From contig ML241294.1 in the NCBI GenBank assembly GCA_005239175.1, forward strand, positions 569,275 through 633,274: a stretch of DNA of 64,000 bases. Reading direction: 5' to 3'. The notes beneath the pieces are model-generated. The model ran no database searches. It was given only the letters and a program-made list of their open reading frames with translations, and was not told the origin of the DNA. The stretch comes from a halophilic archaeon SHRA6. GTDB lineage: Archaea; Halobacteriota; Halobacteria; Halobacteriales; Haloferacaceae. Shown piece by piece: positions 1 to 64,000 of the stretch. Made by a program: the position numbers and the translations under genes. Numbering within the stretch: position 1 is the first letter of the stretch; each line of letters opens with the position of its first letter.

Positions 1-56
1 TCGGCCCACAAACCAATTTCGCTTTCCGGCGTCGCCGTCGGAGTCGTGTCAGCCCG

Positions 57-395
57 TCACCAATCGACACTCAACGTCCCGTCGCCGTGGGGATCTGGCG
101 CGATCTCCTGGTCTGTCCGGCGATCGACGATGTGGATGATTCCGTCCCCCTTTTTCGCCGGACACAGCGTCGCGGCCTTGATGTTTGCGTCGAGTTCGTC
201 TTCGCCGATGAAGAACGATCGCGGCTTTGCCAGCCCCGTTTCGATATCCATCTCCCAGTTGTCGGCCGCCTCTGCACACCGCCCCGCCCCGAAGCACTTG
301 TTGGCCTCGAATATGATCTTGTAGGGCTTGTCCTCGATCGGCGGCGCGTCGGCGGATCCGATGTCGCTCGGGCGTTGCTGGCGATCCTCGCTCAT
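57..395 (-). CDS. Small ferredoxin, [3Fe-4S]/[4Fe-4S] single-cluster type
   Basis: Predicted 112-residue soluble electron carrier. Cysteines lie at C34, C40 and C78, in a C-x5-C...CP arrangement. This is the pattern of single-cluster ferredoxins in which the middle Cys of CxxCxxC is replaced, so a [3Fe-4S] cluster is likely. The open frame continues upstream, but that extension is not acidic or ferredoxin-like. The ATG at 395 gives an acidic N-terminus (MSEDRQQ) and is preferred. It lies 82 bases downstream of the GNAT gene on the same strand and may be co-transcribed with it. The redox partner cannot be told from the sequence. Confidence 0.85.
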   Translation of the reverse strand: MSEDRQQRPSDIGSADAPPIEDKPYKIIFEANKCFGAGRCAEAADNWEMDIETGLAKPRSFFIGEDELDANIKAATLCPAKKGDGIIHIVDRRTDQEIAPDPHGDGTLSVDW

Positions 396-477
396 ACCCA
401 GGCGTACGTTTCTGTGGCTTTTTCGTCTGTCGGTTGCCCCCGATCGCGATTGCGATCGGCTGTCCGGGGAGGGAGCG

Positions 478-972
478 CTATCGAGACGACAAACCGTCGA
501 GACGCTTTCGCATCCGCACGTGATCGATCCCGTCCTCCACAAACACGTCGCTTTCAGTTTCGTACCCGAGTTTGGCGTAAAATGCCTCGGCATGAACCTG
601 TGAGTGCAACAGGAGGAAATCGTAGCCGCGATCGGTCGCCAGCGATTCCGCGCGATCCATCAGCGCCGCTCCCCAGCCGCGCCCTCGTGCAGCTTGTCGG
701 ACTGCCACCCGCTCGATTTTGCCCCCGCGGCCCGCCTCACCGTTGATTTCGCGCAACCGCATCGTCCCGACTGGCTGGCCCTCATCAACCGCGAGCAGGT
801 GTGTCGTTCCCGCGCGTTCGTCGTATCGATCGTACTCGTCCGCTGGCGAGACACCTTGTTCGTCGACGAACACCTCCTGACGGATCCTAAACGCCGCCTG
901 CTTGTCTACAACCGTCTCGACAATGAACACGCCGTGGCGATCGCCGGTCGACTCGTCCGTAGCCATACTCAC
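478..972 (-). CDS. GNAT family N-acetyltransferase (ElaA-like)
   Basis: A 164-residue acetyl-CoA-dependent N-acetyltransferase. The acetyl-CoA binding motif A is visible at about residues 95-104 (ARGRGWGAAL), followed by the typical late FYAKLGY at 131-137. The N-terminal block with RQEVFVDEQGV resembles the ElaA subgroup. Its ATG overlaps the TGA of the upstream siroheme decarboxylase gene (ATGA), so the two are probably translated from one message. A second ATG two codons later is an equally possible start. The substrate is unknown. Confidence 0.88.
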   Translation of the reverse strand: MSMATDESTGDRHGVFIVETVVDKQAAFRIRQEVFVDEQGVSPADEYDRYDERAGTTHLLAVDEGQPVGTMRLREINGEAGRGGKIERVAVRQAARGRGWGAALMDRAESLATDRGYDFLLLHSQVHAEAFYAKLGYETESDVFVEDGIDHVRMRKRLDGLSSR

Positions 973-2024
973 TGCTCGTCGGCGGCCGCCTGAGCAACCA
1001 GCGAATCGTAGCGCGCGCCCGTCTGTTTCAGCGTTTCTGTCGAGTAGAGCCGCTCGTGATCGAACGGGAGGTACTCGGCGGCCAGTTCGTCGATCTTCTC
1101 ATCGACTGCGTCGGCTTCCCGGCCGTGGATCATGGTGAACAGATTGTACGGCCAATCCTGTTCGGGCCGCCGAGGGCGGTGATAACACAGTGTCACGTAC
1201 GGCAGACTTCCGACAGCCTCGCCGTAGTTGTCTAACTCGTCGTCGGGCACGTCCCAGACAACCATGCAGTTGTTCTGAAACCCGGTCACGATGTGGTTGA
1301 CGATACAGCCGATCCGCTTGATGCACCCGTCGGCCAGGAGGCGTTCGATCGCCGCAAGGACGGCTTCGACCGGCACGTCGATCGCGTCGGCGATGTCGTC
1401 GTAGGGCGTCAACGACAGCGGAAAGCCGTCCTGAATCGCCAGGAGGACATCTGCCTCCGTTTGGGTCAGATCGCCAGTCGCGTCTTCGGAGATCCGCGTG
1501 GCGTCGACGGTCGTTGATTCGACGCTCTCGCGGGCGAACCGATCGTCGTTGACGACGGGAAACTCGAGATCGATGTAGTAGTCGGTCAACATTGGCAGCG
1601 CCAACACCGAACAGCCGGTCCGCGATTCGATCTCCGCAAGGATCTCATCGCGCGTCTCCCGCGAGCCAGCGGTGACGACGAACCACATGTTCCACTCGTG
1701 ATCGCGCCGGTAGTTGTGGTTGACCTGCCGGTAGCCGTTTATCACCTCGGCAATCTCCGCAAATCGATCATCGGGCGCTTGTACTGCCGCAAGCGTTGAA
1801 CTGCCGATCACTGGCGGGTTCAACACCGCCCCAAAGCGCCGGAAGACGCCGGCCTCACGTAACTGTTCGACGCGCGCAAGCGCTTCATCCTCGCTGACGC
1901 CCAGCTCCGCGCCAACCCGCGCGAACGGATGGCGCTCGATCGGAAAGCCGCTCTGATAGCTGTCGATCAGCTTTGCATCGACGTCGTCGATCGACTCGCG
2001 CCAGTCCCCCGAAAGCGAACTCAT
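969..2024 (-). CDS. ahbAB-like: Fused siroheme decarboxylase (AhbA-AhbB type, Lrp/AsnC fold)
   Basis: A 351-residue protein built of two tandem halves, each an Lrp/AsnC-like winged helix followed by an alpha/beta domain. The first half runs to about residue 165 (FRRFGAVLNPPVIG, then YRRDHEWNMWFV) and the second from about 190 (IKRIGCIVNHIVTG, then YHRPRRPEQDWPYNLF). AhbA and AhbB normally form a heterodimer that converts siroheme to didecarboxysiroheme in the alternative heme or heme d1 pathway; here both are on one chain. The ATG at 2024 is chosen because the upstream extension lacks acidic coding character. The gene is oriented away from the TrpD-like gene and overlaps the GNAT gene downstream. 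Confidence 0.9.
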   Translation of the reverse strand: MSSLSGDWRESIDDVDAKLIDSYQSGFPIERHPFARVGAELGVSEDEALARVEQLREAGVFRRFGAVLNPPVIGSSTLAAVQAPDDRFAEIAEVINGYRQVNHNYRRDHEWNMWFVVTAGSRETRDEILAEIESRTGCSVLALPMLTDYYIDLEFPVVNDDRFARESVESTTVDATRISEDATGDLTQTEADVLLAIQDGFPLSLTPYDDIADAIDVPVEAVLAAIERLLADGCIKRIGCIVNHIVTGFQNNCMVVWDVPDDELDNYGEAVGSLPYVTLCYHRPRRPEQDWPYNLFTMIHGREADAVDEKIDELAAEYLPFDHERLYSTETLKQTGARYDSLVAQAAADEQ

Positions 2025-2169
2025 TGTCACTGTTACGGTCGCCGGATATCTACCGGTTTCGCTTCTGCAGATGGTCGGTCTGTGCTGTACGTGCCCCACC
2101 TCGTTATCGGAGTCTCACAGCGTGCGAACAAGCGGGAGGCTTTTGCGGGGCTATCCCCTACCGCGTCGT

Positions 2170-3237
2170 ATGGCGCAGGCGACCCAAAAGTTCGGGGAGT
2201 GGCCGCTGAAACGACTGATGACTGAGGTCTGTGGTTCGGGGATCAAATCCGCTGAGGACCTCACCCGCGAGCAGGCCCAGGAGGCGATCCGGCGCATCTT
2301 CGCCGGTGAGCCTGACCAGACAACGCTGGGCGCGTTCTGGTTAGCGAACCGCTGGAAGCACAACAATGCCGAAGAGCTGGCGGCCTACACTGACGTGATG
2401 TGCGAACACGTCGAGTACGCCGAACCAAACGTCGATCCGGTCGACTGTGGCGCGAACTACGACGGAAAGCTCCGATCGGCGGTTCTGGGCGTCGCCGCGG
2501 GCCTCGTCGCCGCTGGTGCCGGAACGCCAGTCGTGGCGCACTCGGGCGATCGTGTGCCGACCCAGAAGGGTGCGGCGTACAAACACGTCCTCGACGAACT
2601 CGGCGTACGCACGGAGATCGAACCCGCAGAGTCCGCAGACATGGTCGACGAGACAGGCTTTGGCTTCTACTATCAGCCGGCGTTCAACCCCATGGTCGAC
2701 AGCATTAACGAGCGCCGCGATCAGGTGGGCGTGCGAACCTTCTTCAACACGATCGAGACAATCGCCAATCCGGCGAACGCCTCCGTGCACCTCGGCTCGT
2801 TTTATCACCTCGCGTTCGCGAAAAAGATGATCGGGACGTTCGAACAGAGCGAGCACCACGACCTCGACCGGATCATCATGTTCCAGGGGATGGAAGGCTA
2901 CGACGACATCCGTCCCGGCTACACCAAGGTCGCAGAGTGGACCGATGGCGAGTTCACCGACTACGAGATCGAGACCGCCAACTACGGCATGGATTTCGAG
3001 ACCGAAGATCTCGGTGTAGACCGCGACGACGTTGAGGGCGAGTCCGCAGCGATCACCCGCGAGGTGCTCGCCGGCGAGCGAACCGATCGCTTCGCCGATG
3101 CGATCGCGCTCAACGCTGCGTTCCGGATCTACGCCGGCGGTGACGCTGACGAACTTGATGAGGGCCTCGAGATGGCTCGGGCGGCGATCGACGACGGGAG
3201 CGCGGCGGCAGTGCTGGACGATCTACAGGCGTTTTGA
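2170..3237 (+). CDS. Anthranilate phosphoribosyltransferase-like protein (TrpD paralogue)
   Basis: A 355-residue protein with the glycosyltransferase family 3 layout: a small helical domain (IKSAEDLTREQAQEAIRRI) and a large alpha/beta domain. The HSGDRVPTQKGAAY segment corresponds to the KHGNR...SSKSGSAD region of TrpD. The usual PRPP loop GTGGDG is absent; C93-G-A-N-Y-D-G occupies that place. It is therefore unlikely to be the tryptophan-pathway TrpD, and no other trp genes are nearby. It may act on a different substrate, like the TrpD2/YbiB-type paralogues, which bind nucleic acid. The start is the ATG at 2170; the frame upstream is open but lacks coding character. Confidence 0.8.
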   Translation: MAQATQKFGEWPLKRLMTEVCGSGIKSAEDLTREQAQEAIRRIFAGEPDQTTLGAFWLANRWKHNNAEELAAYTDVMCEHVEYAEPNVDPVDCGANYDGKLRSAVLGVAAGLVAAGAGTPVVAHSGDRVPTQKGAAYKHVLDELGVRTEIEPAESADMVDETGFGFYYQPAFNPMVDSINERRDQVGVRTFFNTIETIANPANASVHLGSFYHLAFAKKMIGTFEQSEHHDLDRIIMFQGMEGYDDIRPGYTKVAEWTDGEFTDYEIETANYGMDFETEDLGVDRDDVEGESAAITREVLAGERTDRFADAIALNAAFRIYAGGDADELDEGLEMARAAIDDGSAAAVLDDLQAF

Positions 3238-3306
3238 GTGGGTTATAATCTCTAGTGTAGTTCGCCCGTGGAACATCACAGAGACACACGGCAGAAGTCC
3301 TCAATT

Positions 3307-3612
3307 TTATTCATCAGTGGCTGACAGCACTTCAAAGTCCGAATCGAGATGATCGGCTGCAACCCAGGCGATATCGCGTTCTGCGGCGAGTTGGGCAAAA
3401 TCCCAGACGGACATCTCCGCCCGATCGGCCGCGGCGCTGAACGTAATTCTCCCAGCTTCAAGCCTGTCAAGCGCGCGATCGCGACGCCACGTTTCGAGTC
3501 CCTCAGAGAGCAGTTTCCGGACAGCTGTGCTCCGATCGAGATTCTTGTGCTCAAGATACGCATTAAGTTCTGCTTCGAGTTCGTCGGGAACCTGTACGGA
3601 GATCGTTCCCAT
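3307..3612 (-). CDS. UPF0175 family antitoxin-like protein, orphan
   Basis: A 101-residue protein typical of UPF0175. It has an N-terminal ribbon-helix-helix-like DNA-binding part (MGTISVQVPDELEAEL, then LDRSTAVRKLLSEGL) and a C-terminal helical part (SAAADRAEMSVWDFAQLA). In archaea these proteins usually precede a DUF3368 PIN-domain toxin with overlapping ends. No toxin gene follows here: the next frame downstream is the convergent TrpD-like gene. A decayed copy with a decayed toxin lies at 27057-27881. The preferred ATG is at 3612, three codons inside the longest frame. Confidence 0.85.
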   Translation of the reverse strand: MGTISVQVPDELEAELNAYLEHKNLDRSTAVRKLLSEGLETWRRDRALDRLEAGRITFSAAADRAEMSVWDFAQLAAERDIAWVAADHLDSDFEVLSATDE

Positions 3613-3688
3613 ACAACTCACAAAGCACGCAATGTATGCAAACGCTTCGGTGCGCCAACACGGCTCCGATACAGTTTATTAGAGCAAG

Positions 3689-4660
3689 TTACTGGTCGAT
3701 CCGCTCGGCGACTCCGACAAGCGTTTCACCCGCGGTGACCGTCGCCTCGGTTTCGATCGAATAGAGAATCCCGTCTCGATCGGCTTCGACCGTCTGTAAC
3801 GTCTCGTACGTCGTCGGATCGTACACCGTTCCAAATGTGTCGCCCTCGGAGACTCGATCGCCAAGCGATGCTGATTGGTTGCGGACGTACAGCCCCGAGG
3901 CTGCAGCCCGGACGCGTCCGAGGTGGTTTCGCGCGCGAATCCCGTCCCACGCGGGCACCGATCCAGGGAGCAGGTCGGACGATCGCAGGACGTTCACCAT
4001 CCCATCGAGGCCGGTTTCGATCGCCGGCTCAACGAGTTGTTTGTTGTGTGCGAGTTCGGGGGTGATCGAGGGAATCCCCTCACGCGTCGCGGCGACACGA
4101 AGTTTGCCGCCGAAGCCGCGTTCGCTCCACTCCGTCGACGCCTCGTCTCCGGCTGATTCTGCGAGCAACAACTCGGTGCCGAACGCCTCCGCCAGCGCCC
4201 GTGACTCAGTGTTTCCCCGCATGTACACCGTGTGCGTCTGCATATCTGGGCCGCCGGTGTGGAGATCGACGATCGCGTCGGCCTCGCTCGCGTACTCCCA
4301 GAGCGTCGCGGCCATCCGCTCGTGGATCGTCCCCGCGGAATCGCCCGGCCAACAGCGGTTCATATTCGAGTTGACGGAGTCGACGATCTCGGGGGTCGTA
4401 TACGAGACCGTGTCGAACGTCAACGGGTCTGCAACGGGGACCGCAATGAGGGTGCCGCGCAGATCGGGGGTGTCATCGTCGATCAAGCGGTTGTGTAGCC
4501 GGCGAAGCACTTCAGTTCCGTTGATCTCGCGGCCGTGTTGGGCGGCCTGCACGTAGATCGTCGGTCCGTCGTTGTCGCGATCGCCGTAGGTGTGAACCGT
4601 GGTGTCGATCGAGATTCCAGACGGAAACTGTGCGAGCGTCACCCGTTCGGCAGTGTGCAT
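3689..4660 (-). CDS. Succinylglutamate desuccinylase/aspartoacylase family protein
   Basis: A 323-residue zinc amidohydrolase of the M14-related AstE/AspA family. Probable zinc ligands are H42 and E45 in QHGREINGTE and H134 in DLHTGG. E202 in TPELAHN is a candidate catalytic glutamate. The C-terminal 70 residues form a small beta domain (YVRNQSASLGDRVSEG) of the kind seen in archaeal members. The family hydrolyses N-acyl amino acids or related amides; the substrate here is unknown. It stands 51 bases downstream of the deaminase gene on the same strand, so the two may be co-transcribed. Confidence 0.85.
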   Translation of the reverse strand: MHTAERVTLAQFPSGISIDTTVHTYGDRDNDGPTIYVQAAQHGREINGTEVLRRLHNRLIDDDTPDLRGTLIAVPVADPLTFDTVSYTTPEIVDSVNSNMNRCWPGDSAGTIHERMAATLWEYASEADAIVDLHTGGPDMQTHTVYMRGNTESRALAEAFGTELLLAESAGDEASTEWSERGFGGKLRVAATREGIPSITPELAHNKQLVEPAIETGLDGMVNVLRSSDLLPGSVPAWDGIRARNHLGRVRAAASGLYVRNQSASLGDRVSEGDTFGTVYDPTTYETLQTVEADRDGILYSIETEATVTAGETLVGVAERIDQ

Positions 4661-4711
4661 ATGGCATCTTCGAGCGGCGATTGTTAGGGGTTTCGTCCGA
4701 CCACGTCGCCG

Positions 4712-6025
4712 TCATCGAGCTGATTCAGCAAAGTCAAACCCGTCGGCGATCGCCTGGGCGTCCTCGCGGATCCGATCAGCGTCCACGCGGGTGTGTTCGC
4801 CGTCACGATAACACACCTCGCCGTCGATCATGGTGAACGCCACGTCGTCGCCATGCGCGGAGAACACGAGATGCGATCGCACGTCGTGCAGCGGCGTCGC
4901 CCGAGTGTGATCGGTTCGCAGCCCGATCACGTCCGCTTTCCATCCTGGTTTGAGCTCGCCGACGCGATCGAACCCGGCCGCGCGAGCGCCGTTGACCGTC
5001 GCCATCCGGACGAGTATCTCAGCTGGGACCGTCGTCGGATCGAGCGTATCGACCTTCTGTAACAGACTGGCCTGGCGCATCTCGGTGAACGGATCGAGCG
5101 TGTTGTTACACGGCGGGCCATCGTTGCCCAGTGCGACGGTGATCCCTCGATCGAGGTAGTCGACGATCGGTGCGATCCCACTGGCCAGCTTCATGTTCGA
5201 GGACGGACAGTACGTGACGTTCGTTTCGGTTTCGGCGAGGAGTTCGCGTTCGCGATCGTTCGTATGGACGCAGTGTGCGAGGGTGACGTCCGGTCCAGTC
5301 AATCCGACCTCGTGGAGCCATTCGATGTTTCGCATGCCGGTGGCGGCTTCGACAGTTTCGATCTCCTCGCGGTTCTCGCTCGCGTGCGTGTGGATTGTGA
5401 CGCCGTCGTAGCGCTCGGCAAGCTCCCGGGAGCCGCGGAGACACGCTTCGGTGCAGGTCACAGCGAACCGCGGCGTCACCGCGTAGCGAATCCGATCAGG
5501 GCCACCCTGGTGGTACCGCTGGATCAGCGTCTCAGACGCAGACAGTGCCTCTGCCGTCGATTCGAGCAGGCCGTCCGGTGAATCAGTATCCATGAGCACC
5601 TTCCCCAGTCGGCCGCGGATTCCGGCGTCGATCGCCGCCTCAAACGCTTCCTCAGCGTGGTTGACAGAGAGGTGGTCGATGACGGTCGTCGTGCCGGATT
5701 CGACGAGTTCGAGATAGCCCAACTCGGCGGCAACTCGCATCTCCTCCGCAGACAGTGACGCCTCCATCGGAAGGACATAGTCGAACAGCCACTCCAACAG
5801 CGCCGCGTCGTCGGCGATGCCCCGGCCGAGCGACTGCACGGAGTGAATGTGTGCGCCAACAAGGCCGGGGGCGACAATGTCGTAGTGGACGCGCTCGTGA
5901 TCCGGATACCGCTCGCGGAGATCGCTCCGATCGCCGACCGCGTCGATCGTGTTGTCGCTCGTCACGACGGCTCCGTCGTCGATCACCGTCTCAGCGTCCG
6001 CGAGGACTGTTCCCGAGATGAGCAT
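4712..6025 (-). CDS. Amidohydrolase, 5'-deoxyadenosine / S-adenosylhomocysteine deaminase family
   Basis: A 437-residue amidohydrolase with the subtype III metal site: H59 and H61 (GAHIHS), H214 (THASENREE), H251/H254 (AHCVH) and D302 (LGNDGPPCNN). This arrangement fits the ATZ/TRZ/MtaD group, which in archaea deaminates S-adenosylhomocysteine, methylthioadenosine or 5'-deoxyadenosine (DadD) to the inosine form. The substrate cannot be fixed from sequence alone. Length is normal for the family. The start is the ATG at 6025. The role inferred is purine salvage from SAM by-products. Confidence 0.87.
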   Translation of the reverse strand: MLISGTVLADAETVIDDGAVVTSDNTIDAVGDRSDLRERYPDHERVHYDIVAPGLVGAHIHSVQSLGRGIADDAALLEWLFDYVLPMEASLSAEEMRVAAELGYLELVESGTTTVIDHLSVNHAEEAFEAAIDAGIRGRLGKVLMDTDSPDGLLESTAEALSASETLIQRYHQGGPDRIRYAVTPRFAVTCTEACLRGSRELAERYDGVTIHTHASENREEIETVEAATGMRNIEWLHEVGLTGPDVTLAHCVHTNDRERELLAETETNVTYCPSSNMKLASGIAPIVDYLDRGITVALGNDGPPCNNTLDPFTEMRQASLLQKVDTLDPTTVPAEILVRMATVNGARAAGFDRVGELKPGWKADVIGLRTDHTRATPLHDVRSHLVFSAHGDDVAFTMIDGEVCYRDGEHTRVDADRIREDAQAIADGFDFAESAR

Positions 6026-6105
6026 CCATCACCCTTCGAAGGGATGGGAAAGTAAGAGCCTGTGGGTTCCTCTCGCACACGATGACAGTCGACAATTGCG
6101 GCAGG

Positions 6106-6300
6106 TTACAGCCCGAGCGCTGCAAGGAGGTCGTAGCCGACATCGGCTGCGGCGACCAGCTTGTAGCCGACATAGATGCCGACAATACCCATGAGTCCCG
6201 GCAGCTCCGGCGGGGCAGGAATTGGGACGTTGAAAAACGCAAAGAGGCCGCCTGCCAGCGCGCCAGTACAAACCGCGACGATCGTGAGTACGAGATCCAT
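6106..6300 (-). CDS. XapX-domain small membrane protein
   Basis: A 64-residue protein with two predicted membrane helices, about residues 3-22 and 35-55. Between them is the proline-rich FNVPIPAPPELPGLMGIVG typical of the XapX domain. Function is unknown for the family. It lies alone between the deaminase gene on the same strand and the divergent cyclophilin gene. Confidence 0.85.
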   Translation of the reverse strand: MDLVLTIVAVCTGALAGGLFAFFNVPIPAPPELPGLMGIVGIYVGYKLVAAADVGYDLLAALGL

Positions 6301-6442
6301 GTTGGGCGTCGGAGAGCCATTGACAAACAGCTAGCGGTTTCGATCGATCGTCACTGCGATCAGATCCGCTGTTGTCACCGCGTGCCAGCCCGCTGCTGGG
6401 CGATCCCAGCAGGGTTTTCAGGATTGACCCCGAGTACTTCGT

Positions 6443-6961
6443 ATGAGCAACCCAACCGCAACGATTCACACGAATCACGGCGATATCACTGTCGAACTCT
6501 TCGAAGAGCGCGCACCCCGAACCGTTGACAACTTCATTGGCCTCGCGACCGGCGCAAAAGAGTGGGAGGACCCAGAAACTGGCGAGACAGTTAGCGGCGA
6601 ACCGCTGTACGAGGACGTTATTTTCCACCGAATCATCGAGGGGTTCATGATTCAGGGCGGCGACCCGACCGGCACGGGCCGGGGTGGGCCTGGCTACCAG
6701 TTCGACGACGAGTTCCACGACGAGTTGACTCACGACTCCGCAGGCACCCTATCGATGGCGAACGCGGGTCCGAACACGAATGGCTCGCAGTTTTTCATCA
6801 CCCTTGATGCGACTCCGCACCTCGACGGCCGTCATTCGGTGTTTGGCGAGGTCATCGACGGCATGGACGTCGTCGAGGAGATCGGCTCGGTTCGGACCGA
6901 CGGAAACGACAAGCCCCGAGAGGACGTCGTCATCGAATCGATCGACGTCACCTGGGAGTAA
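6443..6961 (+). CDS. ppiB-like: Cyclophilin-type peptidyl-prolyl cis-trans isomerase
   Basis: A 172-residue single-domain cyclophilin without a signal peptide, so cytoplasmic. The core motifs are intact: [20 protein letters not shown] contains the catalytic Arg and the GGD loop. FDDEF and [17 protein letters not shown] follow. It catalyses proline isomerisation during protein folding. A GC-poor stretch lies between its end and the next gene. Confidence 0.97.
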
Positions 6962-7080
6962 CTCAATTCGGCGAAAGCGGCGGTCTCGGAATCGACAGAC
7001 GAGAGTGGACTGATAGCGGTCATATATAAGCGTTTTCGGCAACGCTTATCTGTGGGTATGGTATACACACCCATGCACCG

Positions 7081-7425
7081 ATGTTTGAACGCTTCTCAAG
7101 CGGCTACTACCTCGGGGAACTGTACGTCGAACCGCACGACGGCGATCGTGCGGTCATCCAGCGCGCGGATCACGAACACATGAACGAGCAGCTCTATGCA
7201 TCAGGATCAGGCATTGAGCGACTCGACGCCCCACTCGTGATGAAACTCGACGGCACACACTTCCCCGTTCACGGCGACGACGACGTTCCGACCGGGACGC
7301 TCGCGGTTCCAGAAACGTTCGGCGACGACAGCCTGCCGAACCGCCGAGAAGTGTTGCTGGCGGAGGGCACCCGGGCGATGGAGCTGTTGCGGTATTCCGG
7401 ATGGCGCTCGGTCAGCGGGACGTGA
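7081..7425 (+). CDS. DUF5802-like haloarchaeal protein
   Basis: A 114-residue conserved haloarchaeal protein of unknown function (MFERFSSGYYLGELYVEP...). It has no signal peptide or membrane helix and contains a proline/acidic middle (HGDDDVPTGTLAVPE). The upstream stretch at about 7021-7060 has a TATA-like tatataag and a short inverted repeat (aagcgtttt / aacgctt). I recognise the family by its overall sequence; the exact DUF number is from memory. Confidence 0.75.
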   Translation: MFERFSSGYYLGELYVEPHDGDRAVIQRADHEHMNEQLYASGSGIERLDAPLVMKLDGTHFPVHGDDDVPTGTLAVPETFGDDSLPNRREVLLAEGTRAMELLRYSGWRSVSGT

Positions 7426-7574
7426 CTCCCCGATCGTCCAGTCTTCTTGAACGCCGATCGACCTATCTCGTTGAATCCCAATTGTCCTGTCCGCTTTAAC
7501 GCCGATCGCTAGTCCGCTGTTTCGGTGACAGTCTCAACCGAACGCTTCAAGTCGATTCGCCGATCCGTTGAACC

Positions 7575-8477
7575 ATGCTCGACGAGTTGCTCGGCCGGGC
7601 CGAACTGAAAGCCGAAATCGAGACGCTCTCAGAGGAGAACCGACACCTCGAGCGGCGTCTCGAGGCCGAACAGGAGCGTCGGGCCGACGCGGTGAGCGAT
7701 AAACAGGACGCCGAGGAGACGATCAACCGCCTCGAGGATCGGCTCACCGCCCTCGAAGACAAGCTCGATCGACTCGAATCCGACGAGTCCGAGACAGCCT
7801 ACGAGTTCACCACTCGAACGTCCGTACACGGCGAACAGCTCGTCGAGTTCCTCTCGCGGCTTCGATCACTGCAAACGGGCCCGGAAGGAGCGTTGACCGT
7901 GACGATCGACGAGGGCCGATCGCTTCCAGAATCGGCGACGGCCGCTTTCGAGCCGAGAACCCCACTGCTGCGGCGAGCGGCACCCGGAGTTGCGTACGCC
8001 GACGACATGGGGCTCGTGACAGTGGTTGTTCGGCCGCCGATACAGCCCGAGTCGGTCGACCAGTGGGCCGACAGTTTTCTTGCTCCAGCGGAGTGGTTCC
8101 GGCCAACCGGGCGGTTTGCGTTCGGTGTCGTCAGATCCGACGTGTTTGCACTCGGGGTCTATGAGGGATCCGAGCAGCAGTCAGTGACCGGCTTCGAAAG
8201 CGACGTGAAGTCAGATCACTCGAAGGGCGGCTTCTCACAGGGTCGCTTCGAGCGGATTCGCGACGAGCAGATCGCCGATCACCTCGATGCGGTTCGGGAG
8301 GAACTCGCCGACGTCGAGCGCGTCGATCGGACGATTCTCGTCGGCGAGCAAACCGTGTTGGACACCCTCGAAGACGCGGTCGACCACACTGAGGCGGTCA
8401 ACGCCCGCGGATCCCCTCGTGACGCACTCGAGTCGGCGTTCAGGGACTTTTGGACGACACGACTCTACGTGATTTGA
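7575..8477 (+). CDS. Vms1/Ankzf1-like (VLRF1) release factor, predicted peptidyl-tRNA hydrolase
   Basis: A 300-residue protein. Residues about 10-70 form a charged coiled coil. The rest is an eRF1-like (VLRF1) domain with the signature GGFSQGRFERIRDEQ at 218-232, corresponding to the catalytic GGxS...RF loop of Vms1/Ankzf1. Those proteins release nascent chains from tRNA on stalled 60S or 50S subunits in ribosome-associated quality control. In the eukaryotic loop a Gln follows the GG; here it is F, with a Gln two positions later. A stalled-ribosome rescue role is inferred. No RqcH-like gene is present in the window. Confidence 0.8.
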   Translation: MLDELLGRAELKAEIETLSEENRHLERRLEAEQERRADAVSDKQDAEETINRLEDRLTALEDKLDRLESDESETAYEFTTRTSVHGEQLVEFLSRLRSLQTGPEGALTVTIDEGRSLPESATAAFEPRTPLLRRAAPGVAYADDMGLVTVVVRPPIQPESVDQWADSFLAPAEWFRPTGRFAFGVVRSDVFALGVYEGSEQQSVTGFESDVKSDHSKGGFSQGRFERIRDEQIADHLDAVREELADVERVDRTILVGEQTVLDTLEDAVDHTEAVNARGSPRDALESAFRDFWTTRLYVI

Positions 8478-8520
8478 TCGGGTGTGATGAGTTCGATCGA
8501 GGCGTTTGGATCACTGCGCT

Positions 8521-8937
8521 TCAGGACCGATCGACCGTGACCGGAACCGGCGAGCGACGGACAACTGTCTCTGCGACACTGCCGAGGAGAATCCGTGCGG
8601 CACCGTCGCGGCCGTGGCTTCCCATGACGATCGCGTCGATATTGTTCTCGGCGGCCTCTGCGTAGGCGACGATCTCGCGGGCAGGATTCCCGGTCGTGGT
8701 CGCGGTCTCGATGGTGGTGTCCTCGAGTCGATCGCGAACCTCTTCGAAAAGATCGTCTGCGTCGCTTTGATCAACGTCATCAAGAGTTGTTCCCAAACCA
8801 TCAGGGGGTGACACGTTCGGGGGACCGAGCACGTGAAGTAACACAAGGGTCGCATCGGGATACAGTTCGACCGCATATTCGGCCGCTGCCTTCGAGTGTG
8901 GCGATCCATCGACTGGAACGAGCACGCGCGTGGTCAT
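8521..8937 (-). CDS. Universal stress protein (UspA family)
   Basis: A 138-residue single Usp domain. The N-terminus TRVLVPVDGSPHSKAAAEYA and the C-terminal ATP-loop motif IVMGSHGRDGAARILLGSVA (G-2x-G-9x-G-S/T) are intact, so it probably binds ATP. It is convergent with the Vms1-like gene. General stress role; no specific partner is visible. Confidence 0.95.
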   Translation of the reverse strand: MTTRVLVPVDGSPHSKAAAEYAVELYPDATLVLLHVLGPPNVSPPDGLGTTLDDVDQSDADDLFEEVRDRLEDTTIETATTTGNPAREIVAYAEAAENNIDAIVMGSHGRDGAARILLGSVAETVVRRSPVPVTVDRS

Positions 8938-9044
8938 ATACCGCTGTTTTCACGGTCGGACACAAAACGATGTCCGTTGGCAAGCCGTCGTGAGTCACGC
9001 GCCCGATCGGAGTGCTTTCGCCGTCGGGGACGAAACGATTGGGT

Positions 9045-9296
9045 ATGGCCGAAACGAACGTCGAGGTCACCTGTCTGGACTGTGCGTTCCAAGAGTCACA
9101 TGCGGCACTCGGACGCGCACGGGTCGCACTTGCTGCGCACGCCTCTGAGACGGGCCACGACGTGGACTGGACAATCAATCGTGTCGCGCCCGGCGTCGAG
9201 CGGGCCGGATCGGACGCTGGCGTCTGCGGGATCGACGGCTGCGAAAACCAGGATTCGCCGCTTTTGGACTGGCGCAAAACAGCCGACGAATCCTGA
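9045..9296 (+). CDS. Small haloarchaeal Cys/His-rich protein, possible zinc finger
   Basis: An 83-residue protein with CLDCAFQESH near the N-terminus, an AAHASETGHDVDW segment and a second Cys pair CGIDGCEN near the C-terminus. These six or so Cys/His residues could hold one zinc ion, but the spacing matches no finger I can name. The preferred start is the ATG at 9045; an in-frame ATG at 9012 gives a less likely N-terminus. Function unknown. Confidence 0.65.
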   Translation: MAETNVEVTCLDCAFQESHAALGRARVALAAHASETGHDVDWTINRVAPGVERAGSDAGVCGIDGCENQDSPLLDWRKTADES

Positions 9297-9396
9297 GCGG
9301 TGCGGTACCACAGGCGCAACAGACCATCTCCTGTGGTCGACAGCCCCGCGTCGACGCTCCGCCTCATTTAACCCGATCGGCGTTCTGCGAGCAGGT

Positions 9397-10440
9397 ATGA
9401 ATTCCTCGACCAACGACGGACGCCGTCTCGCGATTCTTGCTCACGAAAAATTCCCCGAGCGAGCCAAAACGGCCCTCGGCATGATGCGATACGCCGACGA
9501 CGAGATCGTCGCAGTGCTCGATCGCACAAAGGCTGGTACGCGGGTTACCGATCATGTACCCGACATCTGCGACGCGCCGATCGTCGACAGCTTCGAGGCC
9601 ATTGAGGAACCGGTCGACGCGTTACTGATCGGGATCTCACCGATCGGAGGGGACTTCAAAAAGAGCTGGCGTCCCGACGTGTGTGCGGCGATCGAGGCTG
9701 GCTGCGATGTGATCGCCGGACTCCACTACTTTCTCAACGACGACGAGGAGTTCGCGGCACTCGCGGCTGAACACGGAGTCGACCTGATTGACGTCCGCAA
9801 GCCGAAAGACGACCTCACCGTCGCAAAAGGAATCGCTGACGAGGTCGATGCCCACGTCGCGCTCACGGTCGGGACTGACTGTTCGGTCGGCAAGATGACT
9901 GTCGCGCTCGAAACAGTGCGTGCGGCGCAGGCGGCAGGCATCGACGCCGCGTTGATCCCGACCGGCCAGACCGGAATCATGATCGAAGGCTGGGGGAACC
10001 CGATCGATCGAGTTATCTCAGATTTCACCGCCGGTGCAGTCGAGGAGATGATCCTCGAAGTCGGCGACGACCACGACCTCCTTGTCGTCGAAGGACAGGG
10101 AACGATCGTCCACCCGGCCTACTCGGGGGTGACCTGTGGGATTCTCCACGGCTCAATGGCTGACTCACTCGTTCTCTGTCACATCGCTGGCCTCGAAGCG
10201 ATCCACGGCTACGAGGACGTCACGCTCCCACCGATCGACACCTACGTCGACCTGTACGAATCGCTCGCGGAACCGCTATTCGAGACGAGCGTGGTCGCGG
10301 GTGCGCTCAACACGCGATCGATCGAGACAGATGCTGAAGCCGAAGCGGCGATCGGTGCCTTCGCTAGTGACCTCGGCGTGCCCGCAACTGATCCCGTCCG
10401 CTTCGACGCCGACGCGATTGTGGAGGCGATCACCGAATGA
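9397..10440 (+). CDS. dgcN: DUF1611 family protein, DgcN-type N-acetyl-D-glutamate synthase
   Basis: A 347-residue DUF1611 protein with an N-terminal Rossmann-like domain and a C-terminal P-loop domain (VGTDCSVGKMT at 158-168). DgcN has been described as acetylating D-glutamate to N-acetyl-D-glutamate. DgcA, an enolase-superfamily racemase, then yields the L-form for catabolism. The next gene is exactly such a racemase, overlapping by ATGA, which supports the assignment. Many DUF1611 members remain uncharacterised, so the substrate is inferred from context. Confidence 0.82.
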   Translation: MNSSTNDGRRLAILAHEKFPERAKTALGMMRYADDEIVAVLDRTKAGTRVTDHVPDICDAPIVDSFEAIEEPVDALLIGISPIGGDFKKSWRPDVCAAIEAGCDVIAGLHYFLNDDEEFAALAAEHGVDLIDVRKPKDDLTVAKGIADEVDAHVALTVGTDCSVGKMTVALETVRAAQAAGIDAALIPTGQTGIMIEGWGNPIDRVISDFTAGAVEEMILEVGDDHDLLVVEGQGTIVHPAYSGVTCGILHGSMADSLVLCHIAGLEAIHGYEDVTLPPIDTYVDLYESLAEPLFETSVVAGALNTRSIETDAEAEAAIGAFASDLGVPATDPVRFDADAIVEAITE

Positions 10441-11477
10441 CGCTCGAAACCAGCTTTGAGCAGGTCTCGCTGCCGCTCGCGGACCCGTTTACGATCGCGC
10501 GCGGGACCCAAACCCACGCGGAAAACGTGATCGTCCGGATCACCGACGACGCCGGGATGACCGGAATCGGCGGGGCGGCCCCATCGCCACATTACGGTGA
10601 GACCGCCGCAACTGTCGAAGCGGTCCTCCCGGAGCTTTTGACCGTCGTCGAAGCGATCGACGACCCCCACGCGTTCGAAGAGATTGAGCGACGGCTGCGA
10701 TCGAGGATCTCCGGCAACCCCGCCGCACGGAGTGCGGTCTCGATTGCGATCCACGATCTGGCTGCAAAGCGACTCGGCGTGCCGCTGTATCGGCTCTGGG
10801 GGCTCGATCCGTCCCAAACGCCGAATACGTCGTTCACGATCGGACTTGCTGAGACTGACGTCGTCCGTCAAAAGACCGCGGCGGCGGTTGAATCAGGCTA
10901 TGAGATCCTCAAGCTCAAACTCGGAACCGATCGTGACGAGGAACTCATCGAAGCAGTCCGCGAGGAGGCACCTGAGGCGAGGATCCGCGTCGACGCTAAC
11001 GAGGCGTGGACGCCACGAGAGACGATCGAAAACAGCCGAATGCTCGAAGAGTACGGCGTTGAGTTCATCGAACAGCCCGTGCCCGCTGAGAACCCCGATG
11101 GGCTGCGGTTCGCCTACCAACGCTCTGCGTTGCCAATCGCCGCCGACGAGTCCTGTGTCACGCTCGAAGACATCCCACAAATCGCCGATCGAGCAGACAT
11201 TGTAAACCTGAAGCTCATGAAGTGCGGTGGCCTCTATGAAGCCCAGCGGATGATTCACACCGCCCGAGCCCACGGACTCGACGTAATGCTCGGGTGTATG
11301 ATCGAATCGAACGCTTCGATTGCCGCAGCCTGTCATCTCGGGCCGCTTTTGGATTACGCAGACCTCGATGGCTCGTTGTTGCTCGAAGAAGACGACTACG
11401 CGGGCGTGTCGCTATCGAACGGTCAAATCGATCTTGCAGGACTCGATCGGTCGGGAACCGGCGCGATCGGTCGGTGA
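10437..11477 (+). CDS. dgcA: Enolase-superfamily racemase, DgcA / dipeptide epimerase family
   Basis: A 346-residue muconate-lactonising-subgroup enzyme. Residues visible: K159-x-K161 (KLKLGT), metal ligands D186 (RVDANEAW), E212 (FIEQP) and D237 (AADES), and the second catalytic lysine near 262 (NLKLMKCGG). The family includes L-Ala-D/L-Glu epimerases and N-acetyl-D-Glu racemase DgcA. Its translational coupling with the DUF1611 gene favours the latter. The pair would convert D-glutamate through its N-acetyl form. Confidence 0.88.
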   Translation: MTLETSFEQVSLPLADPFTIARGTQTHAENVIVRITDDAGMTGIGGAAPSPHYGETAATVEAVLPELLTVVEAIDDPHAFEEIERRLRSRISGNPAARSAVSIAIHDLAAKRLGVPLYRLWGLDPSQTPNTSFTIGLAETDVVRQKTAAAVESGYEILKLKLGTDRDEELIEAVREEAPEARIRVDANEAWTPRETIENSRMLEEYGVEFIEQPVPAENPDGLRFAYQRSALPIAADESCVTLEDIPQIADRADIVNLKLMKCGGLYEAQRMIHTARAHGLDVMLGCMIESNASIAAACHLGPLLDYADLDGSLLLEEDDYAGVSLSNGQIDLAGLDRSGTGAIGR

Positions 11478-11481
11478 CCGG

Positions 11482-12345
11482 TTACCGATCGTCGTCTTGA
11501 AGCTCTTCGAGTTCGGCTTCGATCTCGGCGTCGTCGAGTTCAGCGTCAATGTCACTGTCTTCAAGATCGGCGTCGAGATCCTCGAGTTCGGCATCGAGGT
11601 CTTCGTCTGATTCTGCGACAGCGGTATCCGTGTCGGCAGGCGCGTCAGATTTGCCCATCTCAGATTTGAGCGTCTCTAGCTCTGAATCGACCTCGCCACC
11701 GGTCCGGATCGATTCGAGCTCACGATCGAGACTATCCTTGTCGGACAGTGCGTTCTCGAATGCGCCTGACTCTTGGAGTTCGTCCATGGCGGCCGAGCGG
11801 GCCTCCATCTCGTCGGTTCGCTCTTCGGCACGCTCGATCGCCCGGCCCACGTCTTCCATCTCGTCGCCGACGCCGGTCATCGCTTCTGAGACCCGCGTGG
11901 ACGCCTCGGCAGCCTCGTAGCGGGCTTTCATCGTCTCTTTTTTCGTTCGGAACTCCTCGATCTGGCCCTGGAGCTCGTTTTTCTTCTCGACGAGGCTATC
12001 CTGTGTCGACTGCAGGTCGGCGATCTGGCCTTCGAGCTCTTCGATCTGACGCATCTTCGATTTCTTCTTTTCGAGTGCGCGCCGGGCGAGGTCGTCTCGG
12101 TCCTGTTGGACAGCCTCGCGGGCCTGGGCGTTGTGTTTTTCGACGTTCTCTTCGAGGCGTCGTTTTTGAATCTCAAGGCGCTTTTTTTGCGTCGTGAGGT
12201 CTGCAATTCCCTGTTTGACGTCCTGTAGCTCGTCGCGCATCTGCTCATAAGAGTAATCGAGCGTCTCCGTCGGGTCCTCCGCACGGTTGAGGATCGAGTT
12301 GAGCTTCGATCGGATGACGTAGGAGGCGCGAGAGAGGATTCCCAT
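11482..12345 (-). CDS. pspA: PspA/IM30 family membrane-stress protein
   Basis: A 287-residue, almost wholly coiled-coil protein. The start MGILSRASYVIRSKLN is the amphipathic helix that binds membranes in PspA/Vipp1. The last 55 residues are an extremely acidic tail made of short repeats of the type DAELEDLDADLED, not present in bacterial PspA. ESCRT-III-like membrane maintenance is the family role. It is divergent from the hydrolase gene, and both appear to share one TATA element at about 12369-12377. It is convergent with dgcA, only 4 bases apart. Confidence 0.93.
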   Translation of the reverse strand: MGILSRASYVIRSKLNSILNRAEDPTETLDYSYEQMRDELQDVKQGIADLTTQKKRLEIQKRRLEENVEKHNAQAREAVQQDRDDLARRALEKKKSKMRQIEELEGQIADLQSTQDSLVEKKNELQGQIEEFRTKKETMKARYEAAEASTRVSEAMTGVGDEMEDVGRAIERAEERTDEMEARSAAMDELQESGAFENALSDKDSLDRELESIRTGGEVDSELETLKSEMGKSDAPADTDTAVAESDEDLDAELEDLDADLEDSDIDAELDDAEIEAELEELQDDDR

Positions 12346-12364
12346 AGTTGTGTATGGGCCACGT

Positions 12365-12380
12365 TAGGCTTAAAACCTGA
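12365..12380. promoter_or_regulatory. Shared bidirectional TATA-like element
   Basis: The sequence ggcttaaaacc at about 12368-12378 reads as a TATA-like element on both strands. It lies about 26 bases upstream of the ATG at 12399 (hydrolase, +) and about 28 bases upstream of the ATG at 12345 (PspA, -). Both genes would then give leaderless messages. No second TATA-like sequence is visible in the 53-base gap. Confidence 0.55.
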
Positions 12381-12398
12381 TACACCGTTTCGCGGCAT

Positions 12399-13022
12399 AT
12401 GGGCCAAACGGTACGCCTCGGCGGTGATCGAAATGTCACGGCGACACTTGATCGAGCCGACAGCGAGGCGACTGCGGCGGTGGTCGCGTGTCCGCCACAT
12501 CCCCAACATCGTGGACACCGCGGCGATACACGGCTACGGGCCGTTAGTGCGGCACTGACCGATCGGGGAGTCGACTGCCTCCGGTTCGACTACGGGCCGT
12601 GGGACAACGGCTACGGGGAGTGTACTGACGCAGATGACGCGGTCTCATGGGCCCAGACGCGGTACGATCGAGTCGGCATCTTTGGGTTCAGCTTCGGCGG
12701 GACCGCCGCACTCGTCACCGCGGCAAGCCGAACGGAGCTGTGTGCTGTGAGCGCGCTCGCACCCACTGCACGGCTCAATCAGGATGCCGACGCGGTCGAA
12801 GCACTCGGATACATCGACGGGCCGGTCCAGATCGTGTACGCGACACGCGACGACACCGCGGACTGGGAGCCAGTCGTCGATCGTGCCCGCGAGCGTAAGT
12901 CGTCTGGCGCAAAGACCGACCTCGTCGAGGTCGAATCAGACCACTTTTTTATCGGGCGCGAACACGACGTCGCCGAGCCGATCGGAGGCTTTCTCGCTGC
13001 TCATGTGCACGAGGAAACATAA
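12399..13022 (+). CDS. Alpha/beta hydrolase
   Basis: A 207-residue alpha/beta-hydrolase with the nucleophile elbow GFSFGG (S98). An early PPHPQHRGHRGDTRL resembles the oxyanion strand of the dienelactone hydrolase-like/YfcE-free esterase group. A candidate catalytic His lies in ESDHFF near residue 184. Secreted features are absent, so it is cytoplasmic. Substrate unknown. It is divergent from pspA and convergent with the DnaJ-ferredoxin gene. Confidence 0.85.
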   Translation: MGQTVRLGGDRNVTATLDRADSEATAAVVACPPHPQHRGHRGDTRLRAVSAALTDRGVDCLRFDYGPWDNGYGECTDADDAVSWAQTRYDRVGIFGFSFGGTAALVTAASRTELCAVSALAPTARLNQDADAVEALGYIDGPVQIVYATRDDTADWEPVVDRARERKSSGAKTDLVEVESDHFFIGREHDVAEPIGGFLAAHVHEET

Positions 13023-13043
13023 GGTCAGCGTACCGTCGGGCGA

Positions 13044-13694
13044 TCAGTCGTTGAGCACCTTCCCGAACGGCCCCGGCGGCAAGCGGAGGTCATCGAGTTC
13101 GGGGAGATGCTTGACGTTGAACACCAACTGGAGATCCTGTGAAATCGGCTGACCGAGACACGAAAGCCGGAATCCACGATCGGTCATCTCTTCGGGAAGC
13201 ACGTGATCGATCGGCTGGACCATGTCGCCGGCCCGGAGGAGAACCGCACAGTTCGCACACGCCCCGCCGCGACAGGCGTAGGGCCACGTATACCCGTGTC
13301 GCTCAGCGGCCTCAAGCACCGATTCGTCAGACTCGGCTGTGAGCGTCCCGTACGCCTCCTTATCTAAGTTTGCCGCGGCCGCCCGCTCGAAAAGATTCTC
13401 ATCGTCAAGGCTCCAGCCGCGTTCGACAATCGTCTCGTAGTCGAGATATTCGATGTCGTGGGTGACCCGGTGCTTTTCCTCTCTGGAATCGCCAGGAGAC
13501 GAGCTGGCGATCGATCGCGTTCGCTTGCGAGTGCCGGCCTTCGCGTCCTCGTAGGCGGCTTTGATCAGCTGAAACTCCTCCATCGACCCCCCGTGATCTG
13601 GGTGGGCGTCCTTGACGCGGCGTTTGTACGCCCGTTTGAGATCCTCCTCGGACGCGTCGTCGTCAACGCCGAGGATCTCGTGGGGGGAGTCCAT
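13044..13694 (-). CDS. J domain fused to a [2Fe-2S] ferredoxin
   Basis: A 216-residue fusion. Residues 1-55 are a J domain with the HPD tripeptide at 31-33, the part that stimulates DnaK ATPase. A charged linker follows. From about 75 there is a plant-type [2Fe-2S] ferredoxin with ligands C141, C146, C149 and C179 (YACRGGACANC, then SCLG). This architecture is known from haloarchaea. It suggests a redox carrier delivered to, or assembled with help of, DnaK. Confidence 0.92.
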   Translation of the reverse strand: MDSPHEILGVDDDASEEDLKRAYKRRVKDAHPDHGGSMEEFQLIKAAYEDAKAGTRKRTRSIASSSPGDSREEKHRVTHDIEYLDYETIVERGWSLDDENLFERAAAANLDKEAYGTLTAESDESVLEAAERHGYTWPYACRGGACANCAVLLRAGDMVQPIDHVLPEEMTDRGFRLSCLGQPISQDLQLVFNVKHLPELDDLRLPPGPFGKVLND

Positions 13695-13795
13695 ATGAGT
13701 GGTTAGAGAGTTTCCTGCAAAAGGGATTCGCTACGGGTCGATCCAGCCGCGAGAAACCGCAGTGGTATCGAATCTGAAATTCGTACTAGCGTGTT

Positions 13796-15160
13796 TTAGT
13801 CGTCGGCAGCGATCGGCTCGCGATCGCCGCGCGGGAAGTTATCAATGGTTGCCGATCGGAAGCCCGCCTCGTCGAACTCATAGTCGCCGTCAAGGAACTC
13901 GATCACCGTCTGGGTATCCCGCATCGCGTTTTTCAGACACGTCGACGCGCCGGGCGAGGGCGTGATGTTGAACAGGATATCGTCGCCGGTGAGTTTCGCC
14001 TCACCCATGTCGAGGCTTTTCGCCTCAGTGTCGACGATCTGTGGGCGAACACCACCGTAGCCCTTCGCGCGTTCGATATCGGCGAGCTCTGCGCTCGGTA
14101 CCACCTTCTGTACGTGCGGGAGAAACGCACGCCTGCCAACCTCGGGAACGTCGTAGACGAGGTTCTTGAGCACGTACGGCAGCAATATCGGATCAGCCAG
14201 GATGTTTGCGTAGCTGAGCACGGAGTCAGGGTTGAGCCCGAACACATCGAAGAAGTCCCCGACAGTCGAGAGCTGGCCGCGTTCGAGGGCGGGAACGAGC
14301 TTCGCGGTTGGTCCAAACCGGGTGATTGATGCGTCGTGGACGTCCGCGTCGCCGTGGACCGCTGCGAACGGGAGTTTCTTCATCTGCAGCGTGTATACCT
14401 TGCCGTTGAGCATATCGCGCCCGAGGAAGAAACTCCCCGCGACCGGGAGCAACGACAGGTGCTCACCGTAGCCAAGCCGCTTGGCAATCTGGAGGCTGTG
14501 TGAGCCCGCAGCGACGACGGCGGCGTCGGCATCTGCCCAACCGTCGTCAGTGTCGAATACATAGCCGTCGTCTGTCCGCTCGATTTTCTCGACTTTCGTG
14601 CCCGTGAAGACGTCGACCCGATCGCTCCGTTCGGCCTCCTCGATGAACGACTTGGCAGTCGCTCCGTAGTCGACGACGTAGCCGTCGGGCGTCTGTAGCG
14701 CGAGCAGTTCGGTGTCGGAGTCGCGCCCCTCGACGACGGCGGGTTCGAGTTCAGCGATCTCTTCGCGATCGATCGCCCGAAGCTTCGGAAACAGGTCACC
14801 GAAGCCCTCGTCGTCGTAGCGGCGTTCGAGCTTCTCGACCTCCTCGTTACCGACCGCGAGCACCATTTTGCTCCGCTTTGCGTGCATCTCGCGATCGGGG
14901 TCGACGTTTTCGAGATACCCCGCCAACAGCTCCGCGCCCTCTTTTACTTCTTCTGCCTTTTCGAGGGTGTAGTTCGTCTCGATGTCCCCGAAGTGTAGCG
15001 TCTGGGAGTTGTTGGTTCGGTGGGAGTTGATCGCCGCGATCTCGTCTTCCTTTTCGATCAACGCGATGCGATCGATGTCAGTGAACTGCGAGACCGTGTA
15101 TAACAACGATGCACCGCTTATGCCGCCGCCGACGATAACGAGGTCATATTCTCCGAGCAT
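13796..15160 (-). CDS. FAD-dependent oxidoreductase, malate:quinone oxidoreductase-like
   Basis: A 454-residue flavoprotein with an N-terminal FAD dinucleotide-binding motif (VIVGGGISGAS, about 8-18). Blocks HRTNNSQTLHFGDIETNYT, GYGGVRPQIVD and ITPSPGASTCL recall malate:quinone oxidoreductase (NSAGTGH...ELNY and GASPGAST). They also resemble the L-2-hydroxyglutarate oxidase relatives. A membrane-peripheral dehydrogenase of a 2-hydroxy acid passing electrons to quinone is inferred; malate is the best guess. Length is slightly below the ~490 of bacterial Mqo. Confidence 0.8.
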   Translation of the reverse strand: MLGEYDLVIVGGGISGASLLYTVSQFTDIDRIALIEKEDEIAAINSHRTNNSQTLHFGDIETNYTLEKAEEVKEGAELLAGYLENVDPDREMHAKRSKMVLAVGNEEVEKLERRYDDEGFGDLFPKLRAIDREEIAELEPAVVEGRDSDTELLALQTPDGYVVDYGATAKSFIEEAERSDRVDVFTGTKVEKIERTDDGYVFDTDDGWADADAAVVAAGSHSLQIAKRLGYGEHLSLLPVAGSFFLGRDMLNGKVYTLQMKKLPFAAVHGDADVHDASITRFGPTAKLVPALERGQLSTVGDFFDVFGLNPDSVLSYANILADPILLPYVLKNLVYDVPEVGRRAFLPHVQKVVPSAELADIERAKGYGGVRPQIVDTEAKSLDMGEAKLTGDDILFNITPSPGASTCLKNAMRDTQTVIEFLDGDYEFDEAGFRSATIDNFPRGDREPIAADD

Positions 15161-15385
15161 AGGTATGTGCCGTGGCCGCAGTTGGAGTGGCCGTTAGGAC
15201 TATATTGGCGATCGCGCTTAATTTCCTTTCCATCCGGACTGAGAGCGTCTCATTCGGTTGAGAGAGATTCTATATATCAGTATACGATTTATTAGCGGCG
15301 TCGCGGCCGATCAACGGCTAGTAGCGGCGTAGAGCGATCGGCGAAAAACAATATCTTAAACAGCCTTGCCACGGGAGTAGCACGT

Positions 15386-15550
15386 ATGGCACTGGAGATG
15401 GACCACGACTGCCCAAAGTGTGGCGAGGAAGCCACGTTTTATCGATCGGCAAGCACAGCGCTGCATCTCGGTGAGAAAACCAAGTGGCGATGCACCGAGT
15501 GCGGCTACGGATTCATCAAAATCAACGGGATCGACAGTTCGGTGGCGTGA
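15386..15550 (+). CDS. Small zinc-ribbon protein
   Basis: A 54-residue protein with two CxxC knuckles, C9-x2-C12 and C36-x2-C39, forming a zinc ribbon. Between them is HLGEKTKWRC. Similar tiny haloarchaeal zinc proteins are conserved but uncharacterised. The start is the ATG at 15386, and TATA-like attagc/tatatc elements lie further upstream. Confidence 0.75.
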   Translation: MALEMDHDCPKCGEEATFYRSASTALHLGEKTKWRCTECGYGFIKINGIDSSVA

Positions 15551-15586
15551 ACCGTCGCAGGACGATCGCTTCCGCAACCGTGGGTG

Positions 15587-16531
15587 TCACCAGATAGTTG
15601 GCGTATACTCGAACGTGAGAGAATCGATCGCCTCAGGGGGCAGTCCGACATCGGAGAACAGCTGTCGGAACACGCCCCGGTACTCTTCTTCGGGGATTTC
15701 CTCCTGCGGCGGTAGTTCGATCCTGAGATTGAATCCGTTCAGGCGATCAAGTTTGACTGTATAGGTGTGCTCGCCACGCCGGTGAATGATCTTCATACTC
15801 TGGACGACGAAGTCAACGGTTGCCAGCCGAGTGCCCTCCTGAGTAAAGGTTACTTTGTACCAGCCATCACCATGGGTTTCCGACCCGTTACTCTCGGTCG
15901 CCTCGCTCGTTAGCGATTCGTAGGTTCGGGGAAACGCCGGTTCTTCGGTAATCTCAACCGAGGGAGCGTCCGTCCCTTCGTTGATCGTGTCTTTGAGCGT
16001 GTCGACGTATTCGTGTGCTTGGCCGTCTTCCATATCGAAGGCAAGGGTCAATCGCGGGAGTAGCCATTCGTCAGGTGGTACGCTCGTAATATCGAATTCC
16101 TCATCCATGGTGCGGTCATCGAAGACCGATGCTGTCACTGATTCGGCTTCAGCTGTGAACCAGAGTTCGAGAAAAACGAGTTGGGTATAAAAGAATGTGA
16201 CCGCCAATACCCGGTAGTCTGGACCGAATCGGTCGTCGAGATCAGCAATACCGGCAGGATGGAACCCGCTATTGGGATCTTTGGTTCCGACGTAGTACGG
16301 CTCGTCGATAGTATATCCCGCATCCTGCGCGGTGTTCATGACCGCATCGTAGTCTACATCAGGTACTGATCCAGATGCGTGATAATACGCGGCGTTCGAA
16401 CCCGGTCCGAACGGAAACCCCTGGCAGCCTGCGAGTGCAGTAGTGGCCGCGATCGATAGCGACGATCCGATCGTTGTTAGCAAGCGTCGACGGGACGACC
16501 CGTCTGTGTGAATCCAGCTAGTTCGTGTCAT
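15587..16531 (-). CDS. Tat-exported lipoprotein, unknown function
   Basis: A 314-residue protein with a Tat signal (S13-R-R-R-L-L) and a lipobox LAGC ending at C36, so a lipid-anchored surface protein. The mature part has no recognisable domain. It contains a possible beta-rich fold with DDRTMDEEFDITSVP and a C-terminal ELPPQEEIPEEEYRGVFRQL. Such lipoproteins are common in haloarchaea; no function can be assigned. Confidence 0.8.
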   Translation of the reverse strand: MTRTSWIHTDGSSRRRLLTTIGSSLSIAATTALAGCQGFPFGPGSNAAYYHASGSVPDVDYDAVMNTAQDAGYTIDEPYYVGTKDPNSGFHPAGIADLDDRFGPDYRVLAVTFFYTQLVFLELWFTAEAESVTASVFDDRTMDEEFDITSVPPDEWLLPRLTLAFDMEDGQAHEYVDTLKDTINEGTDAPSVEITEEPAFPRTYESLTSEATESNGSETHGDGWYKVTFTQEGTRLATVDFVVQSMKIIHRRGEHTYTVKLDRLNGFNLRIELPPQEEIPEEEYRGVFRQLFSDVGLPPEAIDSLTFEYTPTIW

Positions 16532-17224
16532 CGGTAGCTATCCGAGCGTCGCATTCGTCTGCGACCACTCTTGAGGAGGGCGAGAATGACGCCCATCTGT
16601 CCGTAGCCACTCGCAATCTGGCGTTTTGAGCGTATCCAGTACGATCGCCACCAAGCAACGGCGCGACGATCAAGGCGATCGCGCTGGCGAGCGTGCTCTT
16701 TGCTACTCGGTGTACTTGCATACCGAGTAATAGCCGATCGTTCATGATAAAGTATGAGGAATACGAGCCCCCAGCTTCATGACGTACGGCGAAATCCTCG
16801 TCGCAAGGAAGTAACACGGGTAATCGAAGTCGGCTCACGCAGTTTCGACGGCTCGATCTGTCTAGGCCACTCGTGCCGCTCATCAACAGGTGAGAATAAA
16901 TAATAAATGATATATTGCGATATGAAATTGTGTTTCTTGGAAATTCCTGCTTTTCAGCAACGGCGACCCGCGACGGCTCGGCCGTTGGCGGGTCGTCTGG
17001 GCGTCGTCGAGATCGTGCGTCCAATTCTATACCGCTCCATAAGATCGATCAACACCGAGTAACTCTAAGACAGCAGTAACTTCTCGCACTAACAACCACA
17101 TCATAATCGACATCGAACGCTTCTGAGCAGGTCTGCGAGTGTCATACGCACCACTCACTACGACCTACTCGCTTTGCAAACTCCCTGAACTAGACAATGC
17201 CAGCAACCTGGTCATACCTAGTAA
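16532..17224. other. Long intergenic stretch, no convincing gene
   Basis: About 690 bases with lower GC than the flanks, including a very AT-rich run near 16890-16930 (aataaataataaatgatatatt). Frames on the minus strand exist but lack acidic haloarchaeal character. One, around 16541-16746, begins MNDRLLLGMQVHRVAKST and has a hydrophobic run, possibly the remnant of a membrane protein. I see no tRNA, repeat array or clear promoter pair. Confidence 0.4.
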
Positions 17225-17509
17225 TTAGATACCATCATCGGGATCGTGCTTTTCCTCCATACGTCGGGCTTCTGTGGCATACTGGTCCTGGAGGGCAGCG
17301 GTGTCCACCGTACCGAGGTTGGCTGGATCAGCGTCGACAGCAGCAGTCGTCTCTCGGACATCACTGAACGAGGTGAGTGCCCGTTCCCTGCGGAAGTATC
17401 GCTCTCCGTCGGTGGTGGCGTAGGTGAGGATAATCAGGTTTTGTTCATCGTCAGAGTATGTCCGCTCAACGAGCCACACGCGAACAGTGTCATCCGGATC
17501 AGTCGTCAT
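17225..17509 (-). CDS. Conserved-looking hypothetical protein
   Basis: A 94-residue acidic protein (MTTDPDDTVRVWLVERTYSD...) ending in EEKHDPDDGI. No domain recognised. The beta-strand-rich N-terminal half VRVWLVERTYSDDEQNLIIL suggests a small alpha/beta fold. The ATG at 17509 is preferred over the longer frame because the upstream part is basic and non-haloarchaeal in composition. Confidence 0.6.
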   Translation of the reverse strand: MTTDPDDTVRVWLVERTYSDDEQNLIILTYATTDGERYFRRERALTSFSDVRETTAAVDADPANLGTVDTAALQDQYATEARRMEEKHDPDDGI

Positions 17510-17722
17510 ATATCGTAGTTTTGTGTGCGGACAAAAATACGTAGAGCCTGCCCCTGCCAGTACCGAGTTCTTATCTGAATGGGTACTTGCTGGCTGGAGA
17601 CACCCATACACAACTGTTGTTACAGGTGATACAAAGGACAGTACCGCAATATCACGGATCGGGTCAGTAGCCGATCGCTCTTCCGTCACCACGGTTATCC
17701 GACCGGGTCGCGTACAAAACCT

Positions 17723-18190
17723 ATGGCGGGTGCACAAGAAAGCGAGATCCTGACCGAGTTCGACAAACGGCTAGGGGACCTCCCGGAGTCGGTTGACCGA
17801 GCGGCGGTCAAGCGTATGCAACTCGTAGCGTACGTTCTTGATGAGGGACTGCGCGTTCCGGGAACAGACTATCGTATCGGTATCGATCCGATCCTCGGTA
17901 TTCTGCCAGGGGCAGGGGACGTACTCACCGGCGGCCTCTCGCTGTACATCGTGGTTGAAGCGGCCCGTCTCGGGGTGTCCTACACAACGCTGCTCAAAAT
18001 GGTCGCGAACATTTCCATAGATGTGGTTGGCGGAATAGTCCCTATCGTGGGCGATCTCTTTGATGCCGCCTGGAAGGCCAACAAGCGCAATTTCGAACTG
18101 GCACTGGACGATCTCACGACAGCGCACGACCGCCGGCCTCGGTCAGCAAACGAGCGAACCCGATCCGAAGCCATTCCTCTCGAGTCTTGA
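17723..18190 (+). CDS. DUF4112 membrane protein
   Basis: A 155-residue protein with the DUF4112 pattern: YRIGIDPILGILPGAGDVLT, a first hydrophobic segment (about 75-95), then VGGIVPIVGDLFDAAWKANK. Two short membrane segments are likely. Function unknown; the family is widespread in bacteria and archaea. It is convergent with the MFS gene. Confidence 0.9.
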   Translation: MAGAQESEILTEFDKRLGDLPESVDRAAVKRMQLVAYVLDEGLRVPGTDYRIGIDPILGILPGAGDVLTGGLSLYIVVEAARLGVSYTTLLKMVANISIDVVGGIVPIVGDLFDAAWKANKRNFELALDDLTTAHDRRPRSANERTRSEAIPLES

Positions 18191-18236
18191 GGAACCAGCA
18201 GAGCCAACCGCAGTAACAGTTCGCACTCTCGTTTGC

Positions 18237-19514
18237 TTATGTGCTTTTCGACTGCCTCGATCGATCCCGGCGACTAAGCGTGATTGCGAAGAGGCTTCCC
18301 AACGCGGGGAACACCGCAAGTGCAAGGAAGGTCCCGTCTGTCGTGACCACAGACAACAGGAATCCCGCGATCGCGGCGCCAGCGGCTCCGATTCCAAAGG
18401 ACATGAGGTAGGTGTATCCGTAGGACAGTCCACGGTCACCCGGCGGGCTGTGGTCGGCGATGGTTGCCTGATACAGCGGCTGCAGCGCAAACAGCAGGAA
18501 ACCGAGCAGGGCGCTCACAAGCAACAGCGTCGGCAATCCACCGCGAGCTGCCGGCACGAACGCAATAGACACGGCCACAAGCGCGCCGAAGACGATCGCC
18601 AACCCGGTCGTCGATGGAATTCGATCAGACACTTTTCCCCCAACATACTGGCCACCGATGCCGATCGTCAGGAGGCCAACATAGACGTACGAAGAGAGGG
18701 TGAACTCCTCGGCGATAGGACTGTCAGGGTCAAACAGCTGGATGTAGTCCTGGATCGGTGGAAGGAACTGATCCAGTACGTCAGGGAGGAACGTGAGCAT
18801 GCCACGGTAGAACAGCCCGTTCATCATCACGATCACCATCGCCAGCGCAAAGCCTGTCGTGAACAGTGCCCGGGTGTCGGTAATGAACCGAGGCAGCGAC
18901 ATCGTATCAGATTCTGGTTTCGGGTTCGATCGGTCAGTGCCGCCATCGACGCTGACTGCCGCAGTTTCATCAAACTCCACGGTCAACGCGTAGCCGATCA
19001 CCAGTGCAGTCGGCACCGCAAGAAGTCTGGTTGCCATCCGCCAGTCTAGCGTGAGCAACAGGAGGGCAGTAACCAGCGGGCCAAAGGCGATTCCGATGTT
19101 ACCGGCCATGCCATGGTAAGCAAACGCCGAGCCGCGGTTGTCAACGCCCTTCGAAATAAGCGAGAGACCTGCCGGGTGGTAGACGCTGGCAGCCATTCCC
19201 CAGACAGCGAGCGCGAACGCAATTGTGAGGATACCAGTGGCGAAGCTCAGTAACAAAAACGACAGCCCCATGCCGACGAGACAGCCCACAATGAGCGTCC
19301 GCGAACCGAGCCGATCGGCGAGGACGCCGCCGGGCAACGCACCGATTCCGAACAGTGCGTAGCCGATCGAAACCACAGCCCCGAGGATCGCCGTGGAGAC
19401 AGGGAATTCGACGAGCCAGATAGCAACCAAAATCGGAATCGACAGTTCATACGTGTGGACCATCGCATGAGAGACCCCGGTAAACAAAACAATAGATCGG
19501 GAATTACGGTCCAT
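18237..19514 (-). CDS. Major facilitator superfamily transporter
   Basis: A 425-residue polytopic protein with about 12 predicted helices. MFS signature loops are visible between helices 2 and 3 (GGVLADRLGSRTL) and in the second half (GGKVSDRIPSTTG). A soluble loop of about 25 residues with FDETAAVSVDGG separates the two six-helix halves. The substrate cannot be deduced. The ATG at 19514 is chosen because it starts immediately before the first helix; the longer frame adds a non-membrane, basic extension. Confidence 0.9.
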   Translation of the reverse strand: MDRNSRSIVLFTGVSHAMVHTYELSIPILVAIWLVEFPVSTAILGAVVSIGYALFGIGALPGGVLADRLGSRTLIVGCLVGMGLSFLLLSFATGILTIAFALAVWGMAASVYHPAGLSLISKGVDNRGSAFAYHGMAGNIGIAFGPLVTALLLLTLDWRMATRLLAVPTALVIGYALTVEFDETAAVSVDGGTDRSNPKPESDTMSLPRFITDTRALFTTGFALAMVIVMMNGLFYRGMLTFLPDVLDQFLPPIQDYIQLFDPDSPIAEEFTLSSYVYVGLLTIGIGGQYVGGKVSDRIPSTTGLAIVFGALVAVSIAFVPAARGGLPTLLLVSALLGFLLFALQPLYQATIADHSPPGDRGLSYGYTYLMSFGIGAAGAAIAGFLLSVVTTDGTFLALAVFPALGSLFAITLSRRDRSRQSKST

Positions 19515-19591
19515 CGTGTGCTGAGAACTTTGGCTGCAGTATTTATGCGTTACGAGATGGCTGCTAGAACTGCTGGCCCGATCGCAGGTCT

Positions 19592-20209
19592 TCACCGACT
19601 GCGCCCGGAATCGGACTGTGCGCTTGCCCACTCATCACACGAGATCGAGTACCTGACGACGTCGTGAATCCGGCCGTCGCTGTCGCGGAGTTCGTTGCGC
19701 AGGCGGCCCTCCCTGCGACCACCGAACCGATCGACGTACCGCTCGATCGCCCGCTGAGAGTTGTCGTTTTCGGGGACGTGTTCGACCGAAACAACCTCGA
19801 GGTCGAGGCGATCGAACGCGATTTCGAGCAACGCGGCTGCACGCTCGCCGGAGTACCCACGCCCCCAGAACGGCTTTCGGAGCCAGATCCCCAGTTCCGC
19901 ACGCTGGGTCTCCCAGTGCAGATTGAGGCCGGTATTGCCGGCGAGTTCACCCGAACCGGGCTCGCCTTCTCGCGGGTAGATCGCATACGTTGCCGACTCG
20001 CCCTTATCCCACGCCTCCTCGAAGGATTCGAGCACGTCAGCAGATTCTTTTGGGTGTTCGTGGGGGCTCCAAGAAACGTATTGGGTCTCCTCGTCGATCG
20101 TCTCCGTTTGTCCGCGTCCAGCGACCGCATAGAACTCACTCGGGGAGACGCGGTCTCGACAGAGTCGTGCGAGCCGAAGCCGATCAGTCTCAATCGTTTC
20201 GGGGAACAT
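19592..20209 (-). CDS. GNAT family N-acetyltransferase (RimJ/RimL-like)
   Basis: A 205-residue acetyltransferase. The N-terminus IETDRLRLARLCRDRVSP and the AELGIWLRKPFWGRGYSGER block (acetyl-CoA loop) are typical of the RimJ/RimL subgroup, which acetylates ribosomal protein N-termini or small amines. ENDNSQRAIERYVDRFG matches the usual late motif. Substrate unknown. Confidence 0.92.
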   Translation of the reverse strand: MFPETIETDRLRLARLCRDRVSPSEFYAVAGRGQTETIDEETQYVSWSPHEHPKESADVLESFEEAWDKGESATYAIYPREGEPGSGELAGNTGLNLHWETQRAELGIWLRKPFWGRGYSGERAAALLEIAFDRLDLEVVSVEHVPENDNSQRAIERYVDRFGGRREGRLRNELRDSDGRIHDVVRYSISCDEWASAQSDSGRSR

Positions 20210-20297
20210 ACCGGGTGATCGGCGGGAGCGACAAAAATTGTGGTTGTGGTGTGATACAGTTTTTCATTGAGCATTCGAGCGATCGAAATCGGGTTGC

Positions 20298-21881
20298 TCA
20301 GCGAGGTGATAGCCGGCGCTTCAGCCGTTTCAGTCCTCGTTGGAGGCGGGCTGATCCGACGAGTGCCCGAGCGTACAGACCCACCGGGACGACCGACGGC
20401 GAGACGAATGGTCCGATCCGGGAGGTTGCGATCGTCCGTGATTCGAGGTAGCGCCGAAGTCCTTCTGGCCCGTGCCGTCGGCCGAGCCCGGAGTCACCCA
20501 CGCCGCCCATCGGCGCGTCCAGCGCTGCCCACCCGACCAGATACGGGTCATTGATACAAACGGTTCCGCAGTCGAGCGACGTGGCGACGTGCCGGCCACG
20601 ATCGAGATCTGTCGTCCAGACGCTGCCGTTCAGCCCGTATGTTGTGTTCGTGGCCATATCGATCGCCGTGGCGGCGTCTTTGACGGGTGTCACCGAAACC
20701 ACCGGGCCAAAGGTCTCTTCACAGGCAATCCGGGAGTCGGGATCGACGCCCGTCAGAATCGTCGGTTCATAGAAATGCGGTCCAACGTCAGGGCGTCGAC
20801 GGCCGCCAACGTGACACGATGCCCCGTCGTCGATCGCTTCTTGAACGTAGCCGTCGACCCGATCGACGTGATCGCCGTCGATCAGGGATCCAACGTCGGG
20901 CCCGTATCCAAACTCGAAACCGATCGAGAGCGATTCGGTCGCCGAGCACAGTTCTGCGAGGAACGGTTCGTACACGGATTCGTGGACGTAGATCCGTTCG
21001 GGAGCCAAACAGAGCTGACCGGCGTTGGCAAACGCGCCGGCGACTGCGCCCCGGACCGCCGCGGAGATGTCGGCGTCGTCGAGAACGAGAAACGGGTTCT
21101 TGCCGCCGAGTTCGAGCGAACAGTCGATCAGATTCCGACCGGCCCGCTCGGCGACTGCCCGCCCGGTTTTAGTGCCGCCGGTAAAGGAAATATGATCGAC
21201 GGCGTCGACGAGCGCCGGTCCGGTCGTTTCACCCCGACCGGTCGCGACTGCAAACAGCCCTGGGGGCGCACCTGCGGCCTCCAACAGCGACGCCGCAAAG
21301 AGCGTCGCAAACGGCGTTCGTTCGTCTGGCTTGCAAACGACCGCGTTACCCGCAGCAAGCGCCGGGATCGCATCAGTCAACGAGAGGTTAAACGGATAGT
21401 TCCACGGCGAGATGACACCGACGACGCCGACGGGTTCGTAGTGAACGCGCGCGTCAGTAATCGCTGGAAACGCTCCCGATCGGCGTTCGGATTCGACAAG
21501 TTTCGGGACAGTGTCGGCATAGTACGTACAGGTCCCAACCGCATCTAATAGCTCTTCGACGGCATTGTGTCGCGGTTTGCCGGTCTCAAGCTGGATCAAA
21601 TCGAGGAGATCGCGGCGATGTTCGAGGAGGCTATCACAGAACCGATCGAGAACGGCAACCCGTTTTTCGACTGGCCACTCGGCCCACGTAGTCTGGGCAG
21701 CGCGGGCGCGATCGACTATCGTCTCAACGTCGTCGCGCGAACAGTCTGGAACCTGCGCGATCACCTCGGCTGTCGGCGGCGATCGGACAGCGATCGATTC
21801 GGCAGCGGCGGCGTCGACGCGATCTGCGAGCGTGACACAGCGTTCGCCAGCGCGTCGTCTAGCGCCTGCAGGAGATGACAT
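20298..21881 (-). CDS. NAD(P)-dependent aldehyde dehydrogenase (succinate-semialdehyde type)
   Basis: A 527-residue aldehyde dehydrogenase with all catalytic elements: N161 (SPWNYPF), E257 (LELGGKNP), C291 (NAGQLCLAPER) and the FTGGTKTG cofactor loop. Sequence flavour is that of the succinate-semialdehyde dehydrogenase group. A basic C-terminal tail of about 50 residues after the usual end (GLYARALVG...) is longer than in most members. The ATG at 21881 is used; the upstream extension in the longer frame is basic. It is divergent from the NAD(P)-binding gene at 22059. Confidence 0.93.
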   Translation of the reverse strand: MSSPAGARRRAGERCVTLADRVDAAAAESIAVRSPPTAEVIAQVPDCSRDDVETIVDRARAAQTTWAEWPVEKRVAVLDRFCDSLLEHRRDLLDLIQLETGKPRHNAVEELLDAVGTCTYYADTVPKLVESERRSGAFPAITDARVHYEPVGVVGVISPWNYPFNLSLTDAIPALAAGNAVVCKPDERTPFATLFAASLLEAAGAPPGLFAVATGRGETTGPALVDAVDHISFTGGTKTGRAVAERAGRNLIDCSLELGGKNPFLVLDDADISAAVRGAVAGAFANAGQLCLAPERIYVHESVYEPFLAELCSATESLSIGFEFGYGPDVGSLIDGDHVDRVDGYVQEAIDDGASCHVGGRRRPDVGPHFYEPTILTGVDPDSRIACEETFGPVVSVTPVKDAATAIDMATNTTYGLNGSVWTTDLDRGRHVATSLDCGTVCINDPYLVGWAALDAPMGGVGDSGLGRRHGPEGLRRYLESRTIATSRIGPFVSPSVVPVGLYARALVGSARLQRGLKRLKRRLSPR

Positions 21882-22058
21882 ACCACGTGTACGCGAACGA
21901 ACGTGAAAACGGGATCGCACCCAACGGCTCGCCGAGTAGGCCACACGCGGATAGAAAACGGCAGCAGACGTGGACAACACAGGGGCGACCAACCGGACCG
22001 ATATGTGAAGCCGATTTCAGGGAGAATAGTATTGAGTTCGGCGTGCGTACAGACGGGC

Positions 22059-22985
22059 ATGCGTGTTCTTATCGTCGGTGCGACGGGCTTTGTCGGCCGG
22101 CGGCTAGTCGATCACTTTGCGGAAGCCGGCCACGACGTCGTCGCGTTCTCCCGGAGCGCAAGCGAGGCGTCGTTCCCTGCGGGCGTCGAGGCGTTTGACG
22201 GCGATCTGGGCGACCCTGCCTCGCTTGCGGGACTCTGTGCGGATGTCGACGTGGCGTACTATTTGATTCACTCGCTGACTGCGTCGAACTTCGCCGAGCG
22301 CGACCGGACCTACGCCGAACGGTTCCGCGAACTCGCCGACGAGGCAGGCGTCGATCGCGTGATCTATCTGAGTGGGATCAGCGGTGACGGTGGCGGGCTC
22401 TCTCCGCATCTTGAGTCACGTCGGGAGGTTGAGTCGATCCTCGCGTCGGGGAACTACGATCTGACTGTGCTCCGAGCGGCGGTCATCATCGGAGCCGAGA
22501 GTGCGAGCTTCCGAATTCTCCACGATCTGACCGATCGACTTCCAATAATGATGGTCCCACAGTGGGTCCGAACCCCGTGTCAGCCGATCGCGATCGCCGA
22601 CACGATCGCGTACCTCGTCGGCGTGCTTGATGCGCCAGAAACTCGTGGAAACACGTACGACATCGGCGGCCCTTCGACGTGGACCTACGAATCACTGCTA
22701 CGGCTAACTGCGACGGTCAAAGGCCGAAACGTCCGGATCTTTCCGGTACCCGTGCTAACGCCACGGCTCTCGTCATACTGGCTGCGACTCACGACTGAGG
22801 TGCCGTTTGCAATCGCCCGCGTGCTGGCGGAGAGTATGCGGACACCAGTGACAGTCGATCCCGACGCCGATCTCCAGTCGGTCGTCCCAATCGAGCGGAC
22901 ACCAATCGAGACCGCGGTCCGCACTGCGCTCTCAGAACTCGGCGTTGTCGACCCCAAAGAAACCGTCGAGCAAACAAGGGCCTGA
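22059..22985 (+). CDS. NAD(P)-binding atypical SDR (NmrA-like)
   Basis: A 308-residue Rossmann protein with the N-terminal dinucleotide motif GATGFVGRR (7-15) and the NmrA/atypical-SDR features YLIHSLTASNF and VIYLSGIS in place of the YxxxK active site. C-terminal DIGGPSTWTYESLL is typical of the family with a TIGR-like extended substrate domain. A role in quinone or lipid modification, or redox sensing, is possible but unproven. The start at 22059 directly precedes the Rossmann motif. Confidence 0.88.
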   Translation: MRVLIVGATGFVGRRLVDHFAEAGHDVVAFSRSASEASFPAGVEAFDGDLGDPASLAGLCADVDVAYYLIHSLTASNFAERDRTYAERFRELADEAGVDRVIYLSGISGDGGGLSPHLESRREVESILASGNYDLTVLRAAVIIGAESASFRILHDLTDRLPIMMVPQWVRTPCQPIAIADTIAYLVGVLDAPETRGNTYDIGGPSTWTYESLLRLTATVKGRNVRIFPVPVLTPRLSSYWLRLTTEVPFAIARVLAESMRTPVTVDPDADLQSVVPIERTPIETAVRTALSELGVVDPKETVEQTRA

Positions 22986-22993
22986 AGCTGTGA

Positions 22994-23392
22994 TTATGGG
23001 CGCTGTCGAATTGGTTCGAGGTGTTCGCGCGCGTCTGGAGTGAGTTCGAAGGTTCCGTGGATATCCGCCGGCGCCTCGCCGTGGACCACCCGGCCGAACG
23101 GATCCGCAATTTTTGGATAGAGCCGTTCGAACGCGCGTGCGATCGTCGGGTCCAGTCCGCGGGCATCGAGCACGCGTCGAACAGCGGTCTCTCCCGCATG
23201 AACCGTGTCCCCTTCGACAAGCAGGAAGACGAAGGGCCGATCGCCGAACTGCGCCTCAAGAAAGCGCTGGATGCGCGCAGACTCCCAGGGGGCTGCGACG
23301 AGGCCGTCCGTGTTGCGAGTCAAGAGACCGACTGCGGTCCGGAACGCGTCTTTGCGACCGTCGTACACGAGAACCGATGCGGGAGCACTCAC
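22994..23392 (-). CDS. DCC (DUF393)-like thioredoxin-fold protein lacking the CxxC
   Basis: About 132 residues from a GTG at 23392. VLVYDGRKDAFRTAVGLLTR, then APWESARIQRFL and VEGDTVHAGETAVRRVL follow the layout of DUF393/DCC proteins (DGDCPFC...; PWQS; G..Av). The Asp-Cys-Cys region is replaced by DGRKDA, so disulfide chemistry is unlikely. A longer frame from 23512 is possible, but its extra N-terminus is not acidic. The gene is convergent with the NmrA-like gene and divergent from the nucleoside hydrolase. Confidence 0.6.
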   Translation of the reverse strand: MSAPASVLVYDGRKDAFRTAVGLLTRNTDGLVAAPWESARIQRFLEAQFGDRPFVFLLVEGDTVHAGETAVRRVLDARGLDPTIARAFERLYPKIADPFGRVVHGEAPADIHGTFELTPDAREHLEPIRQRP

Positions 23393-23515
23393 ACCGGGGA
23401 TACGATGTTGATCAATGTGACCCTTTCGACCTCGTGGCACCCACCGCCCGCGGCCCCCTTCCACGATTTCGGCCCAACAACAGCCGTTATCAGCGTCCGC
23501 GTGAATTGACACAGC

Positions 23516-24484
23516 ATGGTACCAGAGTCAGCTCCCCGGCGCGTGATTGTCGACACTGACACCGCCGGCGACGACACCCAGGCACTGTTAATGCTCGCGA
23601 CCTCCGATCGAATCGATATCGAGGGCGTGACGATCTGTGCGGGCAACGTCGAATTCGACTATCAGGTCGAGAACGCGAAGCACACGCTTTCGTTGACCGA
23701 CTGCGACGCGACCGTCTACGAGGGCGCGCGTCAGCCCTTGCTCAAAGAACACACGTTCGCGGATTACGTCCACGGTGAGGGCGGACTCGGCGGCGAATTG
23801 TTTCCTGAGACAGGAATCCCCTCCGGCGAGCAACACGCCGTCGAGTACATCGTTGAGACCGCCCGAGAACACCCAGGCGAAATCACACTCGTGTGTATCG
23901 CACCACTGACGAACGTCGCACTCGCGCTCCGACAGGAGCCGGAGCTCAACGAACTCCTCGATGAGGTCTGGGTCATGGGTGGCAACGTCAACTGCCTTGG
24001 AAACGTGACTCCAGCTGCGGAGTACAATTTCTGGGTCGATCCGGACGCGGCCAAGATGGTGATGGACGAACTCGACGTCACCCTCTTCGATTGGGGGCTG
24101 ACGGTTCGAGACACCGGATTCGACGCGGAAACGCTCGCCTCCTTCGAGACAGGTCCCGATACCGAACTCCGGGACTTCTTTGTCGAGATCGCACAGTCGG
24201 TTCGAGAGTTCAACCGCGAAACGCTCGGCGCGGACCAGACGACCCAGCCAGATTCAGCACTCGCAGCCGCCCTCGTCGAGCCGGAGCTGATCGAGTCGAC
24301 CGGCCACTACCACGTTGCTGTTGACGAGCGTGAAGGGATGACCCGTGGGTACAGCATGGTCGACGAGGATGGCGTGACCGACGGTCGCCCGCGGACGACG
24401 GTTGTCGAGTCATTCGATAACGCGTTGTTTACGCAGATGTTCCGCGATATGCTGTTCGAGAAGTGTCCCGAAGCCTCGCTGTGA
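23516..24484 (+). CDS. Inosine/uridine-preferring nucleoside hydrolase
   Basis: A 322-residue nucleoside hydrolase. The calcium site is built on D13, D15, D19 and D20 (VDTDTAGDD, versus DTDxGxDD). The later GGNVNCLGNVTPAAEYNFWVDPDAA carries the family's N/D ligands. It cleaves the N-glycosidic bond of ribonucleosides for purine/pyrimidine salvage, which fits with the upstream deaminase family in the window, though they are not adjacent. Confidence 0.93.
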   Translation: MVPESAPRRVIVDTDTAGDDTQALLMLATSDRIDIEGVTICAGNVEFDYQVENAKHTLSLTDCDATVYEGARQPLLKEHTFADYVHGEGGLGGELFPETGIPSGEQHAVEYIVETAREHPGEITLVCIAPLTNVALALRQEPELNELLDEVWVMGGNVNCLGNVTPAAEYNFWVDPDAAKMVMDELDVTLFDWGLTVRDTGFDAETLASFETGPDTELRDFFVEIAQSVREFNRETLGADQTTQPDSALAAALVEPELIESTGHYHVAVDEREGMTRGYSMVDEDGVTDGRPRTTVVESFDNALFTQMFRDMLFEKCPEASL

Positions 24485-24541
24485 TCGTCGCGGTACCGTC
24501 GCCTCTCGATTGCGGCGCGTCGATTGATGTGACAGTATCCG

Positions 24542-25009
24542 TCAGGATTGCTCTGTGCAACTGACCTCGACGGATCGCAATAGATCGACGCTGGATCCGG
24601 GGGCGGTGCCGGAGATGTCGATCGTGACCGCAGTGCTGTTGGCTGTGGTCTCCAGAGACGTAGCGTTGCAGTTCACGGTCGGCTCGATCTCATGCGTCTC
24701 TCCGGGGGCGAGTGTGAACTCGTCGTCTTTAATCTCTACATCGAGCGACTCGTTCTCAGTTTGTTCGGTATCGATAGTGACTGTCATCTCGACGGGGAAC
24801 TGGTTCCTCATGGTGAGCACTTCGACCGTTGCGTTGTCCACTTCGACGACGTCGCGTTCGATCCCGAGGAATGCATTCTCGTCGGGGACGACGTCTATGG
24901 CAACCGATCGATCGGCGGCCGCCGTCGAGTAGCCGCCAGTCCCGGAGACGACCAGCAGGATCGCGATCGCGCCGAGTGCGAACGCAGCGGCGCGGAGCCG
25001 GGAGGTCAC
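24542..25009 (-). CDS. Exported protein with DUF1102/TasA-like N-terminal block
   Basis: A 155-residue protein with an N-terminal hydrophobic segment (about 6-22), then GTGGYSTAAADRSVAIDVV and PDEN. Residues 23-45 align without gaps to residues 22-44 of the exported DUF1102-like protein at 26108, sharing G, S, R, A and P-D-E-N. The rest is beta-rich with few Lys/Arg (MTVTIDTEQTENESLDVEI). I infer a secreted beta-sandwich surface subunit. The start is a GTG whose GTGA overlaps the stop of the upstream HTH membrane gene, so they are translationally coupled. Confidence 0.7.
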   Translation of the reverse strand: MTSRLRAAAFALGAIAILLVVSGTGGYSTAAADRSVAIDVVPDENAFLGIERDVVEVDNATVEVLTMRNQFPVEMTVTIDTEQTENESLDVEIKDDEFTLAPGETHEIEPTVNCNATSLETTANSTAVTIDISGTAPGSSVDLLRSVEVSCTEQS

Positions 25010-25641
25010 ACTCTGCCCACCTCCGGCGGCTGTTCGTCAACTCCAAATCGGGTCTGAGTGCGGTTCCAGTAGGCGTGAAATATCGCGGAGATCCCATAGA
25101 CAACGAGGAAAAACACGGCCCACAGAAGGATTGATACGTCGGAAATCAATGGAGCATCGGTCAGAGAGCCCGTCAAAAGAAGTACATTGAGGCCTGTAAG
25201 TCCAAGATAGTACTGTCCCCAAGGGATGTCTAGTCTGGGGACAATGTCGAGATAGATCTCGACGTCGGAAACCTCCTCGACGAGCCGAACATCGCCCCGA
25301 TCGGAATCGTACTTAACAAACCGAAGATCGTCCATTTTCGGGAGATGGAACTGATGGAGCGCCGTCTTGACGCGTTTGCGCTCCGCTGCGGTGAGCTGTT
25401 CGGGCGGTTTGGCAAGTTCCCACGAGGCGATCTGTTCGGCGAGTTTTCCCACGCCGACCGTATCGCCCTCGTGTTGACGCAAGTAGTGAAAAGCGTACCG
25501 TCGACGCTGATTGCTCAGAACTTCAAAAATTTCGTCGCGGGTGAGTCCGTTCGTATCGGTCGCGATCGTTACGTGATCCGTACCGGGTGAATTGTCTATT
25601 TGATCTGTACCCCCACCTCTTGGCGTAGATGAGCTACTCAT
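25006..25641 (-). CDS. DUF7344-like winged-helix protein with membrane anchor
   Basis: A 211-residue protein. Residues about 30-115 form a winged-helix domain (LTRDEIFEVLSNQRRRYAFHYLR, then ALHQFHLPKMDDLRFVKYD) of the DUF7344 type. Two membrane helices at about 145-165 and 170-190 follow, with a basic/acidic cytoplasmic tail. A membrane-bound transcription regulator is inferred. It is the first gene of a two-gene minus-strand unit with the exported protein at 24542 and probably controls the local locus. Confidence 0.78.
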   Translation of the reverse strand: MSSSSTPRGGGTDQIDNSPGTDHVTIATDTNGLTRDEIFEVLSNQRRRYAFHYLRQHEGDTVGVGKLAEQIASWELAKPPEQLTAAERKRVKTALHQFHLPKMDDLRFVKYDSDRGDVRLVEEVSDVEIYLDIVPRLDIPWGQYYLGLTGLNVLLLTGSLTDAPLISDVSILLWAVFFLVVYGISAIFHAYWNRTQTRFGVDEQPPEVGRV

Positions 25642-26107
25642 TTTCCCCCATCACAAAATTGGATTAGGAGAATTTAGCTTAGTTATAAGTTCACAAACAT
25701 CATTGGCTGACATATTTGCTTACCTTTCTCGCAGGTATTTTCTCATACGTGGGAAATTGATAATCGCAGATTGTAGTGTTCATTTCATGAAAATCTTCTG
25801 TTGATTTTTTGTACAATATTGGTTGAAACTGTGACCCAGATGTGAGTAAGTTCGGCTTATCGCAGGCGGCACGCTTGCGAGCAGATGTGGTTCGACAAGG
25901 AAGTATTCAGGAAAACGACAGTTTGCAGATCGTCTCCGACTGTGTCCAAAGGGGACACAGGAGTGAAAACACCCGATTTCGACGCACTGATTTCTTGCAA
26001 ACAGGGGTTTGCGATCTCGGGGGGGTCTCTATTCCAAAGTGAGTATAGAGGGGTATTGGTTCCTGTAGGTGCCCCGGCGAAGACGGGTGCACTGACAAGG
26101 TGAAACA
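25642..26107. other. AT-rich divergent intergenic region with two short inverted repeats
   Basis: 466 bases between the divergent HTH gene and the DUF1102-like gene. The left half is AT-rich (for example the run gattttttgtac near 25803). The right half holds two short hairpins: ctgtgtcc/ggacacag at 25940-25947 and 25953-25960, and gcaaac/gtttgc at 25997-26002 and 26007-26012. They could be operators or RNA structures. Short frames on both strands cover 25857-26113 without acidic character, so I annotate no gene. Confidence 0.45.
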
Positions 26108-26860
26108 ATGCAACGACGTAAATTCCTAATCGGAACAGGATCGATCGCCGCTGGTGGAGCGGCTGTAATAGGTAGTGGTGCGTTCAGTCAAGTAACAGGG
26201 CAACGGGATTTTGCACTATCCATTCAGCCCGATGAAAACGGAGAGGCCTATGTTAATTTTTACCCCACTAGTGACTACGCCGAATATAATGACGGTATGT
26301 TAAAATTGACTTTCGGAGATAACGGCTTTGGCGGTGGTATCAACGCTAAAGCCAACACCCTTTTTGAGGGTGTATTTGGGATCACGAACCAGGGGACGAA
26401 TACTGTTGACGTAGTCATCCCGTCGTATGAAGAGGTGAGTCTAAGTGGGGTTAGTCAGGGTGGGCCACCGTCGACTCAATTCTTGGTTGACGAATCTGAG
26501 TCACCCGTAAGCGATCCAAAGGGTGCAAAATGGGAGGGAGATACGGTATCTCGCCCGGGTGTTGATGTTGTCGATATTTCATGGCCTGAAACTATTTCAC
26601 CAGTTAATAAGGCAAGTAATCCGGTCCCAATTGACGATGATCTCACATCTAGTGGAAATAACAATGTCGGGTTCGTCAATACCGCCTGCACCGGTATACG
26701 GTATCCCGGCGGAGCAGCAAGACTAGATCCCGGAGAAAATGTCGAGATTGATATGCGGTTCACGGTCACGAACGACCGAGATGCTGAACAAACCTTCGAC
26801 ACTTCGTTTGTGACCCGTGCTGTTGAAGGACCGGTTGCCGGAGAGGATTGGGAAATATAA
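26108..26860 (+). CDS. DUF1102-like exported protein, candidate surface-fibre subunit
   Basis: A 250-residue protein with a twin-arginine-type N-terminus (M-Q-R-R-K-F-L), a hydrophobic segment to about 21, then GSGAFSQVTGQRDFALSIQ and PDEN. DUF1102 and TasA/camelysin proteins begin their mature part in this manner. The mature protein is rich in Asn, Gly and beta-branched residues. Codon usage is AT-richer than the flanks (gtatgttaaaattgac), a sign of transfer or relaxed selection. Family and fibre role are inferred; see the findings. Confidence 0.75.
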   Translation: MQRRKFLIGTGSIAAGGAAVIGSGAFSQVTGQRDFALSIQPDENGEAYVNFYPTSDYAEYNDGMLKLTFGDNGFGGGINAKANTLFEGVFGITNQGTNTVDVVIPSYEEVSLSGVSQGGPPSTQFLVDESESPVSDPKGAKWEGDTVSRPGVDVVDISWPETISPVNKASNPVPIDDDLTSSGNNNVGFVNTACTGIRYPGGAARLDPGENVEIDMRFTVTNDRDAEQTFDTSFVTRAVEGPVAGEDWEI

Positions 26861-27056
26861 TTGATATCGTACCTTCTTTTTGACTTCACTATCCATATAT
26901 TACAAATATAAACGTATATTTTGAATAACAAGAATTGTCGTACTGATTAAGTCCCCAACCAGTGCGTGTACACATAGATTATTCCTGCTATGTCTACGAA
27001 TAGCGATCACACGCTTTGTCGAGAGACTCGTATACATATTAATATAGGGTACAGTA

Positions 27057-27333
27057 TGGGAACGGCCTCGACACGAGCTCCGAACGAGTTCAAAGCGTAT
27101 CTTGAAATTGAACGGCTGGACCGGAGCACAGCCGTCAGGAAAACCCTCGCAAAGACTCGAAGCGGAACACAAGGAGCGCACACACAAACACTTACGACGA
27201 CGACGGCCTGTCACTGTCGAAGGCGACCGAACTCGCGGATTGCTCGGTCTGGGTGTTTACACGTCCGGTCGAGGACTCCGACACTGCGTGGGTGTCGAGT
27301 GACCACCTCGAAGCTTATCTGGAGGAACTGTGA
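27057..27333 (+). pseudogene. Decayed UPF0175 antitoxin gene
   Basis: Starts MGTASTRAPNEFKAYLEIERLDRSTAVRKTLAK, the N-terminus of UPF0175, shortened by deletion in the helix. After about 40 codons the frame changes. The correct C-terminus then appears in another frame: LSLSKATELADCSVWVF and WVSSDHLEAYLEEL, ending at the TGA 27331-27333. That stop overlaps the GTG of the toxin remnant. Upstream, atattaat at about 27035 is a TATA-like element. Related in sequence to the intact orphan copy at 3307-3612. Confidence 0.82.
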
Positions 27334-27881
27334 GTAGGGTTTTCGATCCTAACCCGCTGATGGATTTATCAAAAATAAATTGGCTCCAACTGGTCAAAGC
27401 ACTCGACGGGTCGTATCCTGTCCCCGAAGCAGTGTACCGCGAGGTCGTCACCGACGGGACCGAAGCTGAGTACGCCGACGCACGCCGGATACAGAGGCGT
27501 GATTAGGACAATACACTCGAATAGTCGAATCGAGGACTCACCCGTTGCCGATTGGCTGAGACGCAATCTCGGGTTGAGTCGTGCCGACATTAAAATCCTA
27601 GCCCGCGTACATTCTTTTGACGAAATCGCGATTATCGACGAAGGGGTAGGTCGATCCGCCGCCGTTGTCGAAAAGATCGAAACCCACAGGGCAGCATTTG
27701 TCGTATTTTTGACGGTCTCCGACAGTGTGATCACTCCCGAGGAGTGCCGCGTGGTTACCGATTCGATGGTCGGAGGGGGTGGTACGTCTCAACGGTTCTC
27801 TACACGAAGATTCTGCAAAAGCGGGTGTCGATCGAATATGTATCTTTGGTCAATAGTGATACGTTGCGACTGTCACAGTAG
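27330..27881 (+). pseudogene. Decayed DUF3368 PIN-domain toxin gene
   Basis: The GTG at 27330 opens VFDPNPLMDLSKINWLQL, a changed version of the PIN start VFDSNPLIYLSKI, and reads to EYADARRIQRRD before a TAG at about 27503. The frame then shifts and continues as LSRADIKILARVHSFDEIAI, IDEGVGRSAAVVEKIETHRA and ITPEECRVVTDSMVGGG. It shifts again to WYVSTVLYTKILQK, ending at the TAG 27879-27881. Two frameshifts plus an in-frame stop mark it as inactive. The D-S-N-P acid motif is altered to D-P-N-P. Confidence 0.85.
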
Positions 27882-28026
27882 CACCGGGAGTAGGCGGACG
27901 ATTCGAAGACCCAAGGCAGCTCTGTCTATCGATTTGACGCGTAATTCGGTGTTACCCCAGATAAGCTCCGTATAGCAATATTCGAGTTGACCGATAACCA
28001 GAACTGATACTCGATCGGCGTCGCCT

Positions 28027-29184
28027 ATGACTCGAAACACACTAACGTATACTCTTGGCATCCTGCTTGTGTTGCTGCTCGGAGCCATGGTCGTCGGCCA
28101 GTTCTACGGCATCCCAGTCGGCCCCTCATACGTCGAAACCGACAGCATGGAGCCGACGCTCGAACCTGGCGATGGATTCATTGCGGTCCCCATAGCGATC
28201 GCCGGACCGGTCCAAGAGGGTGACGTCGTGACCTTCGACGCCGATCAGCTCCACGGCGGGGGGCTCACTACCCACCGTGTCGTCGGCGAAACCGACGAGG
28301 GGTATGTCACCAGAGGTGACGCCAACCCGTTTACCGATCAGGAAGGGGATGAGCCACCGGTTGCCGAGGGCCAACTCAAAGCCAAGGCGCTGCAGGTAAA
28401 CGGCGAGGTTGTCGTCATCCCGAATCTCGGAACCGCCGTGATGGGCGTCGGGAGTGTAGTCAAGTCGGCGCAGATGCAGATCGCGGGAGTGCTCGGAACG
28501 AGCGCCGTTGTCGGAACGCAGGGGCTAGGCTACCTGATCGGCGCGATCGCAATACTGGCCTACGCAATCGACGTGTTTGTCTTCGGGAATAAGAAAGAGC
28601 GACCGCGCTCTCGATCGCGCGACAGCGGGATCGATCCGCGGTTGATCGTCGGCGCATTCGCCCTCCTGATCGTCGTCGCGGCAACGGCGGCGATGATCGG
28701 CCCTGCTGGAACCGAACAGATTGGCATGGTCAGCGCGGAGTTCGACTCCGATCAGCCGACCGTCGTGCCGCAGGGTGAGTCTTCGGAACTCACCTACGAG
28801 TTCCAAAACGGTGGGCTGCTCCCGGTTGTCTCGTACTTCGAGGCCGGAAGCGATCGCGTCCAGCCTAACCAACAGGAGTTGTACCTCGAACGCGGCGGAC
28901 AGGAGGAACTAACAGTGACACTCTCCGCTCCGTCGGAGACCGGATACTACCCGCAGTATGTGACCGAGCGCCGGTACCTGGCGATTTTACCGATCGGGAT
29001 GATTCGTGCCCTGTATGAATTCCACCCGTGGGCACCACTTATTGTGATCAACGGGATCCTTGGAGGAAGTTTTTATCTACTGTCGATGCTGCTGGTTGGT
29101 CGTGGACGGGTGCGTGATCGGAGCCGTGACGGCGGGTGGCGACCCCGTCGGGCACTGTGGCGACTGTACGACTTCGATCGGTGA
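28027..29184 (+). CDS. Signal peptidase I (Sec11-type) with long C-terminal extension
   Basis: A 385-residue membrane protease. Helix 1 is residues 8-24. Then come the catalytic Ser S40 (ETDSMEPT), the His H83 (LTTHRVVGE) and the Asp-bearing RGDANPF (D98): a Ser-His-Asp set as in archaeal/eukaryotic Sec11. After a second hydrophobic region (about 140-190) and a third helix near 210-228 there is an extracellular beta domain (about 230-320) and a terminal helix at about 335-355, about 200 residues more than a normal archaeal enzyme. Location beside DUF1102- and DUF5305-like genes suggests a SipW-like dedicated protease. Confidence 0.88.
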   Translation: MTRNTLTYTLGILLVLLLGAMVVGQFYGIPVGPSYVETDSMEPTLEPGDGFIAVPIAIAGPVQEGDVVTFDADQLHGGGLTTHRVVGETDEGYVTRGDANPFTDQEGDEPPVAEGQLKAKALQVNGEVVVIPNLGTAVMGVGSVVKSAQMQIAGVLGTSAVVGTQGLGYLIGAIAILAYAIDVFVFGNKKERPRSRSRDSGIDPRLIVGAFALLIVVAATAAMIGPAGTEQIGMVSAEFDSDQPTVVPQGESSELTYEFQNGGLLPVVSYFEAGSDRVQPNQQELYLERGGQEELTVTLSAPSETGYYPQYVTERRYLAILPIGMIRALYEFHPWAPLIVINGILGGSFYLLSMLLVGRGRVRDRSRDGGWRPRRALWRLYDFDR

Positions 29185-29359
29185 CGCAAACTGCTGTTAT
29201 CTCTAGTTAAATTCACATTACCGATCGGAGCAAGCATTCTCCAATCAAAACCAGCACATAACAAAATTCATGATCGCCGTCATGAGGGGTAATGAAACAA
29301 CGCTGTCGCGATCGTTTCTGCTGGCGGATCGAATGGCCGCTATCGACCAGTGATGCGCC

Positions 29360-30586
29360 GTGAGCTGGCGGCTCCGGCTACGGGCGCTGTTAGACGCGTG
29401 GTTCGAAGTCATCACGGTCGCGCTGGTCGTCATCTTACTGCTCGGGGCTTGGGGAACGTACACGGCCCACATTGACCCGGGGACGACGACCACAGAGCGG
29501 ATCGAATCCACGTGGGCGACCGAAGGAACCTTCGATCACGAGGCTGAAGTGACCGAACCGAACTCACTCTATCAACAAGGCACCACACTGGAGAACCGGT
29601 CTATTTATCCCACAAAAATCGCCCCAGAGATGAACGGCGCGTTCGTGTTCGGGTATGAAGCAAGCGACAACGGTGACATTGACGTCGAAATCAATCTGAC
29701 GGTCCACCGGCAGGCGATCGTCGAGGGAGAAGACGGATCGGAAGCGGAACAACCCGTCTGGGAGGACGAAACCGAGATCGATAGCCGTACTGAGTCGTCA
29801 CTTTCTCCGGGGACAGAACAAGCGGTCCCATTCAGTTTCAACGTCTCAGAGGTGGAAAACGAGACGAGCCAGATTGAGGAAGAACTCGGAGATGTGCCCG
29901 GCGAAATTGAAACGGCCGTCCGCGCCGACGTTCACCTTTCGGGGACTGTTAACGGTAAATCAGTCGATAGAACACGAACATACACGTTGTTGATCGACGC
30001 TAGCGGCGACGCATACACGATCAGCGAAACCTCACAAAACCGCGAGGAGTTCGAAGCAACGGTTGCTGTCCCGGTCCAGCGCTCTCACTCGCCGGTGCTA
30101 ACCGTCGGTGCACCGATCGTGGGTATCGCTTCGCTACTGCTTTTGAGTGGATTGGTTGTTGGGAAGCGGCGTGGACTTGCGCTTGATGAGCGCGAACGTG
30201 GGTATCTCGCCTATCGTGACGATCGAGAGGATTTCGATGAGTGGATCACAACGATGTCGCTGCCGGACGAAGTCGTGGAGTCGGTACAAATCGAGGCAGC
30301 GTCACTTGGCGATCTGGTCGATTTCGCCATCAGTACTGACACCGGCGTCGTCTACGACCCAGATCGAGACCTGCACGTGGTCCTTCACGAGGAGATGTAC
30401 TACGGCTACCGTCCACCGAACGAGATTCCCGCGACGGGCAGCTATGAGTCGGACGGCCGTTCCATGGATGTCACCAAACAGTCTGGTGATGGAGCGGCGA
30501 CAGAGACCGAGCAGTTCGATGATGCGCAGATCACAGATGTCGAACAGGTTGATGAAACGCATCTCGGGAACGGCGATTCAGAGTGA
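29360..30586 (+). CDS. DUF5305-like membrane protein
   Basis: A 408-residue protein. Helix 1 is about 15-35. A large extracellular domain (about 40-245) is rich in beta strands and Glu/Asp. Helix 2 is about 253-273 (VGAPIVGIASLLLLSGLVVG), followed by a cytoplasmic domain of about 130 residues. The start is a GTG at 29360. DUF5305 genes commonly accompany signal peptidase I and SipW-type substrates in haloarchaea, so it is probably part of the same surface-structure locus, possibly an anchor or assembly factor. Confidence 0.8.
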   Translation: MSWRLRLRALLDAWFEVITVALVVILLLGAWGTYTAHIDPGTTTTERIESTWATEGTFDHEAEVTEPNSLYQQGTTLENRSIYPTKIAPEMNGAFVFGYEASDNGDIDVEINLTVHRQAIVEGEDGSEAEQPVWEDETEIDSRTESSLSPGTEQAVPFSFNVSEVENETSQIEEELGDVPGEIETAVRADVHLSGTVNGKSVDRTRTYTLLIDASGDAYTISETSQNREEFEATVAVPVQRSHSPVLTVGAPIVGIASLLLLSGLVVGKRRGLALDERERGYLAYRDDREDFDEWITTMSLPDEVVESVQIEAASLGDLVDFAISTDTGVVYDPDRDLHVVLHEEMYYGYRPPNEIPATGSYESDGRSMDVTKQSGDGAATETEQFDDAQITDVEQVDETHLGNGDSE

Positions 30587-30778
30587 GACAGCGTCGTCTT
30601 CTTCTCCGCTGTAATCGTGGAGGTTGTCGATCGCATCGGTAAAGTATGGTTCTGCGGCTGTCGAAGCGGTGATGTCAGTGAGTCGGGTGTGGTCACAACG
30701 GCCACAGCGAGGTGGGTTGTCGACGTCAGCGTGGACGAGCCCACAGCGATCGCACGTGAAGAATCGCAACCCGAGCAT
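30578..30778 (-). CDS. Small protein with two CxxC motifs
   Basis: A 66-residue protein with C9-x2-C12 and C25-x2-C28 (FTCDRCGLVH and RCGRCDHT), a small zinc ribbon of the rubrerythrin/RING-like kind. The C-terminal half is acidic. The ATG at 30778 is chosen; a longer frame from 30847 adds a basic, hydrophobic stretch. Its stop lies inside the end of the DUF5305-like gene on the other strand. Function unknown. Confidence 0.6.
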   Translation of the reverse strand: MLGLRFFTCDRCGLVHADVDNPPRCGRCDHTRLTDITASTAAEPYFTDAIDNLHDYSGEEDDAVSL

Positions 30779-30882
30779 GAAAATAAGAAGCGATCGCCAA
30801 ATAAAAACCCGCGGTCGGCTGCATGTCTCGCGATCGACGGTCGACACGTCGCTCGTGAGATGAGCCGACCATTTAGATGTGC

Positions 30883-31512
30883 TTACTCGTTCGCGAACAG
30901 ACTAATGTTCACAATCTCTGCCAGACTGAGGAGGTGGACTTGGCCGAAGATCGCAACAAGGATCGCACCAACCGAATTGAACATCACATCACGGACCGTG
31001 TCATCGAGTCCGTGCTGGGCAAGCGGCATCGTGATTCCAGTTTCGTTTGCAACAATGTCCAGCCCGAACTCGAACAACTCCCAGATGACGCCGAAGGCGA
31101 GAACCACAATGAGAATGTAGACGAACGCGAACCGATTTGGGATATTGATGTCATCACTGTGGAGGTCGATCGCCCGGGCAACCGTGTATCCTGCCCCCGC
31201 AATGAGCGAGGCAGACATCGCGTGGGTGAGGTGGTCCCACCAGCCGACACGGGCGTACAATCCTGCAGACCCCATCGTATGCAAGAAGACTGCAACCGTG
31301 ATCCACAGCGCGAGCCACGGGTCAAGCGGGAGGTTGTAGTTCCGCTCTAAAACTGCCGGCAGAAATGTGATCAACAGCGCAATCCCACCGTTTGTGATCG
31401 CCTTCGGTTGGCTGAAAACCACGCCGTATGCGACGATCGCGAGAAGGACTGCCTGCATCGTCCGGGTCAGTCGACGCTGATTGTGGATCCCTGGTCGCGG
31501 GAGCAGCGTCAT
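30883..31512 (-). CDS. Polytopic membrane protein of unknown function (DUF2238/YjdF-like)
   Basis: A 209-residue protein with about six predicted helices. GWWDHLTHAMSASLIAGAGY and VIWELFEFGLDIV recall the DUF2238/YjdF family, where a W-DH-H pattern is shared. Function unknown. Its ATG overlaps the stop of the gene upstream by ATGA, so the two are made together. Confidence 0.7.
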   Translation of the reverse strand: MTLLPRPGIHNQRRLTRTMQAVLLAIVAYGVVFSQPKAITNGGIALLITFLPAVLERNYNLPLDPWLALWITVAVFLHTMGSAGLYARVGWWDHLTHAMSASLIAGAGYTVARAIDLHSDDINIPNRFAFVYILIVVLAFGVIWELFEFGLDIVANETGITMPLAQHGLDDTVRDVMFNSVGAILVAIFGQVHLLSLAEIVNISLFANE

Positions 31513-32156
31513 ACGCCGACCACCCGGCGAATCGCCCGGCGGAGCCGTCTACCGCGCTGGCGGAAGTACGAGTCGAACAACACACCGGCGGAGATCCCAG
31601 CGAGTGTCACGTACATCCACTCAATCATGAGTTCCTCATTTGTCGTCAGAAAGTTTGTTCCGAGCAGGTTGTCCATGTTCCACCGCAGTATCGTCCACAC
31701 CGCCACGACGGCCATCGTCGCCATCACGACGAATGCGACCGCGAACCAGTGGGTCAGTCGGACGGTGGTGAACATGTGCAGTTCGACAGTGACCAAAAGA
31801 GCGAGTCCCGCAACGGCAAAGTATGTGGCAAAGGTGCCGACCTCACCGGCGAAAAGCCCGCGGATCAGGATTGGGAACAACGCGATTACGAGCACTTCCC
31901 ACGGAAGCATCACGCGCCAGTCACGGTATGCGATCGGGGGCAGGAGCACAATTGCCCCGGTTGCGGTGACGAACACAATCCACTGCCGATCGAAGTCAAT
32001 GACGCTTTCGGCCAGTACAGTAAGGAGGATACCAACGAGGACCCACGAGACGAGTGCATTGGTTCGCCCGCTTCGAAAGAGTCGGGCGAGGATGTCGTCT
32101 TCTCCTCTGTCCGGGCTCCTCCCGGTTCGACGCCCGCCGTTTTTGCCCATGTACAC
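31509..32156 (-). CDS. Polytopic membrane protein, unknown function
   Basis: A 215-residue protein with about six predicted helices (for example ALVSWVLVGILLTVLAESVI and WFAVAFVVMATMAVVAVWTI) and a basic N-terminus and C-terminus. No family recognised. A start at 32156 or the ATG at 32150 is possible. It is the first gene of a two-gene unit with the DUF2238-like protein and divergent from the YdjM-like gene. Confidence 0.7.
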   Translation of the reverse strand: MYMGKNGGRRTGRSPDRGEDDILARLFRSGRTNALVSWVLVGILLTVLAESVIDFDRQWIVFVTATGAIVLLPPIAYRDWRVMLPWEVLVIALFPILIRGLFAGEVGTFATYFAVAGLALLVTVELHMFTTVRLTHWFAVAFVVMATMAVVAVWTILRWNMDNLLGTNFLTTNEELMIEWMYVTLAGISAGVLFDSYFRQRGRRLRRAIRRVVGV

Positions 32157-32230
32157 TCACAAAAAGAGACACGGATATAAGTACGTGACTTCCCCCAAGA
32201 GCCAATCTGGGAGGTCGACTGAGTCGTCGG

Positions 32231-32240
32231 GCTTATATGC
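32231..32240 (+). promoter_or_regulatory. TATA-like element of the YdjM-like gene
   Basis: gcttatatgc lies 22-31 bases upstream of the ATG at 32262, the usual spacing for a leaderless haloarchaeal transcript. Proposed by sequence and position only. Confidence 0.5.
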
Positions 32241-32261
32241 GTCTCAAGCCCAGAGACCGGT

Positions 32262-32861
32262 ATGATGCTTCCAACCCACGCGATCGTGGGGTTGGCCATA
32301 GCGACACCAGTCGCGTTCGCTGCCCCCGAGTTTACCACGGCAGCATTAGCTGGCGGGCTCATTGGGGGCATATTCCCCGATCTAGACCTGTACGCGGGCC
32401 ACCGTCGAACACTTCACTATCCGACAATATACCCACTGCTCGCGCTGGCGGCGATCGCCTTCGCAGCTGTGCGTCCAACACCGGAGGCGGTCGCGATCGC
32501 ATTTGCGATGATTGGCGCAGCAGTTCACTGTCAAATGGATCGGTTTGGTGGCGGGCTTGAGCTCCGACCGTGGGAAGGCGGCTCAGATCGCGCGGTGTAT
32601 GACCACGTAAAGCGTCGGTGGCGGCGGCCCAGACGGGTGATTCGGTACGATGGCGCTCCAGAGGATCTCGGGCTCGCGTTGTTTCTCGGGCTCCCACTGG
32701 TAGTGGTGCTTTCCCCGCCGTTTCGGTGGGTCGTGCTCGCGCTGCTCGTGGTTGGGGGGAGCTATGTAATACTTCGGCGCCAACTGGCCGCCATTGCCCC
32801 GATCGTGTTCGGATATGTTCCCGCTCGCTTCGAGCAGTACGTTCCCGAGCGCTATCAATAA
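32262..32861 (+). CDS. YdjM-like metal-dependent hydrolase/inner-membrane protein
   Basis: A 199-residue membrane protein with LPTHAIVG at the N-terminus, IGGIFPDLDLYAG and HCQMDRFGGG. These His/Asp motifs are shared by the LexA-regulated YdjM family of putative metal-dependent hydrolases. About five membrane helices. A second ATG lies one codon downstream. Enzymatic activity is not proven for this family. Confidence 0.8.
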   Translation: MMLPTHAIVGLAIATPVAFAAPEFTTAALAGGLIGGIFPDLDLYAGHRRTLHYPTIYPLLALAAIAFAAVRPTPEAVAIAFAMIGAAVHCQMDRFGGGLELRPWEGGSDRAVYDHVKRRWRRPRRVIRYDGAPEDLGLALFLGLPLVVVLSPPFRWVVLALLVVGGSYVILRRQLAAIAPIVFGYVPARFEQYVPERYQ

Positions 32862-32941
32862 ATATGCGCCGTTGTGTTGTTTAAGCTATATAATGATTGT
32901 AATAGATACTATTTTGCACTATCATTGAAAAGTAGTGGTGT

Positions 32942-34003
32942 ATGCGAGCAGCAGTACTCGAAAGCCACGGGGAACCGCTCGAGATAACTGACGTTGACGC
33001 GCCCGATGTCACCCCTGACGGGGCTGTTGTTGCAGTCGATGCGTGTGGCATTTGTCGATCGGACTGGCATGGGTGGCAAGGTGACTGGGACTGGCTCGGT
33101 ATCCAACCCCAACCGGGGCAGATTCTGGGCCACGAACCAGCCGGACGGGTAATTGCGGTCGGGGAAAACGTCGAAAATATCGATGAGGGCGACCACGTCG
33201 CGGTGCCGTTCAATCTCGGAGACGGCACGTGCCCGCAGTGTCGTCGAGGACACTCGAACACCTGCGAGAACGTCATGCCACTCGGGTTCGTCGAACCGGT
33301 GCAGGGGGCGTTTGCCGAAGAGCTCCATGTACCAGCCGCAGACCACAACCTGGTCGAACTTCCTGACGGCGTCTCGTCGGTCGACATGGCAGGATTGGGC
33401 TGTCGGTTCATGACCTCGTTCCATGCGCTGGCACACCGCGCAGACGTCGAGGCTGGCGACTGGCTCGTTGTCCACGGCTGTGGCGGCGTCGGCCTCTCAG
33501 CGGTCCACATCGGTGATGCGCTCGGCGCAAACGTGGTCGCCGTGGACCTTACCGACGAGAAACTGCGAAAGGCTGAGGAGCTCGGTGCGGTTGAGACAGT
33601 CAACGCCACCGAATACGACGATGTCCCGGGAGCGGTCCAACAGACGATCGGCGGCGGTGCAGACATCAGCGTTGACGCGCTTGGGATCGCCGAGACCTGC
33701 CGCAACTCCGTTTTGAGTCTCGGCACCCGAGGCCAGCACGTTCAGATCGGCCTCACAACACAGGACGAAGAGGGCGTCGTCGGGTTGCCGACCGATGCAA
33801 TGGTCATGAAGGAGATCGAATTCATCGGTTCGCTGGGGATGCCACCGACACGATACGACGAGATCTTCCGAATGGTCGCGACGGACAAACTCAATCCGAG
33901 TGCCGTTGTCTCAAAAACCGTCGATCTCGGTGACGTGAACGACGAACTTGAGGCGATGACGGACTTCGGAACCGTTGGGATTCCAGTGATCGACTCCTTC
34001 TGA
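32942..34003 (+). CDS. Zinc-dependent alcohol dehydrogenase (MDR family)
   Basis: A 353-residue medium-chain dehydrogenase. The catalytic zinc site is seen in CGICRSDWHG (C38, H43) and GHEPAGRVI. The structural zinc lobe is CPQCRRGHSNTC. The NAD(P) Rossmann loop is GCGGVGLSAV. A variant of the alcohol/sorbitol dehydrogenase group; substrate unknown. An AT-rich promoter (tattttgcac, 32909-32918) lies about 25-33 bases upstream. Confidence 0.93.
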   Translation: MRAAVLESHGEPLEITDVDAPDVTPDGAVVAVDACGICRSDWHGWQGDWDWLGIQPQPGQILGHEPAGRVIAVGENVENIDEGDHVAVPFNLGDGTCPQCRRGHSNTCENVMPLGFVEPVQGAFAEELHVPAADHNLVELPDGVSSVDMAGLGCRFMTSFHALAHRADVEAGDWLVVHGCGGVGLSAVHIGDALGANVVAVDLTDEKLRKAEELGAVETVNATEYDDVPGAVQQTIGGGADISVDALGIAETCRNSVLSLGTRGQHVQIGLTTQDEEGVVGLPTDAMVMKEIEFIGSLGMPPTRYDEIFRMVATDKLNPSAVVSKTVDLGDVNDELEAMTDFGTVGIPVIDSF

Positions 34004-34104
34004 GACGCCGGGCGATCAGTGTTTTATTGATCGGGTTATCAACGTCTGCTGCAGAATCTGTCGTCACTTCTGGTTTGAGACGATGCTGTAGGGGGTGGTG
34101 GATA

Positions 34105-34668
34105 TTACTCGTCTGACTTGTTGCTGGCCGATCGATCCCCCGCAGTCCGATCCGCTGACCTACCCTCGCCGGTTCGGTCTGCTGATCCGTCCCCGTCGGT
34201 TCGATCGGCCGGTCCCCCAGCGACATCCCCATCGAGCGTTATCGAATCAGTCGCCGCGTTCCTGAGCGCGTCTGATCGGCCGTGGGTTCCGGGCGCGATG
34301 GCGAACGTCCGGAGCCCACGGGCGTTGGCAATCTCCAAAACGGGCTTGAAATCGGTGTCTCGCGAGGCGATCGCGAGCAGCGAGGCCGTCCCGTCGATCG
34401 CGAATTCGGTCGCATCGACCGCGAGCTTTACATCGACATCGCCGCTCGTGACGATCACTTCGAAGCCGCGGGCTTCTGCGGCCTGGATCAACCCTGGCGT
34501 GGCGTGTTCGTCGACGTAGAGTCGGGTCGCGACAAGGTGGCCCTTCACCTCGGCGGCCTCACGAATGTCATCGAGATCGACGTCGAACTCCTCGCGAAGG
34601 ATATTCGGCCCGTCGACGAACAGCGCAACGCCCTCCTGGAGGCTATCGCCTCCCCGATCGGCAGTCAT
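34105..34668 (-). CDS. NYN domain (PIN-like) protein with repetitive tail
   Basis: A 187-residue protein. Residues about 13-130 form a NYN/PIN-like nuclease fold with acidic positions in ALFVDGPNILREEF, TSGDVDVKLAVDA and SRDTDFKPVL, which could hold a metal for RNA cleavage. The last 40 residues are repeats of the type ADRTxGDGS/RS and look disordered. Function in archaea is uncertain; RNA processing is the family guess. It is convergent with the alcohol dehydrogenase gene and divergent from gcvT. Confidence 0.85.
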   Translation of the reverse strand: MTADRGGDSLQEGVALFVDGPNILREEFDVDLDDIREAAEVKGHLVATRLYVDEHATPGLIQAAEARGFEVIVTSGDVDVKLAVDATEFAIDGTASLLAIASRDTDFKPVLEIANARGLRTFAIAPGTHGRSDALRNAATDSITLDGDVAGGPADRTDGDGSADRTGEGRSADRTAGDRSASNKSDE

Positions 34669-34805
34669 ACCATGCGTTCAGCACCCAACGCACATGATCG
34701 TGGCGTTTGTCCCTGGTGAGGTGCGCACCGTTTGTCTATCGTGGGATCACTCGATGGGCATCGGCTACCGGGATGAAAAAAGGTTACACGCTCGGGCGAG
34801 ACGGT

Positions 34806-35900
34806 ATGGGTATGTCCCGAATGCCACCACTGCACACGGTCCACGACGATCGTGGCGCGAAATTCACCGACTTCGGCGGCTGGGAGATGCCGGTGTCGTT
34901 TGATTCGATCCGCGAGGAACACGCTGCGGTCCGCGAGCACGCGGGGATCTTCGACGTCTCACACATGAGCGAGATCGACGTCTCCGGCCCCGACGCGATC
35001 GAGCTCACCCAGCGGCTCACAACTAACGACGTCACGCGGCTCGAGCCAGGAAACTCCCAGTACGCCTGCATCACCACCGAGGAGGGGATCATCCTCGACG
35101 ACACGATCGTCTACCGGTTGGCCGATCGCGACGGCGAGCCGCTCGTGCGGTTCGTCCCGAACGCGGGTCACGATCAACAGATGTACGATCGCTGGGTCGA
35201 TCACCGCGACGAGTGGAACCTCGACGCAACGGTCGAGAACGTCACCGACGAGTGGGCAATGTTCGCCGTCCAGGGTCCCGAGGCGGAGGGGCTCATGACC
35301 ACAGCCGCCGATCCCAGCGCGGCCGATCTCTCGTGGACGGAGTTCGAGTCCTTCGAGATCGCCGGCGTGCGGTGTCTGGTTTCTCGGACCGGCTACACCG
35401 GCGAAGACGGCTTCGAGGTGCTGTGTCCCGCAAGCGATGCCGAGCCAGTGTGGTCCGCCCTCGATTGTCAGCCCTGCGGGCTCGGCGCGCGCGACACGCT
35501 CCGGACGGAGATGGGGTATCTCCTTTCGGGGCAGGACTTCGATCCCGACGAGGAGCCGCGGACGCCGCTTGAGGCGAACATCGAATTCACCGTCGCGCTC
35601 GATACCGACTTTGTCGGCCGAGATGCGATCGCCGCCCAGAAAGACGCCGGGATCGACGAGCGTTTTACGGGACTCATGCTCGAAGAACGCGGCGTTCCCC
35701 GGCACGGCTACGAGGTGACGGATACCGATGGGGAGTCGATCGGGCATCTCACGAGCGGCACAATGAGCCCAACGCTTGGCGAGCCGATCGGGCTTGGCTA
35801 CCTCGACGCAGGCGTCGAAGCGGGCGAGACAGTCCACGTTCGTGTCCGCGGCAAGCCAAAAGAGGCCACGGTCACAACACCGCCATTTATCACAGACTGA
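34806..35900 (+). CDS. gcvT: Glycine cleavage system aminomethyltransferase (T protein)
   Basis: A 364-residue folate-binding aminomethyltransferase. Motifs DFGGWEMPVSFDSI, IFDVSHMSEIDVSGP and the C-terminal GLGYLDAGVEAG are typical of GcvT. It releases NH3 and transfers the C1 unit from the lipoylated H protein to tetrahydrofolate. ATG 34806 is used; ATG 34812 and 34821 are alternatives in frame. It is the first gene of gcvT-gcvH-gcvPA-gcvPB. An A-rich tgaaaaaagg at about 34773 could be the promoter. Confidence 0.93.
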   Translation: MGMSRMPPLHTVHDDRGAKFTDFGGWEMPVSFDSIREEHAAVREHAGIFDVSHMSEIDVSGPDAIELTQRLTTNDVTRLEPGNSQYACITTEEGIILDDTIVYRLADRDGEPLVRFVPNAGHDQQMYDRWVDHRDEWNLDATVENVTDEWAMFAVQGPEAEGLMTTAADPSAADLSWTEFESFEIAGVRCLVSRTGYTGEDGFEVLCPASDAEPVWSALDCQPCGLGARDTLRTEMGYLLSGQDFDPDEEPRTPLEANIEFTVALDTDFVGRDAIAAQKDAGIDERFTGLMLEERGVPRHGYEVTDTDGESIGHLTSGTMSPTLGEPIGLGYLDAGVEAGETVHVRVRGKPKEATVTTPPFITD

Positions 35901-35918
35901 GGTCAAATCACACGAACG

Positions 35919-36302
35919 ATGAGCTTCGACGTACCTGAAGACAAGCGATACCTCGAATCGCACGAGTGGACGAGTACCGACGACGAGACCGTTCGAGTCG
36001 GAATCACCGACTTCGCACAGGACGAACTCGGTGATGTCGTCTTTGTCGAGCTGCCGTCGGTCGGAGACACAGTCACCGCCGGAGAGACATTCGGAGTGGT
36101 TGAGTCGATCAAAGCAGTCTCGGATCTCTACTCGCCGGTCACCGGCGAAGTGGTGGCCGTGAACGAGGCACTTTTTGACGAGCCCGAACTAGTGAACGAT
36201 GATCCGTTCGGGGACGGCTGGATGCTCGAAGTTGACGCGGACGATCCGACAGGCCACGACGCACTCCTGTCGCCCGACGCATACGCTGCACAGATCGAAT
36301 AA
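35919..36302 (+). CDS. gcvH: Glycine cleavage system H protein
   Basis: A 127-residue lipoyl carrier. The lipoylated lysine is K65 in [19 protein letters not shown], the consensus site. It shuttles the aminomethyl group between the P and T proteins. It sits 18 bases after gcvT in the same direction. Confidence 0.97.
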
Positions 36303-36363
36303 CGCCGGACACGATCGAACGTCCCCGCAAGACAGGATTCGATCGTACTCAGACTCAGACACC

Positions 36364-37701
36364 ATGACAGCACACATACCAGACGGGAGCCCGTTCGCTC
36401 CGCATACAACAGCAGACACCGAATCGATGCTCGAGGCGCTCGAGGTCGACACCGAGGCCGATCTGTTCGACATTCCAGCCGACGTCGCATTCGACGGCGA
36501 GTTGGGAATCGACGCCCAGAGTGAGCGGGCAGTGCGAACAGAGCTTGCGGAGATGTTTTCTCAAAACGACTCGCTCACCGAGTTCATGGGACGGGGCCAT
36601 TACAGCACCTACGTCCCCTCGATCGTCGATCACCTCGCCGATCGTGCCGAGTTCATCACGAGCTACACCCAGTATCAACCCGAAATCACGCAAGGATTCC
36701 TGCAGGCGCTGTTCGAGTATCAGTCGATGCTCGTTGAGCTCACCGGCCTGCCGGTCGCGAACTGTTCGATGTACGACGCCGCAACTGCACTCGCAGAGGC
36801 GACCCTGCTCGCCGGGCGGGTCCGCTCGACGACCGGAAATACCGTTCTCGTCCCTGAGACGCTGCGTGCGGGCAAGCGCGCGGTGGTCGAAAACTACGTC
36901 GACGGCGCAGGGATGCAGATCGAGACGTACGGCATGGATGACGGCAACGTGGATCTCGACTCGCTGCGGGCGATCGCTGGCGAGGAAACGGCCGCAGTGT
37001 ACGCCGAGAATCCGACCGTTCGTGGGACCATCGAAGAATCGCTCGACGCGATCGCCGACGTGGCCCACGACAACGAAGGGCTGTTCGTGCTCGGAACGGA
37101 TCTGCTCGCGCTGTCGTTGCTGTCGGAGCCAGCGTCGGTTGGCGCGGACGTGGTCGTCGGCGAGGCCGACGTGTTGGGACTGCCGACGACAGACGGAATG
37201 GGGCTCGGGATCTTTGCGACCAAAGAGACGTTTCTCCGGCAGGTTCCCGGCCGGCTCGTCGGGGCAAGCGAGGACGCCGACGAGCGACGGGCGTACACGC
37301 TGACGCTGCAGACCCGCGAACAGCACATTCGCAAAGAGCGAGCGACCTCAAACATCTGTACGAACCAGGCGTGGGTCGCGCTTCGAGCGGCAATCCACGC
37401 CGCGTGGCTTGGCCCCGAGGGACTGGTTTCGCTCGCAGAAGACAGCGTCCGAAACGCCCAGTCGCTAGCGGCCGAGATCGACGCGCTCACCGGCTACAAA
37501 GCGCCGGTCCACGACCGACACCACTTCCGGGAGTTCGTCGTCCATACCGATCAGCCTGCGGCGGCGATCGCCGGCGAGTTAGCGTCCGAGGGGTTCGCTG
37601 TCCACGTCGTCGGCGAACACGAACTGCAGGTGTGTATCACAGACGTGAATGAGTCCGCGGCCGACGAACTCGTCGCCGCGTTCGAGGAGGTGGCCGTATG
37701 A
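36364..37701 (+). CDS. gcvPA: Glycine dehydrogenase (decarboxylating) subunit 1
   Basis: A 445-residue N-terminal half of the split P protein. [17 protein letters not shown], the [20 protein letters not shown] block and [12 protein letters not shown] are characteristic. The PLP lysine is on the partner subunit. The frame is open upstream, but the ATG at 36364 is chosen because it follows gcvH by 61 bases and starts a typical sequence. It overlaps gcvPB by ATGA. Confidence 0.96.
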
Positions 37702-39125
37702 TTCACGACCAGGCACGCTACACCCACGACGAGACGAAGCGCGAACCGCTGCTTTCCGAGAAGGACCAGACCACCGTCGAGATCGACGACGACGGGCCAC
37801 TGCCGGCTGATCTCACCCGTGATTCAGTGACGCTGCCATCGCTGTCGGAACCGGAGATCGCCCGCCACTACACCCGACTGTCGCAGATGAACTGGAGCAT
37901 CGAAAGCGGGCCGTACCCGCTTGGCTCCTGTACGATGAAGTACAACCCCAAGTTCACCGAAGACGTCGCCGCCGACCCCAACGCGGCGATTCACCCCGAT
38001 CGAGCCGCCGAGACCGCACAGGGGAACCTCGAACTCCGCTATCGGCTACAGGAGTGTCTCGGGACGATCGGCGGAATGGACGCGGTAACGCTGCAGCCGC
38101 CCGCCGGTGCGGCCGGAGAGTTCACCGGGATCTTGATCGCAAAGGCGTACCACGAACACCACAACAACGACCGCAGCGAGGTCATCATTCCTGCCTCTGC
38201 GCACGGAACCAACTTCGCAACGGCCTCGATGGCCGGCTACGATGTTGTCGAGCTTCCGCCCGGCGAGGACGGCCGTGTTGACCTCGAGGCGCTCGAGGCC
38301 GCTGTCTCAGCGGATACCGCGGCGCTCATGCTGACGAACCCGAACACGATCGGATTGTTCGAACGCGATATCGTCGAAATCGCCGAGATGGTCCACGACG
38401 CCGGCGGGCTCTTGTACTACGACGGCGCGAACCTCAACGCGCTGCTCGGGCGGGCCCGGCCGGGCGACATGGGATTCGACATCATGCACTACAACGTCCA
38501 CAAGACGTTCGCAACCCCGCATGGCGGCGGCGGTCCCGGCGCGGGCCCGGTCGGCGTGGTGTCGGAACTCGAATCCTATCTGCCCACGCCACAGGTCAAA
38601 CAGACAGACAGCGGTGCGTACGAGGAGTTCGAGCCCGAGCGATCGATCGGGAAGGTCCACGGCTTCACCGGCAACTGGCTGGTGTTGATCAAGACGTACG
38701 CGTACATCGCTCGACTCGGCGACGAGGGGCTGTTGGATGCGAGCGCGAAGGCGGTTCTCAACGCGAACTACCTCGCGTCCCAGATAGACTTAGAGATTCC
38801 GTACGGCCCGTTCCACCACGAGTTCGCCGCAACGTCGGGCGATCGCGACGCCGCGGATGTCGCAAAGCGAATGCTCGACTTTGGCGTCCACCCACCGACG
38901 ACCAAGTGGCCCGAAATGGTCCCCGAGGCGATGTTGACCGAACCGACCGAGATCGAAACGAAACGCTCACTCGATTCGCTCGCGGAGGCGTTCAACCGCG
39001 CGTACAGCGACACCGACGAGGCGATCGAATCCGCGCCGAGCCGGACGGCTGCGACCCGGATCGATCAGGCCAGCGCGGCGCGAAACCCCCGGCTGTCGTG
39101 GCACGCCCTCGATTCAGACGAGTAG
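37698..39125 (+). CDS. gcvPB: Glycine dehydrogenase (decarboxylating) subunit 2
   Basis: A 475-residue PLP subunit. The Schiff-base lysine is K269 in [30 protein letters not shown] and [13 protein letters not shown] are further signatures. With GcvPA it decarboxylates glycine. The L protein (lipoamide dehydrogenase) is not in the window. Confidence 0.97.
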
Positions 39126-39226
39126 TCGGTTGAGCGGGGCGACGGCCAAAGCACAGGGAACCGCAGCCACCGGTCGATGCCGCCGGGGGGTCAACGGTTT
39201 TGTAGGTGCCGGCCGCCGATTGGAGT

Positions 39227-40024
39227 ATGGATCTCGAACTCGACGGAAACGTCGCACTCGTTACCGCATCCAGCCGCGGGCTTGGCAACGCATCCGCACG
39301 CGCACTCGTCCGCGAGGGCGCGAACGTCGTGATCAACGGTCGCGACGAGACGACACTCGAGGAGGCAGCCACGGACCTCCGCGAGGAGGCCGCTGGCGAC
39401 GCCGAAGTTGTGGCTGTACCGGGCGATCTGACCAATGCAGATGATATCGAGACGCTCGTTGAGACGCCGATCGATCGGTTCGGCCGACTCGATCACCTCG
39501 TCACCTCTGCGGGCGGTCCCCCGAGCGGCCCGTTCCTCGAAACGGACGACGAGGACTGGTATGACGCGTACGATCTACTCGTGATGAGCGTCGTCCGGCT
39601 GTGTCGGGCTGCTGCAGAGCCGCTCGCGGCCGACGACGGCGGGACGATCGTCAACATCACCTCCCGAAGCGTCAAGGAAGCGATCGACTCGCTCGTGTTG
39701 TCGAACTCAGTGCGGATGAGCGTGATCGGGCTTGAAAAGACGCTGTCGTTGGAGCTCGCCCCGGATGTGCGCGCCAACGCGGTGCTTCCGGGCTCACACG
39801 AAACGTCGCGGATCCGTGATCTGATTGAGCAGGCGATCGAGCGTGGTGAGTACGACAGCTACGAGGAAGGGCTGGCTGACTGGGGCGCGTCGAACCCGCT
39901 GGGACGCATCGGCGATCCAATGGAACTCGGGAACACGGTCGCGTTTCTCTCGTCGCCGAAGTCCGGCTACATCAACGGCCAGTCGATCGTGATCGACGGC
40001 GGCAGCGGCGGGTCAAATCTGTAG
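39227..40024 (+). CDS. Short-chain dehydrogenase family protein with altered active site
   Basis: A 265-residue Rossmann protein with TASSRGLG (cofactor loop, about 13-20), the LVTSAGGP strand and the C-terminal PMELGNTVAFLSSPKSGYINGQ of classical SDRs. By spacing, the catalytic Ser is S146 (NITSRS), but the Tyr position 13 residues later is S159 and the Lys position is R163 (LSNSVRMSV). This variant exists in other SDRs, so it need not be a dead enzyme. The ATG at 39227 is chosen. It is followed by cupin and FAH genes. Confidence 0.9.
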   Translation: MDLELDGNVALVTASSRGLGNASARALVREGANVVINGRDETTLEEAATDLREEAAGDAEVVAVPGDLTNADDIETLVETPIDRFGRLDHLVTSAGGPPSGPFLETDDEDWYDAYDLLVMSVVRLCRAAAEPLAADDGGTIVNITSRSVKEAIDSLVLSNSVRMSVIGLEKTLSLELAPDVRANAVLPGSHETSRIRDLIEQAIERGEYDSYEEGLADWGASNPLGRIGDPMELGNTVAFLSSPKSGYINGQSIVIDGGSGGSNL

Positions 40025-40115
40025 GCTACTTGTATCAACCGCAGCGGTTGCTGGCGTGAGGATTCCAGTGTGCCGGCGCCGCAACCGATTTGTTTGGTCC
40101 CTGTGAGGGTCGGGT

Positions 40116-40463
40116 ATGGAACACGTTCCCTTCGACGACGCGGAGACGTACGAACCCGAGGAGGGTTGGGGCCGAGCCGCACTGGCAGGCAGTGATGCCT
40201 TCTCCTTCGAGTGGTTCGAAAAGCCACCGGGACATAGTTCACCGATGCACGACCACGAAAATGAGCAAGTCTGTGTCTGTCTGCAAGGCGAGTTGACCAT
40301 CCACACCGAAACGGAGACAGTGACGCTCGAACAGTACGATTCGGTCCATCTGGAGGCGTGGGAGGCCCACCGCGTCGAGAACACCGGCGAAACGACCGCG
40401 ATCGGCCTCGATGTCTTCGCGCCAGGACGATCGTTCGACTTCTGGACCGACAAGACGGAGTGA
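40116..40463 (+). CDS. Cupin domain protein
   Basis: A 115-residue single cupin domain. Metal-site residues lie in SPMHDHENEQVCVCLQGEL (two His, one Glu) and in LEAWEAHRVENTG (His). Such proteins may bind a metal and sugar-like or aromatic ligand. Its stop TGA overlaps the ATG of the FAH gene (TGATG). Confidence 0.9.
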   Translation: MEHVPFDDAETYEPEEGWGRAALAGSDAFSFEWFEKPPGHSSPMHDHENEQVCVCLQGELTIHTETETVTLEQYDSVHLEAWEAHRVENTGETTAIGLDVFAPGRSFDFWTDKTE

Positions 40464-41278
40464 TGGCCCGAACGATTCGATTTGGCCGAACGATCGACGG
40501 TCGACGCGTCGTCGGTGACGGCGAGGGATTCGTTCCGGTGTCGGCGGTGCTGCCCGGTGTGACAAGTATTGTCGCCGCCGCGCGGAACGCAGACGCGATC
40601 GACATTGACGCAGCACCAGCCGAGCGGATTCCAGCCACCGCGCTGTCGTTCGGGACGCCGTTCGAGCCGCGTAAGCTGTGGGGGATTGGATTGAACTACG
40701 CCGATCACGCCGCAGACCTCAAAGAGACGACCCCCGATGAGCCGGCGAGCTTCCTGAAACCGCACACGGCGATCGCCCCGCCAGATGGCCCGATCCGGTT
40801 GCCCGACGTGAGCGATCGCGTCACGGCCGAGGCTGAACTCGGGGTCGTGATTGGCCACACCTGCTCGCACGTAACTCCAGACCGCGTGTCGGACGTGATC
40901 GCTGGGTTTGTCCCCGTGATCGATATGACCGCAGAGGACATCCTCGAGCGAAACCCGCGGTTTTTGACCCGCGCAAAGAGCTTTGACTCGTTTTTTATTT
41001 TCGGACCACATCTCGTCGTGCCGTCCTCGGGCGCTGGCGTGGTTTCAGCCGACACGATGGTTCGCACCGAGATCAACGGCGAGACGATCGCCGAGAACAC
41101 GATCGACCACATGCGGCATTCGCCCGCCGAGCTGGTCGCGTTTCACTCTCGGGGCATGACGCTCGAACCGGGCGACGTGATCTCGACTGGCACGCCAGGT
41201 GCAGGGGTGATCCGATCGGGCGATCGCATTCGGGCGATCGTCTCCGGAGTTGGCGAACTCGATGCGATCGTCAAGTAA
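40463..41278 (+). CDS. Fumarylacetoacetate hydrolase (FAH) family protein
   Basis: A 271-residue FAH-fold hydrolase/isomerase with GIGLNYADHA, EAELGVVIGH and GDVISTGTPGAG. The metal site carboxylates lie in the middle of that block. The family cleaves or decarboxylates 2-oxo acids from sugar-acid or aromatic catabolism. Coupled to the cupin gene and near the SDR gene, it may belong to one catabolic unit. Its substrate is unknown. Confidence 0.9.
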   Translation: MARTIRFGRTIDGRRVVGDGEGFVPVSAVLPGVTSIVAAARNADAIDIDAAPAERIPATALSFGTPFEPRKLWGIGLNYADHAADLKETTPDEPASFLKPHTAIAPPDGPIRLPDVSDRVTAEAELGVVIGHTCSHVTPDRVSDVIAGFVPVIDMTAEDILERNPRFLTRAKSFDSFFIFGPHLVVPSSGAGVVSADTMVRTEINGETIAENTIDHMRHSPAELVAFHSRGMTLEPGDVISTGTPGAGVIRSGDRIRAIVSGVGELDAIVK

Positions 41279-41313
41279 TCAGTACGATCGTTCAGTGAAC
41301 TCGCCACAGCAGT

Positions 41314-41838
41314 TTAACAGCGCTCGTACTCGACAAACGAAAAGCCGTCACGATCGTCGCGCGCTGCTTCAGTAAATTCCGTCTCGTCGAACTCGGGAAA
41401 TCTTGTGTCGCCGTCGTAGGCCGACTCGATTTCGGTAATGACGAGCCGATCGGCCCGATCGAAGAACTGCTCGTAGACGGTGCCGCCACCGATCACGAAC
41501 AGCCGTTCACTGTCCATTTCTCGTGCGGCTTCGAGTGCGTTGTCGATCGACTCGACGACAATCACATCGTCGGGGACAGCCGGATCGCTGCGACTCAATA
41601 CGATGTTGGTTCGACCCGGAAGCGGGCCGTCGATCGCACGCTCGATGCTCTGGTACGTCCGTCTGCCCATCACGACGGGATGACCCATCGTCGTCTGCTT
41701 GAAGTGCGTGAGGTCCTCGGGGAGGTGCCACGGCATCTCGCCGTCGACGCCGATCACACCGTTTTCGGCGACGGCTGCGATGAGGACAATTTCGGGATCG
41801 TCTGTCGTGGCTGCCTCATCTGTGGAGTCCGTGCTCAT
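41314..41838 (-). CDS. folA: Dihydrofolate reductase
   Basis: A 174-residue DHFR with the N-terminal IAAVAENGVIGVDGEMPWHL, TTMGHPVVMGRRTYQSI and LFVIGGGTVYEQF. It regenerates tetrahydrofolate from the dihydrofolate produced by thymidylate synthase. Its ATG overlaps the stop of thyA (ATGA), so the two are coupled. Confidence 0.96.
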   Translation of the reverse strand: MSTDSTDEAATTDDPEIVLIAAVAENGVIGVDGEMPWHLPEDLTHFKQTTMGHPVVMGRRTYQSIERAIDGPLPGRTNIVLSRSDPAVPDDVIVVESIDNALEAAREMDSERLFVIGGGTVYEQFFDRADRLVITEIESAYDGDTRFPEFDETEFTEAARDDRDGFSFVEYERC

Positions 41839-42845
41839 TCAGCGACTCCAAAGTCGATCGCAGCAGCCGGATCGTACCCCTGTAGTCGAATGTTCTCAAA
41901 GCGGAGGTCCGACAGGGGGACGTCATCGACCTCGATCGTCGGGCGCTCACGCGGCGTCCGCGAACACTGGGTGAGAAGCCCAGGGACGTGATCGAGCGGA
42001 TTCCCGTACGGTCCGGTGTCACCCGCAGGCGCGGTCTCGTCGATCCACGCGCGGACGTCGAGATAGTCTGCTGGGTCGTCGACTGCGGCGACGCGGTCGC
42101 GCAGTTCCCCGAGGTGCTCGCCGTACCATGCGCCGCGATCGCCGGCCCCGCAATAGACGTGTGCGTCGACGATCGAGTGGCCGAACGTTCCGACCGCAAA
42201 GCCAGTCTCGTTGGCCACAACGTGCGTCAAAAGCGCGTAGGCCGCGATATTGAACGGGATCCCGAGCGCGATGTCACCCGATCGCTGGGTGAGATGGCAG
42301 TTGAGCCGATCGCCTTGGACGTTGAACACGAACGTATAGTGACACGGTGGCAGCGTCGAGACGGCCGCGTTCGCCGGATGCCAAGCGTTGACGACGAGCC
42401 GTCGGGAATTGGGCTGCTCGTGCAGGGTGTCAATGACGTAGCCGAGTTGGTCGAACGTCCCGTCGGCGTTGAGCCAGCGGTTGTCCGCCTCCGCCCAGCT
42501 CTCGCCGTCGAGGCGATCGTCTGCCGGTGGAACCGGGTACCGCCGCCAGAACCGACCGTAGGCGGTGTCGAGCCGTCCCTCCGCGTCGGCCCACGAGTCC
42601 CAGATGCTCGTTTCCTCCCGAAGCGATCGGATGTGTTCCTCTCCGGAGAGATACCACAGAAACTCGTGGATAAGCGAGTTCCACCGAGACCCTGAGAGGT
42701 CTTTGGTCGTGACCAGCGGGTACCCCTCCTGCAGGTCGATCCGGTAGCTGTGACTGAATGAGGAAATTGTATCCACACCGGTGCGGTTCGGCTTGTGCGT
42801 TCCCCCCGAGAGGACGTCGGTGATGAGGTCCAGGTATTGGCGCAT
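41835..42845 (-). CDS. thyA: Thymidylate synthase
   Basis: A 336-residue ThyA. The catalytic Cys is C168 in STLPPCHYTF, and HLTQRSGDIALGIPFNIA is the substrate-binding block. It methylates dUMP with methylenetetrahydrofolate. An insert around residues 85-130 is longer than in E. coli. It heads the thyA-folA operon. Confidence 0.97.
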   Translation of the reverse strand: MRQYLDLITDVLSGGTHKPNRTGVDTISSFSHSYRIDLQEGYPLVTTKDLSGSRWNSLIHEFLWYLSGEEHIRSLREETSIWDSWADAEGRLDTAYGRFWRRYPVPPADDRLDGESWAEADNRWLNADGTFDQLGYVIDTLHEQPNSRRLVVNAWHPANAAVSTLPPCHYTFVFNVQGDRLNCHLTQRSGDIALGIPFNIAAYALLTHVVANETGFAVGTFGHSIVDAHVYCGAGDRGAWYGEHLGELRDRVAAVDDPADYLDVRAWIDETAPAGDTGPYGNPLDHVPGLLTQCSRTPRERPTIEVDDVPLSDLRFENIRLQGYDPAAAIDFGVAE

Positions 42846-42935
42846 AGGGCTGGTGTTCGATCGAAGGGAGCGGAGGCTAATAATGGCTCACTTATTTTCG
42901 AAACAGTTCCGCCGATCGCTGTTTCGCTGTCCACG

Positions 42936-43035
42936 TGCACTGAGACACTCATCGGAAATATGCACTGAGACACTCACCGGAAAGATGTACTAAGACACTC
43001 ATCGGAAATATGCACTAAGAATCTCACCGAAAAAT
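42936..43035. repeat. Four 25-base tandem repeats
   Basis: Four head-to-tail copies of 25 bases at 42936-42960, 42961-42985, 42986-43010 and 43011-43035. Each starts tgcactgagacactca or a near variant and contains caccgg/catcgg plus aaata. The first three differ at a handful of positions; the last is the most divergent. They lie upstream of thyA and beyond the 3' end of the aconitase gene. No ORF or hairpin explains them. Confidence 0.85.
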
Positions 43036-43116
43036 AGATCGTAGCGAGGCAGCAAAATAGCAAGAGACCGATCGGCTACTGCGGCCGATCAGGGGAGACG
43101 TCTCTAGGAGACTGGA

Positions 43117-45090
43117 TCAGTCGTCGGCGGGTGCGGCGCCGCCGGAGGTGTCGTACTGCGCTTTCGTCCACGACAGCTTGCCGCCCGCCGCGAGGATGTC
43201 GCGCTCGCGATCGGAGGCATCGAGCGTCGCGGTGAACTCCCAGTCGTCGTTGACGCGGACGGTGAACTCTTCGGCACCACTGCGGACGCCCTCGCCGACA
43301 TCGTCGAGAATTTCGAGGTCGTCGCCTTGGTCGATCTGCTCGTAGGTTTCTTTGTCGATCGTCAGCGGGACGAGCCCGAAGTTGAACAGGTTCGCCTTGT
43401 GGATCCGCGCGAACGATTGGGCGAACACGCCCTCGATCCCGAGGTACATCGGACACAGCGCCGCGTGCTCACGCGAGGAGCCCTGTCCGTAGTTCTCGCC
43501 GGCGACGAGGAAGCCACCGTCGGAGGCCATCGCGCGGTCAGCGAAGGTGTCGTCAACACGGCTCAGCGTGAACTCCGAAAGCTTCGCGATGTTCGAGCGG
43601 AACTTCAGGATGTCCGCGGTCGCTGGAATGATGTGGTCGGTGGTGATGTTGTCGTCCATCTTCAACAGCGCCTCACCGGACAGCTCCGACTCCAGTTCGC
43701 CCTTCAGCGGCACATCGCCGATGTTGGGCCCTTTGATGAGTTCGTCGTCGATCGCGTTCTCGGGTCTGATGAGATCGGCTTTCGAGCCGTCGTACTTCTC
43801 GGGGAGTTCGAGACCGGGTGCCTCGAGATCGCCGAGTTCCTCGGCGAGATCCCGTGGATCGACGATTTCGCCGGTCAGTGCCGCGGCGGCAGCGACCTCT
43901 GGCGAACTGAGATAGACGTTGTCGTCTTCGATGCCCGATCGGCCCTCGAAGTTGCGGTTGAACGTCCGCACCGAGACCGAATCGGAGGCGGGAACGTGTC
44001 CGATACCGATACACGCACCACACGTCGCTTCCGAGAAGTTCACGCCAGCGGCCATCATCTCGGCAACCCAGCCCTGTCGGGCCAGCATCTCAGAGGCCTG
44101 TTTCGAGCCGGGCGCGACGATCATCTCGGTGTGTTTGGCGATCTCCCGTCCTTCGACCATCTTTGCGGCCGGGAGGACATCCTCGTAGGCACCGTTCGTA
44201 CAGGAGCCAACAATGACCTGCTCAACGCGCTCGCCAGCAACCTCGCCAACGGGAACGACCTTGTCGGGCATGCTCGGACACGCGATGAGCGGTTCGAGCT
44301 CCGAGAGATCGATGACGATCTCGTCGGCGTACTCGGCGTCGTCGTCGGGCTCCAGCGGCACGTAGACATCTTCTCGGTCGACGCGTTCGAGGTAATCGCG
44401 AGTCTGCTCGTCGCTCGGGAAAATAGAGGAGGTCGCACCGAGCTCGGTACCCATGTTAGTGATCGTCATCCGCTCGGGTGCAGTGAGCGTCTCGACGCCT
44501 GGGCCGGTGTATTCGAAGATTTTTCCGACGCCGCCTTTCACCGAGAGCCGCCGCAGCATCTCGAGGATGACGTCTTTCGCGGTCGCCCACTCTTCGAGTT
44601 CGCCCTCAAGGCGAACGTTGACGATCTCGGGCATCTCGACGTAGTACGGGCCACCGCCCATCGCCACAGAAATGTCGAGCCCGCCCGCACCGATCGCAAG
44701 CTGACCGAGGCCGCCGGGGGTCGGCGTGTGACTGTCGGAACCGAGCAGCGTCTTCCCGGGGGCGGCAAAGTTCTCGCGGTGGACGTTGTGACAAATACCG
44801 TTGCCCGGCCGTGAGAAGTGTGCGCCGTAGGTACCCGCAGCCGATCGGAGGAAGCGGTGATCGTCAGTGTTCTTGAAGTCGAACTGGTAGGTCTGGTGGT
44901 CACAGTACTGTGCCGCCAGCTCCGTCTGGACCTCGTCGAGATCAAGCGCTTCGAACTGGAGCCAGACGAGGGTTCCAGTCGTATCTTGGGTGAGCGTCTG
45001 ATCGATCTCAATGCCGATCTCCTCACCAGGGGTGAGTTCTCCCTCGATGAGATGATCGGAGAGAATTTTTTCCGTTATCGTTTGTCCCAT
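43117..45090 (-). CDS. acn: Aconitate hydratase
   Basis: A 657-residue aconitase. The [4Fe-4S] cluster cysteines are in IVGSCTNGAYED and EATCGACIGIGH, and SRP/HTPTPGGLGQ motifs are visible. It isomerises citrate to isocitrate in the TCA cycle. Length is normal for the single-chain archaeal type. The ATG at 45090 is chosen; the extension in the longer frame is non-acidic, and the TATA-like element lies 26-33 bases upstream of this start. Confidence 0.96.
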   Translation of the reverse strand: MGQTITEKILSDHLIEGELTPGEEIGIEIDQTLTQDTTGTLVWLQFEALDLDEVQTELAAQYCDHQTYQFDFKNTDDHRFLRSAAGTYGAHFSRPGNGICHNVHRENFAAPGKTLLGSDSHTPTPGGLGQLAIGAGGLDISVAMGGGPYYVEMPEIVNVRLEGELEEWATAKDVILEMLRRLSVKGGVGKIFEYTGPGVETLTAPERMTITNMGTELGATSSIFPSDEQTRDYLERVDREDVYVPLEPDDDAEYADEIVIDLSELEPLIACPSMPDKVVPVGEVAGERVEQVIVGSCTNGAYEDVLPAAKMVEGREIAKHTEMIVAPGSKQASEMLARQGWVAEMMAAGVNFSEATCGACIGIGHVPASDSVSVRTFNRNFEGRSGIEDDNVYLSSPEVAAAAALTGEIVDPRDLAEELGDLEAPGLELPEKYDGSKADLIRPENAIDDELIKGPNIGDVPLKGELESELSGEALLKMDDNITTDHIIPATADILKFRSNIAKLSEFTLSRVDDTFADRAMASDGGFLVAGENYGQGSSREHAALCPMYLGIEGVFAQSFARIHKANLFNFGLVPLTIDKETYEQIDQGDDLEILDDVGEGVRSGAEEFTVRVNDDWEFTATLDASDRERDILAAGGKLSWTKAQYDTSGGAAPADD

Positions 45091-45115
45091 AACATTCGTT
45101 GGTCGATCCTCACCG

Positions 45116-45123
45116 AATATAAA
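45116..45123 (-). promoter_or_regulatory. TATA-like element of the aconitase gene
   Basis: On the minus strand tttatatt lies 26-33 bases upstream of the aconitase ATG, a normal haloarchaeal spacing. Confidence 0.55.
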
Positions 45124-45391
45124 TCCCGCGTGTTCGCTACCGGAAGACCATGTAGAATTCGGCAAAAATACGCCAGAGCGTCGCTACAAGCGTATAATGG
45201 CACATAGGACATATGCAGAATATGAGGATCAAAACAGTTACTTACATACGCAATTCACCGAAAGAATTTAATCTGCCGCTGTATTACCTCTATGGCAATC
45301 TATTATGATGTGAATCCAGCTGTCAACCGAGAGAGTCGCGATCAGTGCTCACTTGTCGACCGACACCGTTTTGAGCCATTCGGCGACTCCA
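45124..45391. other. Divergent intergenic region, no gene seen
   Basis: About 300 bases separate the divergent aconitase and dUTPase-like starts (45091-45397 in full). The middle is AT-rich (ctattatgatg, tgcagaatatgagg). No convincing ORF, tRNA or repeat is visible. Confidence 0.5.
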
Positions 45392-45397
45392 ATGGGT

Positions 45398-45862
45398 ATG
45401 TTCAGAGCCGGTTCATTCGTCGCCGCACAGCTCGATTCGATCGACGAGACACAGCGTCAGCCGAACGGCGTCGACCTGACTGTCGAGGCGATCTACACCC
45501 AAGAAACGCCAGGGCGGATTGAGACGGGGGGAAAGACGATCGGCGATCGGTCCCCAGTGCCAACCGAGGAGGGAACGTTTCGGCTCGAACCGGGCGGTTA
45601 CGTTGCCCAATACGCCGAAACCGTACGGATTCCAGACGAGCACATTGGGTTTGTGTATCCGCGATCGACGCTCATGCGTAACTCCTGTATGCTTCACACC
45701 GCGGTTTGGGACGCCGGCTACGAGGGTAAAGGCGAGGGGCTGCTCGAAGTGCATCATCCGATCGAGATCGAACAGGGCGCACGGATCGCTCAATTGGTCC
45801 TCGCGGCGGCCGATCACGATGGCACCTACGAGGGATCGTATCAGGGCGAGCGAGTTGATTGA
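45398..45862 (+). CDS. dUTPase/dCTP deaminase family protein
   Basis: About 154 residues from ATG 45398 (45392 is an alternative). PRSTLMRNSCMLHT and VWDAGYEGKGEGLLEVH correspond to the dCTP-deaminase/dUTPase fold motifs (SRSS.AR; DAGYxG). It probably hydrolyses dUTP or deaminates dCTP to supply dUMP to thyA. gttttga at about 45368 is a candidate TATA element for leaderless transcription. Confidence 0.85.
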   Translation: MFRAGSFVAAQLDSIDETQRQPNGVDLTVEAIYTQETPGRIETGGKTIGDRSPVPTEEGTFRLEPGGYVAQYAETVRIPDEHIGFVYPRSTLMRNSCMLHTAVWDAGYEGKGEGLLEVHHPIEIEQGARIAQLVLAAADHDGTYEGSYQGERVD

Positions 45863-45863
45863 A

Positions 45864-45998
45864 GCGCAACTGGCGATTGGTGGTGGTGTGCGATCGGTGG
45901 TAGTGTGCGATCGATCGCTTCGACGATCGGGAAGAATCTTCGATCGGGAGGAACCTGCGATCGGCGATGGTCTGCGATCGGTGGGAGTGTGCGATCGG
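45864..45998. repeat. Array with 17-base periodicity around cgatcgg
   Basis: Immediately after the dUTPase-like stop, the motif cgatcgg (first copy cgattgg) recurs every 17 bases, with one 16-base step. Motif copies end at about 45880, 45897, 45914, 45930, 45947, 45964, 45981 and 45998. Spacer bases between copies vary (tggtggtgtg, gaagaatctt, gaggaacctg). It is an imperfect tandem repeat of about eight units. Confidence 0.85.
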
Positions 45999-46015
45999 GT
46001 GAGGAGAGGACAATT

Positions 46016-46079
46016 CGGGCTGGGAGGGAGTTGAACCACGATCGCTCGCTGCCGCTCGCTCTCTGATTCAACTCCCTCC
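46016..46079. repeat. Duplicated tRNA-Lys 3'-end fragment with inverted partial copy
   Basis: Bases 46016-46037 equal 46117-46138, the 3' end and T-arm of the tRNA-Lys gene, 22 of 22. A partial inverted copy lies at 46067-46079 (ttcaactccctcc), complementary to 46023-46035. It looks like an attachment-site-like remnant left by integration beside a tRNA gene, or a slippage duplication. Confidence 0.7.
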
Positions 46080-46083
46080 GTAG

Positions 46084-46119
46084 CCGTTTCACTCCTCGCG
46101 TTGCTCGGAGTAGAAACGG
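46084..46119 (-). terminator. Hairpin directly 3' of tRNA-Lys
   Basis: Arms at 46084-46095 (ccgtttcactcc) and 46107-46119 (ggagtagaaacgg) pair with one bulged base and an 11-base loop. It sits just beyond the tRNA 3' end on the minus strand, so it may serve as a transcript end or processing structure. Only the pairing is seen; function is inferred. Confidence 0.4.
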
Positions 46120-46190
46120 GCTGGGAGGGAGTTGAACCCCCGACCGTCTGGTTAAAAGCCAGACGCTCTCCCTAACTGAGCTACCAGCCC
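46117..46190 (-). tRNA. tRNA-Lys(UUU)
   Basis: 74 bases including the discriminator G at 46117. The acceptor stem GGGCTGG/CCAGCCC pairs 7/7. The D arm has GCTC...GAGC. The anticodon stem TCTGG/CCAGA closes the loop CTTTTAA with anticodon TTT. The T arm GGGGG/CCCTC has the TTCAACT loop. CCA is not encoded. The gene is oriented toward the duplicated fragment at 46016. Confidence 0.95.
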
Positions 46191-46215
46191 TCAACTGAAG
46201 TTGCTCTCGTTGCCG

Positions 46216-46221
46216 TATAAA
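46216..46221 (-). promoter_or_regulatory. TATA-like element of tRNA-Lys
   Basis: On the minus strand tttata lies 26-31 bases before the first base of the tRNA. Confidence 0.45.
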
Positions 46222-46293
46222 CGTTTAGATGTCGGGTCAATCGCCTGCGGATATCCCTACAGTTTAGTCACCTGACCGTGTCAGCACCGATCA

Positions 46294-48105
46294 ATGGACG
46301 ATCCCGACGTACGAGACCCTGAAGAGACGTTACGGGAGTCGGTCGAACGATCCCGAAGCGGTGCCCCCGCTGCTGGTGCGGTCGTTCGCGATCGGTTCTC
46401 CTCCAATGAGGTATTCCAGCGGATCATCGCCGCCGCCGACGAGGAAATCACCTCCGGCAGCCGCGAACTGTATTTTAGCGGCCTCGCCGCCGGCTTCGCG
46501 ATCACGATCACCTTCATGCTCTATGCCTCGCTGTACGCGACAACTGACAACCCCGTGTTGCGTGTCATGTTGTACCCACTCGGCTTCATCTACATCATCA
46601 TCGGCGGGTACCAACTCTACACGGAAAACACGCTGCCGCCGGTCGCGCTCACCCTCGAACGGCTGGCGAGCGTCCCGGCGTTGTTACGTAACTGGGTTGT
46701 CGTGCTGTTAGGAAACTTCTCTGGTGGGCTCCTTGGTGCGCTTGCGCTCGCGTTCACCGGAATATTTGGCGACTCGACAGCACTCGTTGCGATCGATCTT
46801 GCCGAAAAAGGCGTGTTCGAAACGAGCCGGGTCGATCTGTTTTTCAAAGCAGTGATGGCCGGACTGATCGTTGCCGGCGTCGTCTGGGTCGAGTACGCCG
46901 CCCGCGATACGATCTCGCGAATCGTCGTCGTCTACTTAGCGTTTCTGGCGATCCCGCTCGGGAACCTCTTTCACGTCGTTGTCTCGTTCACCGAGATGAT
47001 GTACCTGCTGTTTCTCGGCCGTGTTGGCTTCATCGTCGGCATGACTGACTTCGTGATTCCCGTCCTCGTCGGGAACACAGTCGGCGGCGTCGTCCTCGTT
47101 ACGGTCGTCAACTACTTCCAGACGACCGAAAACCGCCTCGAATCCGCACGCTTTGAGGGAGCAGCCAGACAGCTGACCCGAAAAGAGTGGCTCTTCGGGA
47201 AGTTCGCCGGCCGATCGTACGTCCCCGTGATCGACACCGGTCACGGCTCGACGCACGACGCGGGTGTTGAGGAGATCGTCGTGCCGATCTCAAACCCCCG
47301 GACTGATTCACGACTCGTCGAATTCGCGTGCACGCTCGCAAAACAAAAAGAGGCTGCAGAGATCCATATCGTCCACGTCGTGCAAACGCCCGCGAAGATG
47401 GACTTCCAGTACGGCCGACAGAACGAACGGATCATCGCCGCGTCCGAACGCCACCTCGAGGAGTTGCGCGAAACGGTCGGCGCCTACGAGTTGGACTGCC
47501 AGACATCGACAGTCGTCACCCACGATCCGTTCACCCAGATCTTCGTCTCGGCAAAGCGACTCGACGCTGACCTCGTCGTGATGGGATGGGATTCGGACCT
47601 GCCGTGGGCAGAAGGCCGACCACAGCGATCGTTCGACGAACTGACGAGCGAGCTGCCCTGTGATTTCCTCGTCCTCAAAGATCGAAACCTCGACGGCTCG
47701 CGGGTGTTGTTGCCGACCGCGGGCGGCCCGGATTCAGACCTCAGTGCAGAGGTCGCCCGAGCGCTCCGGTCGGCGATCGGCTCTGATATCACCCTACTGC
47801 ACGTCGTCGCCTCGCCGGATGAGTACGACGAAGGGCTGGAGTTCCTCAAAAAGTGGGCAAAAAAGCGTGACCTCGAAGACGCCGAGATCGTAGTTGAGGA
47901 CTCCGGAGACGTCGAGGGAGCGATCGCCCAACACGCAAAGAGCCACAGCCTCGTGTTGATCGGCGCGACTGAACGGGGAATGCTCTCGCGGCTGGTGACA
48001 AACTCGCTGCACCTCGACGTTATCAACGACGTCGACAGCTCTGTCATCCTCGCGGAACGACCTGCCGGGCGAGGAATCGCAGAGCGGCTCTTCGGCCTGC
48101 AGTGA
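46294..48105 (+). CDS. Formate/nitrite-transporter-family channel fused to two universal stress domains
   Basis: A 603-residue protein. Residues about 40-290 are an FNT-family channel with six helices (ITSGSRELYFSGLAAGFAI, the VLLGNFSGGLLGAL helix and AIPLGNLFHVVVSF). FNT channels carry small monovalent anions. Residues about 325-460 and 465-600 are two Usp domains (VVMGWDSDLPW; VLIGATERG), each with an ATP-loop-like Gly pattern. The fused Usp pair may gate or sense energy state. The gene is convergent with trkH, with no gap (48105 and 48106). Confidence 0.9.
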   Translation: MDDPDVRDPEETLRESVERSRSGAPAAGAVVRDRFSSNEVFQRIIAAADEEITSGSRELYFSGLAAGFAITITFMLYASLYATTDNPVLRVMLYPLGFIYIIIGGYQLYTENTLPPVALTLERLASVPALLRNWVVVLLGNFSGGLLGALALAFTGIFGDSTALVAIDLAEKGVFETSRVDLFFKAVMAGLIVAGVVWVEYAARDTISRIVVVYLAFLAIPLGNLFHVVVSFTEMMYLLFLGRVGFIVGMTDFVIPVLVGNTVGGVVLVTVVNYFQTTENRLESARFEGAARQLTRKEWLFGKFAGRSYVPVIDTGHGSTHDAGVEEIVVPISNPRTDSRLVEFACTLAKQKEAAEIHIVHVVQTPAKMDFQYGRQNERIIAASERHLEELRETVGAYELDCQTSTVVTHDPFTQIFVSAKRLDADLVVMGWDSDLPWAEGRPQRSFDELTSELPCDFLVLKDRNLDGSRVLLPTAGGPDSDLSAEVARALRSAIGSDITLLHVVASPDEYDEGLEFLKKWAKKRDLEDAEIVVEDSGDVEGAIAQHAKSHSLVLIGATERGMLSRLVTNSLHLDVINDVDSSVILAERPAGRGIAERLFGLQ

Positions 48106-49620
48106 CTATGAGGTCCAGAACGATCGGGTGAACAACACCAACACGGGGATGATCTCGATGCGCCCGATCCACATGAGGACGATCATAACGATCTTTGTGC
48201 TCATCGGAAACCCGTCGTAGGTTCCGTACGGACCGGCCTCGCCAAACGCAGGGCCGATGTTCAGAAACGTCGAGGCGGCCGCACCCATGGCGTCGAACAC
48301 GCCGATCGGCGCACCGACTCGCTCGTTGTTTGCAACAATAACTATCGTGAGCAACACGAAAATGACGATACTCAAAAGCAGATAGCTGTAGATGTCGCGA
48401 ATTGTGTTCTCATCGACCGGACGTCCGGAGATCCGGATCGGGCGAATCGCCTCGGGATGAATGCTCGTGAACAAGAGCCGACGGAACGACTTCAAGGCGA
48501 CGAGCCACCGCAGCGACTTGATCGAACACGTCGTTGAACCGACCATCCCGCCGATGAACATCAACAAAAAGAGCACGTACGTTGCCCCGGGCGACCACAA
48601 CGCGAAATCAGCGCTCGCGTACCCTGTCGTCGTCAGGATCGACGCGGCGTTGAACGCAGCATGGCGAACGGTTTCTTCCAGGCCGTAGCTGATCCCCCCG
48701 TCGAACGCCAAGAGCATCGAAATGAGGGCGCTCGAGAGGACGAACACCCCGATGTAGAAGTGAAACTCCTGATTTTTCAGGAGTCGCTCAGGCTCGCCGT
48801 AGATGAACAGGTACAACAACACGAAACTCGTCGAGCCGACGAGCATGAACGGAATCGCCGCCCACTGAACGATCGGCGCGAACGCACCCATGCTGTCTGC
48901 CTCTGGTGAGAATCCAGCAGTTGCGACCGACGTAAACGCGTGGGCGATCGCGTTATACAGATCCATATTCGGCGCGAGCCCCGAGACGCCGAGCCCATAG
49001 TAGACAACGACCGCGAGCGCCGTGATCCCGACATACAGCCCCCAGATTAACTGCGCAGTCTCTGAAATCTTCGGCGTGAGCTTGTTGACGTCTTTGGTCT
49101 GAGTCTCGGTCTCCATGAGCTGTGCACCACCGACCCCAAGCTCAGACAGCACAGCTGTCGCGAGGATCAAGATTCCGAGCCCGCCGAGCCACTGAATAAC
49201 CTGTCGCCACATCAATACCGATCGGCTGTGGGCAGCGAAGTCGCCGTCGCCAAACACGGTTGCGCCCGTCGTGGTCAATCCGCTCATCGCCTCGAACATC
49301 GCGTTGACCGGGTGGGCTGTCGTTCCGACCCCAACGACGAGAAACGGGATCGAACCGATGACTGCGACCAAGAGCCAGATCAACGCGACCGCAAAGAACG
49401 CCTCTCTCGGCCCGAGGTTTTCGTCTGGGTCCGAGAGGTAGCGAAACGCGCTCCCGATTGTGAGAGTCACCGCAATCGTGGCCACGAACGGGAGAACCGA
49501 TTCGCCGTAGTACACCGCGATCGCAAGCGGGAACGCGAGCGGTACCGCGAGATACACGAGTACCTGCCCAGCTAAATCAAGGCTCGCTCGCCACCCGACC
49601 CGGACGGGCGAGAACGCCAT
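48106..49620 (-). CDS. trkH: Potassium uptake protein TrkH
   Basis: A 504-residue Ktr/Trk translocation subunit. Four selectivity-loop segments are visible: MSGLTTTGATV, TSVATAGFSPE, ASILTTTGYASAD and TFLNIGPAFGE, each with the key Gly. About 12 helices. It forms the pore and works with the RCK protein TrkA encoded immediately upstream, 1 base before it. Haloarchaea need massive K+ uptake for osmotic balance. The ATG at 49620 lies beyond the TrkA stop. Confidence 0.95.
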   Translation of the reverse strand: MAFSPVRVGWRASLDLAGQVLVYLAVPLAFPLAIAVYYGESVLPFVATIAVTLTIGSAFRYLSDPDENLGPREAFFAVALIWLLVAVIGSIPFLVVGVGTTAHPVNAMFEAMSGLTTTGATVFGDGDFAAHSRSVLMWRQVIQWLGGLGILILATAVLSELGVGGAQLMETETQTKDVNKLTPKISETAQLIWGLYVGITALAVVVYYGLGVSGLAPNMDLYNAIAHAFTSVATAGFSPEADSMGAFAPIVQWAAIPFMLVGSTSFVLLYLFIYGEPERLLKNQEFHFYIGVFVLSSALISMLLAFDGGISYGLEETVRHAAFNAASILTTTGYASADFALWSPGATYVLFLLMFIGGMVGSTTCSIKSLRWLVALKSFRRLLFTSIHPEAIRPIRISGRPVDENTIRDIYSYLLLSIVIFVLLTIVIVANNERVGAPIGVFDAMGAAASTFLNIGPAFGEAGPYGTYDGFPMSTKIVMIVLMWIGRIEIIPVLVLFTRSFWTS

Positions 49621-49621
49621 C

Positions 49622-50959
49622 TTAGGCCATCCCGGTGAGTTCGTTGACGTAACTCGTCTCCACGAAGACAATCACGTGGTCACCGGGCTGTAACACAGTG
49701 TCTCCCCGCGGCGTGACGAACGATCGATTCCGGGTAATCGCACCGATAACGAGCTCAGCGTCAAGTGAGGGGACGAGTTCAGCGATCGGGACGCCGACGA
49801 GCTCGCTGTTGGCGCTCAGTTCGAGTTCAACGACCTCAGCAGCGTCGTTTTCGAGCACCGCGATGTTCTCGGCAACCGTCTCGTAGGTGTACTTGATTAT
49901 TTCTTCAGCCGTGACCTGCCGGGGGTTGATCACGACATCGATACCAACCTCCTCGAACAGCGTGACGTAGTCACCGCTGTCGACGATCGAGACGACGCGA
50001 TCGGCACCGACCCGCTTTGCGAGTACTGACGCCAACAGATTCTTTTCGTCTGAATCGAGCGTCGAGACGACCACGTCTGCCTTGTCGATGTGCTCTCGCG
50101 AGAGAAACGCAGTGTCGGTCGCGTCGTGTTGCATGACGGTCGTCTTCGGGAGCTGTTCGGCCAGCCAGCGGGCGCGATCGGCGTCGCGTTCGATCAGCCG
50201 CGGTTTGAATCCCCGCTGTTCGAGGAGTCGAGCAACCTGATAGCCGATCGCGCTCCCGCCGACGATCACGATTTCGTCGGCCGCACCGGGCGTCGTCTCG
50301 GGGTCGATATCAGTCGCGAACGCCTGAACGCTTTCTGGGCTGCCGATGACGACCGCCCGATCGTTCGGATTGATGACCGTCTGACCAGTCGGCAATATCA
50401 TATCGCCGTTGCGGAACAGTCCAGCGAAGGTGAGCGAATCGAACCGATCGGCTTCCGCGACAGTCTGGCCAGCGACGGGGCTCTCCGGATCGATTTCGAA
50501 CTCTGCCATCTGAACCAGTCCCCCGGCGAAGGGGTCGACGTCGATCGCTGCCGGAAGCCCGATTACTCGGACAACTGTCTCTGCGCTTAACAGGTCCGTA
50601 CAGACAACGAAATCCGCACCAAAGGCTGCCTCTGTTCGCTCCCACGTGCGGAGATACTCGACAGATCTCGTTCGAGCGATCGTAAACACGTCTGAGAGCG
50701 TCTTTGCGGTCCCACAGGCAACCAGGTTCGTCTGATCGTCATCGGTGCTCGCGATGAAGAGGTCTGCTTTGGCTACGTTTGCCGATTCGAGCGTCGAGAG
50801 GACAGTGCCGTCGCCGGCGATGGTGAGCACGTCGAGTTCGTACTGGAGCGAGTCGACTCGATCGGCGTCGATGTCGATCACGACCACGTCGTGGTCGGCC
50901 GCGAGATTCTCGGCGATGGTCGTCCCGACCTCTCCGGCACCGACGATGACCACGTGCAT
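49622..50959 (-). CDS. trkA: Trk potassium uptake regulatory protein TrkA
   Basis: A 445-residue cytoplasmic gating subunit with two RCK repeats. Each has a Rossmann motif, VIVGAGEVGTTIAENL (about 4-19) and IVGGSAIGYQVARLL (about 230). Each is followed by a TrkA-C domain; the last ends PRGDTVLQPGDHVIVF. It binds NAD/ATP and gates TrkH. The ATG at 50959 starts the first Rossmann strand; the longer frame adds 21 residues of low quality. Confidence 0.95.
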   Translation of the reverse strand: MHVVIVGAGEVGTTIAENLAADHDVVVIDIDADRVDSLQYELDVLTIAGDGTVLSTLESANVAKADLFIASTDDDQTNLVACGTAKTLSDVFTIARTRSVEYLRTWERTEAAFGADFVVCTDLLSAETVVRVIGLPAAIDVDPFAGGLVQMAEFEIDPESPVAGQTVAEADRFDSLTFAGLFRNGDMILPTGQTVINPNDRAVVIGSPESVQAFATDIDPETTPGAADEIVIVGGSAIGYQVARLLEQRGFKPRLIERDADRARWLAEQLPKTTVMQHDATDTAFLSREHIDKADVVVSTLDSDEKNLLASVLAKRVGADRVVSIVDSGDYVTLFEEVGIDVVINPRQVTAEEIIKYTYETVAENIAVLENDAAEVVELELSANSELVGVPIAELVPSLDAELVIGAITRNRSFVTPRGDTVLQPGDHVIVFVETSYVNELTGMA

Positions 50960-51034
50960 ACCCGGGACGTGTTCTGCGGCGTACAAATCGGTTGCTATCG
51001 ACACCGATTCTCGAGAGATCACGCCAGAAACGTG

Positions 51035-51697
51035 CTACTCGTCCGCAACAAAGTACGCCGCCAGTGCCGCATCGACGATCGCGTCGGGCGACTCGTTGGC
51101 CATCGACGCCCGTCGCCGGAGTTCGATGTACGTGTCGAACGAAAGCTGAATAGAGAGCTGGCCGGGGGTGACGCCATACGAGCGAAGCGCGCTCTGTGGA
51201 TCCACACCGTCGTTGATCTCGCTGGCGATCGAGCGGACGTCTCGAACAGTCAACTCACCGTCGAGCACCGCCCATGCGAGGGCGTAGCGCGCCTCCCCTG
51301 GCACACGAGCGATGTGTTTCGCCGCTGTCGGAGCGATGTGTCCACGAGCGACGTGTCGACGGATCGCCTGCGGGAGGTCGTGGACGCGCGCCCACTTGCG
51401 GATAAAGGAGACGGAGACGTCACCGCCGGCGCGTTCGGCGGCCGCCTTGTACGAGCCGACGCCGCGCACGAGTGCCGCACACGCAGCCGCACCCCGCAAC
51501 ATCAAGACGTTATCGTCGGCTCCGACGGTGTTATCAGCGAACTGTCTGACCGTCTCTGCGGCCTCGGCGACGCTGTCGGGGTCATCTGGATCGAATCCAA
51601 CTGCCTCGCGGGCCCGCTCGCCCGTGACGGCTGGATCCGCGCGGACGACTGGCTCGCCGACGGGCGATCGGCGGTTGCCTGTGAACTCATCGGCCAT
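51035..51697 (-). CDS. ParB/KorB-like helix-turn-helix protein, DUF7119-like
   Basis: A 220-residue acidic protein. IRRHVARGHIAPTAAKHIARV and then LDGELTVRDVRSIASEI match the helix-turn-helix plus dimer helix arrangement of ParB/KorB DNA-binding domains. No ParB N-terminal nuclease or CTPase motif is seen. A haloarchaeal transcription factor upstream of trkA, 75 bases away in the same direction, so it may regulate or be co-transcribed with trkA-trkH. Confidence 0.8.
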   Translation of the reverse strand: MADEFTGNRRSPVGEPVVRADPAVTGERAREAVGFDPDDPDSVAEAAETVRQFADNTVGADDNVLMLRGAAACAALVRGVGSYKAAAERAGGDVSVSFIRKWARVHDLPQAIRRHVARGHIAPTAAKHIARVPGEARYALAWAVLDGELTVRDVRSIASEINDGVDPQSALRSYGVTPGQLSIQLSFDTYIELRRRASMANESPDAIVDAALAAYFVADE

Positions 51698-51864
51698 TAC
51701 ACACGGATTCGTTCCCGTAAATAAAATACCTCCGTAGGTCGATCGGCGGCGGAGCTGACCGCACATCCCATCCGCGGCGAAACTCATCGTACGCCGAATC
51801 ATCGGCAGAACTGACTACACGCCGAATCCTCGAGGGAGGTGATCGCACACCGAATCAGCCGCGG

Positions 51865-52071
51865 TCACTCCTCGCGCTGCTCGGAGAGGTGCTCCCAGAT
51901 TTCGGTGCAGCCGACGCCATCGGCAAGCCCTGCGAGGTGACTATCTGCGATGTCGTCTTCTGATTCGTCCGCCGGGTTTTCACCGTCCGCTGGGACCTCG
52001 CTGTCTGGGTCAGTCTCGGCGGTGGCCGGCGTGGGGGCGCCGCCGTCTGGACGGTGTTTCTGGCTATGCAT
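51865..52071 (-). CDS. Small acidic haloarchaeal protein
   Basis: 68 residues, very acidic (for example EVPADGENPADESEDD), mostly disordered except a C-terminal helical part (SHLAGLADGVGCTEIWEHLSEQREE). The ATG at 52071 is inside a longer non-acidic frame. Its start overlaps the end of a 38-residue frame upstream. Function unknown. Confidence 0.5.
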   Translation of the reverse strand: MHSQKHRPDGGAPTPATAETDPDSEVPADGENPADESEDDIADSHLAGLADGVGCTEIWEHLSEQREE

Positions 52072-52180
52072 CCGACTCCTCCCGGTGGCTATGCTCACGA
52101 TCGGCCTCGTACAGCTCTGGGGCGACGTCTGCGGAGGCGTGTTGTCTGACGGCAATCCCGGTTTGTGTCATCATCACCAT
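52064..52180 (-). CDS. Possible 38-residue small protein
   Basis: A frame MVMMTQTGIAVRQHASADVA... of 38 codons ends at 52064, overlapping the start of the 68-residue protein by 8 bases. ttatat lies about 20 bases upstream of its ATG at 52180, a plausible leaderless promoter. Coding character is acceptable, but conservation is unknown. Confidence 0.35.
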   Translation of the reverse strand: MVMMTQTGIAVRQHASADVAPELYEADREHSHREESDA

Positions 52181-52387
52181 CCAAGCACGGCCAACATATA
52201 ACGCCGCCTTCGCCTGTAACACGTACCGTTGCTTCGATATACCAGAAATCTCTGCCGATATTCGGGTCGCAGATTGTGGACAAAACTACCATACTGAGCC
52301 CGTATCGCTGTGTTGTGGCCGTCACCAATCGGGTCATCGGTTGCAGGGGGCGATCGATACAGGTGTGACCGCCGCGACTAGCCGGAT

Positions 52388-52708
52388 ATGAGCGTCGCAG
52401 TTCGGATCCTCGACGACGGGGCGTGGCTGTCGGTGAACGACGAACGGCGAGTGAGCGTCAGCGAGCTCTGGCGGCTCACTGCCCCGGATTTTTGCCCCTG
52501 CGAACAACCCGACTTTCTCACACAGGGCTTTTTATCAGCGCGTGCGGCCGGACAGACAATTGCGATCGAAACGTACGGCGAGTGCATCCAATGTGGGACC
52601 GACGGCGTGGTTGGACATGTCCCGGTCGGCAGAGTGATCAACGGTGTATTCCACGGCTACGACCGCGACAGAGCCGTTTTGACGCCGATCGATCGGTCTG
52701 CAGAATAA
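52388..52708 (+). CDS. Small Cys-containing hypothetical protein
   Basis: 106 residues with FCPCEQPDFL and a later ECIQCGTDG, which could be two zinc-binding knuckles. No domain named. It precedes nirA by 87 bases in the same direction, so a shared message is possible. A role with sulfite/nitrite reduction would be speculation. Confidence 0.6.
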   Translation: MSVAVRILDDGAWLSVNDERRVSVSELWRLTAPDFCPCEQPDFLTQGFLSARAAGQTIAIETYGECIQCGTDGVVGHVPVGRVINGVFHGYDRDRAVLTPIDRSAE

Positions 52709-52795
52709 ACCGGCAATAAGATCTGGTTCCCGGAAGCACCGGGGATGGTTGACGCGGCAGTCGGTGGTTTATCCGATGGGCCTGAAAGGGAATCC

Positions 52796-54574
52796 ATGCC
52801 AACAGATGTGGAGCGGTGGAAATCTGAGGTCTACGGAAACCAGATCCGTGAGCACCTCTATCAGTTCGCGGAGAATGGGTGGGAGTCGCTCCCCGACGAC
52901 GAGCGCGACGCGTGGTTCGAGCGCTTCAAATGGTGGGGGTTGTACCACCAGCGCAACGGCCAAGAGAGCTACTTCATGATGCGGATCGGGACGCCCAACG
53001 GCGTACTCAAGCCCGGCCAAACCGACGTTGTCGCCGAGATCGCAAAGGAGTATGCGACCGGCCCAGTCGAAAATCCTGAGTTCGGCGACGCCTACGTCGA
53101 CTGGACGACGAGACAGTCGATCCAACTGCACTGGATCCGCCTCGAGGATATTCCTGCGATCTTCGAGAAGCTCGAGGCCAACGGGCTGTCGACCCAGCAG
53201 GCCTGTGGGGACTCCTGGCGAAACATCGTCGGCTGTCCGGTCGCTGGCAAGGATCGCCACGAACACGTCGACGCCTGGTCCGTCGCAGAAGGCCTCCACG
53301 AGACCTACAAGGGTAACGAGGAGCACACGAACCTCCCACGAAAGTGGAAGGTGTCCGTGACCGGCTGCCGGGAGGGCTGTGGACAGGGCGACATCAACGA
53401 TCTGGCGTTCGAGCCGGCCTACAAGACGATCGACGGCGAGACCGTTGACGGCTTCAACATCCGCGTCGGTGGCGGACTCGCCAGAAACGAACCGCGGTTC
53501 GCCCGCAACATCGACGTGTTCGTGACGCCTGAGCAGGCGATCGAGGTCGGCGGCGCGATCTCAGCGCTGTTTCGCGACCACGGCGACAGAGAGAACCGCT
53601 ACAGCGCCCGGATCAAGTTCCTCATGGACGAGTGGGGCCCCGAGAAGTTCCGCGAGGTGCTCCAAGACGAATATGTCGACTGGGAGCTCGAAACGGCTGG
53701 AACCGACTTTCGGGAGGAGTACACGTACAACGCCGGTGGCGGACAGGGCGGCCACAACGATCACGTCGGCGTCCACGAACAAAACGACGGCAACTACTAC
53801 GTCGGACTGAACGTGCTCGTTGGCCGAATGGGCGCGGCCGACACTGCCGAACTCGCCCGGCTCGCAGACGAGTACGGCTCCGGAGAGGTCCGAGTCACCC
53901 AGCGACAGAACGTTATCATCACCGATGTGCCAGAGGAGGACCTCGACGCGCTGTTAGCCGAGGATCTACTCGAACACTACTCGCCAGATCCACATCCGTT
54001 CATGCGCGGCTCGATCGCCTGTACGGGCACCGAGTTCTGCTCGCTGTCGATCGTCGAGACGAAAAACCGCCAGGTTCGGTTCGCCCGCTGGCTCAAACAG
54101 CACGTCGAACTGCCAGATGGCGTCGAGGAGTTCCACATCCATCTCTCGGGGTGTACGGCCTCGTGTGCCCAGCCGCAGATCGCCGACGTCTCCCTGCGCG
54201 GGATGAAGACTCGAAAGAACGGCGAGGCCGTCGAAGCACTCGACATTGGGCTTGGCGGCGGGCTTGGCGAGGAACCACAGTTCGCGGCGTGGGTCGGCCA
54301 GCGTGTCCCAGTCGACGAGGTCCCCGGCGCGATCAAGAACCTGCTGGCGTCCTTTGATGCCCAACGCGAGGGTGCGGAGACCTTCCGAGCGTTCATCGCT
54401 CGCCAAGATGAGGCGGCCCTCGAAGCACTCATCGAACCCGAAGAAACGAGCTACGAGGACCCATACATGCACAACACGAAGCTGACGTGGTATCCCTACG
54501 CCGAGGACGATTCCATGGACGCCAGCCCAGCGCCCGCGACGGCCGACGGGACGCCGATCGCGAGCGACGACTGA
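52796..54574 (+). CDS. nirA: Assimilatory ferredoxin-nitrite/sulfite reductase
   Basis: A 592-residue siroheme [4Fe-4S] enzyme. Cluster cysteines lie in IACTGTEFCSLS and HLSGCTASCAQPQ, the paired C-x5-C and C-x3-C. The N-terminal YGNQIREHLYQF and FMMRIGTPNGVLKPGQ are typical of haloarchaeal NirA. It reduces nitrite to ammonia, or sulfite to sulfide, with ferredoxin. Siroheme, its cofactor, is also the substrate of the decarboxylase at 969. ATG 52796 is preferred over 52745 as the usual family start. Confidence 0.92.
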   Translation: MPTDVERWKSEVYGNQIREHLYQFAENGWESLPDDERDAWFERFKWWGLYHQRNGQESYFMMRIGTPNGVLKPGQTDVVAEIAKEYATGPVENPEFGDAYVDWTTRQSIQLHWIRLEDIPAIFEKLEANGLSTQQACGDSWRNIVGCPVAGKDRHEHVDAWSVAEGLHETYKGNEEHTNLPRKWKVSVTGCREGCGQGDINDLAFEPAYKTIDGETVDGFNIRVGGGLARNEPRFARNIDVFVTPEQAIEVGGAISALFRDHGDRENRYSARIKFLMDEWGPEKFREVLQDEYVDWELETAGTDFREEYTYNAGGGQGGHNDHVGVHEQNDGNYYVGLNVLVGRMGAADTAELARLADEYGSGEVRVTQRQNVIITDVPEEDLDALLAEDLLEHYSPDPHPFMRGSIACTGTEFCSLSIVETKNRQVRFARWLKQHVELPDGVEEFHIHLSGCTASCAQPQIADVSLRGMKTRKNGEAVEALDIGLGGGLGEEPQFAAWVGQRVPVDEVPGAIKNLLASFDAQREGAETFRAFIARQDEAALEALIEPEETSYEDPYMHNTKLTWYPYAEDDSMDASPAPATADGTPIASDD

Positions 54575-54609
54575 TCGGCCACGGCGCAGTCGCGAGAGTG
54601 CTGTTTTGT

Positions 54610-54649
54610 CCCGTAGGCTCTTTGGCCCGTAGGCTCTTTGGCCGGTAGG
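54610..54649. repeat. Two and a half 16-base tandem repeats upstream of a Usp gene
   Basis: cccgtaggctctttgg occurs at 54610-54625 and 54626-54641, followed by the partial ccggtagg at 54642-54649. It ends 14 bases before the Usp start. It may be an operator or just slippage. Confidence 0.7.
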
Positions 54650-54663
54650 TTGTAGCCTTTCGC

Positions 54664-55533
54664 ATGTACGACGACATTCTGCTCCCGATCGACCGAACCG
54701 AGGAGACCGACGCCGTCGTCGATCACGCGATTTCGATCGCCGACCACATGGACGCGACCCTCCACGTCCTCTTTGTCGCTGATACGACCCGTGACAGCGT
54801 CACGACCGTCCGTGGGGAGTTCGTTGACGCGCTCGTCCAGGAGGGAAACTCGGTTGTCGAGACAGTTGGCGAGCGCGTCGATGCTGCGGATGTCTCACAC
54901 ACGAAGGTCGTCATTCAGGGCAATCCGGCCCAGACGATCGTCGAGTACGCAGATACCCACGACTGCGGCCTCATCGTCGTCCCGACACACGGCCGTGAGG
55001 GCGTCTCACGGTACGTTCTCGGGAGTGTCGCTGAGAAGATCGTTCGCCTCTCGTCGGTCCCAGTGATCACGACCAGACTGCGCGCCGACGAGCGGCTCAC
55101 CTTCCCATACGAGCGGATCCTCGTTGCGACCGACGGCAGCGCCGCGGCCGATCGGGCGGTAGAGCACGCGGTCGATCTCGCCGATGCGACGGATGCAGCA
55201 TTGTACGTTCTGTCGATCGTTGAGGACAGTTCGATTGGTGACGAAAGCGCATCGTCGGTCTCTGTCGCCGAAAGCGAGTCGAGAGCCCAGCAGGCCGTCG
55301 ACGAGGCGATCGAGGCCGCCGCAACTGCTGGCGTCGAAGCATTTGAACGGATCGAGCGCGGCAATCCGGTTGCAGAGATTCGACGCCACATCGACGAGGA
55401 CGCGATCGATGTAGTCGTCCTCGGAACCACGGGTCGTCACGGAATCGAACAGATCCTCCTCGGTAGTGTCGCCCAACGTACCGTCCGGACGGCTCCAGTT
55501 CCTGTTGTAACGGTTTCGGCGGACCGATCGTAA
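54664..55533 (+). CDS. Universal stress protein, two Usp domains
   Basis: A 289-residue tandem of two Usp domains (about 1-142 and 150-289). Both carry the ATP-loop G-2x-G-9x-G-S: VVPTHGREGVSRYVLGSVAE and VVLGTTGRHGIEQILLGSVA. ATP binding is likely. Stress role only. Confidence 0.95.
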   Translation: MYDDILLPIDRTEETDAVVDHAISIADHMDATLHVLFVADTTRDSVTTVRGEFVDALVQEGNSVVETVGERVDAADVSHTKVVIQGNPAQTIVEYADTHDCGLIVVPTHGREGVSRYVLGSVAEKIVRLSSVPVITTRLRADERLTFPYERILVATDGSAAADRAVEHAVDLADATDAALYVLSIVEDSSIGDESASSVSVAESESRAQQAVDEAIEAAATAGVEAFERIERGNPVAEIRRHIDEDAIDVVVLGTTGRHGIEQILLGSVAQRTVRTAPVPVVTVSADRS

Positions 55534-55588
55534 CCATCTCTCGAGCGTGACCGACATCCATTTCGGGCCTGCGAGCCACGAAACGGGT

Positions 55589-55882
55589 ATGCCGGACCGG
55601 CTCATCCGCGTGAACGCGTACACGACCTTTGATCTGCTCGACGGCGAAGCGATCGCCCACGATTTCGAGGAGGAGGCGCTGGCGGTGCTGAACGTCACCG
55701 CACCGCGAACAAATCCCGATCACGTGACACTCGAATTCGAACTGGATAACACCCAACTCGAGCACCTGCCGGCACACGCCGATCGGGTCCGGCTGTCGGC
55801 CGAGCAAGCCCGAACGCTCGCTTCGGAGCTGGAAAGATACGCCGATCGGGTCGACGCGGCAGCCGAGTCCGACAGCGACTAG
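55589..55882 (+). CDS. DUF6360-like haloarchaeal protein
   Basis: A 97-residue protein from ATG 55589, with YTTFDLLDGEAIAHDFEEEALAVLNV. The 24 codons or so before the stop are acidic. The 3' end of the gene is duplicated downstream (see the 55868 repeat). Function unknown; DUF number recalled from family likeness. Confidence 0.7.
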   Translation: MPDRLIRVNAYTTFDLLDGEAIAHDFEEEALAVLNVTAPRTNPDHVTLEFELDNTQLEHLPAHADRVRLSAEQARTLASELERYADRVDAAAESDSD

Positions 55883-55962
55883 TAAGGGCACGGGACTCGA
55901 GCAGCTCGTCGGTCTTGCGATCGCGGTGCTGGTCCGAGAGCGACTAGTAAGGGCGCGGGACT
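55868..55962. repeat. 30-base direct repeat straddling the end of the DUF6360-like gene
   Basis: Bases 55868-55897 and 55933-55962 match at 28 of 30 positions. The first copy covers the last codons and stop of the gene. The offset is 65 bases. A local duplication. Confidence 0.75.
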
Positions 55963-56006
55963 GTTCGGCAACGGGTTTATTCAACTGACACTCGTATCGT
56001 TAAGCG

Positions 56007-56477
56007 ATGATATCAACCGGAGATTCTGCACCCACGTTTACCGGAAAAGTCGGCACAAAAGACCACGAACCGTTCGACCTCGAGGAACACCTCGGCGAGG
56101 GCCCGATCGTGCTCGCGTTTTTCCCCGGCGCGTTTACCCCGCCGTGTACGAATGAGATGATCGCCTTCCAGGATTACCTCGACTCGTTCGACGAGGCGGG
56201 AGCGACATTGTTGGGAGTCAGTGCTGACTCGCCGTTCTCGCAGGGAGCGTTCCGTGAGGAACACGGCATTGAGTTTGACCTTGTCAGTGACATGGCCGGC
56301 GAGGCGATCGACGCCTACGACGTGGCGCTCGACATTCCCGAACTCGGGCTGCACGGCATCGCCAATCGTGCGGTGTTCGTCATCGACGAAGACGGGACCG
56401 TGACGTACACGTGGATCGCCGACGATCCGACCAACGAACCGGACTACGAGGAGGTTTTGGACGCGATCGGCGCCTGA
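56007..56477 (+). CDS. 1-Cys peroxiredoxin (AhpC/TSA family)
   Basis: A 156-residue peroxiredoxin. The peroxidatic Cys is C47 in FFPGAFTPPCTNEM. It is the only Cys, so a 1-Cys mechanism with an external reductant is implied. It reduces hydrogen peroxide or organic hydroperoxides. Promoter gtttattc near 55975 is a candidate. Confidence 0.93.
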   Translation: MISTGDSAPTFTGKVGTKDHEPFDLEEHLGEGPIVLAFFPGAFTPPCTNEMIAFQDYLDSFDEAGATLLGVSADSPFSQGAFREEHGIEFDLVSDMAGEAIDAYDVALDIPELGLHGIANRAVFVIDEDGTVTYTWIADDPTNEPDYEEVLDAIGA

Positions 56478-56614
56478 GTGCGTCCGTTTGCATCCGAACG
56501 GTTATACTGATAACCCGGAGTAAGGATCGCGATCGAGATCGACACCAGTAGACAGACACTTCGGATCGGCGATTGATTTCAACCGAGAATTCACAACACA
56601 AGCCGCATCTATTG

Positions 56615-57847
56615 TCACACGGTCATACGATCGCCGACGCTCGGCGCACTCGCGTCGTAACCGTCCGTCCGGAGCGTCTCCGCGAAGTGCTTGGTCGAAT
56701 CGCCGTGGTTGACGAGCACCGTCGCGTCCGCATAGTTCGCGAGGAACGATCGCAGGCCGTTTCGATCGGCGTGCGCAGAGAAATCGAACAGATCGACCTG
56801 CGCGGAGACCGGCTGTATTGTGCCATTCAGCTCACAGCGCCCAGTTTCCAGCAGCTCTCTGCCGGGCGTGCCCTCGACCTGGTAGCCGGTGAGCGCGATC
56901 CGGTGTTTCGGGTGCGTGCTGATCTCGGGGATATACGTCATCGCTGGCCCACCCGAGAGCATCCCCGCGGTGGTGACGATCACGTTGTTATCGTTGGCGA
57001 TCCGCTTTCGCTGTCCGTCCCGGCCCGTAACAATGCGAGCGTGGCGCTTTGCGCGGGCCAGCGCGTCTGTGTCCCGGAGGAATTCGGGATGATCGCGGAC
57101 GATCGACAGCACCTCCACGCCCATGCCGTCGACGTAGCAGTCGATGTCGTGGGCCGCACAGACCATGAGCACCTCCTGGGTCCGGCCGATCGCGAAGGCA
57201 GGAACGACGACGCTACCGCCCTCCCAGATCGTCGATTTGACCTGCTGGGCGAATCGCGACTCGACCGCTTCGCGGTCCTCGTGGGTCGTGTCGGCGTACG
57301 TTGACTCACAGAGGACCACGTCTGCGTCGGGGCGATCGGTCGTGCCGGACAGCAGCCGGGTGTCGTCGGTGTGAAAATCGCCGGTGTACAACAGCCGCGT
57401 CTCGCCGTCGTCGACGAGGACGTGTGCGCTGCCGGGGATGTGGCCCGCGTTGAAGAAGGTGACCTCGTGGCCGGCAGCCTCGAAGGACTCGCCGTAGCCG
57501 TGGCGGCGATCGACCTCAGACATCCGCATCACGTCGGTTTCAGTGAACGGACACGCGAGCGTCCCGCCGTGAAGATTGAGCGTGTCGCGGGCGAGCACGC
57601 CCGCCAGGCGAGCGGTCGGTGGTGTCCAGTGAATCTCTGGGCGGTTTGTGCCCGACAAGAGTGCGGGGATCGCGCCGACGTGATCGAGATGGCCGTGGGA
57701 GACGACCACCGCGTCGGGGGCGACGTCGCCGACAGGATACTGCGGCGGGTTGGCGGTGAGCGAGCCGTAGTCGAGTAGCAGGCGATCGTTAACGAGGATC
57801 GCGCTGCGGCCGACTTCGCCTGCGCCGCCGAGAAACTGGAGGTCCAT
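56615..57847 (-). CDS. MBL-fold beta-CASP nuclease (archaeal CPSF/RNase-like)
   Basis: A 410-residue metallo-beta-lactamase fold with a beta-CASP domain. Zinc site: H51, H53, D55 and H56 (SHGHLDHVG), AGHIPGSAH and YTGDFH. CASP motifs include VVPAFAIGRTQEVL and FSAHADRNGL. Such proteins are single-chain RNases (KH-less aCPSF2-type) acting in RNA processing or decay. It is on the minus strand, convergent with the peroxiredoxin gene. Confidence 0.92.
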   Translation of the reverse strand: MDLQFLGGAGEVGRSAILVNDRLLLDYGSLTANPPQYPVGDVAPDAVVVSHGHLDHVGAIPALLSGTNRPEIHWTPPTARLAGVLARDTLNLHGGTLACPFTETDVMRMSEVDRRHGYGESFEAAGHEVTFFNAGHIPGSAHVLVDDGETRLLYTGDFHTDDTRLLSGTTDRPDADVVLCESTYADTTHEDREAVESRFAQQVKSTIWEGGSVVVPAFAIGRTQEVLMVCAAHDIDCYVDGMGVEVLSIVRDHPEFLRDTDALARAKRHARIVTGRDGQRKRIANDNNVIVTTAGMLSGGPAMTYIPEISTHPKHRIALTGYQVEGTPGRELLETGRCELNGTIQPVSAQVDLFDFSAHADRNGLRSFLANYADATVLVNHGDSTKHFAETLRTDGYDASAPSVGDRMTV

Positions 57848-57904
57848 TACGAATCAGTATCGGTTCGGCGCGTTTCGTTCCGTCGGTTCCAAATGTCGGC
57901 TGTG

Positions 57905-58198
57905 TCACCGATAGACATCGTTTTCTTCAGAGACAAATCGGATCGTAAACCGCTCGTAGCCGCCGTAGGCGATGTCGAGTGCGCCCATCCACCAGTTCCA
58001 CTTCTCGACTAGGTCGGTGCCATCGGGCGCGTCTGCGAGGTGTGTGAGTATCTCGTCGACGGTCAACTCGTGGCCGCGATCGTCCGCAGCGATCCCTGAG
58101 TCAACAAGATCGCGGACTTCCCTGCACAGTACCTCTCGCTCCGGGGCCGTCCCGCCAAAGCGATCGTTCAACGCCCGATCGAGCCGTTCGTAGTCCAC
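57905..58198 (-). CDS. Haloarchaeal hypothetical protein
   Basis: A 97-residue acidic protein (MDYERLDRALNDRFGG...) with KWNWWMGALDIAYGGYERF toward the end. No domain recognised. It lies just before, and on the same strand as, the beta-CASP gene, 57 bases upstream of it. Confidence 0.65.
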   Translation of the reverse strand: MDYERLDRALNDRFGGTAPEREVLCREVRDLVDSGIAADDRGHELTVDEILTHLADAPDGTDLVEKWNWWMGALDIAYGGYERFTIRFVSEENDVYR

Positions 58199-58244
58199 AC
58201 GGCGGATACGGGCCCAAGACGGTTGAGTCGCACGCTCGTGGCAG

Positions 58245-59201
58245 TCAGTACACCGCGATCACCAGCCCAAAAAGCACGCCGAACGTGGCCAACACCCCCA
58301 GGATTGCCACCAGATCGCCGGACGCACCGAGGGCAAACGCAGCGACCGGCACCCCGATCGAGCCCACAATGAGCGCCACGCCCACGCCACGAAGCCACCG
58401 GCTGGTTGCGCTGTCGGCTTCCGCAGCCGCGATCGACTCCAGCGTCTCAACAATCTCCGCCCGCTTGTCTGCGGGGGCGATGAGCAGCCCCGGGCCGCTC
58501 AACCCAGCCTGTCCGCCCGAGAGCGAGATGAGCGCGACAGAGCCGATCGTCACCGTCCGCACCGTCCGCAGCCCTGACAGCGTGAACGATCGGACCGACT
58601 CGCCGAGGCGATCCGGTTCGTCGTACTCGCGGTAATACTCACGATCGCCCGGATCGATCCGCGCGGTTCCGCCACGCCCCGACGACAGCGACACGAATAC
58701 AAGAAAAATTCCGGCCATGACAAGTACCCACCCAACTGGATGCTGTGCCGCGGCGATCACCACTGCCCCCACACCGATCGCGCTCACAATTGCCACGGCT
58801 GCCTCTCTGGCTGAGCCGATCGGGAGTCCGGCCCGAAGGAGGTCTAAAAGCCCAATGTCGCGAAGCGATCGACCGCGCTTTGCGCCTGCGGCGACGGCGA
58901 TCGGAACACCGATCACCAACATCGCGAGCAATAGCCGATAGCCGACAACGAACGCGATCGCTGCGCCGTCACCGGAGATTCCGCCCCAGACCACGATCGC
59001 AGCCACCGTCAAAACGAATATGACTGCGAGCAGTTTGCTTCCGGCGTACAGCGCGTCGATCGTCCGCGCAAGCCGTGGAAACGTGGGAACCGCCCACGAG
59101 ACACTTGAAGCAGGCGGCGGATCCGACGCGGGTGTCGAGGCATCCACCGAAGATTCTGCTGCTGGTGTCGAAGCGTCTGCAGAGGGAGCGGGGACCATCA
59201 C
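58245..59201 (-). CDS. Integral membrane protein, unknown function
   Basis: A 318-residue protein with a Ser/Ala-rich acidic N-terminal 35 residues, then about seven hydrophobic segments (for example AGSKLLAVIFVLTVAAIVVW and ALIVGSIGVPVAAFALG). A soluble loop, DPGDREYYREYDEPDRLG, sits in the middle. No family recognised. The start at 59201 or the next Met one codon later is possible. Confidence 0.65.
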   Translation of the reverse strand: MMVPAPSADASTPAAESSVDASTPASDPPPASSVSWAVPTFPRLARTIDALYAGSKLLAVIFVLTVAAIVVWGGISGDGAAIAFVVGYRLLLAMLVIGVPIAVAAGAKRGRSLRDIGLLDLLRAGLPIGSAREAAVAIVSAIGVGAVVIAAAQHPVGWVLVMAGIFLVFVSLSSGRGGTARIDPGDREYYREYDEPDRLGESVRSFTLSGLRTVRTVTIGSVALISLSGGQAGLSGPGLLIAPADKRAEIVETLESIAAAEADSATSRWLRGVGVALIVGSIGVPVAAFALGASGDLVAILGVLATFGVLFGLVIAVY

Positions 59202-59317
59202 CGCCAGCTACGGCGCGTTTCAGTAAATAGCCGGCGGCGAACGATGGTTGCTACTTGGGCTGGATGGCGCCGATCGGAGACATCAGGCTTTATTCGGGTT
59301 GGCAGTCATCACCGTGT

Positions 59318-59890
59318 ATGAGCGGACGGAGCTCGGCGCTCACCATCTACCGGCAGGCGCTTCCGGTCATCCTCGTGAGTCTCGTCGCCGGGCTGTTTTC
59401 CGGGACGGTACTGGGCAGCGAGACGATGCGCAGCGGCATCGAGGAGGTGCCCGGCATCCTCGTGTTACTGCCCGCGTTCCTCGCGACTCGCGGCGGGGTG
59501 TACGGCTCGCTCGGTGCGCGGATCTCAAGCGGACTCCACCAGGGCGTGATCGAACCGCGGTTCGAACTCGACAAGCGGCTGTCGAACGCCGTCATTGCCT
59601 CGTTCATCAACGGCATGATCGTCTCGCTGTTCATTGCGATCGTCGCCTTCGTCGTCGTATCGCTGCTCGGCCGAAACGGGAGCCTCCTCGAACTGGCCGG
59701 AGTCATGCTCATCGCGGGGTTTCTGTCGGCGATCGTGATGCTCTCCGTGCTCGTGACGGTCGTGTTTTTGGGCTACCGTCGCGGGATCGACCCCGACAAC
59801 CTCGTCGGGCCGATCGTCACCACCCTCGGTGACGTGTTTGGTGTCGTCTTCCTGTTGATTGCGATCTACGCCGTGGGGCTCGTCGTATGA
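59318..59890 (+). CDS. MgtE-like divalent cation transporter, first half
   Basis: A 190-residue five-helix membrane domain of the MgtE/SLC41 type. LPAFLATRGGVYGSLGARIS is the conserved ion-path helix. The N-terminal regulatory and CBS domains of classic MgtE are absent. It overlaps the next gene by ATGA. The two halves likely form a heterodimer or pseudo-dimer that moves Mg2+ or another divalent cation. Confidence 0.88.
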   Translation: MSGRSSALTIYRQALPVILVSLVAGLFSGTVLGSETMRSGIEEVPGILVLLPAFLATRGGVYGSLGARISSGLHQGVIEPRFELDKRLSNAVIASFINGMIVSLFIAIVAFVVVSLLGRNGSLLELAGVMLIAGFLSAIVMLSVLVTVVFLGYRRGIDPDNLVGPIVTTLGDVFGVVFLLIAIYAVGLVV

Positions 59891-60555
59891 CCGACATTGA
59901 CGCTGGTGAAAATCTCGGAGGGATGAGCGATACGGTCCACGACTTCTACGACGAGCTGTTCGCCGATCCCGACGATGAGCCCGAGAGCCTGATGGACCAA
60001 CTTGAAGACGAGTGGAGTATCCGTCGGATGGTCGTGACGATGGTGCCGCTTTTGGCCGGACTGTCGATCCTGCAGATGCTCTCGGGATCGGTGCTCGAAT
60101 CATTCGAGGATATTCTGCTGGAGACGCCGTCGCTTTTGATCCTCGTTCCTGTCCAGATCGGCACCGCCGGAAACCTCGGCTCTATTATGTGTTCACGGCT
60201 GTCGACACAGTTGCACCTCGGGACGTTCGAGTTCTCTCCGCGAAACGATAACGTGCAATCGAACTCGCTGGCGATCTTCGGCCTCGGATTCACCGTGTTC
60301 ACGCTTGTTGGGGTCGCCGCGTGGGCGATCGGTGGGGTCCTCGGCGGGACACTCTCTTTGATCGAAGTGATGACGATCTCGCTTGTCAGCGGGATGTTGC
60401 TGTGTGCGTTCGTCGTCGTACTTAGCCTCGTGTCCGTGTACAGTTCGTACCGATTAGGGTACAACCCAGACGACACGACGATTCCGGTCGTGACCAATAT
60501 CGCGGATATTACCGGTGTATTGATTCTCTTTGGGGTTGTCTCGATCGTTCTGTAA
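59887..60555 (+). CDS. MgtE-like divalent cation transporter, second half
   Basis: A 222-residue partner of the gene before it. After an acidic N-terminus (about 1-40) there are about five helices. LILVPVQIGTAGNLGSIMCSRLS is the ion-path helix equivalent to the first half's LPAF...RIS. The paired small genes replace the dimer of single-chain MgtE. Confidence 0.88.
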   Translation: MTDIDAGENLGGMSDTVHDFYDELFADPDDEPESLMDQLEDEWSIRRMVVTMVPLLAGLSILQMLSGSVLESFEDILLETPSLLILVPVQIGTAGNLGSIMCSRLSTQLHLGTFEFSPRNDNVQSNSLAIFGLGFTVFTLVGVAAWAIGGVLGGTLSLIEVMTISLVSGMLLCAFVVVLSLVSVYSSYRLGYNPDDTTIPVVTNIADITGVLILFGVVSIVL

Positions 60556-60623
60556 TCCACTCAGGCGTCCTGGTCGTCCTGTGACTCCCTTCGTCTCGAT
60601 CGTCCTGTGATCTGCCGAGACGA

Positions 60624-63107
60624 CTACTCCTGTCTGGGTTCGCTCTCATCTGGTTCGATCCCGGCGAGCCGCATCGCGTTCGACGTGACCGCGAGACTCA
60701 TGCCCATGTCGCCGACGACGATCGCAACGATCACTGACACGTATCCCAACGGCGCACCGATCGCGAGCACGGCCTTTACCGCGAGGCTCGCACCGATATT
60801 CTGCTTGATCACGCCGTTGGCGGTCCGCGAGAGGTCGTACAGGTACGGCAGCCGCGAGAGGTTGTCGGCCATGAGCGCGATATCGGCGGTCTCGATCGCG
60901 GTGTCGGTTCCGGCCGCACCCATTGCGATCCCAACCGACGCGGTCGCAAGCGCCGGCGCGTCGTTGATCCCGTCGCCGACCATCGCGACCCCGCCGTCGG
61001 TCGTTCGATCCAACTCCCGGACCTGTTCGAGTTTCTCCTCGGGCAACAGGCCGGCGTGAACCTCCTCGATTCCGACCGTCTCGGCGATCGCCTGCGCCGT
61101 TCGCTCGTTGTCGCCGGTCAACATGACGATTCGCCCGACGCCGAGAGATTTGAGCCGCTCGATCGCCTCGCGTGCTTCCGGTCGAACCGTATCGGCGACC
61201 GCGATCACGCCTTCGATCTCTTCGTCAGTCCCCACGAGGATGACAGTCTTGCCCGCTCGCTGGAGCCGGGGGATCGTCTCGTTGTGGAGGTCGAGGTACG
61301 AGCCGTGCTCGCAGTCAGCCGCCTCAGCGGCGATCGGGGTGGCAGTTGCCATGCCACCGTCAGTGCGAAGGTGGGTGTGTTCGAGATCGAACCCGAGTTC
61401 GCTAAACAGCGCTGGCTTGCCGGCGTAGTGGCGAACCCCGTCGATCGTCGCGCTCACGCCCTCTCCGAGGAGCGCTTCGAAGTTGTCGACCGCTCGTGTG
61501 TCAACCGCGTCCTCGTCAGCATGGTCGACGATCGCCTGGGCGATTGGGTGTTCGCTGCGGCGCTCGATCGCGCCCGCACACGAGAGCACATCTGCCTCGT
61601 CGTTGCCGTTGAGCGCAATGACGTCAGTGACCGAGAGTTCGCCAGTCGTGAGCGTGCCCGTCTTGTCAACCGCGATCGCGCCGATCTCACCCATCGATTC
61701 GAGGTGGCTGCCGCCTTTGATCAACACACCGTTGCGCGCGGCGCTCGTCAGCCCCGAGACGACGCTGACAGGTGTCGAGATGACGAACGCACACGGACAG
61801 GCGATGACCAAGAGCGTGAGCCCGCGGACGAACCACTCTGTGAATGGCGCACCGAAGACGACTGGCGGGACGATGATCGTTACAAGCGCCCCGACAACGA
61901 TAATCGGCGTGTAGATCGCGGCAAAGCGGTCGACAAACCGCTCGCGTTCGGTCTTTTCGGCCTCGGCGTCGGCGACGAGATCGATCACCGTCGCAAGCGT
62001 CGACTCGCCGGCCAGCGCGGTCGTTTCGATCTCGATATACCCCGAGGTGTTCTGGCTCCCAGCGTACACCTCGTCGCCCGGCGTTTTATCGACGGGTACG
62101 CTCTCGCCGGTCACCGCTGACTCGTCGAGCGCACTGTGGCCCTCAATCACCTGGCCGTCGATCGGGACCGTCTCGCCGGGGCGGACGAGCACGGTCTCAC
62201 CGACTTCGATCTCTTCGACCGGGACGGTGACCTCCTCGCCGTCACGTTCGACGGTTGCGGTGTCCGGCGAGAGTTCGATCAGTTCCTCGAGTGAGTTTCG
62301 CGCACGGTCGATCGAGTACCGCTCTAACAGCTCCGCAACGCTGTACAGCGTCGCAAGCGTCGCGGCCTCAAACGGCAGCCCGACGGCAAACGCGCCGAGG
62401 ATACCCGCGCTCATCAACAGGTCGATGTCGAGTTGGCGGGTCCGCGCGGAGTAGTAGCCGTTCCGAAGGATTGCTGTCCCGGCGACGAGCGCGCCGAGGG
62501 TGTACGCGATCCAGTCGGGCGCGATCGTCCACAGCCACACCTCCGCGAAGACCACGTTGAGCGAAGGGACAATCCACTCGAAGAGTACCCCGGTTGCGAG
62601 CATGACCGCACCGATCGCCGTCGTGTACGCCCGTCGGGTTCGGAAGATCGACTCGCTGTCGTCGGCCTCACCTTGTTCGACCGTGTAGCCAGCGCCCTCG
62701 ATCGCTGCGATCAACCCACCAGTGGTCGTCTCGGTGCTGTCATACTCGACAACGACGACGCCGCTCGTGGGGCGGGTGTCGATCGACCGAACCCCCGATT
62801 TGGTAGAGAGCGCCGACTCGACCTTGCCGGCACAGGACGCACAGTCCATCTCCGGCACAGAGAACCGCTCAGTCTGAGTCGATTCGACGGCGTAGCCGGT
62901 GTCTTCGACCAGCGCCTCAATTGTGGATTCGTCAATCAACTCGGGATCGTACTCCACGACGAGCGTCCCTGCGGTGACCTGCGGTCGGATCGACAACACG
63001 CCCGGGGTCTCTGCGAGTCCACGCTCGATTTTCGCCGCACAGGAGCGACAGTCCATGTCGGGAACTGACAGCCGGAGGGTGTGCGAGCGATCGGCTGCGG
63101 TCGTCAT
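60624..63107 (-). CDS. zntA-like: P1B-type heavy-metal ATPase (zinc/cadmium type)
   Basis: An 827-residue ATPase. Two N-terminal HMA domains carry MDCRSCAAKIE and MDCASCAGKVE. The membrane ion site CPC is in VIACPCAFVIS. The phosphorylation site is DKTGTLTTGE, and SEHPIAQAI is the nucleotide-binding HP motif. The last helix pair has VVGDMGMSLA; an Asp here and the lack of MxxSS point to the Zn/Cd/Pb subgroup (P1B-2) rather than Cu. It exports metals. A TATA-like aattatattaatt lies 21-33 bases upstream. Confidence 0.93.
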   Translation of the reverse strand: MTTAADRSHTLRLSVPDMDCRSCAAKIERGLAETPGVLSIRPQVTAGTLVVEYDPELIDESTIEALVEDTGYAVESTQTERFSVPEMDCASCAGKVESALSTKSGVRSIDTRPTSGVVVVEYDSTETTTGGLIAAIEGAGYTVEQGEADDSESIFRTRRAYTTAIGAVMLATGVLFEWIVPSLNVVFAEVWLWTIAPDWIAYTLGALVAGTAILRNGYYSARTRQLDIDLLMSAGILGAFAVGLPFEAATLATLYSVAELLERYSIDRARNSLEELIELSPDTATVERDGEEVTVPVEEIEVGETVLVRPGETVPIDGQVIEGHSALDESAVTGESVPVDKTPGDEVYAGSQNTSGYIEIETTALAGESTLATVIDLVADAEAEKTERERFVDRFAAIYTPIIVVGALVTIIVPPVVFGAPFTEWFVRGLTLLVIACPCAFVISTPVSVVSGLTSAARNGVLIKGGSHLESMGEIGAIAVDKTGTLTTGELSVTDVIALNGNDEADVLSCAGAIERRSEHPIAQAIVDHADEDAVDTRAVDNFEALLGEGVSATIDGVRHYAGKPALFSELGFDLEHTHLRTDGGMATATPIAAEAADCEHGSYLDLHNETIPRLQRAGKTVILVGTDEEIEGVIAVADTVRPEAREAIERLKSLGVGRIVMLTGDNERTAQAIAETVGIEEVHAGLLPEEKLEQVRELDRTTDGGVAMVGDGINDAPALATASVGIAMGAAGTDTAIETADIALMADNLSRLPYLYDLSRTANGVIKQNIGASLAVKAVLAIGAPLGYVSVIVAIVVGDMGMSLAVTSNAMRLAGIEPDESEPRQE

Positions 63108-63127
63108 TGTGTCGAGATACGTGCCGC

Positions 63128-63140
63128 AATTATATTAATT
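63128..63140 (-). promoter_or_regulatory. TATA-like element of the metal ATPase gene
   Basis: The AT-rich aattatattaatt at 63128-63140 lies 21-33 bases upstream of the ATPase ATG at 63107 on the minus strand. A metal-dependent operator was looked for but none was identified. Confidence 0.45.
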
Positions 63141-63229
63141 CGGCTACGAAAATACGCCCAATTTTAATAATAATTCATAATCTGTTCGGGTCGACAGGCC
63201 TTATCACCGTTGGGCACGATCGGTTCGAT

Positions 63230-63589
63230 ATGACGGACTGGTATGCGGTCGGCGTCGGCTTTCTCGTGACGCTCATCGCTGGCGTGTTGGCGACGGGTGC
63301 ACCGATCGTCGGGCACATCGGCGCGGGGATCGTCGGTGGGCTTGCGGCGGGCTACGTTGCCGGCGGCGGGCTCGCAAGCGGAGCCTGGCACGGCCTCTTG
63401 GCCGGCTCGATCGCTGGCATCGCGCTGACGGTGCTGTTTGCGATCTTCGCGGGCGTGCTGGGACTTGTCGGCGGGCCACTTGGGAGCGTCCTCGGCTTTG
63501 GCGGTGTGCTCGTTGCCGGCGTGCTCGTCACGTTCATTTTCGCACTCGACAGCGCGCTAGCGGGGGCGATCGGCGGCGTCTTCGGGTGA
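63230..63589 (+). CDS. DUF5518-like small membrane protein
   Basis: A 119-residue glycine-rich membrane protein with about four hydrophobic segments (for example VGVGFLVTLIAGVLATGAPI and GIALTVLFAIFAGVLGLVGG). DUF5518 is a haloarchaeal/archaeal family of unknown function. The ATG at 63230 is chosen because the upstream frame is basic and non-membrane. It is divergent from the metal ATPase gene. Confidence 0.8.
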   Translation: MTDWYAVGVGFLVTLIAGVLATGAPIVGHIGAGIVGGLAAGYVAGGGLASGAWHGLLAGSIAGIALTVLFAIFAGVLGLVGGPLGSVLGFGGVLVAGVLVTFIFALDSALAGAIGGVFG

Positions 63590-63620
63590 GCAGATATTCT
63601 CGATCGTCGATTCGGGTTCT

Positions 63621-64000
63621 TCAGCGATCGAGATATGCTGCCTGCACCTCGACGACCTCAGTCGAGTCTGCACACGCCGCGTAGCGGCGCAATGGTTCCT
63701 CGTTCAGCTCAAGAAACGTCTCGCCCCACGTGAACTTCGCGAGAATTCGCTCAGCGTGGTCGCGATCGCCCAGAATAATAAGCGCCGCTGCCAGCGCCTC
63801 GACAGTTGTGAGCTGCATCGGTCGTCCGAAGTTTACTGGATTCGCCGCCACGAGGTACGGCAGCGCGCGATGCTCGCCGGCGAGGCTAAAGCGCGCTTCG
63901 CCGGCAGACTCCCACGAGCAATCTAACGCGACGAGTCTCCCGCCCGGTCGATCGTCGCGTTCTGTAGCGTCCGCGCCGATCGCCGACAGATCCGCTCGCG
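63621..64000 (-). CDS. tsr3: rRNA aminocarboxypropyltransferase Tsr3 (partial, cut by window edge)
   Basis: The frame is open to base 64000, so the N-terminus lies outside the window. Visible sequence includes [42 protein letters not shown] and [11 protein letters not shown], the Tsr3/DUF367 signatures. Tsr3 transfers the aminocarboxypropyl group from SAM to a hypermodified uridine in small-subunit rRNA. The short Met-started piece at 63851 (a GTG codon, Val in the family) is not the true start. Confidence 0.9.

Follow-up and report, generated by a model that had tools for sequence, protein, structure and literature searches.

In a 64 000-nucleotide stretch of DNA from the halophilic archaeon SHRA6 (contig ML241294.1; called the window below), a preliminary description made from the sequence alone had placed an archaeal Vms1-like factor with a coiled-coil N-terminus and an altered catalytic loop. 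The question raised by this locus is whether the loop and the fused coiled coil set the protein apart from its relatives, and at what step of translation such a protein could act. We found that the window gene is the orthologue, in a haloarchaeon, of aVLRF-1 (archaeal Vms1-like release factor) and an unremarkable member of its family, which was already described in 2019 (Burroughs and Aravind, PMC6514570) with the loop and the coiled coil as its normal traits. By analogy with its relatives, the protein probably cuts unfinished proteins from tRNA on stalled ribosomes.

Family assignment and domain architecture

The open reading frame is complete and open, begins with ATG and codes for 300 amino acids. 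The gene is present in a single copy in its own haloarchaeal genome of 3.36 Mb. Judging from protein identities of 89% to the closest named relative, Halalkalirubrum salinum of the same genus, and of 38–63% to other haloarchaea, this is a conserved gene rather than a chance ORF. The following features were assigned:

7575..8477, plus strand: aVLRF-1 gene, 300 aa, archaeal Vms1-like release factor (Pfam acVLRF1, AlphaFold2, Foldseek)
7578..7790, plus strand: N-terminal coiled coil, residues 2-72, opening with the conserved M[LI]DxLLGR (AlphaFold2 helix; heptad periodicity)
7812..8069, plus strand: alpha/beta domain, residues 80-165, at the position of the aeRF-1 stop-codon-binding domain, with no NIKS (model E80-84 to E162-165; Foldseek; PMC6514570)
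8106..8474, plus strand: RNase H-fold release-factor (RF, peptidyl hydrolase) domain, residues 178-300 (Pfam acVLRF1 180-297; eRF1 domain 2 alignment)
8217..8261, plus strand: catalytic loop and start of the arginine helix, H215-SKGGFSQGRFERIR-229 (30-homologue alignment; AlphaFold2)

The Pfam family acVLRF1 (PF18859) matched residues 180–297 with E = 6.4e-31 (107.7 bits against a cut-off of 27.1), with eRF1_2 (25.3 bits) and baeRF_family10 (baeRF10, 26.7 bits) both just below their Pfam cut-offs. The NCBIfam model of acVLRF-1 (NF041024) scored 31 against a cut-off of 125, and TIGR03676, serving as a test for aRF1, scored 26.5 against 234.7. Domain 2 of archaeal and human eRF1 could be aligned to the RNase H-fold RF domain. 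Pfam gave no match in the protein to eRF1_3, the Pelota C-terminal domain, and the chain stops after the RNase H fold; the stop-codon motif NIKS is absent from the sequence. Neither a Rei1-type zinc finger nor ankyrin repeats were matched by Pfam, the RF domain and the coiled coil being all that was seen. As aRF1 is encoded by a separate gene of the same genome, the aVLRF-1 protein is not the main termination factor.

The AlphaFold2 model of the full chain, made with an alignment of 30 sequences, had pLDDT 89 and was laid out as a single helix (residues 2–72), an alpha/beta domain (80–165) and an RNase H fold (178–300); a model without the coiled coil, made with a different alignment (36 rows), reached pLDDT 92.9 and pTM 0.87. 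Hydrophobicity power along the N-terminal helix peaked at period 3.5 (64.7; 33 at 3.6, 17 at 3.4). The heptad signal exceeded that of shuffled sequences at p<0.05 in 97% of 30 homologues. The motif M[LI]DxLLGR was kept across 80 loci. The coiled coil noticed in the preliminary description is thus genuine and heptad-patterned; its fusion, presented there as unusual, turned out to be a published trait of aVLRF-1 (PMC6514570).

In Foldseek searches against PDB the first ranks were taken by eRF1 and aRF1 (E about 1e-8), the RF domain aligning across the loop and the helix, with Balon and Pelota ranking lower (E about 4e-6 to 1e-5 and about 1.7e-5, respectively). The RF domain alone was superposed on archaeal aRF1 (8hku) with rmsd of 3.6 A over 126 columns. 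Matches to eRF1 spanned at least 250 columns, and the alpha/beta domain 80–165 lies where an N-domain would be expected, but global TM was low and rmsd high; the low global TM-scores to Foldseek matches (about 0.2–0.4 on the query) probably come from differing relative placement of the domains. Structures of Vms1/ANKZF1 (6r84, 6r87 and 5whg) were matched too, yeast Vms1 on the 60S subunit (6r84) with E = 3.6e-4 for the full model and 1.3e-3 for the trimmed one. The GxxQ loop and the RF-type RNase H fold are shared with Vms1, but the match is weak overall (TM 0.36–0.38, identity 7–9%). When PDB was searched at the sequence level with the family profile, eRF1/aRF1 were reached and Vms1 was not; Vms1 came up only in the comparison of folds.

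Set against known systems, the window protein showed no difference of substance from aVLRF-1 (PMC6514570), with which it shares the long N-terminal coiled coil, the RNase H-fold RF domain, GGxSQ and the lack of a Pelota C-domain. The family architecture also includes an N-domain of the stop-codon-binding type, and the conserved arginines that follow the loop are represented here by the invariant R224, R227 and R229 (PMC6514570). The actinobacterial/chloroflexi acVLRF-1 (PF18859, NF041024) has GGxSQ and the RF domain in common with the window protein but, unlike it, lacks the N-domain and the coiled coil (PMC6514570). Vms1/ANKZF1 (eVLRF-1), which was derived from bVLRF-1 and not from aVLRF-1 (PMC6514570), is distant in sequence and structure, and its zinc finger and ankyrin repeats have no Pfam match here. 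The aRF1/eRF1 proteins, best matched in structure, carry GGQ, NIKS and the Pelota C-domain, whereas the window protein has GGFSQ and neither of the other two. The preliminary naming as a Vms1-like archaeal factor was correct, in that the Pfam match, motif and architecture place the protein in the VLRF-1 clade.

The catalytic loop

The loop had been read as GGFSQGRF, with F at the position of the catalytic Gln and Q two residues on. Taken literally this is true, and the numbering of Q222 was right as well: GGFSQGRF covers residues 218–225, GGFSQ (218–222) corresponds to window positions 8226–8240 and the Q222 codon to 8238–8240. A gapless alignment to archaeal aRF1 (GGQSQRR) places F220 at the glutamine of GGQ and Q222 at the second Q. 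In the AlphaFold2 model the loop lies ahead of the long helix 222–245 and is among the least ordered parts, as is to be expected because RF loops are mobile.

From the literal alignment to the GGQ of eRF1 one could argue for a new catalytic variant of Vms1, with a displaced glutamine and an active site departing from that of its relatives. The conservation that we observed speaks strongly against this. Residues H215, K217, G218, G219, S221, Q222, R224, F225, R227 and R229 were invariant in all 30 aligned homologues, in which residue 220 was F or Y, nearly always F. The pattern HSKGG[F/Y]SQxRFER was present in 79 of 80 further named haloarchaeal loci, and more distant relatives in the phylum, those of the Methanosarcina type among them, carry HxKGG[F/W/M/Y]SQxRF. 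Such a loop is therefore the family norm and not an altered one, GGxSQ having been published for aVLRF-1 and acVLRF-1 alike (PMC6514570). Nor does Vms1 provide the contrast of a 'GGQ-like' Gln: the loop of the yeast protein is itself GxxQ (G292-G-S-Q295), not GGQ (PMC5989216), with the same spacing as G219-F-S-Q222 here. Release in vitro is impaired by Q295L, by G292A and by the deletion of S294 that creates GGQ, and that deletion abolishes Vms1 function (PMC5989216). We give hardly any credence to the idea of a new catalytic variant; as a claim of novelty it is already refuted by the family-wide alignments together with PMC6514570, and on the same grounds F220 was dropped as a mark of a new active site. 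By analogy with Vms1, Q222 is the candidate catalytic residue.

The protein could also be a ribosome binder with an RF fold and no catalysis, either a hibernation factor of the Balon type or a splitting factor like Dom34. Balon, a hibernation factor, has the superfamily fold in common with the window protein; both Balon and Pelota were among the Foldseek matches, and the presence of F220 at the eRF1 glutamine position would fit a non-catalytic role. On the other hand, no variation was seen at Q222, S221 or the two glycines in haloarchaea and distant archaea, whereas inactive families lose the glutamine and the conservation of the loop, most baeRF families being without the catalytic Gln (PMC6514570). 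The baeRF10 score was below its cut-off, and the conserved neighbours of aVLRF-1 included no gene that we recognised as coding for a hibernation factor. We consider a non-catalytic binder improbable.

Genomic context and proposed role

The aVLRF-1 gene was present in 57 of 60 relatives; of the three genomes without it, two belong to one family and are small and incomplete, and the third (G039) is near-complete with no match. At least 304 relatives were found in the named genome collection. Among 197 genomes drawn from the phylum, haloarchaea matched strongly and several other families more weakly, often with the coiled coil included, while others matched only through what appears to be aRF1. 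In six genomes (G011, G024, G027, G032, G085 and G240) the aVLRF-1 match was split into two nearby pieces, mostly within one open frame, which suggests inserts between or inside domains in some relatives.

The conserved upstream neighbour is a gene of a domain-of-unknown-function family:

7081..7425, plus strand: DUF5802 gene, upstream neighbour (Pfam PF19118, E=1.8e-48)

In 58 of 80 loci it directly precedes aVLRF-1, in the same orientation and with a median gap of about 108 bp; among the genomes sampled from the phylum, DUF5802 was seen in haloarchaea alone. A scan for promoters of sigma-70 type gave nothing, the model being one that does not apply to archaea. In six Methanosarcina-type loci (L150, L151, L152, L153, L155 and L156) aVLRF-1 is followed on the same strand by a gene that reads, by eye rather than by family search, as an FtsJ/RlmE-like 23S rRNA methyltransferase.

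At positions 8896–11477 the window holds adjoining DgcN-like (DUF1611) and DgcA-like genes, both below NCBIfam cut-offs; the pair is named for D-glutamate use in bacteria. In a synteny comparison over 31 loci, 20 had a DgcN-like and 18 a DgcA-like gene downstream in the orientation of aVLRF-1. In the window, however, they are separated from aVLRF-1 by a minus-strand universal stress gene, and for this reason we do not claim an operon or a functional link.

Known components of ribosome quality control are encoded elsewhere in the same genome:

L147:3090-7460 (G000:C4 about 129.6-134 kb), one strand: RqcH, DUF4013 protein and Pelota (family searches)

Here RqcH (NF041120, 846 bits) is followed by the DUF4013 gene and then by pelota; RqcH followed by Pelota within 8 kb was observed in 45 of 59 relatives with both positions listed. 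RqcH (NFACT_N) was present in 60 of 60 relatives and RqcH_arch scored above cut-off in 195 of 197 phylum genomes; Pelota was matched in all 60 relatives, above cut-off in 58. An operon of aVLRF-1 with RqcH or Pelota was not found. VLRF1 is not an obligate partner of RqcH, since almost every phylum genome has RqcH whereas VLRF1 has a patchy distribution. A link of aVLRF-1 to ribosome quality control is one that we infer, as the gene lies apart from RqcH and Pelota, beside DUF5802.

We consider it likely that the aVLRF-1 orthologue cuts nascent chains off tRNA without reading a stop codon, which would be a last step after Pelota and RqcH. The analysis showed the fold, the invariant Gln loop, the arginine helix, the coiled coil and the lack of NIKS and a Pelota domain, and also that RqcH and Pelota are encoded in the same genomes; that the protein hydrolyses peptidyl-tRNA and serves in quality control we infer by analogy. 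As in eRF1 and Vms1, the protein would enter the A site of a large subunit carrying peptidyl-tRNA (in a split 50S or a stalled 70S), and the mobile loop would reach the peptidyl-transferase centre. There Q222 would position a water molecule for hydrolysis of the peptidyl-tRNA ester, so that the nascent chain would be freed with no need for stop-codon recognition. With less support, the acidic coiled coil would probably be a ribosome dock or a dimer contact, and aVLRF-1 may complete, on the split 50S, what Pelota-driven splitting and RqcH action begin. Against the last-step role count the lack of an operon link, the patchy presence of VLRF1 against near-universal RqcH, and the lack of experiments: in the literature searched we found biochemical data for no archaeal VLRF-1 member. 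A fuller version is conceivable, and we put it forward tentatively: Pelota would split the ribosome, RqcH would tail the nascent chain and aVLRF-1 would release it, as the terminal peptidyl-tRNA hydrolase of a complete archaeal quality-control pathway; the factor would have been recruited independently of the eukaryotic Vms1 line and would dock by its coiled coil.

The same lack of an operon link and the same patchiness would suit a standalone rescue release factor, hydrolysing peptidyl-tRNA on stalled 70S ribosomes under stress and independently of RqcH and Pelota. Archaeal VLRF-1 proteins have indeed been termed standalone, with a specialised, single-component use suggested (PMC6514570), and a putatively retained N-domain could reach the small subunit. 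However, the nearest relative of known function, Vms1, acts in ribosome quality control on the 60S subunit (PMC5989216), and RqcH and Pelota are always found in the same genomes; we regard a standalone rescue factor as rather unlikely. The preferred role, in finishing archaeal quality control, is directly testable, because genetic work is feasible in haloarchaea and aVLRF-1 occurs there alongside RqcH and Pelota.

A similar loop in DUF460/COG2433 proteins

The PF18859 search of the own genome also matched a second, 668-aa protein, a lead that may be worth more than the aVLRF-1 gene itself:

L148:970-2976 (G000:C1 about 920969-922975): DUF460/COG2433 protein (PF18859 own-genome search)

Proteins of this kind (also at loci L162-L191) carry, phylum-wide, a near-invariant RSxG[K/R]GGW[S/R]Q followed by a basic helix. 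This loop sits in the N-terminal region, which precedes the RuvC-like DUF460 domain. In COG2433 no domain other than the RNase H-like one was detected by a survey of 2014, in which further domains were nonetheless suspected from the length of the protein (PMC3985635). From sequence comparison, the N-terminal region is possibly an undescribed release-factor-like region. Such regions matched acVLRF1 weakly in 20 of 23 cases (E<=0.1; best 3.6e-7), and a profile–profile comparison with aVLRF-1 gave 48% probability, centred on the loop. The copy from the own genome, when trimmed, passed the Pfam acVLRF1 cut-off.
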